NCBI RefSeq assembly: GCF_000002985.6
Contig: NC_003284.9
Location: forward strand, 16,492,001 to 16,556,000
Reading direction: 5' to 3'
Source: Caenorhabditis elegans
Lineage: Eukaryota; Nematoda; Chromadorea; Rhabditida; Rhabditidae
Length of the DNA: 64,000 nt
Under the pieces are notes generated by a model. The model was given only the letters and a program-made list of their open reading frames with translations. It had not been told where the DNA came from and did not search any database. The position numbers were made by a program, and so were the translations under genes. Positions within the stretch are counted from its first letter, which is position 1; every line of letters starts with the position of its first letter. Positions 1 to 64,000 of the stretch are shown one piece after another.

Positions 1-11
1 TTTAAAAAATG

Positions 12-353
12 CCCATGATTACGTTTACTCCTATTCACTTGTTTAAGTTGTTTACCAGTGTCTTGATAAAAAATATAGCGGCCGACATCTCCTGAGCCCG
101 TTTTTGACAACGTTCACTGATTCAATTTTAATCTCTCTTAATTTTTTTGTTGGATTTTTCAGAACAAATTGAATTGACACAAATGATGACAAACAGTATG
201 AATACTATTTTATGTTAACAACATTTTCTGAAAAAATTTTGTTTTTGAGATACGGTCGAATCAGTAAACGTTGTCGAAAACGGGCTCGGGAGATGTCGGT
301 CGCTGTATTTTTTTTCGTCGTGGCAACTGAATACGAGTAGACGTAACTATGGG
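12..353. repeat. Foldback (inverted-repeat) element
   Basis: The left arm (about 12-140) reads as the approximate reverse complement of the right arm (about 225-353). Shared blocks are the CCCAT-GATTACGT end, GGCCGACATCTCC, GAGCCCGTTTT and CAACGTT-ACTGATTC. Arms are diverged but collinear, as in a MITE-like palindrome. No protein is encoded. The family name is not known to me. Confidence 0.65.
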
Positions 354-2811
354 AAAAAAAATTCATCAGTTAAGTTTTTTTCGATAACATTTCTAGTTTT
401 TAAGTTGTGCTCGTTTGGAAAGTTTGTGATTTTTTTTTCGGCCAAAATTGCAAATACATCAACCAACCCCGCTATTAATGTAAGTAAAACGCTCTTTCGA
501 ATTAATCTAAAAACGACTTGTACGACCCAGGGTTATTGTCTTAAATGTATCGTCAGTAGGGTTTTGGTCTAAATACATTCGTGATGGGTTAAGATGATCA
601 AAATAAAAATCTGCAAACATTTTTAGATTATTGCTTTTCGAATTAAACAAATGGTTTTGTTGTCATCAATGTATTATTTAACGATAAAAATTTTGGAAAA
701 TCAGTAGGCGTTCTATAGTTGTTTTGATTTAGTTTTTATGGTTTAAAAATTTGTAAATTCTCATGGAAAAACAACGATCTGATCTACAGAAAAACGCATT
801 GTATTGGCGGCATTGAACTCATCCTTTCAGTCTGCCCAAAAACACTCATTGGAAAATGGTTTTGAATTTTCTTCAATTTCTTTAACTCTTCTCATTCTTA
901 GATTTTTGCGTATGGAAAAATGGTTTCCCATACTTGTTCGACATGAAGGTTTTTCACGGCTTTTTGTCCATATAAAAACGAAACGGTTTGCTTCTCCGCC
1001 AGTCAAAATGTTTTATGATATTTTATGCCGAATGCCGCAGTTTTTATATTCTTCTCTTTTTTTTATTGATTTTCTTGAATTGATTGTCTTTTTTCTTTAT
1101 TGATTTCTATTTGTTTTTCTTGCATACAATAAGCTGAATGAATATTTCATAACTTATTGATGAATACGGTAGACTTGCTGTTTCTGTTTTTTCACCTCCT
1201 TTGAAAAACTACAATTAGAAAAAAACGCATAGGAAGAAATAAACACATTTTGCTAGTTCCATAGTTTTCAAAAAGCGTGAATCGCCAAAGTTCACAGAAC
1301 TTGGATTTAAACAATTTCGTCGTTTCAAACGACTTTTTTTTAAAATTTTCCTGTTAAAATATGAAATTCAAGCCCCAACCTCAAAAGTGTCAATTTTTTA
1401 TACTATGTTTTTTTAACTTTCTGAAAAAAATTTGTATTGTTCCCAAGCGCAAACATCCCGATTTTGTCCACGATTTGCATATTCTTCTTGTCTGTATTTC
1501 CCCACATATAAAAACCGTGTTCCATGTTCGTTTTTGTTTCCTTTTCGTCTCAACGCCAGCTTTATCATTTTTCTTATTAACAAAGTTTCAAATTAAATCA
1601 AACTAATTATCTAAATAAGAATTTTGATTTTTTTTTGTCATTGGTTTTTCTGACACCGGAACTTTTTGGTGGATATAGAAAACTGAAGTGTAACATTCTG
1701 ATAGTTCATACTGAGTCTCTATGTATGTAGTTATAACCAAAAAAATGCACCAGAGCCGAACATGAGATTGTTAGCAATCAGTTTATTTTTTAAAATTGGT
1801 CAAACTTGTACAATCATTTTTCAACAATTAAAAAAAGTTCAGTTTTTTAAACCCGCAAAAAATCGCCTGTGTAAACTTCCTGATTAACACTGGAGCATTC
1901 AGCAATTGTCAGAATATCTTCAAACACCAAGAGTTCAATTGGGGCCCGAATAGGTTTTTCCTCTCCAAGCATCAAAACTTTTTGGAAATTAAAAATCAAA
2001 AATTTGAAAGGTATTGCAATTTGTTCGTTATTGCAATATGAAGTGTATAAGCGGTTTTTTTTTAATACTTTCCCGTTCTAGAAATAGTGCAGTACCAAAA
2101 TCTGGGAGTGTAACCTCGGAAACACACTTCATTTTCCTTTTTCAATTGTCAATAATTCAATTGTGTGTTCTGTTAGCCCCTGTTAAAGAAATATTCGATT
2201 TTTCAGTTTGATTTTTCGACTTTAAACTTTTGAAGCAAAAAAAGATTAAGCCGTTCTATTTGTGGCTTGAAACGGTTAGGCCCCCGGAGATCCGACTTTT
2301 TCATAGCAGTATTTCCGAATAAGATAATCTTTTTTCAGAAGCTTATATACTTCTATTATCAAAAAAGATAATACTTTTCTTTTTTTGAAGATAACATTCA
2401 ATATTTCTAAATGTATTCAACCATAAGAACTTTGGAAATAATCCTCTTGTAATGTTGCTACGTATTTGCTCTTTTTTTTTCATTTTTTGAAAACTTCTTC
2501 AGTAATAGCTTATAGTTAGCTGATTAATATACATATTTTACAGATTTCAGTTCTAAGTTTGTCAAAAAAATTTACTGCAACAAACAAACCCTCGTCTCCA
2601 GGAATTATCGGGTTTGGCGTGAATTGAAAAAGTCGGTGAACGGCTAACCGATAAAAATCGACAATGTGAGGTTGATTTTTTTTAGAGTTGTTTCTTGAGA
2701 TTGTCAATTCAAACATTAAATTGCGCAGTTTTATATATTTTTATTGTGAGCAAAAAAAAAGTACAGCTTACATATTATGTTTCAGTTAAAACTAACCACA
2801 CTTTATTTCAG
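354..2811. other. Gene-free AT-rich stretch
   Basis: The open frames here are short and have no recognisable domain or convincing exon/intron structure. The stretch could hold the promoter and undetected 5' exons of the Asn-rich gene that follows, because the first exon I can see there (2812) has no start codon. Confidence 0.5.
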
Positions 2812-5800
2812 GTCACACCCAAATTATAACAGGCAACCTTCCTATGGTGAGTAAAAATAAACAAAAATCAGCAAAGTACAACATTCTGATTTCTAGAAGG
2901 CAATAATGGAAGAAATGATGATCGCAGAACATGGAATGCTCATCATCAGGGAAATAATGGATATCGTGAAAATGATGGAACTGGAAACGCCCAATATGGA
3001 CCAAACGACAATAGGTATGTTTTTTTTTTTTGAGTTTGACTTTTTAGTCGCGAATCTAATTTTTTTGCGATCAAGCGATGCAATAAAAATTGAATACATG
3101 AAACATTCTTTAAACTTTACTTTTTTGCTGCAATACTAATTTTTGATTGTCTCGTATTGGCGCGTATTATAATAAAGGACATACCGTCAGCTATTGTTTA
3201 GTTAGTTCACCCTCCGTAAACCTCCGTCACGTCCAATCAATAAGTGGCAGGAATCCTTACGTCATAAAAACTGCAGATGGCAAAGTCAAAGATGTACCAA
3301 CTATGTTGGTTGATAGTTGGTACATACGCATAGTTGGCACGTCTTTAATTTATCCTTCTCTGTTTTGCTATTTAATGATGTTTACACACAATTTCTCTGT
3401 AACTACGTGATAAAATAAACATTTAATTAGTAGATTGCTGCTAATTTTTTTCGTTTTGAAAAAGAGACCATTCAAAATAAAATCAACTTGATGGACAACG
3501 TTATCAATTATTTTTTTTCCCTACTGTTAAAATTTAGGAAGAAATCAAAACTCATAGTTTTTCTAATTTTATATTTAGTTTATTTTATAGTGTACTGCAC
3601 ATTTTACAAAAGGAAAGATGGGAAAACTTAGATCGGGAAAATTCACCAAGACGGAGCCGGTGAGTTAAATTGTTTACGGAAAAGATGTAGATAGGCCTAG
3701 CGTTCTCATGCAGACGCCAAAACACCTGTCGCTCCCGCCTTGCGGCGATCTCTACCTGCCTCGCGCCGCAAGTCGCGCTTCCTGTATAGTGTGGCGTGAA
3801 ACCCGATAAGTGCCTTATCACATTTTTTGCAAAATTAAAAAAAAATCTCTTTTTTCGAAACAAAAAATTATGAGATTTTTCTGTTAAATTAGTTTTAAAA
3901 CATAATTTGCTTTTCAATTTTGAAAGTTTTCCGAAAAGTTAATAGGGTCCACCCATCTTGATTTATTTGATAGACCTAGATGTAGATTAACTAATGTATG
4001 CATATTAGCGCCATAATAAGATCCTGTAAAAATGTATAACATTTTTCGTGGCCTATTTTTTTGAAGCTGTGGGAGTTTTTGTTATCAACTAAGATCTTTC
4101 ATTTGACAGTGGTTTCAAAAAATGTTGAACACCAAAAGTGTTCTAGCCCGGATCCGGTTACCTCAGGCTTTTATAAAAAAGAAGTAGTGAACTTTTTTTT
4201 GAAGCTACCGTCAAATCAAAAATTATGGTTAATTACAGTAAATACCGCATTTTTCGAAAAATCGGTGAGCCACGAAAAAAGGTATGAGTTTTGACCAGGA
4301 ACTTATCCCTCCCCATATTTTACAACACTGTTTACAGATCGTATTCCCCGCGGGATGATCACAGGAGAGGAAGCCCAGGTAGTTGATAAAGCAATGTATA
4401 TAAATGAGTAACTGAGAAAATGTTTTAAGATAGAAATGATTCAAGAAACGGGTATAATAATGGAAACAACCGATATGTGGAAAGATGGGACAATTCAAAT
4501 GGGGAAGAATCACGGAGACGGAGCCGGTGAGTTGATTTGTTTGTGCAAAAAATGTACATTAGCTGGTGTAAAGTTATATGAAGAGAAATTGAAAATTAGC
4601 TTACGTTTGATAGAGCAACTTTTCCTAGATCGCCCTTGAGGCACAATGGAAATATGCAAGCTTTCGATAATTTCAATGGACAAAATCAAAGGACTTTTTA
4701 TTATCAGGCAGGCAATGTGCAAATAAGCGCAAAAATAAATTTGCCTGAAGGAACATGTGGAGACGATATGTAAGTTTTTTTTTAGTTTGTATGAAGAAAA
4801 TTTTTCTCGATAATTTTTAACAACGTTTTTTAAAGAAAAATCCACACAATAGTGTCCATTAATGTCTTTTTCAGTCATTTTTCCGCTCTCATGAATGATC
4901 ATGTTTGACATAAATTTTCACAGTTTCAAAAAATGAATAAGTAGCGATAAAGTTGTGAATTTGGACCGGGAACAAATCCCTCTAATAGAAATCAAGTGTC
5001 AATAAAAATATTTATTTTAGGCAACCTTCTTGGCACATTGGGAATAGACAGGCACAAGGTAAGTGGCAAATCAACAGAATCTGAAAACTTGGAAAATTCA
5101 AGAAAACATTCCAGATCAAAGACGGGATTCTCGTATGGGGAGCAATGTGAACAATGATGGTATGAGAAATACGGATCAAAGTTTGCGTAGGCAAGAAATG
5201 TGAGTGACACGATTTTGAAATAACCCAATTGAAAATTCATGAAAGACATGAGTTCCAGGCGAAACCTTTTTTACTGTGTGAATACAAATCTAATAATAAT
5301 TTTTACTCTTAGATCATGCACACCTCCGATGCGTTACGAAAATAGACATGGAAGTCGTAAGTCGCGAAATTTCAAAAATTTCAAAAAAAAAGAAGATTTT
5401 GTAGAACATTTCCATGAAAGACAGCAGCAAATGAGTTCTAACAATGTCGGAAACGAACAACGTTCTGAAGGTAGAGGAACAGTTGGGCAATATTGCAATG
5501 GACAAGTTATGTGAGTTTTCGGGTGTTTTACAGAGTTGAGCTTTTTCTCGAAATTGTTTAACCAAATTTCATGTCACATTTTAATAACTGTATGTTGTGG
5601 CAAGTCTTTGTGTTTTGTTAGACTCAAAATGTGCTCAAAAACAAATTTCGTAATGATACTTGCTCAAAAAACTTCTCAATGAAAATTTAAGAAATTAGCT
5701 AAAACTAGGAAGTTTAAAATTACCATAAAACAAATTGAACAACTTTTGAAAAAAATTCCATACAAAGCTTGTTCATTTGAGCACATTTGGAGTTGTAAAT

Positions 5801-8727
5801 TTTGATTTCAAAATAAATTAATACAATTGTTATGTTAGACTTGTGATATTTCTGAAATTATTTTATATACTCAATCGATAATAATTTGAACTATCAGAAC
5901 ACCCCCAAGTCGTGAGGAAAGGATGCGAGAACGTGAGTGACATTAAGAAAAGTTTTTATGTAAAAGCACGGTAATTTTGTAGTCAATGGCCAAAATCAAA
6001 GACAACCAAGGTGTTATTTGGGGGCGAACGGAAATTTCAATGGAACAAGACCCAATGATGCGTGAGTTTTTAGTTGTTTTTGTAGTGGTCCTCTTTTTTG
6101 AAGAAGCTTAACATATTGAGAACTTTCAGTAATCAGTAATCAATTTATTACTATATATAAAGCGCGTGTCCTTCCGTCCGTTTGTAGTTTGTAGTTTGAT
6201 CTTTGATCTTTCAACTCTCTTTTCTGTAGTTGGAAGAGGTATTGGGTTGGGAGATGGTGAGGGATAATGTCAAGGTACTGTAGTAGTACTGTAGTAGTAC
6301 TGTAGGTATACGGTAGGGTTACTGTAGTTCAGGAAAAATTGAGTTTTTGTCTACAGAAGAGGTATTGGGTTGGGAGTTGGTGAGGGATAATGTCAAGGTC
6401 CTGTAGTGCTGCTGTAGGAGTACTGTAGGTATACGGTAGGGTTACTGTAGCTTAGGAAAAATTGAGTTTTTGTCTACAGAAGAGGTATTGGGTTGGGAGT
6501 TGGTGAGGGATAATGTCAAAGTACTGTAGTGGTACTGTAGGAGTACTGTAGGTATACGGTAGGGTTACTGTAGTTTAGGAAAAATTGAGTTTTTCTCTAC
6601 AGAAGATGTATTGGGTTGGGAGTTGGTGAGGGATAATGTCAAGGTACTGTAGTGGTACTGTAGGAGTACTGTAGGTATACGATAGGGTTACTGTAGTTTA
6701 GAACATTTTGAGTTTAAAACATTTTGAAGAGGTGTTGGCTAGGGAGTTGGTAGGGAATAGTGTCAAGGTACTGTAGTGGTACTGCTGGGGTGCTGTAGGA
6801 TTATTGTAGGATTATTGGAGTTTGGTGGAAAATTGCGTTTTAAGTTTTTGAAAATGTATTGGCTTGGGAATTGGTGAGGATAATGTCAAGATATTTTGAT
6901 AGTTTCTTGCTTAGAGTCGGGAACATTTGGGAAGATGTGAATTTTCATTATTTTTTCATAAGACAATTTTGAATGATTGTGTCAAACATTTCAAATGTTG
7001 CCAGTCGTTGGCCGCGCCGTAGGCGCGGTCAGCGGCTGGTAAATAATAAATCAGTAAAAAAAAAAGTAATAAAAGTAATTTTTAAAAAAAGTAATAGATC
7101 AGTAATAAAGTACTTTAAAGCAAAGTATAGTTTGTAAAAAAAATTTTTGCTAGAATCTTGAATACAATTTTTTTATAAATACCCACCATTCATTGCACAT
7201 TTTTTTGTTTATTTCTTATTTTTTGGAAAATTTTGATGTTGATACATTCAAAAATGGCAAAAACTGGTCCGATGTTTTAGGGGTTTTTCGAGTTTTTCGA
7301 TTCAGTATTTCGATCTTAAATTTATATCGTATGGAAGATTACTAGTATTTAAATAACTAGAGACACTCTACTTCTTGCAACTAGCAGTGTTGCTATAATT
7401 GCGCCGCACACCGCATATAAAATGTTATGGAGACATTACTTGGCAAATATCGTATTTTTGTAAATCCACCCTAGGCTAATAACAATTTCGATTTTCAGGA
7501 CAAGACCTCCAATGTCCAATGGAAGCAAAAAGAAGGCAAAAGCATGTAAGTCTAAATAACAAAAGCTTCAATAACACTAATAATATTTATAGCGAGACGT
7601 GACGATTCGAGCGATGATGATCTTTATGCTGATGATCCGAATGATCCGGATTACGATCCCCACTTGCATATGATCGTAGTGTCAACTAAGAAAGAGCCCG
7701 TAATGTAAGTTTCATTATTTTTGAAGCATGTTGTAGATCAAAACGTTGTCAACTTTTCTGATTTTAAAATTGTTATTTTTGAAAATAAATCAATATTTTC
7801 AGGCCAGAACAACAAAGTTTATCTTTGACTGGAGATGAAAATCATCAGAATGAAGGAAGCAACAATATGGAGTAAGTTTTTCATGTTAAGGGTTTCTTCT
7901 ATTAGAGAGGCATTCCGAATTAGAGAATGTGATAATAATTTTTGAGCGGGTTTACTCGAATTTTTTCTAGTGTATATACGTAATATCATAATTACTTTAA
8001 TTTCACCAATTCAGCAACAAACAAACTAAAGAAAAACACGTATTTTCCGACTGACCAGTTTAAATAGTTCAAGTTGTATATATTGATACTGACTAAACGA
8101 CAATTATTAATGTTTCACAATTTGATTATAAAGAATTTCAGTTTGCAAGACCCCGCGTTGCCCAGAAGTCACAGAAGGAGGTAAGTAAATTGAAAGAATG
8201 ATGGATTGTTGTTTCAACTCTAATGTGATAATGGCGGCACTGTATATTGATTATTGCTCACACTGATACTTCCTGTATCCCAAAAATAGAATTTTAAATC
8301 TTTTGATATTTCTACTCAATTGTGAATTTAATCAAAATGAGAGGATTTTTTTGCATGTGGTTAATTTAAAAAAACACCATTTCTAAGACTCACGATATGA
8401 AAAAACTAACGGTTTTTTGAAGCATTGGTTTAAAATTTTGTGGTACAGCTACTATATATAATACACGTATAGTTTTTTTGAGTTCATAAAATTGTGAAAA
8501 TCATTCAGATTCTTTCGATTGGAGTGAAATGCTGTGAATAAAAGCTTTTAGTTTTACAATAAAGAAACAATTTTTTGAAACAGTTTTTGTACGTTCTGGT
8601 ATTGAATTATATATATATATTGATAAATTTCAAACATTGCTTTGCTTTTGCAAAAAAAAGTGTCATTTTAAACAAAATTGTATTTTCAGACAAAGTTACA
8701 ACAGAGAAAAGTCTCCACTTCGTTACG
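2812..8727 (+). CDS. Asn/Gly/Arg-rich low-complexity protein, about 17 small exons, both ends unresolved
   Basis: Not recognised. Exons read from splice sites: 2812-2846, 2897-3014, (possibly 3618-3659), 4338-4378, 4430-4526, 4629-4769, 5021-5058, 5115-5199, 5313-5356, 5405-5510, 5898-5932, 5983-6061, 7499-7545, 7593-7704, 7803-7871, 8142-8180, 8690-8727. Every junction has GT-AG borders and the reading phase is kept throughout without a stop, which strongly supports one real gene. The product is rich in Asn, Gly, Arg, Gln and Ser, with patches such as GNNGRNDDRR, RNGYNNGNNRY and NGQNQRQPR. An acidic stretch (SSDDDLYADDPNDPDYDP) lies near the C-terminus. No domain or membrane segment is visible; it looks intrinsically disordered, possibly RNA-binding. 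Repeated modules (QPSY and QPSW exons, RRRSR-type exon ends) point to growth by exon duplication. The start exon and the terminal exon were not found. The terminal exon may be near 9166-9270 in a frame overlapping the next gene. Confidence 0.6.
3618..3659 (+). CDS. Possible duplicated or relic exon of the Asn-rich gene
   Basis: The segment around 3611-3690 resembles 4478-4550. Both have GGAAAGATGGGA, a GGGAA-AATCAC-like stretch and the ending GACGGAGCCG followed by GTGAGTT, and the similarity runs into the intron. In phase with its neighbours it would encode RWENLDRENSPRRSR, parallel to RWDNSNGEESRRRSR of the later exon. The splice acceptor (AAAAGGAAAG) is poor, so the copy may be dead or alternatively spliced. 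Confidence 0.4.
6229..6890 (+). repeat. Tandem repeat, unit about 120 bp, in an intron
   Basis: About five imperfect copies of a unit beginning AGAGGTATTGGGTTGGGAG, followed by GTGAGGGATAATGTCAAGG, then clustered CTGTAG motifs and a GGTATACGGTAGGG block. The last copies (6720 onward) are most diverged. It lies in the 1.4-kb intron 6062-7498 of the Asn-rich gene. Confidence 0.85.
7001..7039. repeat. 39-bp GC-rich hairpin
   Basis: The two arms CCAGTCGTTGGCCGCGCC and GGCGCGGTCAGCGGCTGG are nearly complementary around a GTA loop. A second hairpin of the same length and the same CCAG...CTGG ends lies at 11577-11615. Such hairpins are typical of Helitron 3' ends or MITE termini; no CTRR end is obvious here. 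Confidence 0.6.
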
Positions 8728-9202
8728 GTTAGTTTCATTTTTATTGTATTTTTTTTTAATTGGTATTATCTGTAAGAAAAAATGCATAGAATCAAATCAA
8801 ATAGGCTTTCCTAATATCGAAAAGATATTATCACACATTTTTCACAAAATTTATTTATGATTTACCTGGTGGACTGGACTCGTTGTTTTCTTGTTGAGAC
8901 TCTTTTGTCGGAAAAGGGGGATATGTTCAAATCATCAGGTAGATCAAAAATCTATTTTGTGGAAACAAGTTTTTAGAGTTAATATACACCAATTTAGTAA
9001 TGATAATAAAAGAAAGATGATCCAGTAATTTAAAAAGTATCCATGATAAAACCCGTTCAAGTTTTTAGTCATTAATTTATTGTGTGAGCATATTTTAAAC
9101 TCTAACTGCTAAACTTTTTGTAAATTCCATAACTTAATTTTCCCACTAGGAGTTTTTAAAAAAAGAAATATGTTTTCTTCCGGGTAGAGATAAACGAGAA
9201 AA

Positions 9203-9943
9203 ATGTTACTTATGCGAGGATGTGCAAATGACCTCTTGCGAGCTGTGTTCAAAGGCGGTGGTTTTCGCAGTGAAGAAGCTAATAGTGTGAAAACTATTTT
9301 AAGAAAGGTCATACAAATCACTACAGCCACAATGCAACGGCTCAACGAGTTCATAAATCTTGCAAAGGAGCAAGTCTCTCAAGGTGTCAACGAGAGACGG
9401 ACCTCTATCATGGAGCGAATTGTTGAGGAAACGGAGGATTTCAACAAGCCCGCCGAGTTCGAAAACTTGACCATCACCGTTACTGAAGATAAAGAAAAAG
9501 CAAAAAGAGTATTGGAGAAATTTGAAAAGCACCCAACAGTGCCAATTTATTTTGACAGTGAGCATTCGTACATCCGTCTAAAAAACGACACGAAAGTTGC
9601 TGCAATTCAACTGTATGACTCTTGCACGAGGCACGTGTTGGTTTGGCGACTCCACAACGCTGACCACGAGTACCTGAAAGGCGTTCGAGAACAACTTGAA
9701 TTACTGTCAAAGGCTCGAATGTTTGCAACGTTCGGAAAAGAGGAGTTTCTTGAGAACGCAATCAAGTATGTTACAAAGGATTTGCAAGTTAATCAAAAGT
9801 CGTTAGAAGCTTTGCTTCTCAAAAAGGAAATTGTAATTACGAAGTGGGAAACCTTCTCAGACTGGACAAGGCCCGTTTTACGGCCAAGTCAAGAAAGATA
9901 CGCCGTTTATGACGTCATTCGGCTGTTTGATCTAGATCAATAA
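9203..9943 (+). CDS. DEDDy 3'-5' exonuclease-like protein, 246 aa, single exon
   Basis: The C-terminal half reads as a WRN/MUT-7-type 3'-5' exonuclease fold. Motif I is VPIYFDSEHSYI (DxE). It is followed by the usual strand (VAAIQLYD) and a V-W-RL segment. Motif III is DWTRPVLRPSQERYAVYD, matching the family's DWs-pL--Q--YAa-D with the expected Tyr and Asp. The motif II aspartate is not obvious (ATFGKEEFLEN, with Glu-Glu where Gly-x-x-x-Asp is expected), so the enzyme may be weak or inactive. The N-terminal 95 residues are helical and charged. The start at 9203 is the first Met of the frame. A different start (for example Met at 9331) is possible, because another frame across 9166-9270 also reads like protein. 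Function would be nucleic-acid trimming or small-RNA related by family analogy only. Confidence 0.75.
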   Translation: MLLMRGCANDLLRAVFKGGGFRSEEANSVKTILRKVIQITTATMQRLNEFINLAKEQVSQGVNERRTSIMERIVEETEDFNKPAEFENLTITVTEDKEKAKRVLEKFEKHPTVPIYFDSEHSYIRLKNDTKVAAIQLYDSCTRHVLVWRLHNADHEYLKGVREQLELLSKARMFATFGKEEFLENAIKYVTKDLQVNQKSLEALLLKKEIVITKWETFSDWTRPVLRPSQERYAVYDVIRLFDLDQ

Positions 9944-11143
9944 GGAGGTTTGTTAACAGTGGAATGTGGCAAGTAGGTAAATTGCTTTAAAGTTTTTATC
10001 ATAATTTTTTTAAATAAGTTTTGAAAATTGATAAAATCTCAGTTTACCCCTAATTTATGCTACAGAAACGATCATACACCCATCTGAAAGTAGAAAAAAT
10101 TTACTATTTTTAAGGTAGGACACTTTTTGACTGCTCAAACATAAGCAACCAAAAATAATTTTCAACTTTATAATGGTGGTTGCACTTTGGAAAAAACATT
10201 TTTCGGATACATTTTTCGGGTTTTTTGAGAAGAATATCGTAGCTACAGAAACGGTCATACACTCATCTGAAAGTAGAAAAAATTTACTATTTTTTAAGCT
10301 AGGACACTTTTTGACTGCTCAAACATAAGCAACCAAAAATAATTTTCAACTTTATAATAATATCCCGTTTAATTATTTTTCCCACCCAACTTGATCCCCT
10401 TAACTACTTCTGGTTTACAGGATCATTCAAATTATTCAAGTTTGTTTCTCCCGGTGATTATTCTACACTTTTCTGTTTTGTTACGACGTTTTGAATAAAT
10501 ATATATAATGGTGGTTGCATGTTGGAAAAAACATTTTTCGGATACATTTTTCGGGTTTTTTGAGAAGAATATCGTAGCTACAGAAACGGTCATACACTTA
10601 TCTGAAAGTAGAAAAAATTTGTTTTTTTTAAGCTAGGACACTTTTTGACTGCTCAGGCATAAGCAACCAAAAATAATTTTCAACTTTATAATGGTGGTTG
10701 CATATTGGAAAAACATTTTTCGGGTTTTTGAAATGAATATCGTAGCTACAGAAACGATCATATACTCATCTGAAAGTAGAAAAAATTTGCTATTTTTTAA
10801 GCTAGGACACTTTTTGACTGCTCAAACATAAGCAATCAAAAATAATTTTCAACTAAGTAACCAAAAATAAACAAACATAAGCAACCAAAAATAATTTCAA
10901 CTTTATAACGAACAAATTTCCATAGCTTTTTGAAACAAAACTAATTCAGAAGATCTGGAAGTCTAAACCACTGTAATTTTTAGGAGGTTTTCTTTCGTGT
11001 GACTTCGAAATAATTCTAAAATAAAGTAAAATGTAGGCACACAGAAATTTTTCTCCGCAACTCATCCTCTTTTTAATTCTTGAACACTCTCCAAAATTAG
11101 TGAAGACTTTTTTGATATGTTATTCAATGAAAAGAAAAAGAAA
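9944..11143. other. Intergenic region filled by an interspersed tandem repeat
   Basis: No gene is supported. Most of it is the 10060-10900 repeat described separately. The flanks are AT-rich, low-complexity sequence. Confidence 0.6.
10060..10900 (+). repeat. Four-copy tandem repeat, unit about 175-190 bp
   Basis: Copies begin at about 10060, 10239, 10573 and 10746. Each opens with GCTACAGAAACG-TCATAC and contains ATCTGAAAGTAGAAAAAATTT, GACACTTTTTGACTGCTCA and CATAAGCAACCAAAAATAAT, then AACATTTTTCGG. The second and third copies are separated by about 150 bp of unrelated sequence (about 10358-10505) ending in GAATAAATATATATAATGG. Confidence 0.85.
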
Positions 11144-11216
11144 TGCCCCGAACCAGGATCGAACTGGTGACCTTACGATCTTCAGTCGTACGCTCTCCCA
11201 ACTGAGCTATCGAGGC
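11144..11216 (-). tRNA. tRNA-Phe (GAA)
   Basis: A 73-nt gene on the minus strand. The acceptor stem GCCTCGA pairs with TTCGGGGC, the D-arm contains the A box TAGCTCAGTTGGGA, the anticodon stem TACGA/TCGTA encloses the loop CTGAAGA (anticodon GAA), and the T-arm is ACCAG-TTCGATC-CTGGT (B box). It is identical to the intact plus-strand copies in this window. A T-run follows the 3' end on the minus strand. Confidence 0.95.
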
Positions 11217-12083
11217 ACGCAAAAAAGACTTCGGGGTGGTATTGATACGGGTTGCCTGATAAGAGTAAAAATATATATGCCGAAGATATGTATCAAAAAG
11301 TACGTGTGTGTTCAATTTTGATATGGAATATTGTTTTACATAAGCTCAAAAACATATCTTTACAAAGCATGATTGCATATATTATTCTTGATTTAACATT
11401 ATTACATAACAGCAGAATCACATTTAAAAATGCACGTTTATTGTCACAAGATCACAATACGGAGTATTATGAGTACGAAACACAAGAGACTAAAAAAGTG
11501 ACATACATGGATCACGCATCATATCCGTTGCCATGGAGTCCGTTTGAAAGTTGAGCACATGTTTTATTATTTAATACCAGCCGTTCGCACGCGCTGAAGC
11601 GCGTGCTCCGACTGGCGTACTCAAAATTGAAATCAAATTCTAAATTTTCTAAGCCTTCTTTGCAGATGGAACGTTTTTTCCCTGGTTACCGGAAATTTTC
11701 GAGCAACATAAATATTATATAACTAAGTTCTGAGCAATTACAACTTAAAACCTCAAGTTTCCTGGAACTTTTTCTAAATTTCTTGAACGTATAATTTTCT
11801 CTATGTTCTTCAAATCATATGAAACATTTTCCGGTCCTTTCCGAAAGTTTTTGGCGAGCGTTTCTGAAAATTATAACAATTTTTGATATTTTTTTAAAAA
11901 TTATTGAAACTTCAGAATATTCTAGGAGTATCAAAACTTGAAGAAACACCGTCACGCGCAAATGCATACACTTTTTTCAACGCGCTGCGTGAAAATTCCT
12001 CTTGCGATTTCAAAGTTTTTTCCCGCCATTTCAGTGTCCAATGGAGCGCGGGGTCGAGCCAGAACCCCGTGTAGAACTTTGCA
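11217..12083. other. Gene-free stretch between the tRNA and the repeat arrays
   Basis: It holds one GC-rich hairpin (11577-11615) and otherwise AT-rich unique sequence. Around 11940-12080 there is a GC-richer patch (GAGCGCGGGGTCGAGCC) directly before the TTCTAGAA array that may be part of the same mobile unit. Confidence 0.45.
11577..11615. repeat. 39-bp GC-rich hairpin, second copy
   Basis: CCAGCCGTTCGCACGCGC and its near-complement GCGCGTGCTCCGACTGG flank a TGAA loop. Length and CCAG/CTGG ends match the hairpin at 7001-7039. Confidence 0.6.
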
Positions 12084-12745
12084 GAAGTTTCTTGAATTTT
12101 TCCACGAAATTGAACATTTCAGAATTTTATCGAATTTTTTAGAGAGTTCTGGAACATTGCAGACTTTTCCCGATTTTTCTAGAAAGTTCTGGAATATTCC
12201 AGAATTTTCTCGGATTTTCTAGAAAATTCTGGACCATTCCGGAATTTTCTCGAATTTTCTAGAAACTTCTGGATCATTCCAGAACTTTCTAGAATTTTCT
12301 AGAAAATTCTGGACCATTCCGGAATTTTCTCGAATTTTCTAGAAACTTCTGGATCATTCCAGAAATTTCTAGAATTTTCTAGAAAATTCTGGACCATTCC
12401 GGAATTTTCTCGAATTTTCTAGAAGTTCTAGAACATTGCCGACTTTTCCCGATTTTTCTAGAAAGTTCTGGAATATTCCAGAATTTTCCCGAATTTTCTA
12501 GAAAATTCTGGACCATTCCGGAATTTTCTCGAATTTTCTAGAAACTTCTGGAACATTGCAGACATTTCTCGATTTTTCTAGAAAGTTCTGGAATATTCCA
12601 GAGTTTTCCCGAATTTTCTAGAAAATTCTGGACCATTCCAGAACTTTCTAGAATTTTCTAGAAAATTCTGGACCATTCCGGAATTTTCTCGAATTTTCTA
12701 GAAACTTCTGGAACATTGCAGACATTTCTCGATTTTTCTCAGAAA
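12084..12745. repeat. Array of heat-shock-element-like TTCTAGAA repeats
   Basis: The tandem unit of roughly 40-60 bp is built from AGAAAATTCTGGACCATTCC and GGAATTTTCTCGAATTTTCT. Each unit contains inverted TTC/GAA triplets at 5-bp spacing, notably TTTTCTAGAAA, which is the HSF-binding nGAAnnTTCn pattern. I count more than ten TTCTAGAA sites. HSE arrays carried by Helitrons are established for C. elegans; whether this is such an element is inference. Confidence 0.75.
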
Positions 12746-13115
12746 TTGGAATTTCCCGCCAAAATATTTTTCACAAAAAATTTGAATTTCCCGCCAAAAT
12801 TTTTTCACTAAAAATTTTAATTTCCCGCCAAAAATTTTTCACTGAAAATTTTAGTTTCCCGCCAAAATATTTTTTCAGAAAATTTGAATTTCCCGCCAAA
12901 ATATTTTTCACAAAACATTTGAATTTCCCGCCAAAATTTTTTCACTAAAAACTTGAATTTCCCGCCAAAATATTTTTCACTAAAAATTTGAATTTCCCGC
13001 CAAAATTTTTTTTCCAAAAAATTAAATTTTCTGAGAAAAATATTTTTCTCAGTAAATTTGAATTTCCCGCCAAAATATTTTTCTCAGAAAATTTAAATTT
13101 CCCGCCAAAATTTTG
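12745..13115. repeat. Tandem repeat of GAATTTCCCGCCAAAA
   Basis: About nine copies of a roughly 40-bp unit, each with TTTCCCGCCAAAA followed by a T/A-rich spacer (TTTTTCACTAAAAA or TTTTCTCAGAAAA). It continues directly from the TTCTAGAA array and leads into the 15-bp minisatellite. Confidence 0.85.
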
Positions 13116-13460
13116 GGTTTCACCACGAAGGGTCTCACCACGAAGGGTCTCGCCACGAAGGGTCTCACCACGAAAGGTCTCGCCACGAAGGGTCTCACCA
13201 CGAAGGGTCTCACCACGAAGGGTCTCACCACGAAGGGTCTCGCCACAATGGGTTTCACCACGAAGGGTCTCGCCACAATGGGTCTCACCACGAAAGGTCT
13301 CACCACGAAGGGTCTCACCACGAAGGGTCTCACCACGAAGGGTCTCACCACGAAGGGTCTCACCACGAAGGGTCTCACCACGAAGGGTCTCACCACGAAG
13401 GGTCTCGCCACAATGGGTCTCACCACGAAAGGTCTCACCACGAAGGGTAACACCACGAGG
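13115..13460 (+). repeat. 15-bp minisatellite, about 23 units
   Basis: The unit is GGTCTCACCACGAAG with a minor variant GGTCTCGCCACAATG. Because 15 is a multiple of three and the unit lacks stops, long open frames run through it on both strands. They encode only pentapeptide repeats and are not genes. Confidence 0.95.
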
Positions 13461-13976
13461 GGATTTTTCATTTATTCTGTTAAATACTGTTGAAATTAAT
13501 TTTGATATTTTTGGGATCCAAAAATTAGGAAAATTGCACAAATGAATATGGGAATACTTTTTTGCGTACCTCACTTTCTTACTCATATTTTTGTCTTGTG
13601 GTTTCCATGGAATTTGCGGCTCTTCTCGTAATTTCTATACTATTAACAGGCATTATTTCGACTTGTCTCTGCTGATTTTATCGATTTTTTCTCGAGTGCA
13701 CAATTTATGACTGCACCTTCTGTGCAATTGGGCAATTGGATGACAGGAAAACAGTGACCTCTTTCTTGTATAACAGTTGTTGCGTTTTGATATGTAGTAT
13801 TTTTTGTTTTTTTTTTTAAAGATGTAATCAGATGTATATTGTTCATCACAAAATATAATCCATTCCAATTTCTAGTGAATTTTATGAAATGTTGTATATT
13901 TGAATTGATAACATTTTTAAATCCATTTTCTGTATAATAATTCTAAATTTTTTTCAGGAGACTCATTTCAGAAACC
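13461..13976. other. Intergenic, likely promoter of the F-box gene
   Basis: AT-rich unique sequence without exons. A TTTTTTTCAG acceptor at about 13949-13958, 18 bp before the ATG at 13977, could be a trans-splice (SL1) or 5'-UTR splice site. Confidence 0.45.
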
Positions 13977-15411
13977 ATGAACCTGGAAAATCTACCTTCA
14001 GTTGTCCATCGAAAACTGTTCAAAATGTTTGACGCATGTGATTTATTCTTTTTATCAATTACTTTTGGCAACATCAAAGAGACTATTCAAAAGATGAACT
14101 TGGACATTTCCGATATTGCAATGGACATGACTGCAAAAAGGAAATTGTTCTTGTTAAAGATTCAGTGCTCCTCAACCGGCAGGCAATATTTGTCATTCAC
14201 TACCAAAATCCCAAATGGCACAAAAAGACAAAAACCGGTGTATCTTAAAATTGGAGATTTGACGTTGAAATGCAGGTATGATTTTTAATTAATTTGTTTC
14301 TTCAGCTGAAATATTGAATTGACAAAATTGTTGCTTTTTTCTCGGGGCATTTCTTTTTTTTATTGGAGATAACATGAAAATAGTCTTTAATATTTTTGGG
14401 GAGCGTGTTAAAGCATTGAAAAGGGGAGAAGTGGCATATAAATATTTTCAGTCTAAATTTTAGTATTATTTTAAGTCACACGTAAAAATACCTTAAAGTG
14501 GTTTCAATTATTAGATCTTCGGTAGTAATTTTGAATAATTTCATCAGACGGACTTCAACTACCTTTTCAGAATATTCTTCCCTGTGCAGCCAGAAGACCC
14601 AACCGTAATTTTTCTCAACAAGAAGTATGGGCCCATTTTGATAACATCCGTTATCCCATATCTTTGTGACCTTTTTGATACTCAGAGCGTGACATATCGT
14701 TTGAGTTACAAAAAATTCAAACGTTTTCCTACAATAACCACTGCCAGAGGAGTAGTTCTTCAAGATAAACATATCACATATAAAAGGGTTTTAACTTTGC
14801 TTTGTCGCATCAAAGTTACAAAATTCCTGCTATTACCTACACTTCAAAGGCGACCATCAGTCGGTTATTCTCCATTTTCGAAGTGTCAAATTTGTACGTG
14901 ACAAACGCTAGTTGGGTGACTTCGCGTCACTTGTTGATTTTTACTGGAAGGCATGCACTTTTTATGAATTCGTCGTTGAATAATAATGACGTCAGGCACT
15001 TTTTGATGAGCTGGATGGCGTGCACCGAATCACGATTAGAAACCATGATTGTTCACTCGTCAGGCCCATATTTCAATAAAACTGCAATTATGAAACGAAT
15101 CAAATCAACCAAGTGGAACCCTGAGCAGAGGGAACGGCGATACGTATACAATGCAGAGTGAGTCAAAATTTGAAAAAAAAAGTATATTCTCTATTAGTGC
15201 TGCATGCAGCACAAATTTTGGAACACCTGTTCTTAATCGGGTGTTCATTGAGATTGTGTCAAAGCTATTGAGGTAACTTTTGCAAAAAAAAGCAGTGGGC
15301 CACACTAATAGAGACTGCAGCACAAAACGTTGGAATGGAAGGCTTTTCAGGTCTACGCCCACGCCTGAGCATAAGCCGAAGCCTAAGCCGAAGCCTGAGC
15401 CAAAGTACTAA
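13977..15411 (+). CDS. F-box protein with F-box-associated (FBA-type) domain, about 303 aa
   Basis: Exons: 13977-14275, 14571-14751, 14787-15157, 15351-15411, phase-consistent and totalling 912 nt. The N-terminus LPSVVHRKLFKMFDACDLFFLS is an F-box, expected to bind a Skp1-related (SKR) adaptor in an SCF ubiquitin ligase. The C-terminal half (ASWVTSRHLLIF ... NNNDVRHFLMSWM ... SRLETMIV) matches the substrate-side FBA_2 domain of nematode fbxb genes. The last exon encodes a Lys-Pro tail ending KPKPKPEPKY. Such genes form large, fast-evolving families in Caenorhabditis. The oddity is that the junction 14752-14786 requires a 35-nt intron with a weak acceptor (ATAAAAG). An alternative is a longer intron ending at a TTCAAAG acceptor near 14850, or a frameshift that would make this a pseudogene. 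Confidence 0.75.
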
Positions 15412-15845
15412 TCTAGGCAGAGCTTTAATATAATGTATGGTTTGCAAAAGTTGCAAAAGTTGCTAAACGTAGAAAAATAGGAAAATTAGCTCCTTGTAGG
15501 TTTTTTTTGTTCTCAGTCACATTAAAGGGAGGCGCATATATGCGAAATGGGAATGCCGCGCGTTTAGTCTTCATTTTTAGCAGTTTCTGTGTAAAATCGC
15601 GTAGATCAAATGTAGATCACAAAATATTTCTCTCGTATTTCGTATATCTTTTGCTTTTTCACAAATTAATTGTGATTTACGCGTGATCTATTCCGCATAA
15701 ATGCGCCTCCCTTTAAAGTCGTAGTAAAACAAATCGTAGTAAAACGTAGTAAAACATTTTTGTAGTAAAACAAAAAGTGGTAAAACAAATGCACTTTATC
15801 ATTTCAATAAACTCTGTCATAACTTCTATTAGGCTGGGCAACTGT
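15412..15845. other. Short intergenic region upstream of an interrupted tRNA
   Basis: No gene is seen. About 15525-15715 contains an inverted repeat with ends TTAAAGGGAGGCGCATATATG and CATAAATGCGCCTCCCTTTAA and the central words GCGTAGATC / GCGTGATCTA, a MITE-like foldback. The final 45 bp before the tRNA resemble the flank before the tRNA at 31344, so this tRNA belongs to the same paralogous set. Confidence 0.6.
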
Positions 15846-15876
15846 GCCTCGATAGCTCAGTTGGGAGAGCGTACGA

Positions 15877-15890
15877 CACAGGTGATTCGC
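15877..15890 (+). repeat. Left terminal inverted repeat of the 5.1-kb element
   Basis: CACAGGTGATTCGC, exact inverse complement of 21007-21020. Confidence 0.95.
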
Positions 15891-16125
15891 GAGTACGAGT
15901 TTTATGCTTCATCCGAAGTTCGCGCGTGCTTCGAATGGGTACTTGAAAACATAAGCAAAAATGGAGCAAAATGCTCGTCTTTGCGAACAAACTCGAGCAT
16001 AAAGGGCACATTGCGAAAACAATTTATGCTTCCTTTTTTCACTTATTTCAGCTGGAAAATTTTCAAATTTAACTTCAGTTCTCAATAAAATTTATTTAGG
16101 AAAAATTTCAAAAAATGCAAAAAAA

Positions 16126-17294
16126 TTAGATTTTTTCGGGATTTTCCCTCGATCCGCTGTCTCTGCTGCACTCGGTTGCTCTGTAGATGCATTTCCGTGG
16201 CGTTTTCGATTGGCTAATCTGAAATTAAATACATTTTGTTTGAGAAATTTGTTTCGTTTGCGAAAAGTACAATATGAACTGAAAAGTTAAAGGTGGAGTT
16301 AAGAGATTTTGCCATGAATGATAGAAAATGGAATGTAATAATCGAAAAACTGTGAAAATTGGATAACGTTTTTTTAATTTTTTTCCAATTTTGCAAAAAT
16401 AAAAGAAACTTCTGAATTAAATTTGAATTCCCGCCCAATTGAGTGGTTTAGTTTCGAAATTTTTGCGTTTTCTGGCTTAATTCATCAGCTTTTGTTGATT
16501 TTTTCTTTTATATTCGATTTCTTCCTTCCGAGTTATCAAGTTTTCTTTACGAAAAAATATGTTTAAAAACTGACAAACGGTATCTAAACTCAATTATTAA
16601 GCAAAAAATCAAGAAAACATATAAATTTAGCCAGCAAACGCAAAGATCTCAAATAAAGTTATTTATTTGCGCGAGAAATTAAATTTAATTCATCCGTTTC
16701 TTTTATTTTTGTAAAATTGAAAACATTATTCAAGTTTTTTCCAATTATTCAAAGTAATATTCAATCTTTATCGTCTATTTTCTATCTTTGAAACCAAAAT
16801 CCCACATCGACTCTACTCCACCCTTGAACTCCACGAAAATGGAGGTATTTTTGTTTGAACTTTTTAAAAAATGGATACTTAAAAAAAAATTATATACCTT
16901 GGATCCTTTTCGGAGTATCCTCGTCATTCTTATCGATTCGAAAACTTCTCGAATTGTAGTTTTTGGAGTCCAGGGCGTAGTCTTCTGATTGATGCTGAAA
17001 TTATCTGAATCACATAAGAGAAGCATTATGAAAATTATCGGTTTTTCACATACTTTTTCAAAGAAACATGTATTTCTAAAACGAATTCATCAATAACTCT
17101 CAAAGTTTGCTTTTTTTGTGAAAATTTAACTTATCTTTGCTTGATCTTTCCCAGTGGACTTACCGGAAAAGAATTTTTTATTGAATAAGATTATGGAATA
17201 AGAAACTCACTTTAAATAAGAGTCGATTTGTTGAAATTCCGTGGATTTTTGTCGATTCGCATCCGACGCTTCTTGGCGCTAATCGCTCAATTTT
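16126..17294 (-). CDS. Possible small multi-exon gene inside the 5.1-kb element (minus strand)
   Basis: Not recognised. Three minus-strand segments have good splice borders and open frames: 17211-17294 (TTTTCAG before, GTGAGT after; KIERLAPRSVGCESTK...), 16898-16994 (ATTTCAG before, GTATAT after; HQSEDYALDSKNYNSRSF...) and terminal 16126-16218 (AATTTCAG before, stop TAA; ISQSKTPRKCIYRATECS...). An exon using 16860-16800 may lie between the last two. The start exon is uncertain; ATG near 17411 is a candidate. The codon use and borders look like true exons, but joining phases are not all resolved. The product would be basic and Ser-rich. It may be a remnant of an element-encoded protein or a captured host fragment. 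Confidence 0.35.
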
Positions 17295-17985
17295 CTGAAA
17301 AGCTAATATTTGTACGGTCACAAGTCACATTTAAAGCTAAAATATTACCGTTTTTTTTAAGAAATCCTTGAAAACTGAAGCGAATTTCCAATATCGCTGT
17401 GTTCATCCATCGTCTCAGCGCTGCTCGACACGGCGGTCGGTGACTGTTCGGCAATCTTAAATTTTTGAATTATTTTAACATTTATAAGAATTTAAATAAC
17501 AACAAAGTATAATTTCTTGTGTTAACTTGCGAAAAACAGTTGAAAAATTGAGAAAAAGAACGAACATCCGATTTTCATAACAAAAACTTCGATAATTGCG
17601 AAAGAATGGCCGAATAGTACGAATTTCATGATAAATATGAGAAAACTTAAAATTATCGACATTTTTTGTCATGAAAATCGCATAAAATACGAGCGAAATT
17701 GTTTTAAAACATTGAAAAAAGATGAGAAAACGGAAAAATCGTTTAAAAAAATGAATCTGTAAACAACGCGCACCCCGTAATATCGGAGTATCGTTGCCTC
17801 TTTCGCTTGTAAATCGCAGAGTCAATGTTAAAAGCTAGTTCTATACTCTAAAATAAGTGCAACTTGCTCATAAAAATATACAGAAACAATACATTTTAGT
17901 TATTCCCACAATATCAAAGAAGTTCTTGAAAAATTTTTCAAAAAAAGACGTTTTTTCGGTAGAATTTCCAATTTTGAAATTCGAA

Positions 17986-20746
17986 TCATAAGGGTCCCCC
18001 CTTATGGTTGAAAACATTTTCCACCTAAAATTTTTTAGAGAAAATTTTTCAAAAAGTGTTTAGATTTATAGAAAAAAGACAAATTTGTTAGTTTCCACAA
18101 GTCTGAACATTCATATTACATTTTCAGTCGAACAAACATCTAAATTAGAGTTGATTGAGCATATAACAGTCTTACTTTCAGAGACTTATAATTTGGTTGG
18201 CGTTTGAATTAATAGAATGTGGTCAACTAAAGAGTTGTTGACAATAATACAAAGAACATTTTGTCAGTTGGTATCTTTTTGTTATCTTTAGTGACTGTGG
18301 AGATGTGAGCCCCAAAAGATGACCAAAATATTCTAGATCTGTTCTCAACTATATCTCGGTTCTCGATATAGATGAAAAGATGCTTATAATAATGAAAACG
18401 TTCATTGTGTTAAGCTTGACAAGGTTGTAGTTGATGACTTTTTGATACCTCGCCTCTAAAATGAGATGCATATGTTTTAAGAAAGCAGGTTTTATTGTTC
18501 AGAGCCCCAAGAAATGTCGGTTTGACATCGAAAGCACCTAATTTGACAAGAAAATGTATAGAGACAACAAAGTAAGCATATTTATACAATTTCTTATAAA
18601 TATTTGATAATTTTTGAAAAAAAAAAATTTTGATTTTTTCGAAAAGAAAATTCAAAGTTGAAAATATGAAAAACTTATGAAAAACTTTAAATTTTTTTCA
18701 AAATTTTTTTTTGAAAATTGTTCAAAACTTGATTGCATCTTATAAAGAAATGCAAAATTTGCGGTTTTTTTTAGTTTGGATGTTCAGAGCACGACTTCAG
18801 ATAAAAATCTGAGGTAAAGTAGAATTTCTATGCTCAAAAAACGTATTCACTTCAGATGCTTATATCTCCGTGGAAAAAATTTTTATAATTAAGTGATTAA
18901 CTACAAAGTTGTTTATTTTAATTTAGAGAACAATTTTGCAGTTGACCGTTTGTTGCCAAAAAAATTGTTGGTTGAGATATGAACGGAAAGAGAAGAAGAA
19001 AATACAAGCATAAAGGTGCCCAACTTTACACAACTTTATCTCGACCAAAAAATTTTTTGACAAAAACCGGTCAACTACAAAGTTGTTTTTTAAATTAGGA
19101 TAAACAACTTTGTAGTTAATCACTTGATCATGAAAATTTTTTCCGCGGAGATATAAGCATCCGAAGTCAATACGTTTTTTGAGCATAGTGGTTCTATTAT
19201 ACCTCAATTTTGCATCTCAAACTTGTTTTTGAATATTCAAATGGAAGAAACATCACATTTTGACGGTTCTATAACATCTGGTCAGTTTTTAGAAAGTTTT
19301 CGAAAAACATTTTTTTTCGATATTTTGAAAAAAAAATCCAAAGGGTATGAAATTATGAAATGAACCTTATGAAAATTTTAAAAAATTTTTTCGAAATTTT
19401 TTTTCTTAAAACTTCTCAAATTTTTATTAGATGTTATACAAAATTGCAATATTTGTTGTCTTTTTGAGTTTGGATGTTCAGCACACAAGCTTAGACAAAA
19501 ACCGGAGGTATAGTAGAACTCTTATGTTTAAAAATCGCATTCACTTTGTATGCTTATATCTTAGTGGAAAAAATTTTTATGGCAAAGTAATCAACTACAA
19601 AGTTGTTTATCTTAATCAAAAATACAACTTTGTAGTTGATCATTTTTTATCAAAAAAATTGGTGGTTGAGATAAAGTTGTGAGAAGTGCCGCAACTTCAT
19701 GCTTGTATTTTCTTTCTCTTTCTCTCTGTATATCTCAACCACCGAATTTTTTGATAAAAAACAATTAACTACAAAGTTGTACTTTAACTCAAGATAAACA
19801 ACTTTGTAGTTAATCACTTTGTCATAATAATTTTTTCCACGGAGATATAAGCATTCGAAGTGAATGCCTTTTTTGAACTTAGAGGTTCTACTAAGCCTCA
19901 GGTGTTCGTCTGAAATCGTGTTCTGAATGTTCAAACTGAAAAAAAACAACCGACATTGCATTTTTCTGAAAGATCTGATCGTATTTTGAAAAGTTTTCAA
20001 AAAACAATTTCGTACAAATTTTTGAAAATGTTCATAAGGGGGGACCCTTATAATTTTCAAAGCGGATCATAAGGGGGGACCCTTATGAATTTCAAAAATC
20101 CAAAAAAATTTTTTTTTGAAAACTTGCTTTTAAATCATTAGATACAGTAGTAAATGATATTTACTCTATTTGTGTCAATTTAAACGTTAGGCAGAAAATT
20201 TTTAGCTGAGAAAACGATTATTCCTTGTAGGGTTCAAAAAATAGTATAGGTTTTTGAAGCTGTGAGCATCCTTGGGCATACAAGATATCAAAAAACGATC
20301 AACTACAAATTTGTTTAGCTAGTTATGGAAAACGTTTTAAAAATAAAAAATGTTTCCTATATGTGTAATGTGCCAAAATATGGCTTGTCGAAGTCAGTGC
20401 TGTTTTGCTCTTACTCAACTGTGTCCACCTTCTCGAACATGCAAGATAGAAAAATATGGTCAACTAATAACTTGTTGTTCAGTTCATTTCTAACAACTTT
20501 TCAGTTGAAGAAAGTTTTGTATTTCACGTCTCAAGGAAGTTAGGAGCTCTCAAACATACTATGTTTCAATGACCCAACTCTAGACTTTCCATGATTTCTT
20601 GGCTGAACATTCATTGTGAACTCTCACACTTGTAGAAAATATCAAACTGATCAGTTTCTACACGTGCAACATGTTTTCGAAAAAATTTTCAAAACAAAAA
20701 AATTTCATCAAAAATTTTATATCATAAGGGGGGACCCTTATGATTT
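17986..20746. repeat. Nested 2.8-kb foldback element with ATAAGGGTCCCCCCTTAT palindromes
   Basis: The palindrome CATAAGGGTCCCCCCTTATG occurs at about 17988 and inverted copies occur at about 20034, 20069 and 20723. Between them, blocks with CAACTACAAAGTTGTTTA and GGAGATATAAGCAT are repeated in both orientations (18850-18910, 19070-19150, 19570-19640, 19770-19850). The order left-to-right is mirrored right-to-left around about 19.3 kb, so the segment could form a very long hairpin. The ORFs inside are byproducts of the repeats. Confidence 0.7.
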
Positions 20747-21006
20747 TCGAAATCTGACAAGTTCCTTCTAAATCGAGAGTTTTGTTTTTCAAAAACGTTA
20801 GTATCAGCAAAAAAACAGTCAATAAACAGAGAACTCAAACAAAAATAGCTTTAAACTAACTGAAATGAGCACTTTAGTGATGGGAATAACGGCCAAACAA
20901 AATGCGCACATTGCGAGCGTTCGCATTGTGCCCTTTATGCTTGCCACTGTGGCGCACATTTTCGCAAACACGAGCATTGTGTGCGTCGAAGCATTTTGCT
21001 TACACT

Positions 21007-21020
21007 GCGAATCACCTGTG
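21007..21020 (-). repeat. Right terminal inverted repeat of the 5.1-kb element
   Basis: GCGAATCACCTGTG, followed directly by the CGA duplication and the tRNA 3' part. Confidence 0.95.
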
Positions 21021-21065
21021 CGACTGAAGATCGTAAAGTCACCAGTTCGATCCTGGTTCGGGGCA

Positions 21066-22394
21066 TTTCTTTTTTATTTATTTTAACGAAATTTTTGCAG
21101 GAATTTGAAATTCAGACTTTTTCAGAACATATGGCTAGTTTTGGCTGTGTTTTCTCCCATAAAAATTCCTCAGTTTTTCCTATATGATGAAGCTCAATTG
21201 AAAAGTCGAAACTTTCAGAATGAAACAATATTTGTCATCAAGAGTAATGGACAGTGTCTTTAATTGTTGCGATGAATATGACGTTGTAAGAAAAAATGGA
21301 ACCTTAGCTACTGTCAGAATAACATATAATCATTTCTTCTTCTTCGTGTGGCACAATCGTTTCCCAACTGGAATAAAACAGGCAACCATCTGTTAATAAA
21401 GATTTAACACTTTTTTTTTATTTCAGAAGCCCACCGGCATTGTGGACTCAACAAATTCTTGATAATTGATATATGTAGGTATTGTGTCCCGTTTTCTAAT
21501 AATAAATTAACCAATATGAGATGTTATTTTAGTCAATTGAAACAAAAAAAGCTACCAATAATATCTAAAGAAAAATTTTCTAAAACTGACTGAAAAAGTC
21601 AACTCATTGACAATCTCTTTTCAAACTAATCCAACCTCAAGTAACCGGTTCAATAGTCTATGATAGACTGACCGGCTGGCAAAAGGAAAGTATCAAATTG
21701 CGTAAGGTATCTAAGTCGGCCGGCTCTTATCTAAGCCCCGCCACATCTTCTTTGCGGGCTCCGAATAATCTTTGTGAGGTACATCTGTTGTGTGCATGTT
21801 AGAAATGCACATCGAATTACGTCATACACTTTGATGAACTGTTTTTGTTGGCTTAGAGGATTAGGCTGTGTTTTACAATTATAATGTCATTAAATAAGAA
21901 AGTACCTTTAGTCTATGTTTTGGTTGACAAGAAATTATAGTTTCATAGACGTTTTAAGCTTCTGTGATAAATGTATCATGTCCGTGGAATCAGAACAACT
22001 GCTCATTAGATCATCATTGCCTCTTCTTGCCATTGCCGCTCTCGTTTCTGTCTGATATGCGTGCGTAAAAGATAATGCCGCTAGAGGTATGAGCAACAGC
22101 TGCTAAGATCTGTTTCTCACTTTCTATCTCTGGATTTGAAAGTTAATTGCTAACAGCTATGTGAACGACGGGTGCCCATTACCTGCATACTTTGATCAGT
22201 GGCAACAATGACACCATTGAATTCGTGAAGTTGGTTAATAAGAACGGTTTATTTTTTGACAGGTATCGGAGCCAATTTTTTCAGAAATGAACAATATTCT
22301 AACTATTCGATAAGCTTCATTTTTGACAACTGCCGATTGTAATTGCCATCAATTCCTGATCGAAATGGTGTCCCCCTTCAGACACTGCAAGTGT
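21066..22394. other. Spacer between the two interrupted tRNA genes
   Basis: No exon structure is supported. The segment 22054-22103 (GATATGCGTGCGTAAAAGAT and following) is closely matched at 33811-33860. The surrounding 21.7-22.2 kb also has weaker blocks shared with 32.4-34.0 kb (TTGCGTAAGGTA, ATTACCTGC), suggesting an old segmental duplication. A short remnant of tRNA-like trailer (TTTCTTTTTT) follows 21065. Confidence 0.5.
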
Positions 22395-22406
22395 GCCTCG
22401 ATAGCT

Positions 22407-22425
22407 CACAGTTGATTTGCGGTTC
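22407..22425 (+). repeat. Left terminal inverted repeat of the 8.4-kb element
   Basis: CACAGTTGATTTGCGGTTC, followed by a further 13 bp that match the right end with two mismatches. Confidence 0.95.
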
Positions 22426-23564
22426 ACGTATTATTCGTATACGCGTTCAATTCGCGTATAAATCATGTATCGCGAAACGAATATTTGAGACACAAAAAAA
22501 ATTCGTTGAAAATACGCGTATAACGAAAAAATGCGACCATTTTCGGGATACGCGTATAATTCGCGAATTAATCAGGAATAACGAAAGAGAGTCATTCAAA
22601 TCAATAAATTATTTTATTAATTATTTTTTGCCCTTTTTTAAGTAATTTTTTTGTTTTTTAAGTAATTTTTTCCTATTTTTGTTCAATAATATTGTCAATA
22701 TTGTATTTTTTCTCAAGTTTATGCAGAAATAGTCGAGATAATCAATGATTTTGGGAAAATGTTCCCCTTTTAATGATTTCCAAGAAGAAGGAACACACTT
22801 TTTGAGGATTCCTGCTTAATTAGAGTTCAGAAAATTAGTACAATAGTTTCTAAATTATACAGTTAAAGAATATTTTCTAGACTTTCCCAAAAAATAACTT
22901 TGAAAATGTTTAATGTGCCTTTAAAGCTTCGATATTACTGTACAGAATCAGTGAGAACTTTTTGAATTCCTTTAATTAATTTTTTTTCGAAACTACAGTA
23001 ACCTTTTTGAAAATTTAAAAATCAAAACTAAATTCTACTTTCAAGGTGACAGCAAACCTGGAAAATTCGAAAAAAATAGATAAATTTTCGAGTTCTGAAT
23101 CTGAACCAGGGATGTGCAAAAAATTGACAAATTCGCCGAGCGGTCGATGGCAAAATTTGCTAGGGTTACTGTAGCTTCGAAAAGAAAAAAAATTTGATTT
23201 TCTCATTCTTTTCGTTTTCATCACTTTCCCGGAATAATTGTTATTATATTTTCGATGAATGGGAGAAGAGAAGCAAACCAAGAGATAATAAAACAATAAT
23301 AAATGTCAAGATGCGAGAGTTCTTGCCGAATCCGTACAGTAATCTTAAAGGTGCATACTTGAAAAATCATTTAAAAATTCGATACGAGCGTCGAGACCCG
23401 TTCATCCAAATGTTCCTTCTTCTCAAAAAAACCCATTGAAATCCAAACCGAAATTTTCTGCATTGTAGAAAGGGAAAGTTATAATATTAAACACATTGAA
23501 TATCACTGACATATGCAAATAGTAGGAGTTTATCAGAGTACCGTATACTTTAAAGTGTACAAGG

Positions 23565-26500
23565 ATGCCTCGTACCAGCTTCAGAGACTTCGATCCGGAT
23601 AGACGAGAAAGATTAGGTATATATTTGTGATCATGTTCACTATTTTTGAGAATAATTTTTTGTAGAATCAGAAAATGATGTGGCAGTGAATGAAAACGAA
23701 GCATCGAATCAGATCTATGCAGATGAAGACGAGCTTGAGCTGGATGATATGATGGTCGATAATATAGACACCAATTCTATGGATGGTGATGAGGAAGCAG
23801 ATGCCAATCGTATCAATGACATTGAGGATATGATGTTGGACGATGACCTTGGTGATGTAGCTGAAGAAATGGACATGGGAGACGATGACCAGATTGATTA
23901 TCCAGTGGACGAATTACTTGAATTTGGTGATTCAGGTGACGTCGAAGAGGCAGCTTCCGGTACGTGTAAAAAACCTAGGAAATGAATTTAAAGTGTTACT
24001 CTCAGAAATGAGACAAATGCTTAGAGATGCTTCAACTCCAGCCCTTCTTCATGTTGCTTCAGCTTGTGTGTCACGCTATTCAAATCTAGGTTAAAAATCA
24101 CAAAAAAATGTATTTATTTCAAAAAAATTTAGCATTCAAACGGTCTTTGTTATCCCTCGATGAATCGGTGGCCGAGTCTGCAAATTCAATATGGACATAT
24201 AATAAAAACAATTTTTCCACACATCATTTCTGCAACAAATGTGGAAAAGTTGCACAAAATTCTAAGAAATGGTAATTTCTATTTATCAATCAACTTCTTG
24301 CCTTGGTAAATTTTGAAGATTAGTACAATATCTGAAAGTCTCTTTGATATTTCACAATTTCGTTGAAAAATTCCTTTTTTTTTGAAAATCAAAAATCCAA
24401 AAAAACTTAGAATTTTTTAAAAATCGAACATCCAAAAATTTCGAAGAATTTTTAGTATTTGAGAATCCAAATAATTTTTTAAAAATCGAACATCCAAAAA
24501 TTTCGAATAATTTTTAGTATTTGAAAATCCAAATAATTTTCAGAATTTTTTAAAAATCGAACATCCAAAAATTTCGAATAATTTTTAGAATTTTTTAAAA
24601 ATCGAACATCCAAAAATTTCGAATAATTTTTAGTATTTGAAAATCCAAATAATTTTTTTAATTTTTTAAAAATCGAACATCCAAAAATTTTTTTAGAAAT
24701 AAGGAAAATAATTGAAAAGTTTTTTGGAAATTGAAAATCCCAAATGTTTCAATGATAACGTTTTGAAAATGAAAATTTCTCGAGGCAAGAAGTTGGTTAT
24801 TTGGAAACTTTTGAAAATGCAAAAATTACCAATTCAGCAAATATTGTGGTGGTCCTGTTGCCTCCTTTGTCCGGGTTGGAGCGTTTACCCAAATTGTAGA
24901 GCTCGTCGAAACTTACATGGATGACATTCTGGAGCTACGGGAACAGCTGAAAAATGATCGAAATCTTGAACATAACCTGGCTAGTCCATTTTTCTCTAGT
25001 TTCCGAGAAACTGAATCTCCGAATCGTCTTCGTCTGTCCTTGGTCGTATCGATTGACGGAGTGCGCATTTCTGGAAATAAGAAGTTGGTTTCGCATTTAG
25101 AAAAAATATTCATTTGAGTATTTTAATTTCTAGGAAGCTTTGGCCAGTCAGTTACATCATCGTTGATCTGCCAACTGGACTGATGCAGAAGTCTACAAAC
25201 ATTGTACTAGGTGGAATTGTAGAGTGTAGTGAAAATCCAACTACAACTCTGTGGAATGCACTTATTCCGTTCATACTATCTGATGTAGAATCACATTCTG
25301 GAAAAGTCAGAAATACATCATTCACTTGCCACATTCGAACATGCTCAGCCGATCAGCCCGTAAGTAGTATCTTTCTTTGATGACAACTGTGTTCGTAGTG
25401 TCAATTACTACTTATATTCGAAATTAAAAACGGTGATTTCAGGCAAAGCGGGCTTTCTTTGGTTTCATGGCACATCAGTCGGCAGAGTCATGTTTTTTTT
25501 GTATGTCGCCAGGAACTTTGTACAAGTTTGGTGATCGAAAACGCCGTGAGGAACGCCCAGGATATGAAACAATCGTAGATTCAGAGCAGGGTGTGCATGG
25601 TTTTGGTCCAATTCCAGCAAAAATTGTTCCCCACGTTCTCCCATACAATACACCAATTGATATTTTGCACAACTTGGGAGAGGGAATCTATACATTCATT
25701 AGAAAAGGTGATATCTGAATCAGGGGTGCGCGGCAAATTGATTTGTCGACAAATTCGGCAATTCGGCAATTTGCCGATTTGCCAGATATTAGAATTTTGG
25801 CAATTTGCCCATTTGCCGATTTGCCGGAAATTTCAATTCCGGCAATTTGCTCATTTGCCGGACAAAATGGTTTGCCGTCTACCCCTGATCTGAATCATTC
25901 AAAACGCGAAAATATATGCTTTGCTTACAGAGTTGTTGTTGTCCGAATTCAAAAAGATCAAGCCTAGATCACCTCTTTTTTCGAACAATAATGGAGTCCT
26001 CAAAGAAGCATTTCGAAAAGTTGTACTGCATTCAAACTTTACAAACGTGGAAGCATGTCGGAATGGAACGGACAAGACTAATGTAACAGAAGGCTAGGAA
26101 TATAATTTATATAAAATTTAATTGCAGTTCTTTCGAATGGTCATCTGCTTAGTTGCTCTGAGCTTCGACATTCTTTCTCCTGAGGCCCGGGTTGTTATTG
26201 TAGGACTAGGAATGCTGGGAAATGAGATGTATACGAACTCGAAAGCCTCTTGTTTGTTTGAGCAGCAAATGGCAGCCGGTGCAGCATGGTTTCTGTTCGA
26301 AGCTAACGTAGAGTATCTTTCCATCAAAGCTCATGTATGTTTATCGATTTAAGTACTTTTCAAAAGCATACAAATTTAGGAAGTACTTTTTCATCTGCCA
26401 GAAATTAATGAGTTGTTCGGTAATACTGGATCACTCTCAACATTTTCATTCGAAAGCTTTTATCAATTTGCTCTTTGTGGATACAGTAGCCGTACGACCC

Positions 26501-27175
26501 GCAGTTTTGTTCAGAACGCGTCGACTAAGTCAGTTTTCAATCTTTAAAAAATGAAGTTTGTGAAATGTATGATTTAGGGTACTACTTCATACAAGCATCA
26601 GACGGGAAATCGCATTTCGAGTAATCAACGAACCCACCACAGCTCTGCAAAAGTTTGTGGCATTGACGCCGGATATTGTACCAGTTAGATCTACATGGAA
26701 GAATGAAATCAAGAATTTGACACCTGACGATGCGACAAAAGCAGTACCCGGTTGTAAATATTATTCGAAATTGGCCACGGCGCTTGGAAATTTGGAATCC
26801 GAGTACTTTTCTTCCACCTCTCGTAGTGATATGTTTTTTGCTCAATCGAAAAACGGAAAGTCGTGTTATAGATTTATTGCTTTCATGGTTAAGCAAGGCG
26901 TTTCGGCGATTCTAGCAGAGCCTGTCGCGTCGGTTGATGACGACGAGAAATTTGGCAGTTTTGGAAAAGTGAAAGATTTGCTGACAAGCAACGACTATTA
27001 TTATGCGATGGATGTCCACCGGCTTCTGAAATCGTACGACGGAATTCAGAACGGACGTCTTTCAGGAGAGCGGGTCGTATTGCCATTGGACGCTATGACC
27101 GGAGTGGCTTGCTATATTCACACTGATAATTCTACTATTTTTCTACAAGCTAATGGATCATTCCTTCATAATTGA
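23565..27175 (+). CDS. CACTA/CMC-type DDE transposase, about 803 aa, 11 exons
   Basis: Exons: 23565-23616, 23666-23959, 24006-24089, 24133-24271, 24838-25083, 25134-25359, 25443-25707, 25931-26082, 26128-26334, 26380-26528, 26578-27175, all in phase (2412 nt). The N-terminus is strongly acidic (about residues 20-115). A zinc ribbon FCNKCGKVAQNSKKCKYC crosses the fourth junction. The catalytic core starts with VVSIDGVRISGNKKLWPV, the first Asp followed by the family's Trp-Pro; then HQSAESCFFC gives the conserved Cys pair; then LPYNTPIDILHNLGEGI, the Pro-Asp-x-x-His segment. Near the C-terminus LPEINELFGNTGSLSTFSFE fits the HLpE...G.l..fS.E pattern of CACTA transposases. It would cut and paste the element whose ends flank it. 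Superfamily assignment is from these motifs, not from a search. Confidence 0.82.
24395..24690 (+). repeat. Intronic tandem repeat in the transposase gene
   Basis: Five copies of AAAAATCGAACATCCAAAAA followed by TTTCGAATAATTTTTAG and GTATTTGAAAATCCAAATAA. It expands the intron 24272-24837. Confidence 0.85.
25723..25892. repeat. CGGCAAATT foldback in a transposase intron
   Basis: Bounded by CAGGGGTGCGCGGCAAATTG and the inverse-like GTCTACCCCTGA, and filled with GGCAATTTGCC-type palindromes. A longer relative lies in osm-1 at 57769-58187. It lies in the intron 25708-25930. Confidence 0.75.
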
Positions 27176-27482
27176 CCAAAAAAATATATATAAACATTTT
27201 TACACTATATTGTGAAAAATTCTAGTTATTATCAAAACATGAAGAAGTTGGCAACCACATCACTATTTTTTTTGAACTGAACTTTTTAAAAGTAACTTTT
27301 TTTCAGCACAAAAGCAAATCTCCGGGAAAAAGAACTGATTATCAATGTGAAAGTGCTCCTACTGTACAGAAATCTACTCAGATCCAAAGCTCTACCTCTA
27401 TGTCGACTTATGCTCATACTTTTTTTTCTTGAATTTGCCTTTGCTTATTTTTTGGTAAGTTGGTTATAGACACATTTTACAG

Positions 27483-30295
27483 ATGCTTCCTCCAACCTCT
27501 CCAATGCAGTCGATGACAACACCTAAGAGACCATCGCCGGCGGTGCAAAGACAAAATTCGTCTCCTTACCAGCGCCCACCATCTAAACCAGCTCGAAAAT
27601 CGGTCAAAAACGAAGGATCTCAACCAAGTCGTCCTGAAAGACGACAAACGCAAGCAAACCGTTCTTCACAGAATTCGACCATCACCGAGCAGGCCAACCA
27701 ATTCAGATATGAAAATCGTGCTGCAACTTCTGAAAGACCGCCAAGTCCCCAATTCTCGAATCAACATCACGATGCCACTAACGCGATGCCCATAGTCTAC
27801 CAGGAGACTCAACTGCATGCTACCAAGGGAGGAAAGTGGTCCCCGATTGGATTCGCAGCAACTCAGCTGTTCGATTGTCAACGTGGAGTTCCTTTTGACA
27901 GGGACACTTGTGAGGTAAGAGACTTGAATTACATTGGAACAAAAAGCATTGAAAATTCTGCTCCAAAAAAATTCTAAAAATTTTTTGGATTTTCATTTTT
28001 AAAAACTCTAATTTTTTTTTGGATTTTTGATTACAAAAAAAAACTAAATTTTCTTTAAAAAATTCTTTAAAATTTTTGGATTTTTTTTTCTAGAAATTCT
28101 ATTCTTTTTTTTTGGATTTTTGATTACAAAAAAAAACAAAAATTTCTTTAAAAAATTCTAAAAATTTCTGGATTTTCATTTCGAAAAACTTTTTTTTTTG
28201 GATGTTTAATTGCAAAAAAACTAAGTTTCCTTTTAAAAAAACTTAAAATTTTTGTATTTTTGATGTTTAAAAAATTCTAAAAATTTTTAGATTATTTTTT
28301 TCTAGAAATGTTTTTTTTTGGATTTTTGATTACAAAAAAAAAACTAAATTTTCTTTAAAAAATTCTAAAAATTTTTGGATTTTCATTTCTAAAATCTCTA
28401 ATTTTTTTTTGGATTTTTGATTGCTAAAAAACTAAATTTTCTATTAAAAAAATTTAAAATTTTTGTATTTTTGATGTTTAAAAAATTCTAAAAATTTTTA
28501 GATTATTTTTTTCTAGAAATGCTTTTTTTTTGGATTTTTGATTACAAAAAAAACTAAATTTTCTTCCAAAAATTCTTTAAAATTTTTGGATTTTTTTTCT
28601 AGAAATTCTATTCTTTTTTTTTTGGATTTTTGATTGATAAAAAACTAAATTTCTATTAAAAAATTCTAAAAATCAAAAGTTCTAAAGGCTTTGAGAGACA
28701 CACAATTTCTTTGTATTTGAACTTTTCAGAGAAGTTTCATGCAATTGGTCAGAAACAAAAAAGATGTGGAATTTTTTTTTTCAGCTTGCTTTGGGACTAG
28801 CATTTGTCGCCGGCAAGGTAACTTTTTGATAGTTTTAAAAATTCAATATTTATTTTTAGGGAAACAGAAACCAAGAGCCCAAACCGGAAAACCTTGAAGA
28901 AACGGTATTAAATTGGATATCGAACATGTTTATTCTAGTTAATTTTAAGGTGGCTAAAACGACTATTCCGAATATTGGATTTTCAGTCGACACGGCGAAA
29001 AAATGCGACGCTAACTTGGTTCTTCCGAGTCAACGTTACTTCAAAATTTCGGAAGCCTTAAAGCCAGGAGAAATCGGAGGAGCCACGTCTTCAAAATTCG
29101 TCAGCCACACTAGAAAATTGGCTAGAAAGATGTTTGACAAAGTAAAAGAAAATTGAAGTCAACATAGATATGCATACTTTTTTTTAGATCGATAAAGTGA
29201 ACGACTTGATGATTTGCTATGCGGCTACTTCATCATCGACATCGAAAAAGTACAATGTGATCAACGATCAATTCTTCATCAAACTCGCCGGTAAAATGGA
29301 ACAATTTCCCTAATTTTCAAAATGAAACTTAATTTTAGATTTCTTCATTCACGGATTCGGCCAAAAACCAACGGGAGATCGAAGAGAATTCGTCAAAAAT
29401 TTGCTCGTCGAAGTGATGCACAACAAATTGTTAGTGGAAATTTACGATCTAGTCAACCATAAAGTATTTTTTTTAACAGGAATCGCATTCGAAATCGCTA
29501 CAATCAAGAAAAAGGTGCAAACAAAAGTGAGGAGGCGGGAAAATGGATGCAAATGGAGCTCAAAAAGGAAAATTGCGGAGAACTAGTGAGGTTGGTAATT
29601 TTTTTTCAATTCCTGATTTTTTAAATAAAAAAAAACTCACGATTGTTGAGCCTGGTGTCCTTTTCCTATCCCGAATCCAACACCAAAACCTGAAATTTTG
29701 GCGGAGAGAACCAGAGTGGTCATGTGCTCGAACTAACCGCGGTTCCTACTCGGCTCCAACTCGGCTCCTTCGTGCTGCAACAAAATTTTGTGTAAATCGA
29801 TTTATTGAAAAAAAAATGAAAAAAATAAAACGGAAATTATCAATAAATTTACAAAAAAAGGGAGAAAAAAAAAAAAACTAAAATGTCAGAAAGCAGAAAT
29901 CTGTGTGTGCAACTTGCCGCCGCGGTGTTTGCGTACTTGCACACCGTAGTTTCTGTTTTTTTAAAGAAACAAGTCTAGATTAATAAAAAATAATTAAAAG
30001 TACGAGGATTTAAAACTTTTACATTCAAATCGGAAAGAATACATTACAATAATGGCAGAAAAAATAATCAAGTGAATTTAGAAGAAAAAAAAACACTTTT
30101 TTACTGAATATTATTCGAACTTTTGATTACAGAACACGGCTGCAACTTCCATCTGCAAGCAATGACGTTTGGGACGATGAAGATGTGGAAAACGATGCCT
30201 TCGAAACACCAGTTCGAGAAGAATATCGACGTGAAAAAGAAAATGAGCATCCACGAAGTGTGGAGCCTGAGGAGCCGGATGATATGATGGATTAG
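27483..30295 (+). CDS. Second gene of the 8.4-kb element, unknown protein of about 404 aa
   Basis: Not recognised. Exons: 27483-27914, 28785-28817, 28860-29141, 29188-29290, 29339-29429, 29480-29590, 30133-30295, in phase (1215 nt). The first 115 residues are Pro/Ser/Arg/Gln-rich and disordered (SPAVQRQNSSPYQRPPSKPA). A more structured middle (SKFVSHTRKLARKMFDKIDK, VNDLMICYAA, REFVKNLLVEVMHNKLNRIR) is helical and basic, suggesting a DNA-binding or oligomerising domain. The C-terminus is acidic (EEPDDMMD). The start is unsure: a splice acceptor sits directly before ATG 27483, and an upstream exon (about 27306-27453, ending before GTAAGT) stays open in phase. By position it parallels the accessory protein of plant CACTA elements, which binds subterminal repeats; that role is inference. 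Confidence 0.65.
27975..28680 (+). repeat. Intronic tandem repeat in the second element gene
   Basis: Repeated TTTTGGATTTTTGATTACAA and ACTAAATTTTCTTTAAAAAA blocks, about seven diverged copies, filling the intron 27915-28784. It resembles the 24.4-kb intronic repeat in base composition and its ATCCAAAAA words. Confidence 0.8.
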
Positions 30296-30759
30296 GGGAT
30301 TTAATACAATTTTTTTCATATTTTTTTACATATTTTTCTACTTCCCTTGTTACGAATTGTTTTTTTTGTTGTTCTTTCACACATTTCCTTTCTCTGTGTG
30401 CCTTCTGAAATGCCTCCATCGAGCCTTGCCTGTGCCATTATTATTCGTTGTTATGTTTTTCTTACTAATAAACTCATCCTATGATTCAATATTGAAGAAC
30501 AATGTTATGGGAAAAATTGCTATTCATGAACAATTTCCTCGAAATTTTCAATTTATTCGCGAATCCCGAACAAATTATCGGAAAATACATCAATTATACG
30601 TTATTTGTACACGAATCCCGAAAAAAACCTTCGGGATACGCGATTTATTCGCGAATTGTACATGTGTGTTCGGGATACGCGTATAACACACGTACAATAC
30701 ACATGTTAGCGGGTACTCGAATAATGAGCGCGCGAAGAATTTTTTAACGAATAATTCGC

Positions 30760-30778
30760 GAACCGCAAATCAACTGTG
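30760..30778 (-). repeat. Right terminal inverted repeat of the 8.4-kb element
   Basis: GAACCGCAAATCAACTGTG, followed by the CT duplication and the tRNA remainder. Confidence 0.95.
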
Positions 30779-30780
30779 CT

Positions 30781-31922
30781 CAGTTGGGAGAGCGTACGAC
30801 TGAAGATCGTAAGGTCACCAGTTCGATCCTGGTTCGGGGCATTTCTTTTTTGTTTTCTTTTTCTCAACTAGACCAATTTTTATCCATCATTTATAAACAT
30901 GAGTCGGTGTGATCTGAAAATCACTTATAGTAGTTTTTCTTGGGGTAGTATTTCTAAAATAAAAATAAGATTAAGATATCACGTTGAACTTAGAAACCGG
31001 ACTTGATAAGAATATTTTCAAACTACCGGGTGGGCTATAAAATGTGATCCAAGTGAATTTTTTTCTTCTTTCGTGCTTTTGTCTTCATTTTTCTTAATTC
31101 AAATTGGACGAAAGTGCAATTTTTCTCCCGTTTGGATTGAGAAAAAAAGAACAAGAGAGGAAAATGAGGAAAAATAACTTGGTTAACTTCATTATAGAAA
31201 AACTTAATAACTGGTAAAAAAGGAAAAAAATATCCGTAGGAAAAAAATTTGAAACCAGTAATAGTAAACAATGAAATTTATTTTTGGAATTTGCTCATCA
31301 TTTCAATAAAACTGTCATAGCTTGAATTAGGGTCGACAACCATGCCTCGATAGCTCAGTTGGGAGAGCGTACGACTGAAGATCGTAAGGTCACCAGTTCG
31401 ATCCTGGTTCGGGGCATTTCTTTTTTGTTTTCTTTTTCTCAACTAGATCAATTTTTATCCATCATTTATAAACATGAGTCGGTGTGATCTGAAAATCACT
31501 TATAGTAGTTTTTCTTGGGGTGGTAGTATTTCTAAAATAAAAATAAGATTAAGATATCACGTTGAACTTAGAAACCGGACTTGATAAGAATATTTTCAAA
31601 CTACCGGGTGGGCTATAAAATGTGATCCAAGTGAATTTTTTTCTTCTTTCGTGCTTTTGTCTTCATTTTTCTTAATTCAAATTGGACGAAAGTGCAATTT
31701 TTCTCCCGTTTGGATTGAGAAAAAAAAGAACAAGAGAGGAAAATGGGGAAAAATAACTTGGTTAACTTCATTATAGAAAAACTTAATAACTGGTAAAAAA
31801 GGAAAAAAATATCCGTAGGAAAAAAATTTGAAACCAGTAACAGTAAACAATGAAATTTATTTTTGGAATTTGCTCATCATTTCAATAAAACTGTCATAGC
31901 TTGAATTAGGGTCGACAACCAT
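30781..31922 (+). repeat. Tandem duplication of a tRNA-Phe unit, 579 bp
   Basis: The sequence from the tRNA 3' part at 30781 through 31343 is repeated at 31360-31922 with only a handful of differences (for example GGGGTAGTATT versus GGGGTGGTAGTATT, and ATGAGG versus ATGGGG). Each unit ends in GGGTCGACAACCAT just before the next tRNA start. About 99% identity indicates a recent event. Confidence 0.95.
31344..31416 (+). tRNA. tRNA-Phe (GAA)
   Basis: Intact 73-nt gene with A box TAGCTCAGTTGG, loop CTGAAGA (anticodon GAA), B box GTTCGATCC and a downstream TTTCTTTTTT terminator. It lies in the tandem duplication. Confidence 0.96.
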
Positions 31923-31995
31923 GCCTCGATAGCTCAGTTGGGAGAGCGTACGACTGAAGATCGTAAGGTCACCAGTTCGATCCTGGTTCGGGGCA
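31923..31995 (+). tRNA. tRNA-Phe (GAA)
   Basis: Intact and identical to the copy 579 bp upstream. Its 3' flank (TGTGTTTTTTAAT) differs from the others, marking the end of the duplicated unit. Confidence 0.96.
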
Positions 31996-32801
31996 TGTGT
32001 TTTTTAATATGTAAGCAGCTAAAAAATGCTTGTTCGATAAAGAAATGGAAAAATATAATAAGTCAAAAAATATTGTAAATTTAAGAATATAATTTTTCAA
32101 GATTATGGCTCTAAAACTGATCAGAAACAGAAACTACCAATTTTCTATCATTTTTTACACCCAGGGGATGCCCGCCCAGACTTTACAATATCTTGAAATT
32201 TACACAAAATTTTGCTTTCTTCTTGACCAAGGTGTGTATTGTTAGTGTACTCCGTGGGAAATTGTTACAATTTGTTAAATATCTAGAGCATGTGATATTT
32301 TGAAATTTTAGCTGTAAAATGTTTTTTTCCATAGAAGATAGTCTAAAAAATCACCCCCAATAGTCAATTGTCGGTCATTTTTGAAGAGCTCGGCTGTCGA
32401 GAAAACTGTCATGTTGCGTAAGGTACGATCCCCGTCTGCCGGCTTGGTGTCTGAACTGTGCACAACCCAACGTCTTCTTCATTGCAAACTCAACCTCTGC
32501 TGTAGGCATGTCATAAACGCACATCTTCTTATGTAACCCGCCTGGGTGGCAAATGTTCGTGAGTTTGAAGAGTTTAGGGTCAATAAAATGGTAAAACTGA
32601 TTGTAAAAATTAGATAGCAGGTGAAATAAAAGTGTTGAATTGTGCAAATGTTCCCTAGGAAAATGTAGCATAAATATTTGGAAGTGCCATTTTTGAGACA
32701 AAGACAAATGTTGTCAGGTTTGGTTTTGAAAAATAAAGACTTTGACAATTAGAGAAAAATTTTAAAAAGTGAACATCTTTTTCGAGTATTAAAAACATTT
32801 C

Positions 32802-33218
32802 AAAGGTGGAGTGGATTTTGTTTAAATACACTGTTTAAATACACAATAACCAAACATCATAAAAAACACTCCAAAAATTTTTTAGATTTTTCATAATTTC
32901 CGGTCAAAGTTTTGACAAATTGCCGAAAATTTGAAAAATATGAGCTTTTGAGGAAATCCAAAGCAATTTCGCATGTTTCGACCCCTAAAATGTTTTGATA
33001 CATATAATTAAAACAAAATTACAGTTTTAAAAATGTAGGAAAATTTTTTTATTTGGACTTCCAAAATTATGAGTGGCAAAAACTGAGTAATTGTCAGTTT
33101 TTGGCAGTAAATAAACAACTTCAAAATTTTTTTGAAAAACTTTATTATGAAATTTGGTCATTTTGGCACGATAGGAGTAGTTTTTAACACTTTCCCCACA
33201 GGCGCTACTCCACCTTTA
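32802..33218. repeat. Foldback element, copy 1 (AAAGGTGGAGTRGCGCC family)
   Basis: Starts AAAGGTGGAGTGGATTTTGT and ends CACAGGCGCTACTCCACCTTT. Its inner parts (GAGGAAATCCAAAGCAAT, CGACCCCTA and GTGGCAAAAACTGAGTAATT) are shared with the copies at 34.5 and 48.7 kb. Confidence 0.85.
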
Positions 33219-34542
33219 AGCCTATAATTTTTTAAACTTCTAGGTTTCATTATCTGATACTGATAACACGCAATATTTTTGTGGTAATAAAACCCAGAAT
33301 TACTGAATCTTTGCTGCTTTGGCTCATTTTATATTTGAATATTCAATAAAATACCTTTGTAGAACAAGTTTTAAAACAGGCAAAATTACGATTTACATGT
33401 TAATAAAACCCAAACATTTTAAGGCTGTTCAGTTTATTTTTCCATGGGAGTGCATATGTTTCGGCACTCTTTTTTATTTGTCTACGATTATAACATTATC
33501 CTTTTATGTTTTGCTACATTTGTTGCACAATCATGCAAACTTCCCGCAAATTCCCAATTACCCAATGTTTGCTCTTGTCGTTTTAGAAGATCCCCGGATT
33601 CTCGAAAACTGAATACGCAATATGCGCCGTCCCAAGACAAGAGACCACTTGTTGTTTCTGGGATGCTCTCCCCCTCTTCCCAATGGGTCTCTGACCTGAC
33701 AAGTAAAAGAGTTATTATCCGGAAGGAGCAGCAACAAGAAGACAGGCGTCGTCAACTCTTTTTCTATTTCTCTCGATTGTCAGTCTCGTCTTCTCCTTCG
33801 CTTCTCTACTGATATGCGCACGTAAAAGATAATGCCGCTAGAGGAATGTGCAACAGCTGCCTGCCCCCCCCCCCCTTTCGTCAACCCCTATCCCAGCCTC
33901 TCTTGCAGTCCGTTGTCTCTCCTTTTGTTTCGCTAGAAGAGGGATTGCTAACTGCCCGCCCGATGTCTATTACCTGCTGAGAGTATCGAGAAATGCTCGA
34001 GGATCAATAACAAAAGTGACCGACGCAGTGGGATTCGGTCACTCGGTCGATCAGGAGACGGGGTCACATTTCAGACTCGGGGATATGAACATGTCAGCCG
34101 GGTGGAGGAGGATATAAGTAAAATGATTAGTACGAAACTGTGATTCATAAATGTTTTTAAAAAAATTTCTGTTTTAGAAAGTGCCAAATCAACAGACAGC
34201 TAAAATAAGAATTTCGACAAGTGACATTTCAAAATATCAGTCTACATAAAATACTTAAAATATTCTCATTAAAGGAATTTGGACCCAAAAATAAATTCTG
34301 ATTGTGAAAATAATGAGAAATTTTTCAAAAGGTTGTTACTTATTACTTTTAGTTAGAAAACAAACTTGACAGAAATTTTTCAAAGGATCATATTTCATTT
34401 GGAACACTTTCAAGAACTATGTAGGGTCAAATATATATTTTCAGCTGTAAAATTGCAGAATCAAGCTCATGGCGAGCAATCAAAAATGTTCAAGGCATAC
34501 ATTTCGTTTTTTTTGCCATTTTTTCACATCCTTTCAATTTTT

Positions 34543-34925
34543 CAAGGTGGAGTAGCGCCAGTGGGGAAATTGTTAAAAATTATTCCTATGGTTTCAAAAT
34601 GACCAGGTATCATAATAAATCTCTTCAAACATTTTTTGAAATATTTTTTATTTACAATCAAAAAGTGACAATTATTCAGTTTTTGCCACTCATAATTTTG
34701 GCAGTCGACCAAAAAAAAAGTTATTTTCTACATATAAACTTATACTGTAGTTTTATTTTAATTATTTGGATTAAAAAATTGTAGGGGTCGGAACATGTGA
34801 CATTGCTTTGGATTTCCTCAGAAGCTGATTTTTTTCAAAATTTTGGCAATTTGCGATATTTGGTCGGTTTGGACCATTATAAGTGTATTTAGACAAAATC
34901 CCCACTGGCGCTACTCCGCCTTTAA
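34543..34925. repeat. Foldback element, copy 2
   Basis: Starts CAAGGTGGAGTAGCGCCAGT and ends CCCACTGGCGCTACTCCGCC + TTTA. It is inverted relative to copy 1 in its internal blocks. Confidence 0.85.
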
Positions 34926-37900
34926 TGAACAATTTACACGTTTTCGATAAAAAATGATTTTGAAAAAAATAATTTTAACCTGAAAAAGCAAAACGCTCCG
35001 GTTATGCTCATCTTGGTTTAAAGTTTTTAAAAAATTTTCACTGCTCAATTTTTACTGTTCCAAAATTTAATGGCGCCTTCCCATCACTTCTAGTAATAGA
35101 CATTTCAGAAAAATATTCCAACACCTTCAGAAAACAAAATTGTTCAGTTGCAAGTTTCCCCCTCCATGACAAAGTTTGAAACAAAATTCAATGACCTTAA
35201 ATTAATTTAACAACTCCAGATGTTTCTATTGACAATATACATTGATGTAACTTGTATCATTAATTCCACTTGAGTTATCAAAATGTTTATATGTAGTATC
35301 ATTGGTATGTGTGTAGTAGCCGTTCCCGAAGAATTTTCACTACAAATCAATATTACCGTAGTTTTTTCTTTAAACTGTAGGTTTAGAAACAATATATTTT
35401 TGCTTAGTTTAAAAATGCAACATAACCTCTTTTTTTAAAAATAAATTACCATTCTCACTATCAGTAGAAATAAATAAAATACATAGAAATACTATTTTTT
35501 GTGATACTGCATAAGTACCGTCTGTTTTAACGTTTCAATCTTCCAGCTGTATCGAAAAACCAAGTTCAATCAGTCTGCGCGCCGTAGTGTCTCACAATTT
35601 ATCAAAACACAGGTCTTAGCATTGCCATGTTGCAATCTCATGTTTTAAACGGTTTAATTACAAGCGGGAAGTGACAAGTGACCGCTTATCGACGCAATCG
35701 TTTTTTATCCTACTCTTTGTTGAGCGATAAATCATTTTTTTCTCTCAATTTTCAAAGCCTTGAAACAGCTTATCAATTCAGCGGCGGGGTAGACTTTTCC
35801 TCAATAAGATTGATATCCAAACGTGCCAAAAAGTCCAAGATAAGTTCCTCACCCTCTCTCTTCCAATCTCTTCCTTCTTTTTGGAACATCTTATTTGCCC
35901 TGTTCTAGTACCTCTTGAAAAAGCGTCTCTGGCCGCCGCGTAGTATTTCAAGTCCGTCGTCGCCACCGCAATACTGTGCATCTCTGCTTCTGGCGGAGGA
36001 GCCGCGCGCGCGTTATCTCTTCATCAGAGTGGGGGAGCCCCCCGCTTGCGATGGAAAAGGGGGCAAAGATGAGAAGGAGGTGGAGGAGACAGCTTGATCT
36101 GTTTCGCATAGTTCAATTGCATGCGCACTAGTTTTTATGTTTCAGTTGGTTTTCTTTATTGTTTCAAAAGTTTTGCATCCCCATTTGTCAACTATAAATT
36201 TTGAATCACAATAACATTATCTGGATCTAAATAAAGTTTAGTAGAATTTCTGTAGAATAAAAAATGTGGTTAGTTGAATAATTCAGTGAATTCATTGTTT
36301 AGGTAATATGACTTTAAATTTTCAAAATTTAAATATTGATGTACAAAATCACTCGTGTGGAATGCGAATCTAAACCGCTTCTGTTCAGAAACCGCACAAA
36401 TTGAAACACCAAAATATGGGCGGAGCGTATTATTGATATTCTCCTGTGGGACAATTCCAGTGATACTATATATTAAATAATTTAATACTATACAACATTT
36501 TTGGACCTTTCAAATCTACAGTATACTAGCATACATATAACAATATAAATCAATCATCATAACCCCATTTTTTGGTAATTTTTCGAAATACTAAAATTCA
36601 AATAGTTTAAAAGCCACTGAAATAGAGAGTATTTTCAAAAATACGTTTTAATTCAAATTTTTATTACCACTAGTTTTTAACACCAATTTGCTATTTTTAA
36701 TACTCTAAAAAACTTTTAGAGACTTTTGTAATTTTACCTCTACAATACCTGAAATTGAATAGCATTTAAATGGTTCCAATTCCACCCCTCAAACTATGAC
36801 ATAAAGATGGTGGTCAATTGCATAGTCACTGTCCGAAAGGTGTTTCATGGGAACTTGTTTTTGCCTCCCTTTTTCCAGCGTGACAATCTGATTTGGGAGA
36901 AGAAAAGCAAAGCGTTCCGATCTGTTCTTTGCCCATTTCCTGCCATTTGTCCCCACCATTGCTTCATTGTTTTTTTTGTTGATTTTTTCAGTTTTAGCTG
37001 GAACTCTGTATTTTTCAAAAATTCTATACAAATCTTTCTCTTTTTTATTTTTCAGTTTTTCTCATATTAATTTTAGTTTTTTTGATGCAATATTGTTTAT
37101 ATTCTATCTGAAGCTATTTAAAATATTCACTGGTTGTTATATTTATTTAAATTTTTCTTTTAATTTTTTCCATTTCATTTCTCACATCCTCTATTCTCAA
37201 CAAATCTAGTCCTTAAATTATTTTATCAATTTTCATGGTTCTCTAGTCATTTTTGTGTCATAAGTCTAATTAACTACATATCAGGTTATAGTATTTACTG
37301 CAATTAAAACTTTTTGAAATTTATTAGATTTGACGGACGATCCAAATAGCCTAATCCAAATAAGCCTAATCCAAATCCAAATATAAAATAATCATTTACC
37401 AGCTCTAATGTTTTTAAAAACAACATTCATAATGATAATTTTGTAAAAAAAAAGCGAACACCACTTTCCGTATCACACACGTTTTTTTTGCGGGGAGAGA
37501 AATACGGAGAAGCCCGCCTAGACTTTACAAAATCTTGAATTTACACAAAATTTGTCTTGCTTCTTGACCAAAGTGTGTATTGTGAGTGTATCTCGTGGGA
37601 AAATGTTACAAATTGTTAAATACTGAAAGCATGTGTGTTTTTTGCAAATAGTGGGGGAATCCCCCGTTATTTTTTGAAGAATTTTTTAGGGGACACTTGG
37701 TTAGTGATCTGGTTTGACAATAGGGATGAGTGATTCAAATGACAAATAGCTGAGACGCTTGATTATTACAATTGGTAATTTATGATGAGTTGTGGTTAGA
37801 GTTAGGGAACTATAATTCACAGTTAGGTAGGGGGAGAAGGGGCAACTGTTCGAATTGGCTCATCAATTTTCATAACTCGTACGCGTTATGAGTAATGGGG

Positions 37901-39578
37901 TTAGGGTTAGTTTTACCAATGATATTCCTGTCTTACTAAACAATATTTGTACATACTTTTATCAGAGGTGTTGCAGTTATCAAATCAGGGAAACGATCAG
38001 CTAAGTATAAACACGCTTCTTCCTCTTCCCTTGCCCATCTCCCTGTTGTTTTCGTTTTTTTTTCCATTTTCTTCCTCTTGCGCAAAAGATGTTACGCAAT
38101 CCAAAATTTCGCTCTCATTTGCCATCAGCTTCCCTCGCTTCATCCGTTAGCAAGTTTTGACGCGTCGGGCAATCGTCGTCAAGCGTTTTCAATTTCATTA
38201 AAAGAGGAAACACCGGGCGGAATTGGGAGGGCGCGGGGGGCGCTGGCAGGAAGCTTCATGCAAAAATATATATACAAGGGGTTTTTGTACGTAGAGATTA
38301 GTTTGGTTCTTGAATCTTAAGGATTTCATTTTTAAATAATGGGAACAAATTACATAACGTAAGTTGAGTACGATACATTTTGCATCAAGCACTGTTATAG
38401 TTTTGCTCAGATCAGAAGTTTGCACTGACCAAAAATTTGCAGAGACTGTTTTTTCCCCAAGCCTATTCAAGCTCTAACAATATTACTCACAGACCAATTT
38501 TCTATGTTGTCAAATAGTTTTTTCACGGTTTTTCAGTTTTTTGAACTATTGCCCTATCCTAAAGTAAGTCATATTCCTTTTCATTTCGCTCATTTTTTTT
38601 CCAGCCGGGGGCTCTTTTCTTTCTCATCTGGAGCTCATTATTATTACTCATTGAATTGGCCGTATCCAGATGTCTCTGTATGTGTCTTCTCGAAATATGA
38701 AAAAGTAGAAAGAAACGAGCTTCATCGTCTCTTCGAATCTGGGTCCGCGTAGCGCCACGGAGCCCCACCACATGACTTTTAACGACTATGCGTTGGCGTA
38801 TCCATTGTCTTTGCAAGCATCCATCTGAAGCTGCTGCTGCTGCTGGACCCGAACTATGATCGCGCATCACATCCATTCACAGCTGCTTTTTAGGGTTCGT
38901 GTCAAGCTTCTTTCCCCTCTCCACAAAAGTTCTCATCAATTTAAGATACCGATCTAGTTATCATCAGTTTCCTCTTTTCCCTTTCCTTGGGCCCTGCAAT
39001 TTCCCTCACAGTTAATTTATACAAGCGTTGAGAAGAACACAAAATTGATTCGAAAAAAATAGATGAAGAAACCTTCGTTGGGTGGGAGAAAGGGGTAAGA
39101 AGCCTAGTGACATCAGAAAAATGATTCCAATTATCAACAGAAACTTCTAGACGAAACTTCTAAAAACTTTCTAGACGGCATAATTTATTGCAACAAATTA
39201 AGAAAAGTTGACTGAAGCAGTGGAAGAGGGCAGGAAAGGTGAATGGTGAAAAAGCCCATAAACAAGAGGTAATTTGAGTAAATTAGGAAGAATTGAAAAA
39301 AGAAAAGAGGAGTCAGAGAGAGAGAGAGGTAGAGAAAGAGAGGGGGAGTTGGGTGAAGCTTGATAATGATCAGAGTTCAAAGTGAAGTTATGACCCCCTG
39401 CCCCCTTGTGTTCCTCCCCCTAGATAGACCAATAACATAATCATGAGACATTCTTAGGGCCAGGCAAAACTTGATTCCCGCCCTGTGCCCGGGTCGAAGC
39501 ATAACCTCCTTTTGGCAAGATAGATATGATTGCTTTTTTGCCCCGTCTTCTCCTGCCGCCTGTTTTGTTCATTTCTCT

Positions 39579-40094
39579 CCCCCCCCCCTCCCTTTTCTCC
39601 TCACCTTTCACTCTTCTTGATTGCCGATGACATAACTTCTTGCTTTCCCTATCCGGTACGCCCCCCCCCCCCACTTTCTCCCTCCTACAAAACCCTATTT
39701 GGCATCACCCCCCCCCCCCGCTTTCCTTCCTGCTGATGCTTCCACCTTCGTGTTTCATCCCTCTTCTAGCCATACCTGATGCCTGCTTTAATCGTTTCAA
39801 CGGTTCTCATTAATCTTAAACCCCATCAGGGCCAATTCTTACTATCCGCGAAAAAAGTTGGCGTTCGTTGTTGTCATCGAAGGTTCGTCTTTCTCCCTGC
39901 TGCCAAGCTTCTTCATCATTGTACCCTCTTAACGATGTTCGTTTCCACTCACCTCACCACCTACTTACCTTTACCTCTCCCCCACCTTCCTACCCACATT
40001 TGTCAAAATGCCGACGCGCTATCATTCGCTTTTATCTCCTCCTTCACTTTCTTTTACTCTTTGGCAAATCCGCGAAAAGATGCCCCCCCCCCCC
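39579..40094 (+). repeat. Cluster of poly-C tracts (10-12 C)
   Basis: Runs at 39579-39588, 39661-39672, 39708-39719 and 40083-40094, all C on the plus strand (G on the minus strand). Another 12-C run is at 33864-33875 and a 17-C run at 60479-60495. Long G/C homopolymers are a known C. elegans feature and G-quadruplex candidates. Confidence 0.95.
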
Positions 40095-43000
40095 GCCCGA
40101 CCCATTAATTCACAAAATTCAACAAATTGCGCGAAAGCTCTCACCTTTGAAGGTCCCGCCGAGCAGTTGTTGCTCTTTTCCCCCGGCTACTTCTTGTCCT
40201 ACTCTACTCACATTCGAGAAGAATCCAATAAATTTAAACTAAAAACTCGAGTACGGAATTGAGTAATATTTATGAGTAATTTGGGATGACTGATAGAGTG
40301 TACACAGTTGGATGGCACATGGGGAAAATTTTTCTTTCAACCCTAACTAACCTTTTCTATAAACTTTTTTATAAATCAGTGTGATTTTTATTAGAAATAC
40401 TCGAACCGTCATATATTTTGCTACTTAAACTCCCACCAAAAACTCGATAATTCCAAATAATTTCCCACAAATCCCATACATTTCGATCCATCCAAAATGC
40501 ATATGCGACTCGCATCCTCGTTTTTGTCGTTTCTTATAACCAGCCATGCCGTCCGCCAGCTCGTTTCTATTGCACACATGTGGGTCGAGGAGCCATAATA
40601 TCGGAGGCCGCCGTCCTTTATGGTTACTCGAAGGCGAAGAAAACCCTCCCGATTTTGACAGCGGGAACTTATTCAAATCCCATACCCTCATGTGGGGGGG
40701 GAGGGAGGGCCGCTGGGTTTCGTTTTGTCAAGATGTTTCTAATCAGGACCTTATGTCTTCTCATTTGCCCCCACGCACTTTTTTTAAACCACTTTTTGCC
40801 TGACTTGGGTTCCCTAACAGAGAAAGGAACCATTTTGCCATGGCAGGCCAGCAGTCTGCCCTGTTTCAGAAAAAAAGGGCGACGTGACGATGAAGCTGGA
40901 GAAGATGATGAAGCATGCAGCGACGATAAAAATCAGTCCCTTTTTTCGCCTCGTTTCCATGCCTTCTGCTGTCTTCTGCTGGCCTGGCCCCGCTGCTTTT
41001 GCTGCCTTTGGCAGTTTGACACTGGTCGCCCGTCTAGTTGAATGTTGCCAAAAGGCTTCAAACTAAATGAATGACTGCATATCTCTGGGTGGTGGTGGTG
41101 TATTCGTGTGTTTGTACGCATATGTGTTTGTATCTCCCCCCCTCATACAGAAACACACGCCGTTTTTTTCCCCTATCTGCCATTTGGATTTCACGTCTTC
41201 TAAAACGGGTATATGTACTTCTCTTTTGGCCTCTCAAGCCTTATCACCTCTCTTTTTTTTTTGGTTGTTAAAGGGGTACTGAACCTGACTGAACTTGATT
41301 GAACCTGACTGAAAATCCTCCCTCTCTTCCTTATCAATGGTAATTGCCTAATTTGGCTTAACTATACTGTTCTTTCATTATCACAAAGTTCTAAGCTAAA
41401 GTTGATTCGATTTGATTTATTGATATCTTTTAGGCTTGATAAAGCTTGATAAAAATTTTTGAATTTGAGTTGGTCAGTTCTTTTTGCAATGATTTTTTAA
41501 AACTTTTGCTCGCATGTTGATTGGCGTTCAATAATTTTACCTATGCCTTTTGTTGAAAAAAATTAAGTTGTTGTGTTTTGTTTTGTTACACTAGAATCAT
41601 GTAGAGTATCATAATAATGAACCTCAAATTAAAAAACAAATTTTGAACATTTCGCTTACGAATAAACTCATGAAAAATTCAAATACGACTAATTGAAATA
41701 TAAGCTGTTTTCCGGCAGATTTTCAAAATGTTGAGGGAGGAAACTTAATTTTTTTTTTAAATTTAAATCTTAAAAAATTAAAAACATCTTCAAACTATTA
41801 CCATATTTCCTCTACAATTAGTTTTGCATCTAAAATCACTCATCAAAAATAAGTTTTGCACTCTCCATTAGTTTTGCACCTCCATTAATTTTTTATCAAA
41901 TTAGGTGTCCGAAGATAAGTTTTGCTTTCCTTACTAATAGAGGCAATACGGTAAGTCATTTTAGTGCAATATTTACATTTCAAAATATTCTGAAATTATT
42001 TCCGACTTTCACTTAATCTACGTGCCTAGTAACTTTCCGAAGAAAAATCTTTCCCTTTTCCCTTTCACTTCCTTACTTTGAAGTCTGCGCAATCATCTTA
42101 TCAATCAAATTGCGACAACACCGTTCGTGAGGTTCGATCGAATAAGACGGCGCACTAACTAACTGCCAGTTGAGACTAAATAATCACTAAATTTTGGCTG
42201 CAAATTTGATCAAAATCGAGTTTCAAAAGAAGCTTCTCATCGTTCTTTTTTTTGGTGTTGTAGACAGGGGGAATGAGAGAACACGTAGGAGAAATGACAA
42301 AAAAAGGGAAGAAGTTAGCGGAACGTTAGGACACGTTTCGTCAAATGTCTAACTTCTCCCAGCAGGCGTCATCTAGTAGCAATTTTTTAATGTGTTTGAC
42401 GATAACAGTTTCTTCTCACCGTTCTAGTTTTTTTTTCAAAAAACTAACTGACCCTTCATTCAATAGTATTTGTTTTTGAGCGTTGAAATGTTGAAATGCT
42501 GAAATTCTGAAATTCGGAAGTTCCACCCCACTACAGGTCCTTATGCCCCAGCATTCAGTTTTTCTCTGCATTCTCTGCCCCTTCATCACCGCCATCTTTT
42601 GACCGATAAGCAAAAGCTGTCTCTCTCAAATGAGTTAGATGATCCCGAACTACAAAAATAGTGTTGGGTGACGAGAGGTTGCGAGAAAAAGATATGGGAA
42701 TTGCTGGAAACAGATTGAGTGACAAGAGCTATCTATTGAGCGCCACCTGACGCGCTTCTGCCCCCACGGGTCCCCAGTCGTCTCGAGAGGAGAAGAAGAA
42801 GACAGCTTCTTGTTTGCCTAAGATGAATCGCTTAGTTACTGGGGCATATTAGAGTGACGAGTGATGGGGAGGGTTACGGTAGTTTTCGCTTAGTCACTTT
42901 TTCCGTTATGTAGCTGAGTAGGAAAGAGACAAATGATAATTCCATGTAATAACATATTGAAACGTATTGCAAAGAAAGAATAGTAAATGAAAATTAACAT

Positions 43001-44830
43001 TAGGTCAAAATTAGAAGTGCGTGTTTTTAAGGTTTACAAAAATTGAAGAATTTTAGAATTTTTAGAGCTGTGGAAAACGTAAACTAACAATTTATTAGGT
43101 AGAACAGATCTGCCAAAATTCCAATTTTAAATAAACATCATGATTTAGTTGAAAAATCAATGATAAAAAGTGAATTTCGAAAAATAAAAAAGTAAACAAA
43201 AAGCCATAGTCACCGCTCGCGTGAGCACGAATTGTAGCAAAATGCCGGCGTCGTGTGCCTTGGGCAAGTTTTCTCGAGCCTACTGAACCAATGATGTTAC
43301 ACTTCTTAAACAACAAGCATTTGCATTACACTCATAATTGTTACAGTCTAGAAAACGAGGCAACTGAGAACTTTGACGCGTGGTGGGAAAAAAATGGGAG
43401 AGAGAGAGAGAGAGTGAGGGAAAAAGTGAGAGTGATAGTGAAATTAATTGATAGCTGTTTTTTTTTCAATTTTTTTTCAAGCTCTTTGTTCCTTTTTTAT
43501 AATTTTTTGATCTGGAACTTGACAGGATCTTTAGATAGTATATATTTTTTGACAACTTACTTTTCTTCAGCTATAGAAATTGCATACCATTGCTGTAATT
43601 TGACCACCTATATCTCGGTTATCTCAAGTTTTATTGAAAAATGTTCAACAAACAAAATGCATCTGAATATTTTTCATGTATTTTGGTAAATTGAGAATTT
43701 TCGACAAAAATACAGGGTGGCGAGTTATGCAAATTGCAAAAGTAAAGCAAGGGTCTACTAGGGGTCTAATGGGAAAAATACAGTGAGCTCTTGGTGCAAA
43801 TCACATTGCTCATTGATTTCACTTTCCGAAGTTTCATTATTTGTGGTACAACACACGTATCGTAATGGTTCGTCTTACCTAGCTTCACTTATAGAAATCG
43901 TTTGTCTAACTGTGATGTACTTTTATATATTCTAGTAGTTTCAAGAAAGTTTCGAAAATTTCAGTGTCACTATATCTAACGACTCTTCCATTTTCACATT
44001 TTAGTCTATACAATTTTATATAATCTGTTTAGATTTAAAGCATTTTCAGTTCACATTCTCTCCCACTAAGTTGTCATATTCTGATTCATAGTTGCTCAAG
44101 CAGTTTTTTTGATTTCGCAAGAAAGTTGTGAATCACACATGTGGGATACGCTATTGTTTTTCGATTTTAAATGCTCCATCCATCTATCTCTTATCACACG
44201 TCGTTCTTTTATTTATTTTTAATCAATTGAATCAATGTGGAAGTTATCGTCTATTTTATATTTTCTATTTTCATCAATTCTATTCATATCCATTCCCAAA
44301 GAGCCCACTGAAACCGCCCGTCGTAATTCTTGCTCCGCCCATTTCTCGAGAGTCGTCCCTTCTTCCTTGTCTCCATCTCTCGGGGGGCCGTTCCACAACA
44401 TCGATCAACTGCTGCCCGTCGTTGGTGTCAAAGGTGCCCCGCCTCTCTCCTTGCCTCCTCCCAATCCCTCTCTCCTTTTCTCGCGGCTCTTCTACCTGCC
44501 TACAGTTGCTCACCAGGGCTGGGCGGAGCCTGCATATTCCAACACCAAGTATTCCTCTCATTCTTACACTGCACACTCGGGTCCTTGTCACCTCCTTGTG
44601 TGTAACCTGTTACCTAGTAAACCTTTCCTGATAGTAATCAATATCATCTGATTGATATATTTTTCCAATCATCTCCAATGTTTTTGTTATAGTGCGTTTA
44701 AGTTGAAAGTAGTATCAAGTTTACGTGGCTACTTCCAATTTTTCTTTCTTTATTTCTCTATTTGTTTCCATTTTTGGAACATTGTCCTTTCAAATTGTTT
44801 TTTCCCTATCTCCAAACTATAGTAGAAAAT

Positions 44831-44836
44831 TTCCAG
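44831..44836 (+). promoter_or_regulatory. pat-9: Splice acceptor in the pat-9 5' UTR
   Basis: TTTCCAG just upstream of the start codon exon with no coding exon before it; either a trans-splice site or the end of a long 5'-UTR intron. Confidence 0.45.
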
Positions 44837-44889
44837 ATATTGGCATCTCACGGGTTCCATCATCCTCCCTTCTTTCCAACTTTGTCACC

Positions 44890-47546
44890 ATGGAGAATCG
44901 GACGCCGATGCAACACCACAGTGGGTATGAAATTGTGAAAAGCGAGCCGCCGTCGACACCCAAAACACTGATCAAGAGTTCATGTGAGTTTGACTTTTTG
45001 CCGCCGCTCACTTTGCCCTATCCTTTTTCCACGGTTTTCTTCCACAATTTTTTCCTTCCTCTTCATCTTCTTCTACTTCCCGACTCTATACTCACCTCAC
45101 AAATGATGAGGTGCCCAGCCAATTCACATTCCAATTTCTTTTTTTTATACATAGGTTACCTTACCTAGAATTAAGTGTTTTCAAAACGGCGTTATGCTAG
45201 CTTTTAAATAAGTACACAAATATTTATTAGAAAATATAAGTTTTAGCGACAACTTTTCGATAAAATCGATAATTTTGAATTGATATTGATTATGTTATAT
45301 ACTACTAAATATTATTAAATATTATTAATAGATGGTAATGCTGAAAGATTCAGAACTGAAATTTTAAGTTTTTATTTAGTAATAATTATATTCGCTACAT
45401 CTACATAGTAAAAATTATAAAGCTTTTATTTTAAGAATTCAACTTCTGAGTTGTTTGTTTCTGGTTCTATTGAATAATGTGTCGTAAATTTCAATTTTTT
45501 TTGCTTCTTATAACAGACTATTCAAGTTTTTAATTATACTATACTCTTAGTTTTTGGCTGAACCATTCATCACATTTCTCCAGCAGTTTTTTTTAACTTA
45601 GTAAAATTTGGTTAAAACTTGAAACAGAATAAAGAAGAAATTTAAAATAGAAACTCAGTGTCCAGTAGTTAAATCTTACATTTTTCCAGACATGGAAAAC
45701 ACTCCTGAAATGGTTTTTGGCAGTTTTCCCATTCATTCCGGGTTCTGCACCCAAGTGGTGACCCACACGGACCCAATGAACAATAACAATCAGCCAAAAA
45801 CCAATGCAAATGGTCGAGCTCTCGCTGCCGACAGGAAACGACCGTACCCATGCAACCTGTGTTCTTCAAAGTTTGGTTCAAAAATGGAGCTCGAGGAGCA
45901 TCAAAATTCTCACACCGGCCAGAAGCCATTTGAATGTGACGTAAGTTTCTTTTTTCTGAAAATAACAGCGTTATCAAAACTTATATATATCTTAGTTTCA
46001 GACATGTAATGCAAGGTTCAATCGGAGGTCGACACTCTGGAATCACAAGAGAATTCACTCGGATGCCAAGCCGTTTGTATGTACAGTGTGCCAAATGACG
46101 TTCAAATGGAAAAATAGTTTGAAGGTGAGACCATTTATATAATTGTCCTGTTTTCTTTATTCTTACTCATCACAGAAAACTCACTGTTTGCTTAACATTT
46201 GTTAACATGTAAGTTATAAGTCGTTGTGTCCTTGTTCAAAGTAGTTGTTGGGTTGGGGGAGGAATACTCTTTTAGTTCAATTCAAATTTTAAATTAATCA
46301 TTTAATGAAATTTGTTTTCTCTTCAGTGTCATAAGGATATGCATCAACGAAAAAATGAAACCTCCGCTCATCTGGACAACGATCTCCGGCAACTGACATA
46401 TGCCACAGCAGCGAAAAGAAAACTGCAAATGGAGCAAGAAGAAAATGGAGGACTTCCAGCATCATCGTCAGCTTCATCTGTAATTTCTCATCCACTGATC
46501 ACGACGACATCTGGAAACAAAAAACGATCGAAAGCGGCAAAAGCCAAGCAAACGCCAAGCTCCTTGGCAACTACATTAAGTCAAGTGCATCTGGGAGCTG
46601 TTCAGCCGTTGCATGCCAGTGCTTTAGTACCTCCAAGTGATCATCAAATCGATTTGGACACTACCTCTCTTGATTCATTGATGCAGAGTCAGAATCAAAA
46701 TTTCCTTATGCAACTTTATGGGTTAGTACTTTTAGACATTTATGATAAATATTATACATTAACTAATTTTTACAAATATCTCTATTACTTTTCCAATTCA
46801 ACATTTGAGTTATTACATAATATCTATTGAAATATCTGGTTAGAGTTAAAAATTATTGAAAGTCAGTTTAATACTGAAAAATCTCTAAAATCATAATTTT
46901 CAGCTATAGCGACGATGGTCGCCACAACGGAGGCATGCTGTCGCTGGACGACACGATGCTCTCAAATCTCAGTGATTCTAAATCAGACTCTGGCTCATCA
47001 TCGGGTGGATTGAGCATTCAACTTCCAATGCAAACTATTAACATGCTTAACTTCCGGAATCTTGGCACGCAACAATTGGTACGTTTTTGTTTTTATGGTT
47101 TTATTTTGGAAGTTCCATAATGTCTCCCCAAACCAAATAATCACACAAGTTTCGAAAACATTTTTTTTCAGCCGCCAGTGCACCAACTCGCCTCCTCCTT
47201 GCCTTCAGTGTCATCTGGAATGGATTATGTAAATGTAAACCAGCATGACTCTCACTACATCGTCTCCCAACCCGACATGATGCTCGGAAACCAGCCCCTC
47301 TACCACAATGGAAGCTTCGCCAACATTGAAAAGAGCAACCCACACAACAATCAGTTCACAATTGACAGCTGTGTACTGCTGCCATCTTCAAGACAAGATT
47401 ATCCCTTCGACTATACCATGGTCAACCAGCAGTATCCAATGCAAGAGCAAGTTCACGATCAGACGGTCGGAGTGAGTGTTGTGCAGCAGCACTACGCCGA
47501 ACAAGCTCATGCTCACGGGAAGACTGTGCCACATGAGCAGTGGTAA
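44890..47546 (+). CDS. pat-9: PAT-9 / ZTF-19, three-finger C2H2 transcription factor, 470 aa
   Basis: Exons: 44890-44983, 45690-45940, 46002-46124, 46327-46721, 46904-47078, 47172-47546; 1413 nt, all in phase. Three consecutive C2H2 fingers lie at about residues 90-175: CNLCSSKFGSKMELEEHQNSH, CDTCNARFNRRSTLWNHKRIH and CTVCQMTFKWKNSLKCHKDMH, the third split by an intron. They are followed by a basic stretch (GNKKRSKAAKAK, a likely nuclear signal) and a Gln/His/Ser-rich C-terminal region. I recognise it as PAT-9, a nuclear protein required for body-wall muscle development in C. elegans. A splice acceptor at 44835-44836 (TTTCCAG) 53 bp before the ATG suggests SL1 trans-splicing or an upstream 5'-UTR exon. 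The next gene, osm-1, is in the same orientation 1.9 kb downstream. Confidence 0.9.
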
Positions 47547-48181
47547 AATGTGCTCTTTCTTGAAAAAAAAACATTTGCCTCTATTTTTCTTGATGTCTGA
47601 CATCGTTACTTTCTCTTCTCAACTTTACCTTCCGTGCCCAGTTGTGACCAGTATTACAATCCTTCCCATTTCCAATTTCTTGTTTCCAAAAAACATTATT
47701 CTTGGTGTCATTATATTGTTATGCTTAAGTTTAAATTATCAAAAATTACAAAAAGCCTATTTCTATTTCTCAAGAACTCGCAGTGATCTCTCTGTGTAGT
47801 TCCTAATTCTTAAACAAAAAAGTCTTTACCTCTCTCACACCCAGTTTTTCTTGTCACTATCCTGCCAGCCTTTCAGTTAAAGCGGAACTCTCCAATAGTC
47901 CTTCTTCCCAACAATCTGAATTGATAGAATAAATGACTTGTATGTGTACTCTACACCGATATCTCCTGTTTACTTGTTTGTACTATATTGTAGAAGCGAT
48001 TCACTCAAATTAAGTGTGTGCTCATATTAACATTGCCATGTTTCGTCCCCTCCAACAGTTTTCCGCAACATCTCACCACCCCCACCTTTCCTCTAATTGT
48101 ATCCATACCAACATCTTGTCTCTTGCTCTTCCAGTCTTTGTTTATCTTGGAGTCATCTCTCTATTCTTTTTTTCTTTTTGA

Positions 48182-48195
48182 AATAAAGTAATAAA
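48182..48195 (+). terminator. pat-9: pat-9 polyadenylation signals
   Basis: Two overlapping-range AATAAA hexamers about 640 nt after the stop codon. Confidence 0.65.
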
Positions 48196-48682
48196 TGTAA
48201 ATTCTTTAAAAAATGGAATGTGTTTTTATTTTTTGAATTCAAATTTTGAAACAAATGTGTAAATTGTGGGTAAACTTCAAAACAAAATCGTTTTAAAACT
48301 AAAATCGAAATGAATTTAATGTTAGTGCAGAGTAGATTTTTTTTTTCTAATATCTTTGTGAACCAAAAGTGCGTTTGGCAATTACCGAAAGTTAATCCCA
48401 TGAGCCTTTAACGCCGGACTATTTTTTTAGAACTAACAAAACTTTTTTGACATTAATTTGACTTTCTAGTATTCCGGTGAACATTTTGCAACTAACATAA
48501 ATGTACGGAATGCGAACGGCAGCTTTCAATTTCAGCAGCTTTTTCAATAAGGAAAGCACAATCAAAAGTTTAATGTTTCCTTTAGAAAACTTATCCACGT
48601 TCAAAAATTTACCACTACAATTTATAAATTAATTACGGTTTCTGTAATTGTTTGTGGTCTGCAAAATTCCGAAGGCCAAACT

Positions 48683-49106
48683 TTTAAAGATGGAGTAGCA
48701 TCAGTCGGGAAAATGTTAAGAACCACTCCAATGGTCTCAAAATAACCGAATATCATAATAAAACTTTTCAAACGTTTTTTGAAAATTTTTTATTTACTGT
48801 CAAAAAGTGGCAATTACTCAGTTTTGTCACTCATCATTTTGGAAGTCGACCAAAAAAAGGTTTTTTTCCTACATTTCTTATAATGTCATTTTGCTTTAAA
48901 TATTTGTATTAAAACACTGTAGGGGTTGGAACATGCGACATTGCTTTGGATTTCCTCAAAAGCTCATATGTCAAAATTTTGGCACTGTGCCAAAACTTTG
49001 ACCGGAAATTATGAAAAATCTGAAACTTTTTGGAGTGTATTAAGTTGTTTTAAATTATTTCAAGTGTGTTTAGATAAAATCCTAACTGGCGCTACTCCAC
49101 CTTTAA
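48683..49106. repeat. Foldback element, copy 3
   Basis: TTTTAAAGATGGAGTAGCATCAG at the left and CTAACTGGCGCTACTCCACC + TTTA at the right; internal GTCGACCAAAAAAAG and TTGGAACATG blocks match copy 2. Confidence 0.85.
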
Positions 49107-49332
49107 ACTATATTATATATTTTTTCTTCATATTCAAAAATGGATCTCAGATATTTTTTTTTGAATTCAATCTTAAATTTACCAGCACTCAAATTATACT
49201 TTCATGTCTGTTGTTAAAAAAATCCCACTCACCAAATTTTCTTGAACAATCTAGGAAATACCACAAATTGCATGAAAGAACGTGTGAGCTTAAGGGCGGT
49301 GGTGTGTGAGCCTTGCTCTTGTGCATTTCATA

Positions 49333-49346
49333 GCTACCATGGCAAC
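49333..49346 (+). promoter_or_regulatory. osm-1: X-box (RFX/DAF-19 site) of osm-1
   Basis: GCTACCATGGCAAC lies 86 bp upstream of the osm-1 ATG. It fits the RYYNCCATRGNRAC-type consensus bound by the RFX factor DAF-19, which drives ciliary gene expression in C. elegans sensory neurons. I recall this as the published osm-1 X-box. Confidence 0.93.
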
Positions 49347-49418
49347 GGAGCACACACCAGACGGCTCCCCTTGTTCCGTTGCCCCCTTTCTTGCAGTTAT
49401 TCAGTTCATGAGGATTAA

Positions 49419-52400
49419 ATGAAACTCAAGTATCTTTCAACTATTCTCCCAGCTCAGGTGAGTAAAATAGGAGTTTTAAAGTATTAAAAAACTTTTAGAA
49501 TCTAATTGCGAAAGAGTATCAATGAAAATTTCAAAGTATTATTATTTTAGTTTAGACGCATTTTACCCGCTGCATAATAGTTCAATTTTGCAAAAAAAAA
49601 ACTTCTTGTTTTTATCCAATTTTAAACATTTTAAAACATTTTTCATTGTAATCACCTAAACCACAATACCATGTGGAAGAGACTTAGCGGTCGTGGCCTA
49701 GCAACCGCCCCTTCCGAATTTTCCGCGCGCATTCTGTTTTACAACTTTTGCGCAACTTCTTTTTAGTTTATAGCTAAAACTGTTGCAAATACATCTTTTT
49801 TTTAATTTTCAGGATGGAGAAGCAAAGATCAGCAACATTTCGTGCTCTCCAAATGGTTCTCGTGCAGCGATTGCCTGTTCCGATCGATCAGTCGCTTTGT
49901 TAGATGAAAATGGAGTGCAGAAGGATAGATTCACTTGCAAACCGATTGATGCAAAGGTTCGTCACATTGTATCTGGTGTAAAGCTTTTATCGTCTTATCT
50001 TTTTTTTAGTACGGAAAAAAATCGTTCACCGTATTGTGCATGACCTTTTCACCTGATTCGTCACGCATCGCCATCGGACAAAGCGACAATGTTCTCTTCA
50101 TTTATAAAGTCGGTACCTCTTGGTAAGTGTGTTGTAAAGTTACTTAAAATCATTTCTGATTCATACTACTTATGCAGGAATGAGAAGAAAGTGATTGTCA
50201 ACAAATTTGTGCAACCATCCGCTGTCACTTGTTTGAGTTGGCCATTTGATGACAAAATTTTGGTTGGTCAATTGGATGGAAAAGTGAGATAATTATATAA
50301 ATAATTGGTGGAAAAACAAACAGAAAGCGAATTTCATATTATTGAGCAAAAAAGTGAAAAAAAATTTGCATAATAAAAACTCACAGGATTTCGGGTTATT
50401 AAGCGATTAACGTTTTTGCAAATACCTATGAAATTTTAAAATGTGCAGACAAATATTTAAAATTTTTGAATTCGGTATGATGCTCTTTACTTTTAAATAC
50501 TGAAAATCAAGATGAAATTGTCATTTAAAATAGAAATATTGACTTGAAAAGCCGTTGTTGTTTTTTTTTGAAGGCGAAAAAGAAGAGCCCGAAATTTTGC
50601 AAAAACTGTTTTTCAAACTTTTTTACGAAAAATATTAATTTATTACAGTCCTTTCAATACTTTTTAATATTTCTACATACATTTTTTGATTTCAAAACTG
50701 CATAAACGTAAGTTCAGTTTTTTAGAGTTTCAGACCTGCATACCCTTTTTTGTTTAAAAATTTTTAAACTTGCTTGTTAGTTTATAGCAACTTCCGAAAA
50801 TTTTCAAAAAACTTATATGGTTTTTTTTCAGTATTATGAACGTTCCTAAATTACATGTCTCGTAAAATTCTTACTTCCCATCTTCCAGGTTCGTATCGGA
50901 CTCATCAAGACAAACAAATGCAGCTCACTATACAAAACCGACGAGACAGTAGTTTCGATTCAAACTCAGTAAGTATTTATCCTAAAAAGTAATCAAAAAA
51001 TACTGTACTTTCAGCCCGAAACGGACATCTTTCGTATCGGCGCACCAGGATGGATCTATTATTTTGTACAATTTCAGTAGCAGAACTCAGGTTTGTTATA
51101 TACAGTTTGGGCTTATAATGCTCCTAATTTCAGTCCAAAATCTGCACGCTGCAAGTTCCTCCGTACAATTTGGTATTCACAAACCACGGGCTGGTTGTAG
51201 CGACTTCCGATCGAAGAGTGCTGTCCTATACCGAGAACGGAGTTGTTCAGCAGCAATTTGACTACAATGATCAATCCGAAAAAGAGTTCTCTTCGATTTC
51301 CTGTGATCCTACTGCTCAGAACGTTGTGGTAGCAAGTTATGACAGGTATTAAGACTATTTGCACGTGGAGTCAAATTTCTTTTTTCGGTTTGACCTTCAA
51401 AGAATGTGGGAGTTAAGACGCAGAAATCTCATTTGATTTCGCGTGGTGAAGAGTGTGCTGGCGTTACCATTTTTCTGGAAAAATGTTCCCGCATTTTTTG
51501 TAGACCAAATTGTAATGAGACAGCCTGACACCACGTGTATTGGTAGAAACATAGCTCTAACCTTTTTTTAGACTACGCCTATTCTCCTGGTCTGCCAGAA
51601 GAGGTGCCTGGGATGAGGGTGCTCCGTTGGAAATTCAAAATGCATATACAATTGGTGCACTTGGTTGGAAAATGGATGGTAGTACTATTTATGCGGTAAC
51701 ACCCTCGAATTCTGAGCCCCATTCTGAATATGTGTTTTTCAGGGTACCGTGTGTGGCGGAGTATTTTCCGTCGATTGTTGCCTGCGACGCGGTATGCTAA
51801 AAAGTCGCTTCGAGACCACATATGTCGCACCATCACACGTTATTCTGCGTGACGTCACAAACGACACGAGAACCAACGTGATCTCCAACAAAGGACTAGC
51901 AATTGATGAACTGAAAATTATGGGAAAGGATAGATATGTTATTGGATACACCTCTTCAAGCATCATCATCGCTGACACAGAATCGCAAAGATTCTCGGAG
52001 CTGGAGTGGCAAAGTGGAGGCCATGAAAAGTTTTATTTCGACTTCAATAACTGTTGCTTAATCATTAATGCCGGTGAAGTCACAGTTGTCGAGTATGGAG
52101 TGGATGGTTCACTGGGATGGGTGAGAACTGAGCTCACTAGTCCTCACTTGCTCAGTGTGCAAGTTAGTGGGCCTGATGTGGAAGAGCACAAAAAAGTGAA
52201 GAAGTTGGCGTATTTAGTGGATCCCACAACTATTTCGATTAGTAAGTGAAAATCACAATATCAAAGAAATGTTCCTCTCTTCAAGTTGCAAAATGTTAAA
52301 AGTTAATTTTGAAAATTTGGAGCAATATTCGGCGGCGCTAAATTTAAGTTATTCAGCTTTAGTGGCAGAAATTCCGGGATAAATTTGTTAGTTTTTAGCT

Positions 52401-55400
52401 GAAAAAAGCGTTTTCGAAATCATATGGCAGAAATTTTGATTCCGAAAGTTCTGTCTCCTACTCAGAACATTCCGATTTAAATACCGGCCAAATATGCGTT
52501 TTTTCTGATTTTTTGCAAAGACGCACTAGCTCTGTTTTTTTTATTATTAAAGCTAAAGCTAAAATCTTCAATGATCTTCAACTTCCACACGTCAATATTC
52601 CAGTTAATCTGATCAATGGCCAACAAGAAAGCTTCATAAACCACACTGGTGCAGTTGATTGGATTGAGCTCAATGAGCGTGCTTCAAAACTTCTTTATCG
52701 TGATAAGCGATCCAAAGTCACTCTTGTCGATATTTCATCTGATCAACGAAGTGTTCTTCTCTCCTTCTGCACATATGTTCAATGGGTTCCAATGAGTGAC
52801 GTCATTGTAGCTCAAAGTGGTGATAATCTATCCATTTGGTACAATCCAGATTTACCAGAGCAAGTGACAAATATGAAGATTAAGGGAGAAGTTGAAGCGG
52901 TTCTTAGAGATGCTGATAGAACAGAAGTTATAGTTCAGGTAACTTAACAGAGAATTCTTTACCATGCCACAAAATTTTACAGGAACCGACAGCAAAAGTT
53001 GCATATGAACTTGACAATACTCAAATTGAATTTGGAGCTGCACTGGAAAAGCGAGACTTCGATAGAGCAGTGGCATTCCTTGAATCTAACACCAGTGGGA
53101 CTGATGCCTATTCAATGTGGATAAGAGTTGCAGAAATGGCTCTGGAACATGGAAATCTGTTTGTCGCGCAAAGATGCTATGCGGCAATTAACGATGTGGC
53201 AAAAGTTAGAAAACTTCATGTGAGTGGTTTTTGTGACCTCTACCAAATGCCATCCGGTCCATTTCAGGATATTCTAGAAATTGCCGACGAAGCATCGATT
53301 TCCATTGGAGGTGATGGAACTCACTTTTACAAAGTCCGCGCCATGTTGGCAATTATGGGAAGAAAGTTCAAAGAGGCCGAGAGAATATTTTTGGAACAAA
53401 ATGACACGGAATCTGCAATTGGGATGTACACATCTTTGCATAAATGGGATGAAGCATTGGAGTTGGCAAAAGTGCTTAATTATCCAGAGTATGAGCAACT
53501 GAAGACAAGTTACCTTCGAGCGCTGAGTGATACAGGACAAGATTCCAAAGCTGCAGAGGTTAGTTTTGAATGAAAATTTAGAATGCGCATAGAGCCTGTT
53601 GATCGCTAAAACTTGGATGGAAATTTAAACATTTTTACTTGTTTTTCCTAGGGCTAGGGGAGTGAAGCGCGAAATGCGGGCCTTGCGCCTGCCGGCCTCA
53701 TGTCTACGCCGCTGTGTGTTTAATGAAATGCAAAGGTAGTTATTTGGAGCGGCCGACACGTTCGGGCTCCGCAGCTTGCCGAGAAACGAGTTGCTTAGTG
53801 TGTACGCAACGTAGTGCGAAAAAGTTGCTGTTTGGAAGCGGCCGACACGTTCGGGGTTCCGCGCAGCGCTATTCATTTGGAGGCATGCGACCGGCGCGGC
53901 GACCCTAGTTTTTTCTGACGTTTTACAGTAAAAATTGAGTGACGTGCCCCGCAGTTTTCGAGGCGTCAAAGGGTAAGAAATCCATTTCGATACACGAGAG
54001 CAATATTTTCAGAAAACAAAAAAATGAATAATAAATGTTCTTAATTACACTCAACAGCAGATACATATGCGTCAAGTTTATCAGTTTCCCGGCGCAAAAC
54101 AAAAACAATGAAATTTTTCAGCTCAAAGTCTCTGATGGTGACACCCTTTCGGCAATTCAGCTGTATATCAAATCCAACAAGCCACTTTCTGCTCTCAGTG
54201 CTGCAAACAACGACAGTGTTCTCTCGCAAGATGAGAATATTCTTCGACAAATCGCAGATTCCCTTGTCAAATCACAACTCTACGACAAGGCTGGAGATGT
54301 TTATGAAAAGCTGAAGGATTTTGATAAAGCTGTCGAATACTTCAAGAAAGGAGACGCTTACGGAAAAGCCATACAGGTAAAATTGATGAATCAGAATGAA
54401 ACAATTTGTAGTGGTTTTTTCAGCTTGCTCGATTCGCGTTTCCTGAAAAAGTTGTCACTCTGGAGCAGGAATGGGGCCTACATCTGGAATACATTGGACA
54501 GTATGATGCTGCCGTTAATCATTTTGTTGGTACGCCTACTTTTATTATTGTATTGTGAAGTTCCAAAAAAAAGTTGATCAACTCACATTGTCTAAGATAA
54601 TGAATTTCAGAAGCCAATGATCTCAAGAAAGCAGTTGAAGCGGCTATTCGAGCTAAAGAGTGGCCTAAAGCATTATCCGTACGTTCTTTCCATTCCAAAA
54701 GTTTGTCAGTATAATCTATGAATTTTCAGATAGTGGAAAACATTCAGGATCAAAAAGTAAGAACTGGATACTATGGAGAAATTGCAGATCATTATTCCAA
54801 TAAAGGAGACTTCGAGGTATTTTTTTTTGTTTATTGTTGAGTAACTCATAAAATTTCAAAAAATTTCAGAGAGCTGAAAGACTATTTGTTGAAGCCGGTC
54901 TTTTTAATGACGCAATTATGATGTACGGGAAGAATAACAAGTGGATTGACGCATTCCGTTTATCAGAGGAGTTTCATGGACGAGAAGCTACAATTTCATC
55001 ATATCTCGCCAAGGCAGAAGATTTGGATGAGCATGGTCGATTTGCAGAAGCTGAGCAACTATATATAACAATTGGCATGCCACATAAAGCAATTCAAATG
55101 TACGATAGGGTTGGAAGAGATGATGATGTGCTCCGATTGGTGGAGAGGTACCATGGTGAACATATGCATGTAAGTAATGGTTTTATCTACTATGGAAAGC
55201 TATTAAATCTGAACTTGGGACTGAGATTAAATCTGAACTAGGGACTGACTGTTTTGGAGCCAAATTGCAGATATTATAATAAAATTTAGTAAAATAACTT
55301 ATTCTACAAAAGTTCATTCAATAATTCCAGGAAACTCGAAAACGATTTGCTACCCAATATGAGGAGCGTGGAGACCTTAAAGCTGCTGAAGAGCAGTTCT

Positions 55401-58400
55401 TAAAAGCTGGAGACTTCCGATCCGCTGTTAACATGTACAAAGACAGCGAAATGTGGTCGGATGCGTACAGAATTGCAAAGACCGAAGGTGGTGAAAATAT
55501 GGAGAAACAAGTGAGAACAACTAACTGTTGAATGAATTTTAAAAAAAGTAATATCAGGTTCTGTTTATGTGGGCGAAAAGTATTGGTGGTGATGCTGCAG
55601 TGAAGTTGTTGAACAAGCACGGAATGCTCATGGAAGGAATTGACTTTGCTTGCGAAACTGGTGCATTCGACTTGGCATTTGATTTGGCAAGAATCGGAGC
55701 TAAGGATCGGATGGGTACTGTGCACGTGAGATTGGCGACTCAGTTAGAGGAGGAAGGGAGATTGGAGGATGCATCGAAGCATTACGTGGAAGGTAGCGTT
55801 TTAATTCAAATTCTCTCAAAGGGTTCTAGGTTTATAAAATACTTACACTCCCAGCTATAAAATTAAATACATATAACATCACGTGGTGTCAGGCTGTCCC
55901 ATCAAGGTTTGATCTACAAAAATTGCGGTTATTTTTTGTCCAAAAAGATGTGACGTCAGCACGTTCTTAACCATACGAAATCAGTTGAAAACTCTGCGTC
56001 TCTTATCCCTCATTTTTTTGTAGATCTACGTAGACCAAGCCGAAATGATACAATCTGATAACCACGTGTAGTTCGCTTTCTCATTTCCTTAATCCTATTT
56101 GAGTTTAGGTAACAAACCGGAACTTGCTGTTGAAATGTTCATCCGTGACAACGATTGGGCTGATGCTGAAAGAGTTGCGAAAGATCACTGCGAAAGCCTT
56201 CTACCCGATGTCTACACCGGACAAGCACGCCGTGCAATTGAGGAAGGAGATCATCTCCGAGCAGAAACTTTCTTGCTTCGAGCCAACAAACCAGACATTA
56301 TCTTAAGGTAGTTTTTCATTCATATCAGTATGTACATCATACCTTTGATTTCAAGATACTTCATTGAAAACGAGATGTGGCCAGATGCGTTGAGAATTGC
56401 GCAAAACTACTTACCCCACCAGGCGGCTCTTATTCAAGAGGAATATGAAAAATCTGAATTGAGAAACGGAGCACGTGGTGTTGATTCATTTGTTGCTCAG
56501 GCGAAGGAATGGGAGCAACAAGGTGACTGGAGGAAGGCGGTCAGTGCACTTCTGAAAATCAACAGAGATTCCACGGATAATGATGCACTGATCAAGCATA
56601 GCACAGAAAAAGCCGCCGACTTAGTGATGAAGTTTCTCATGGGAGATGAAGAAGTGAGTCGTTTAGGCAAAAACGTCTCAACATATCAATAGCCATTTCA
56701 GTATATTGGAGCAGCACTTGGAGCATTGGATGAAGCGAATTGTAACGAAAAGGCTGCGGAGTTGCTATTGCTGTTTGGTCAAAGTAGACAAGCTATAAAT
56801 GCACTGTGTAGAGCAAAGCAATGGGCTAAAGCGAAACAAGTAGCACAAGAATATTTACCGGAAATGGTTCCCGAAATTGAGAAAATTTACAAAGAAAGCC
56901 TCAAAAGTGAGGGTCGCCTTGGAGAATTGATTGATGTGGATGTGATTACGGCGATTGATATGATGATTGAAAATGATCAATGGGATAAGGCATTGGATAC
57001 CGCGAAATCTCAAAATGTAAGTTTAAATCATTTTGGAGCGTTTTAGAAGATTAAAATAACAAACTTTCAGTATCGACCACTCCTTGACAAATACGTCGCT
57101 CAATATGCAGCCATTTTGGTGCATCGTAATGATTTATCGAGAGTCCTTGCTGTTCTGGAAAGATACGGAGCTTCCGCGAACCCTGCAAACTTTTCAATTT
57201 ACAAATTGCTCATGGAGGAAACGTTGGCAAAACCTCGCTTTGATTACACCGAAATTGCTAGAGTTCGAAATGTGCATTTGGATGTCTATAACGCATTGCA
57301 AAAAGAGAGTTCTGAGCATTTCGAGGAGTTCTCTAGAGCTCTCTGGGCTTTACATCTCATTGCCATGCGAACCGCGTTGGAAGAGATTGGAGATTCTGTG
57401 CCAGAAGTTCAGAAGCTTTGTCTGAAACAGTCGTTGTCACTGTTGAGATACACGGATATACTGGTGGCGGACAGGATCTTCTACGAAGCTGGAGCAGCTG
57501 CAAAGGATTATGGGAGTGAATACGAATCGCTTGGGTTCTTGCTTTTGAATCATTATCTGGACTTGGTAGATGCAATTGAAGAAGGAAATGGTGAGCTCGT
57601 GGATTATAGTCCATTTGAGAATAGTGATATTCCGACAGAGGTGTCACTTCCAACAAGGCAATGGCTAGAGGTTAGTTGGATAGTGTTTTCAGATAGTTGA
57701 GCCTAACAGGGGTAGGAAGTCAAAGTAGTCTTAGGCGGCTTCAGAAAGAGACGAATGCCATCTGAATTCAGGGGTGTGCGGCAAATCTCCTTTTCCAATA
57801 TTTGCCGAGCTCGGCAAATTCGGCAAATTTGCCGTGCCTTACAAACTCCTAAAAGTTTGATATTTTTTAAATGTTTTTGGAGCACCAAGACTACTGAATT
57901 CTTACCACACATATGATTTCTGAATAAGATGGTGTATCTGCTTGAACATCAAAATAACTATTCTGTATCATTTTACTGAATTTTTGAAGGCAAAATCAAT
58001 AGTTTTGATCAAAATTGTATTGTAAAATTTTTGATGTGTGCGGCAAATTTCGAATTTTGTCGAGCTCGGCAAATTTAGCAAATCTACGTTTTTTGAAATT
58101 TGCCGTGCTTGGCGAATTTGGCAAATTTGTCAAGCTCGGCAAACGGCAAATTCGGCAAATTCGGCAAATTTGCCGCATACCCCTGTTCTGAATTCTTATG
58201 TTAAGAATAGTTAATTACGAACGTTTTATTGGAGGAATTCAATTTTGAACAGAGCCTAGATATCCTTTTCATAAAGCTTTCAGATTGTTTCAAAAAATTT
58301 CTATAAAATCGTATTTTGGGGCTTTCTATGAAAATATGTTCTGAAAAAAGTTTAAAACGCGTTTACAGTCTAAACAAATTCCACTAAAAAGTGAAGCAAT

Positions 58401-59146
58401 TATACCGCAAATTAAATATCAATTTAGGCTGGTGTTGTTTCGGAGCAGCTTATTGATTATTAACAAAAATTTTCCCGTTTACATCTAAAAGTGTCAGTAA
58501 TTTTTTCGCAATCCCTATTATTTCTTTAATCGATGGTGAGAATAGCATGTCAGTTCGGAACCCGTCTTACTACTTCCTATAAAAAATTATGTTTTGATTA
58601 AGTATTATCACATGAGAATATTCATTTAAAAACCGTTCTCTGCCCATAAATTATTTTCTTGGACGTACATACATTTCCGTGCAACTTGGTGGTCACACTT
58701 TCAAACTGTAGTCCACATGTAGTCTCATGATCACAACATTTTATTTTCCAGAGCGCCAAACACGAGGAAATGAAAGAATGGGTTCTTGCCTCATCAGTCG
58801 ATGATGCTCACGCAAAAGAGCTAGTATATGATAAGCGAGGAGTCTTCGAAGCTTCCCTTAAAGATAAGAGAGGTACGGCCGAACCGTGTCTAGTAACTGG
58901 CTATCCGGTCATTGAGAGTACAGTTCGCATTGGAAGTATGGTCGCCGAAAAGGACAATTTGAACAAGTACGTTGATTTTTGATGGTTTTCGATCGACAAT
59001 CAATTCATATACAGTATCCTAACCTCCATAGTGTTTTCTATTTCAGGTTTCTCGTTGTGATCAAGTCAAATCAGACGGAGAACCTACTGAATGTGCAAAA
59101 TTTTGTTGCGAAGTGGGCTGGATCGCCGTTGGCTATTTCGTTGTGA
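49419..59146 (+). CDS. osm-1: OSM-1 / IFT172, intraflagellar transport complex B protein, 1754 aa
   Basis: 25 exons in phase (5265 nt): 49419-49457, 49813-49956, 50010-50122, 50178-50283, 50889-50968, 51015-51090, 51134-51345, 51572-51695, 51743-52241, 52553-52938, 52983-53219, 53268-53558, 54122-54376, 54424-54529, 54611-54678, 54730-54816, 54870-55169, 55331-55510, 55558-55792, 56109-56307, 56356-56653, 56702-57016, 57071-57670, 58752-58966, 59047-59146. The N-terminal third is WD-repeat-like ([55 protein letters not shown]). The rest is TPR-like helical repeats ([67 protein letters not shown]). Length and order match IFT172, a peripheral IFT-B subunit needed for anterograde transport and turnaround at the ciliary tip. 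The X-box upstream agrees. The exon 10 acceptor could be 52553 or 52559. Introns carry several repeat insertions but no frame damage. Confidence 0.95.
51362..51537. mobile_element. MITE-like foldback in osm-1 intron 7
   Basis: Ends CACGTGG and CCACGTG; inner words (GACGCAGAAATCTCATTTGA, GCATTTTTTGTAGACCAAAT, AGACAGCCTGACACC) recur inversely at 55880-56068. It has no coding content. Confidence 0.8.
53640..53915. repeat. GC-rich repeat in osm-1 intron 12
   Basis: A GC-rich island in an AT-rich intron, with GGCCGACACGTTCGGG present twice (about 53751 and 53843) and GTGAAGCGCGAAATGCGGG / GGCCTTGCGCCTGCCGGC. It is probably a fragment of a dispersed repeat. Both ends are undefined. Confidence 0.55.
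55880..56068. mobile_element. MITE-like foldback in osm-1 intron 19
   Basis: CACGTGGTGTCAGGCTGTCC at the left and AACCACGTG at the right, with TGTAGATCTACGTAGACCAA inside. It belongs to the same family as 51362-51537. Confidence 0.8.
57769..58187. repeat. CGGCAAATTTGCCG palindrome repeat in osm-1 intron 23
   Basis: Bounded by AGGGGTGTGCGGCAAATC and TTGCCGCATACCCCTG (inverse). Inside are many CGGCAAATT / AATTTGCCG words with GAGCTCGGCAAA. It is the same family as 25723-25892. Confidence 0.8.
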
Positions 59147-59193
59147 TGCGCCATCACCAAAACTTGAATGACAATCATTTTATTTTTGAGCAA

Positions 59194-59199
59194 AATAAA
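59194..59199 (+). terminator. osm-1: osm-1 polyadenylation signal
   Basis: AATAAA 48 nt after the osm-1 stop codon. The convergent minus-strand gene ends at 59231, so the two 3' UTRs probably overlap. Confidence 0.75.
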
Positions 59200-59230
59200 C
59201 AGTGTATATATATATAATTATGTAATTTTT

Positions 59231-61876
59231 TTACCCATGTCGTAAGCTCTTAACCAGATTTGTGAACCTAATTCCTCGCCGTCGTAAAGCGTCCAAGAAG
59301 GTTTTTTGTAGAGCCTGCTCAATCCTTTCAATAACTGAACAGTTCTCCAGTTGAACTCTTTCAAGTTGTGGTAGTGCAAGAAGGTGCCTGGAAATTGATT
59401 TATACACGTTTTTTAGCCCAGCGCAAAATTTTTATCAAAAAACGACGAAATAGCCCTAAAGCGTGCACACTTCCCCCTTGTAAAGGCTAGCGTCGGTGGT
59501 CAACCCATGTGCCTCGATAGCTCAGTTGGGAGAGCGTACGACTGAAGATCGTAAGGTCACCAGTTCGATCCTGGTTCGGGGCATTTCTTTTTTACTTTTT
59601 TGTTTAAAGAGTTTTTATTAATTGTACTATATTTTACTTTCTATTAATTGTACTACTAATTGTACTGTGTCATAAAACAAGATAAATTCTCATATCCCAA
59701 AAGTTTTTGCACGTGCCAATATTGTGGCCCCTTACCCGTAAAAAGCCTGCACTTGCTCTTGTGTTGTGAAAAGAAACCCGTTGAAAGCAATCTCTTGAAT
59801 GTGTGGGTGGCATTCGATGAACTTCATGATAAGATGGGGAATATCCGGCGAGGACAGACGTACGTTAAACTGGAATTGCGAAGATGATGAATTGCATTGA
59901 AATTTCACAAACTTTGTAGTCGAACTTACTTTGGCCTTGACACATTTTGTCAAATAAATTTCGTTCTCGAGTAAATATTGTAAAACTTTGGACACTGTCT
60001 CCTTATTGCAGATGATTGTGAAGTTGATCAAGTTTCGGAGAGTACTCGCTGGGATGGTCTCGTTTCGCGAAGCACAACCTGGAAATGAACGGTGTTATTG
60101 AAAAACGTAGAAGTGATTTCAGAGAAAAATTTCGAGTATATTTTTTTGATAATCTCTCTACATAGTTACAAAGGTTGGACACAAATTGGCTTTTTAGTGT
60201 AATATCCATTAGCATATAAATGTTCCGAATTATAACTTCACGATATCTATTTTTATTATTTCCTTACAAAAACCAACCTCTTCTTGTAACATGTGACGGT
60301 TCCCAATTAACCACTTTCAATTTTTCTAGCGATTTGAAGTAAGTCAGCCCCATGAGCACATCCTTCCCCATCCATTTCCGCTCTTCACTCTCGATGATCA
60401 CACATTTTTGCAGATTTGGCAGAGACTTTCCCAACTGAAATTTTTCGTTTTCTCTTTTTTTGTTAAAAATCTCGAGAACCCCCCCCCCCCCCCCCGTCTC
60501 ACTTTTATCATATCACTCATCGTGAAAATACACGGTAAGTCAGCAAGCACTAGTTTCCGTAAACCGGGTAAAAGATCCATGAAATTGATCATCTGAAATA
60601 AGTGATAAGAAACAAAAACATTTAGCAGCGTGTGTGTAATGATGGAAAGTGATTTATCACCTTCGTTGGATTGAAATGGCTTCCATTTTTTGTCGTCTTC
60701 TCATTTTCAAGACTTTGCATTCCAATATGAGAACGATACAGCCGGAAATCGAAAGTTCTCGTCTTGGTAAGCACATAGGTTCCGACGTCGTAGTTTTTGC
60801 TTGATGTCTGCAAAGAAGTGGCGGGTGAAAGTTGAAAATGAGATTGAGTGAAAGATAAGATCGAATTTCAGACCAAGAAAAAGTATGACGACACAATGTA
60901 ATCTGATATCTCCCGAGTTTCTACGAAATTTTCTGTGATTTTTTTTGAGACACTTTTTGTTGCAAGTTAAAAACACGAATTCTCAAATAGAAAGAAAAAA
61001 TAATTCCCAAAGTATGCTCGAAATAGAAATACATTTCATTACATAATACTCTAGGGTTTTTTTTCACTCTGAAGGTAATCTACTAATATCACAGCCTTTG
61101 GCCTTTTTGGCCCAAAAAAACCGAATTTTACAGTCAGAAATGTTGAAAATTTCCAGTCTTGAAAATGAGCAATTTCAGCTACAATTTGGTGTTTTGCCAA
61201 AATGACTTCATCACCGGAGTTATTTTTTATAACTACGGTTATACTTTTCATGTTTGCTCAAACATGATTAAAAAAATAATTATGGACTAATGAGTGCCAA
61301 TCAAAATAAAACTTTAGGCCGCTGCGGCACTGACGGTTTTTGCTTTTAAACTGATTTATTTGAAGACTTATGTCATGAGAAAAAGCTTTTTTGGTATCAT
61401 ATACTCCTTACTTCATCTTTAATGGGCAGAAATTAGCTCCGAAAATGTATAATTTGATAATGGGGCTTCTCGAAATTTCAAATAGGAGAGCAAAGTTTTT
61501 TTTTATTAAGATACAATTTTTGAGATTTTATTCACTTGGCTGTGCCGCCGGAATTTCATTTATTTTAATTACTGCTTTGTTTTACATTTTTCTCATTTTT
61601 TAAATCGTCGAAGTTTATTAAGAAAAAAAAATTTATTTTAATAAAAATAATAATAATTTGATTTAAGGATTTAATTTGCAAAAATGTTTAAATTATAATG
61701 TGAACTTAAAAAATTTTTAATACTAAATTTTGCGTTACTCATGAAATACAAATTCTAAAAATCATTACTTTTCAATTAAAAAAACATTAAAAACTCACAG
61801 CTCTAAAACAAATGCAATCCGTGTAGTCACACTCATCTAGAATTATAACTTTTACTTCATTTGGTAAGTGCTCCAT
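59231..61876 (-). CDS. F-box / leucine-rich-repeat-like protein, about 359 aa
   Basis: Minus-strand exons from 5' to 3': 61799-61876, (61084-61251), 60661-60807, 60503-60592, 60278-60434, 59930-60078, 59736-59869, 59231-59387. The first encodes MEHLPNEVKVIILDECDY, a clear F-box start. Later exons carry leucine-spaced repeats: LPGLRKLVLADLPC, LGKSLPNLQKCVIIES, YFKSLEKLKVVNW, LIMKFIECHPHIQEIAF and LLALPQLERVQLENCSV. It likely serves as a substrate receptor in an SCF ubiquitin ligase, joined through an SKR protein. From 60807 down, all junctions are phase-consistent. The link between the F-box exon and 61084-61251 is unresolved: the acceptor there is weak and off by one base, so an extra small exon may be missing. 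A plus-strand tRNA-Phe sits in the last intron. Confidence 0.7.
59511..59583 (+). tRNA. tRNA-Phe (GAA)
   Basis: Intact 73-nt gene, same sequence as the other copies, followed by TTTCTTTTTT. It lies antisense within the last intron (59388-59735) of the minus-strand F-box/LRR gene. Confidence 0.96.
60479..60495 (+). repeat. 17-C homopolymer
   Basis: The longest C run in the window, in the intron 60435-60502 of the F-box/LRR gene, directly next to the donor of the 60503 exon; G on the coding strand. Confidence 0.95.
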
Positions 61877-62630
61877 ATCCAAATTTTCTGAAATATGACC
61901 ACCACGTTAAGACATGATGAAAACCAACAAAAAAAAATAAATTGGTTAAAAAAAGAAGATGGTGAGAAAATGGAGCAATGGACAAGTGAAGAAGATACGA
62001 CAGAATTCATCAGCTGACAGAGACGCAGATAGGTTAAGAAAAAATGAGCATTGAGCACAAGAAACGCAGGAGGAAACTAATATAACATGGCAATGATGGA
62101 AGCACCCAAGAACAATTATAGTTATGAGTCCAATTGGATTATATGCAAATTGGCAGGTTGCAGGCTTAAGGAGGATAGAGCAGTAAACAAAAGGTGGAAA
62201 GTTTGTTGACAGGCATCTGATTGACGGAAGAGAGTTGAGAGCAAATAGAGAATATGAAGAAACGATCTATTGATATGTGTTCTCGAGGTAGGTTAACAGA
62301 GACAAGTGAAAGATAACAACACAAAGAGCACGTTGTTTCTGTGATCTTGGTTTTGTTGTCATTGATAAGAAATTATAGTAAAAGAGAAGAAATTTGGTAA
62401 AGTAGGATCTAAAAGCATTTTACATATTCTAAACAATTTTTCCACATACCTAGAGTAGTTTAGAATAAATTGTTTCCAGTCTTATGATTGACTTGAGTGC
62501 TTGAGACTGAAATAAATTTAAGTTTCCTCATTTGTGATACTAAAATGTTTTTCAAGCTCGTTTTTTGTCATATTTTCAGAAAGTTCAAGTAGATATAAAA
62601 GGTGGTGTAGTCAATTTTTTTTATTACTTT
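61877..62630. other. Upstream region of the minus-strand F-box/LRR gene
   Basis: A/G-rich unique sequence without exons. It probably contains that gene's promoter. Confidence 0.4.
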
Positions 62631-62632
62631 AT

Positions 62633-62960
62633 GAGACTCGAAATTGTCTGAAAACACCGATTTTTCATAATGAAACTTTTTGAAAATACGCCTCGAAAAA
62701 AAGTTATGGCAGCTCAAAAAACGACCTAAAACTAATAAGAATTTGAAATTTGGCCGACTTGTATGTCGCAGCGGTTTGAAACTAATTTTTTGAAATCGCT
62801 TTTTAATTTTAAATATACAAGTTAATTATCTTGACAAGTAGGTCAAATTTCAAATTTTAACTAATTTTATGTAATTTTTTGAGCCGCCATAACTATTTTT
62901 TTGAGAAGTTTTCGAGAAATTTCATTATGAAATTAGGTGTTTTGAGAAAATTTCAAGTCT
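62633..62960. repeat. Foldback element
   Basis: The left arm (GACTCGAAATTGTCTGAAAA, TTTTTCATAATGAAACTTT, AGTTATGGCAGCTCAAAAAA) is mirrored in the right arm (TTTTTTGAGCCGCCATAACT, AAATTTCATTATGAAATTA, TTTTGAGAAAATTTCAAGTC). Confidence 0.8.
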
Positions 62961-64000
62961 AATAAAGTAGTAAAAAATTCGGCGTTAAAAACCTTTCAAA
63001 TATATACCGCAAAAATTATTTCCAATGACATTTGCATTTATTCCTATACAAAACGACATCAAAATACAATGTTCAGGTGGAATTTTAAAATATCGTTCCA
63101 AAGCTCAAACAGTCGGTCACGGTGAATCTTGGAAAATGTTGAACGATTTGGGGTAAAGCTCATGAAAAAAAGTAACTGTAATTTATTTTTGAAAAAGTAC
63201 CTAAAAGAAATAAATCCACTGAAAAGACTCTTTCGGAGCAAAACTTCTATTCTCACAATGAACAGTTTTGGAATTGAGCTCAAAAATCTGACAGAAGAAT
63301 ATAGATTTCTTCTATTGATATGGCTGCAATACTATTTTTCGATGGTCTTCCCGCTTGCAATACTAATAGGGAGTGCAAGACTATTAGGGAGTGCAATACT
63401 AATTTTCAGAACATTTTCTGACTTTGAGCTTACTAGTTTTTTCCTGAAAAAAACGCGAATCATATGTAAAAATTCAGAAAATTTGATTTTCATATAAGTT
63501 CAAAAACTTCAATCTCGTAGAAATGATGTGAAAACTGTTGGAAAATAGGCAAAAAATGTTGTTGAAATCCTGAAATTAGCGAGACGGGTTTGCAATACAA
63601 AAAAGTTAACGCAAGACTATTAGAGAGTGCAAGACTAATAGGGAGTGCAATACTAATTTTCGGAAGGTCTCCGAGGGGCAATACTAAAAGGGAGTGCAAG
63701 TCTAATAGGGAGGCCATATTAATAGAAGATAATCGGTATGTTTTCTAGTGCCTAATTACGTAAAAATTAAGGATACACTTCAAAAGACCCGAATTTAAAC
63801 TCTCGAATCGTTAGCAACAAGTAACTGTTTCAGAGAATTGATGGAAAAGTGAAACGGTGTCGGGGGGCGAGGTTGTCTGAAAGTGAAAACGATTTGGTCA
63901 CTCACCTTGAAAGACAGATAAAGCAGATAAGAGACGAATTACTCAGCGAATGGATAATTTCAAAGTCAGATGTTATCTCATTTCCTTCATATATTTTACC
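62961..64000. other. Gene-free end of the window with short dispersed repeats
   Basis: The segment 63358-63720 is built from GGGAGTGCAATACTAATA and GGGAGTGCAAGACTATTA motifs around two CTAATTTTC-GA segments. The same words appear inverted near 41.85 kb (TTTTGCACTCTCCATTAGTT). No gene is supported. Confidence 0.6.

What the first reader, a model, noticed from the sequence alone, without database searches (positions are those of the whole stretch)
22395..30841. 8.4-kb two-gene CACTA-like transposon sitting exactly inside a tRNA-Phe gene
Seen: 12 + 61 nt of tRNA rejoin perfectly when the 8372-bp insert and one CT are removed. The insert has 19-bp perfect inverted ends starting CACAG and encodes an intact-looking DDE transposase. 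Known: CACTA/CMC elements have CAC ends and 2-3 bp duplications. Some DNA transposon families (such as Dada) target small-RNA genes, but I know of no such CACTA-type lineage in nematodes.
Basis: partly seen in the sequence, partly recalled or inferred. Interest (0 to 1): 0.92.

Follow-up and report, generated by a model that had tools for sequence, protein, structure and literature searches.

The report
Jumping gene that invades tRNA genes
An 8.4-kb worm transposon of the Mirage group sits inside a phenylalanine tRNA gene, and many of its relatives in the same genome also sit in tRNA genes, which suggests a DNA transposon lineage that prefers genes read by RNA polymerase III.

Summary
The genome is C. 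elegans (contig lengths; recalled). The element encodes an apparently intact 803-aa DDE transposase (Pfam DUF1258, Mirage group of the CMC superfamily) and a 404-aa protein of no known family.
Genome-wide, 12 of 33 paired elements with such ends (12 of 26 without one MITE type) lie at an A-box/B-box tRNA-type site; random control sites gave 0 of 3000. ARAGORN names Phe, Met, Glu, Ala, Val and Gly tRNAs. One further element lies between two inverted 5S genes, and some lie in repeats that I read as tRNA-like. The distant relative MIRAGE1 (0 of 8 scored) and the MITEs (0 of 7) lie elsewhere. So this is a divergent Mirage lineage with a Pol III-gene insertion bias, convergent with Dada but with mostly 2-3 bp duplications. 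Recruitment by TFIIIC/TFIIIB is my favoured mechanism; it is inferred. I found no report of it in the open papers I searched.

The parts
22395..22406 (+). 5' 12 nt of the interrupted tRNA-Phe(GAA) gene; last 2 nt are the left CT duplication
22407..30778 (+). Element 1, 8372-bp Mirage-group transposon, apparently autonomous
22407..22425 (+). left 19-bp terminal inverted repeat CACAGTTGATTTGCGGTTC
23565..27175 (+). gene 1: DDE transposase, 803 aa, 11 exons (23565-23616, 23666-23959, 24006-24089, 24133-24271, 24838-25083, 25134-25359, 25443-25707, 25931-26082, 26128-26334, 26380-26528, 26578-27175); D263, D345, C364-x2-C367, H555-x4-H560, E580
   Evidence: splice sites predicted by reading, no transcript seen
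27483..30295 (+). gene 2: 404-aa protein of unknown family, 7 exons (27483-27914, 28785-28817, 28860-29141, 29188-29290, 29339-29429, 29480-29590, 30133-30295)
   Evidence: splice sites predicted by reading
30760..30778 (-). right 19-bp terminal inverted repeat
30779..30841 (+). right CT duplication (30779-30780) and 3' 61 nt of the tRNA-Phe gene (30781-30841)
15846..15876 (+). 5' 31 nt of a second interrupted tRNA-Phe gene, ending in the left CGA duplication
15877..21020 (+). Element 2, 5144-bp related element with no match to ORF1 or ORF2 in translated search (probably non-autonomous), ends CACAGGTGATTCGC...GCGAATCACCTGTG
21021..21065 (+). right CGA duplication and 3' 42 nt of the second interrupted tRNA-Phe gene
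31343..31417 (+). intact tRNA-Phe in a tandem copy of the unit: the empty-site paralogue of element 1

Best explanation
Element 1 is a structurally intact, apparently autonomous cut-and-paste transposon of a CACAG-ended lineage of the Mirage group (CMC superfamily) that prefers to insert in Pol III genes with internal promoters, above all tRNA genes. SHOWN: a transposase reading frame with the CMC signature; 2-3 bp duplications; related elements in tRNA genes of several isotypes; no such bias in the MIRAGE1 copies and the one MITE type scored. READ BY EYE: decayed tRNA sites, tRNA-like repeats. INFERRED: the transposase-end complex is brought to the target by the Pol III preassembly complex (TFIIIC on the A and B boxes, or TFIIIB), not by a fixed target word; the scored tRNA insertions fall from nt 3 to nt 48, none in the T arm that carries the B box, and share little sequence. 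Insertion into one of many redundant tRNA copies would cost the host little. The confidence given is for the insertion bias; for tethering alone I would say about 0.5.
For: Ends were found by terminal sequence only, without looking at flanks, and paired. ARAGORN at default finds a tRNA across the rejoined site in 7 of 33 pairs against 0 of 1500 control sites. An A-box plus B-box score of 17 or more is reached by 12 of 33 pairs: 12 of 26 apart from one MITE type, 0 of 7 of that type; 0 of 8 MIRAGE1-type copies and 0 of 3000 control sites reach it. In 11 of the 12 the insertion lies between the start of the A box and the B box; in L053 it lies 4 nt before the A box. Further, by inspection: L043 a tRNA-Arg(CCT), L084 a perfect A box, L079 and L039 in 11- and 21-copy repeats with A/B-box-like sequence (scores 16 and 15), L044 and L117 (one end each) in a 12-copy repeat with tRNA-like boxes, L094 between two inverted 5S rRNA genes (Rfam 75.5 and 71 bits). 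Of 29 unpaired ends given to (two of them, L060 and L075, repeat paired elements), 6 have a near-perfect box within 60 bp where about 4% is expected; L108 is also an Rfam tRNA. A second DUF1258 element (X:16.06 Mb, transposase 39-55% identical in its main pieces) has a B-box-like sequence 2 bp from its one end found (L078).
Against: The bias is not absolute: of 26 pairs outside the MITE type, 8 (L057, L058, L083, L086, L087, L091, L092, L093) show no Pol III target, nor does the single end L041; 23 of the 29 unpaired ends show no strong box. Rfam found nothing at E up to 1 in the two empty copies of the tRNA-like repeats searched (L118, L119), so that reading rests on boxes seen by eye. L094 has inverted 5S copies on both sides and no duplication, so it is not a simple split gene. 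L100 lies 12 bp upstream of an intact tRNA; L079 lies downstream of its B box; L053 and L089 lack an exact duplication. A weak common sequence at the insertion points cannot be excluded (20-column information 5.48 bits against 3.95 +/- 0.75 for random offsets, fraction 0.03, 13 sites). No direct evidence for any host factor; no wild-isolate empty site could be checked.
Confidence: 0.85

Rival explanations
1. Dada-like sequence recognition: the transposase or the second protein reads a short degenerate word common in tRNA genes (A box, anticodon stem) without help from Pol III factors.
For: Three copies with element 1's ends lie at nt 12-15 in the A box (A1_win, L042, L040) while the scored copies of other families, L053 apart, lie at nt 28-48, as Dada families cluster at nt 8-13 and the anticodon region (PMC8869645 section 4.2); weak excess of information at the insertion points.
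Against: Duplicated letters differ from copy to copy (CT, GCA, AGT, AT; CGA, GGA, TG, GA, AAA, CGAC) and no common word is evident by eye. Dada was reported to read the primary sequence and makes 6-7 bp duplications.
Confidence: 0.3
2. Survivor bias: insertion is random, but copies persist only in redundant tRNA genes.
For: tRNA genes are multicopy, so a hit is tolerated.
Against: MIRAGE1 copies and the MITE type with similar ends persist at sites without a tRNA-type score in the same genome, and so do 8 of the 26 other pairs; tRNA genes are a tiny part of the genome (well under 0.1%, recalled), so tolerance alone would hardly give 12 of 33.
Confidence: 0.04
3. The bias is for open chromatin, R-loops or hairpin-forming DNA, of which tRNA and 5S genes are only the richest source.
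For: Several elements lie between inverted copies of their flank (L083, L091, L094, and part of L042), and tRNA genes can form hairpins.
Against: Not tested against other open sites here. The inverted repeats include element sequence as well as flank in L042, L091 and L094, so they were probably made after insertion.
Confidence: 0.12
4. Coincidence: an ordinary random-target transposon that landed once in a tRNA gene.
For: None beyond the original single site.
Against: 12 of 33 pairs at tRNA-type sites against 0 of 3000 control sites.
Confidence: 0.01

Closest known systems
MIRAGE1 (C. elegans, CMC-Mirage; identified here as the 5.6-kb, 7-copy DUF1258 family from its copy number and the description in PMC5395297, seen as passages)
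   Same: DUF1258 match, two genes reported for MIRAGE1, 2-bp duplications, inverted ends
   Different: Ends CTCAGATAAACTGGAGTCACGG; transposase 21-23% identical in the longer aligned piece; no ORF2 similarity found in the 5.9 kb read (which lacks the last 0.7 kb of that copy); 0 of 8 scored copies (six full length, two shorter) at tRNA-type sites
Dada superfamily (fish, Perkinsus and others)
   Same: DDE DNA transposons inside tRNA and 5S rRNA genes, at the A box or the anticodon region
   Different: 6-7 bp duplications, a C/DxxH-type transposase, each lineage tied to a primary sequence
Plant-type CACTA/EnSpm
   Same: CMC superfamily, short ends beginning CAC, 2-3 bp duplications
   Different: Ends are CACAG not CACTA; no Transposase_21 match at E up to 1; no Pol III bias known to me
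Ty1, Ty3, Tj1, TRE5/TRE3 retrotransposons
   Same: Integrate at Pol III genes, several of them also at 5S; tethering by TFIIIB, TFIIIC or Pol III subunits shown for some (PMC5911963, passages)
   Different: Retroelements, and they insert beside the gene, not inside it

Membership tests
Mirage group (CMC superfamily) | DUF1258 domain (equated with Mirage in PMC3985635, passages) | tested here: met
   ORF1 residues 159-411, E 2.6e-130, full profile 1-253
Mirage group (CMC superfamily) | DDE triad with C(2)C and H(3-4)H between second D and E (PMC12730594 passages) | tested here: met
   D263, D345, C364/C367, H555/H560, E580, picked by motif order; D, D, CxxC, both H and E also read in the X:16.06 Mb relative. 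No structure or activity tested.
Mirage group (CMC superfamily) | 5'-CA..TG-3' ends and 2-5 bp duplications (stated for the wider CMCT clade) | tested here: met
   CACAG...CTGTG; duplications of 2 or 3 and once 4 bp where present; no duplication found in some pairs
MIRAGE1 family | MIRAGE1 ends and close transposase | tested here: not met
   Different ends; no DNA match between the two in the lists (40 of 1141 candidates scored); 21-23% identity
Dada | Insertion inside multicopy small RNA genes | tested here: met
Dada | 6-7 bp duplications | tested here: not met
   2 or 3 bp, once 4
Dada | One primary target sequence per family | tested here: inconclusive
   Varied sites; weak excess information, fraction 0.03
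CACTA/EnSpm (plant type) | CACTA ends and Transposase_21 (PF02992) | tested here: not met
   CACAG ends; no PF02992 match at E up to 1
Pol III-targeting elements by host-factor tethering | Physical link to TFIIIB, TFIIIC or Pol III | not testable with these tools
   no interaction data

The most novel reading that the evidence does not exclude
A cut-and-paste DDE transposon lineage that finds its target through the Pol III transcription complex itself, inserting inside tRNA, 5S and SINE-like genes between or beside their A and B boxes regardless of primary sequence: a DNA-transposon counterpart of Ty1/Ty3/TRE5 that arose within the Mirage group in the line leading to C. elegans.
Probability: 0.4. 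Interest if true: 0.88.

Novelty: new variant of a known kind. Interest (0 to 1): 0.74.

Why it matters
In the papers I saw, a preference of DNA transposons for small-RNA genes is described only for Dada. A second, unrelated superfamily doing the same in a genetic model, with 2-3 bp duplications and little target sequence, would show that the Pol III gene is a convergent safe haven and would let host-factor tethering of a cut-and-paste transposase be tested with worm genetics. It also accounts for some broken tRNA genes in this genome.

Tried and rejected
(1) ARAGORN with loosened thresholds: at 85% and 75% the control rate climbs to 41 and 538 of 1500, so only the default result was counted; a mixed-flank control (14 of 150) is not a valid null because the flanks are themselves tRNA halves. 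(2) The first genome pattern was too short to mean anything. (3) No T-arm insertion among the 12 scored sites (nt 3-48) would have probability (48/72)^12, about 0.008, under uniform insertion; this is hand arithmetic and was noticed after the fact, so it is not pressed. (4) The second protein looked by eye a little like a BEN domain; Pfam gave no support, so no name is given. ORF2 has no match in the 9.5 kb read of the X:16.06 Mb element, whose right end was not found, or in 5.9 kb of a MIRAGE1 copy, so it is not obviously the targeting factor. (5) Plant CACTA and Dada filing rejected as in the membership test. (7) Rfam microRNA matches in elements are far below their cut-offs and were ignored. 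(8) Not examined: 5 of the 58 hits (3 mismatches each) and 5 of the 86 were never fetched. Several 3-mismatch hits have no partner end and are probably chance. Left out of the pair count: the repeated ends of L074; left out: L046, L061, L065, L077, four of six L074 ends and the inner ends in L042 and L091. Two MIRAGE1-type copies (II:2266811, X:9249) dropped out of the score because an end was too decayed; V:19259 was fetched at one end only. (9) The split into 26 and 7 pairs was made after seeing the flanks, so the Fisher values are post hoc.
Full report
WHAT IS THERE. Contig lengths (15072434, 15279421, 13783801, 17493829, 20924180, 17718942; total 100286401) equal those of the C. elegans N2 reference as I recall them; the window is C6:16492001-16556000, which would be chromosome X. 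At 22407-30778 lies an 8372-bp element whose outer 19 bp are perfect inverted repeats. It splits a tRNA-Phe(GAA) gene after nucleotide 12 and repeats the two bases CT; removing element and one CT restores the 73-nt gene, which ARAGORN recognises and which matches the intact tandem copy at 31343. The break lies inside the A box, TAGCT|CAGTTGG.

A SECOND ELEMENT IN THE WINDOW. At 15877-21020 a 5144-bp element with ends CACAGGTGATTCGC splits another tRNA-Phe gene after nucleotide 31, with a CGA duplication; the two split genes are 1.3 kb apart. It has no match to either protein of element 1 in translated search and is probably non-autonomous. ARAGORN sees four intact tRNA-Phe genes in the window.

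GENES. I assembled gene 1 by hand with GT-AG introns: 803 aa, no internal stop. It matches Pfam DUF1258 over the whole profile (E 2.6e-130). DUF1258 is the Mirage group of transposases according to PMC3985635 (passages seen). The CMC signature of PMC12730594 (passages) is present: D263, D345, C364-x2-C367, H555-x4-H560, E580, chosen by alignment and motif order, not by structure. Gene 2 gives 404 aa with no Pfam, NCBIfam or PDB match worth naming. Transcripts were not available.

THE FAMILY. The 19-mer has 58 matches at up to 3 mismatches (reversed control 7); CACAGGTGATTCGCG at up to 1 mismatch has 86 (control 0). I paired facing ends into 33 elements by terminal sequence. Six are 212-244-bp MITEs of one type, and I grouped the 238-bp L048 with them; the other 26 range from 188 to 8372 bp and include some short ones. 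DUF1258 matches lie in three CACAG-ended places (this one, X:1.69 Mb, X:16.06 Mb) and seven of MIRAGE1 type. The X:16.06 Mb transposase is 39-55% identical to ours in its main aligned pieces.

TARGETS. Copies with element 1's own ends: tRNA-Phe (this one), tRNA-Met (IV:60708, L040, initiator by my reading) and tRNA-Glu (X:1691142, L042) by ARAGORN; tRNA-Arg (X:1755205, L043) by my reading and loosened ARAGORN; a 21-copy repeat that I read as tRNA-like (III:7470698, L039); a 12-copy repeat likewise (V:8688466, L044, one end); unknown (IV:11219613, L041, one end). Other families: tRNA-Phe (element 2), tRNA-Ala (L085), tRNA-Val (L089), tRNA-Gly (L098/99) by ARAGORN; further A+B-box sites L047, L053, L088, L096, L097; L084 with a perfect A box only; L079 in an 11-copy A/B-box repeat; L094 between two inverted 5S rRNA genes; L100 12 bp upstream of a tRNA. 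No Pol III target was seen at L057, L058, L083, L086, L087, L091, L092 and L093. The strict count is 12 of 33 pairs, or 12 of 26 outside the MITE type, against 0 of 7 MITEs, 0 of 8 MIRAGE1-type copies and 0 of 3000 control sites (post hoc Fisher p 0.0014 against MITEs plus MIRAGE1, 0.03 against MIRAGE1 alone). The control sites come from about 50 kb only (eight 3-kb loci and window 32500-59000, where ARAGORN finds no tRNA), so they measure false positives of the score, not the genome's tRNA density. The wider count, with my own readings (L043, L084, L079, L039, L094), is 17 of 26, or 18 with L100. Rfam did not support the tRNA-like repeats (L118, L119).

CONTROL LINEAGE. A 5.6-kb, near-identical DUF1258 family with ends CTCAGATAAACTGGAGTCACGG fits the description of MIRAGE1 in PMC5395297 (two ORFs, six full-length copies; passages). 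Its scored flanks have no tRNA-type boxes and mostly 2-bp duplications. So the bias belongs to the CACAG lineage, not to the Mirage group as a whole.

HOW IT PROBABLY WORKS. The transposase pairs the ends, cuts the element out and joins it to a target with a 2-3 bp stagger (established for DDE enzymes; inferred here from the duplications). Target choice is what needs explaining. Positions from nt 3 to 48, several isotypes and little shared sequence point to the Pol III complex rather than to a word; the A-box cluster of element 1's own family and the fraction of 0.03 leave room for sequence reading as in Dada (PMC8869645, introduction and section 4.2 read). I give tethering about 0.5, sequence reading 0.3.

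LITERATURE. Searches of open PMC papers listed nothing that, by title or start of abstract, describes Mirage or CACTA elements in tRNA genes; most listed papers were not opened. The main texts of PMC5850821 and PMC12239620 do not contain the word tRNA. PMC7337890 (passages) reports no excess of new Mu or P insertions at tRNA genes. Subscription journals and Repbase Reports were not searchable, so a prior note there is possible.

VERDICT. A real and well-supported insertion bias of a Mirage-group lineage for Pol III genes; new as a combination as far as I could search, convergent with Dada.

Noticed in passing
L042 1-592/1494-2085; L083 40-351/4090-4401; L091 33-2065/6568-8601; L094 1-420/1130-1547: Several elements carry inverted copies of the same flank (98-100% identical), mostly together with element sequence, as if one end and its flank had been copied in inverted orientation after insertion, perhaps by hairpin or fold-back repair of a transposase cut.
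   Followed up: partly
   Followed up: no
L073, L080, L081, L082, L090, L095: 212-244-bp MITEs with ends such as CACAGGTGATTCGCCGTTTGTAAAAT share about the outer 14 bp with the tRNA-inserting families but show no tRNA-type site.
   Followed up: partly
L118, L119, L120: Three multicopy repeats (12, 11 and 21 matches) with A-box- and B-box-like sequences by eye, perhaps tRNA-derived SINEs, each hit by one or two of these elements; no Rfam match in L118 and L119.
   Followed up: partly
window 30778-31080 and 31343-31658: Tandem duplication of the tRNA-Phe unit, apparently older than the insertion of element 1.
   Followed up: partly
window 24411-24690: Imperfect direct repeats in an intron of the transposase gene.
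   Followed up: no
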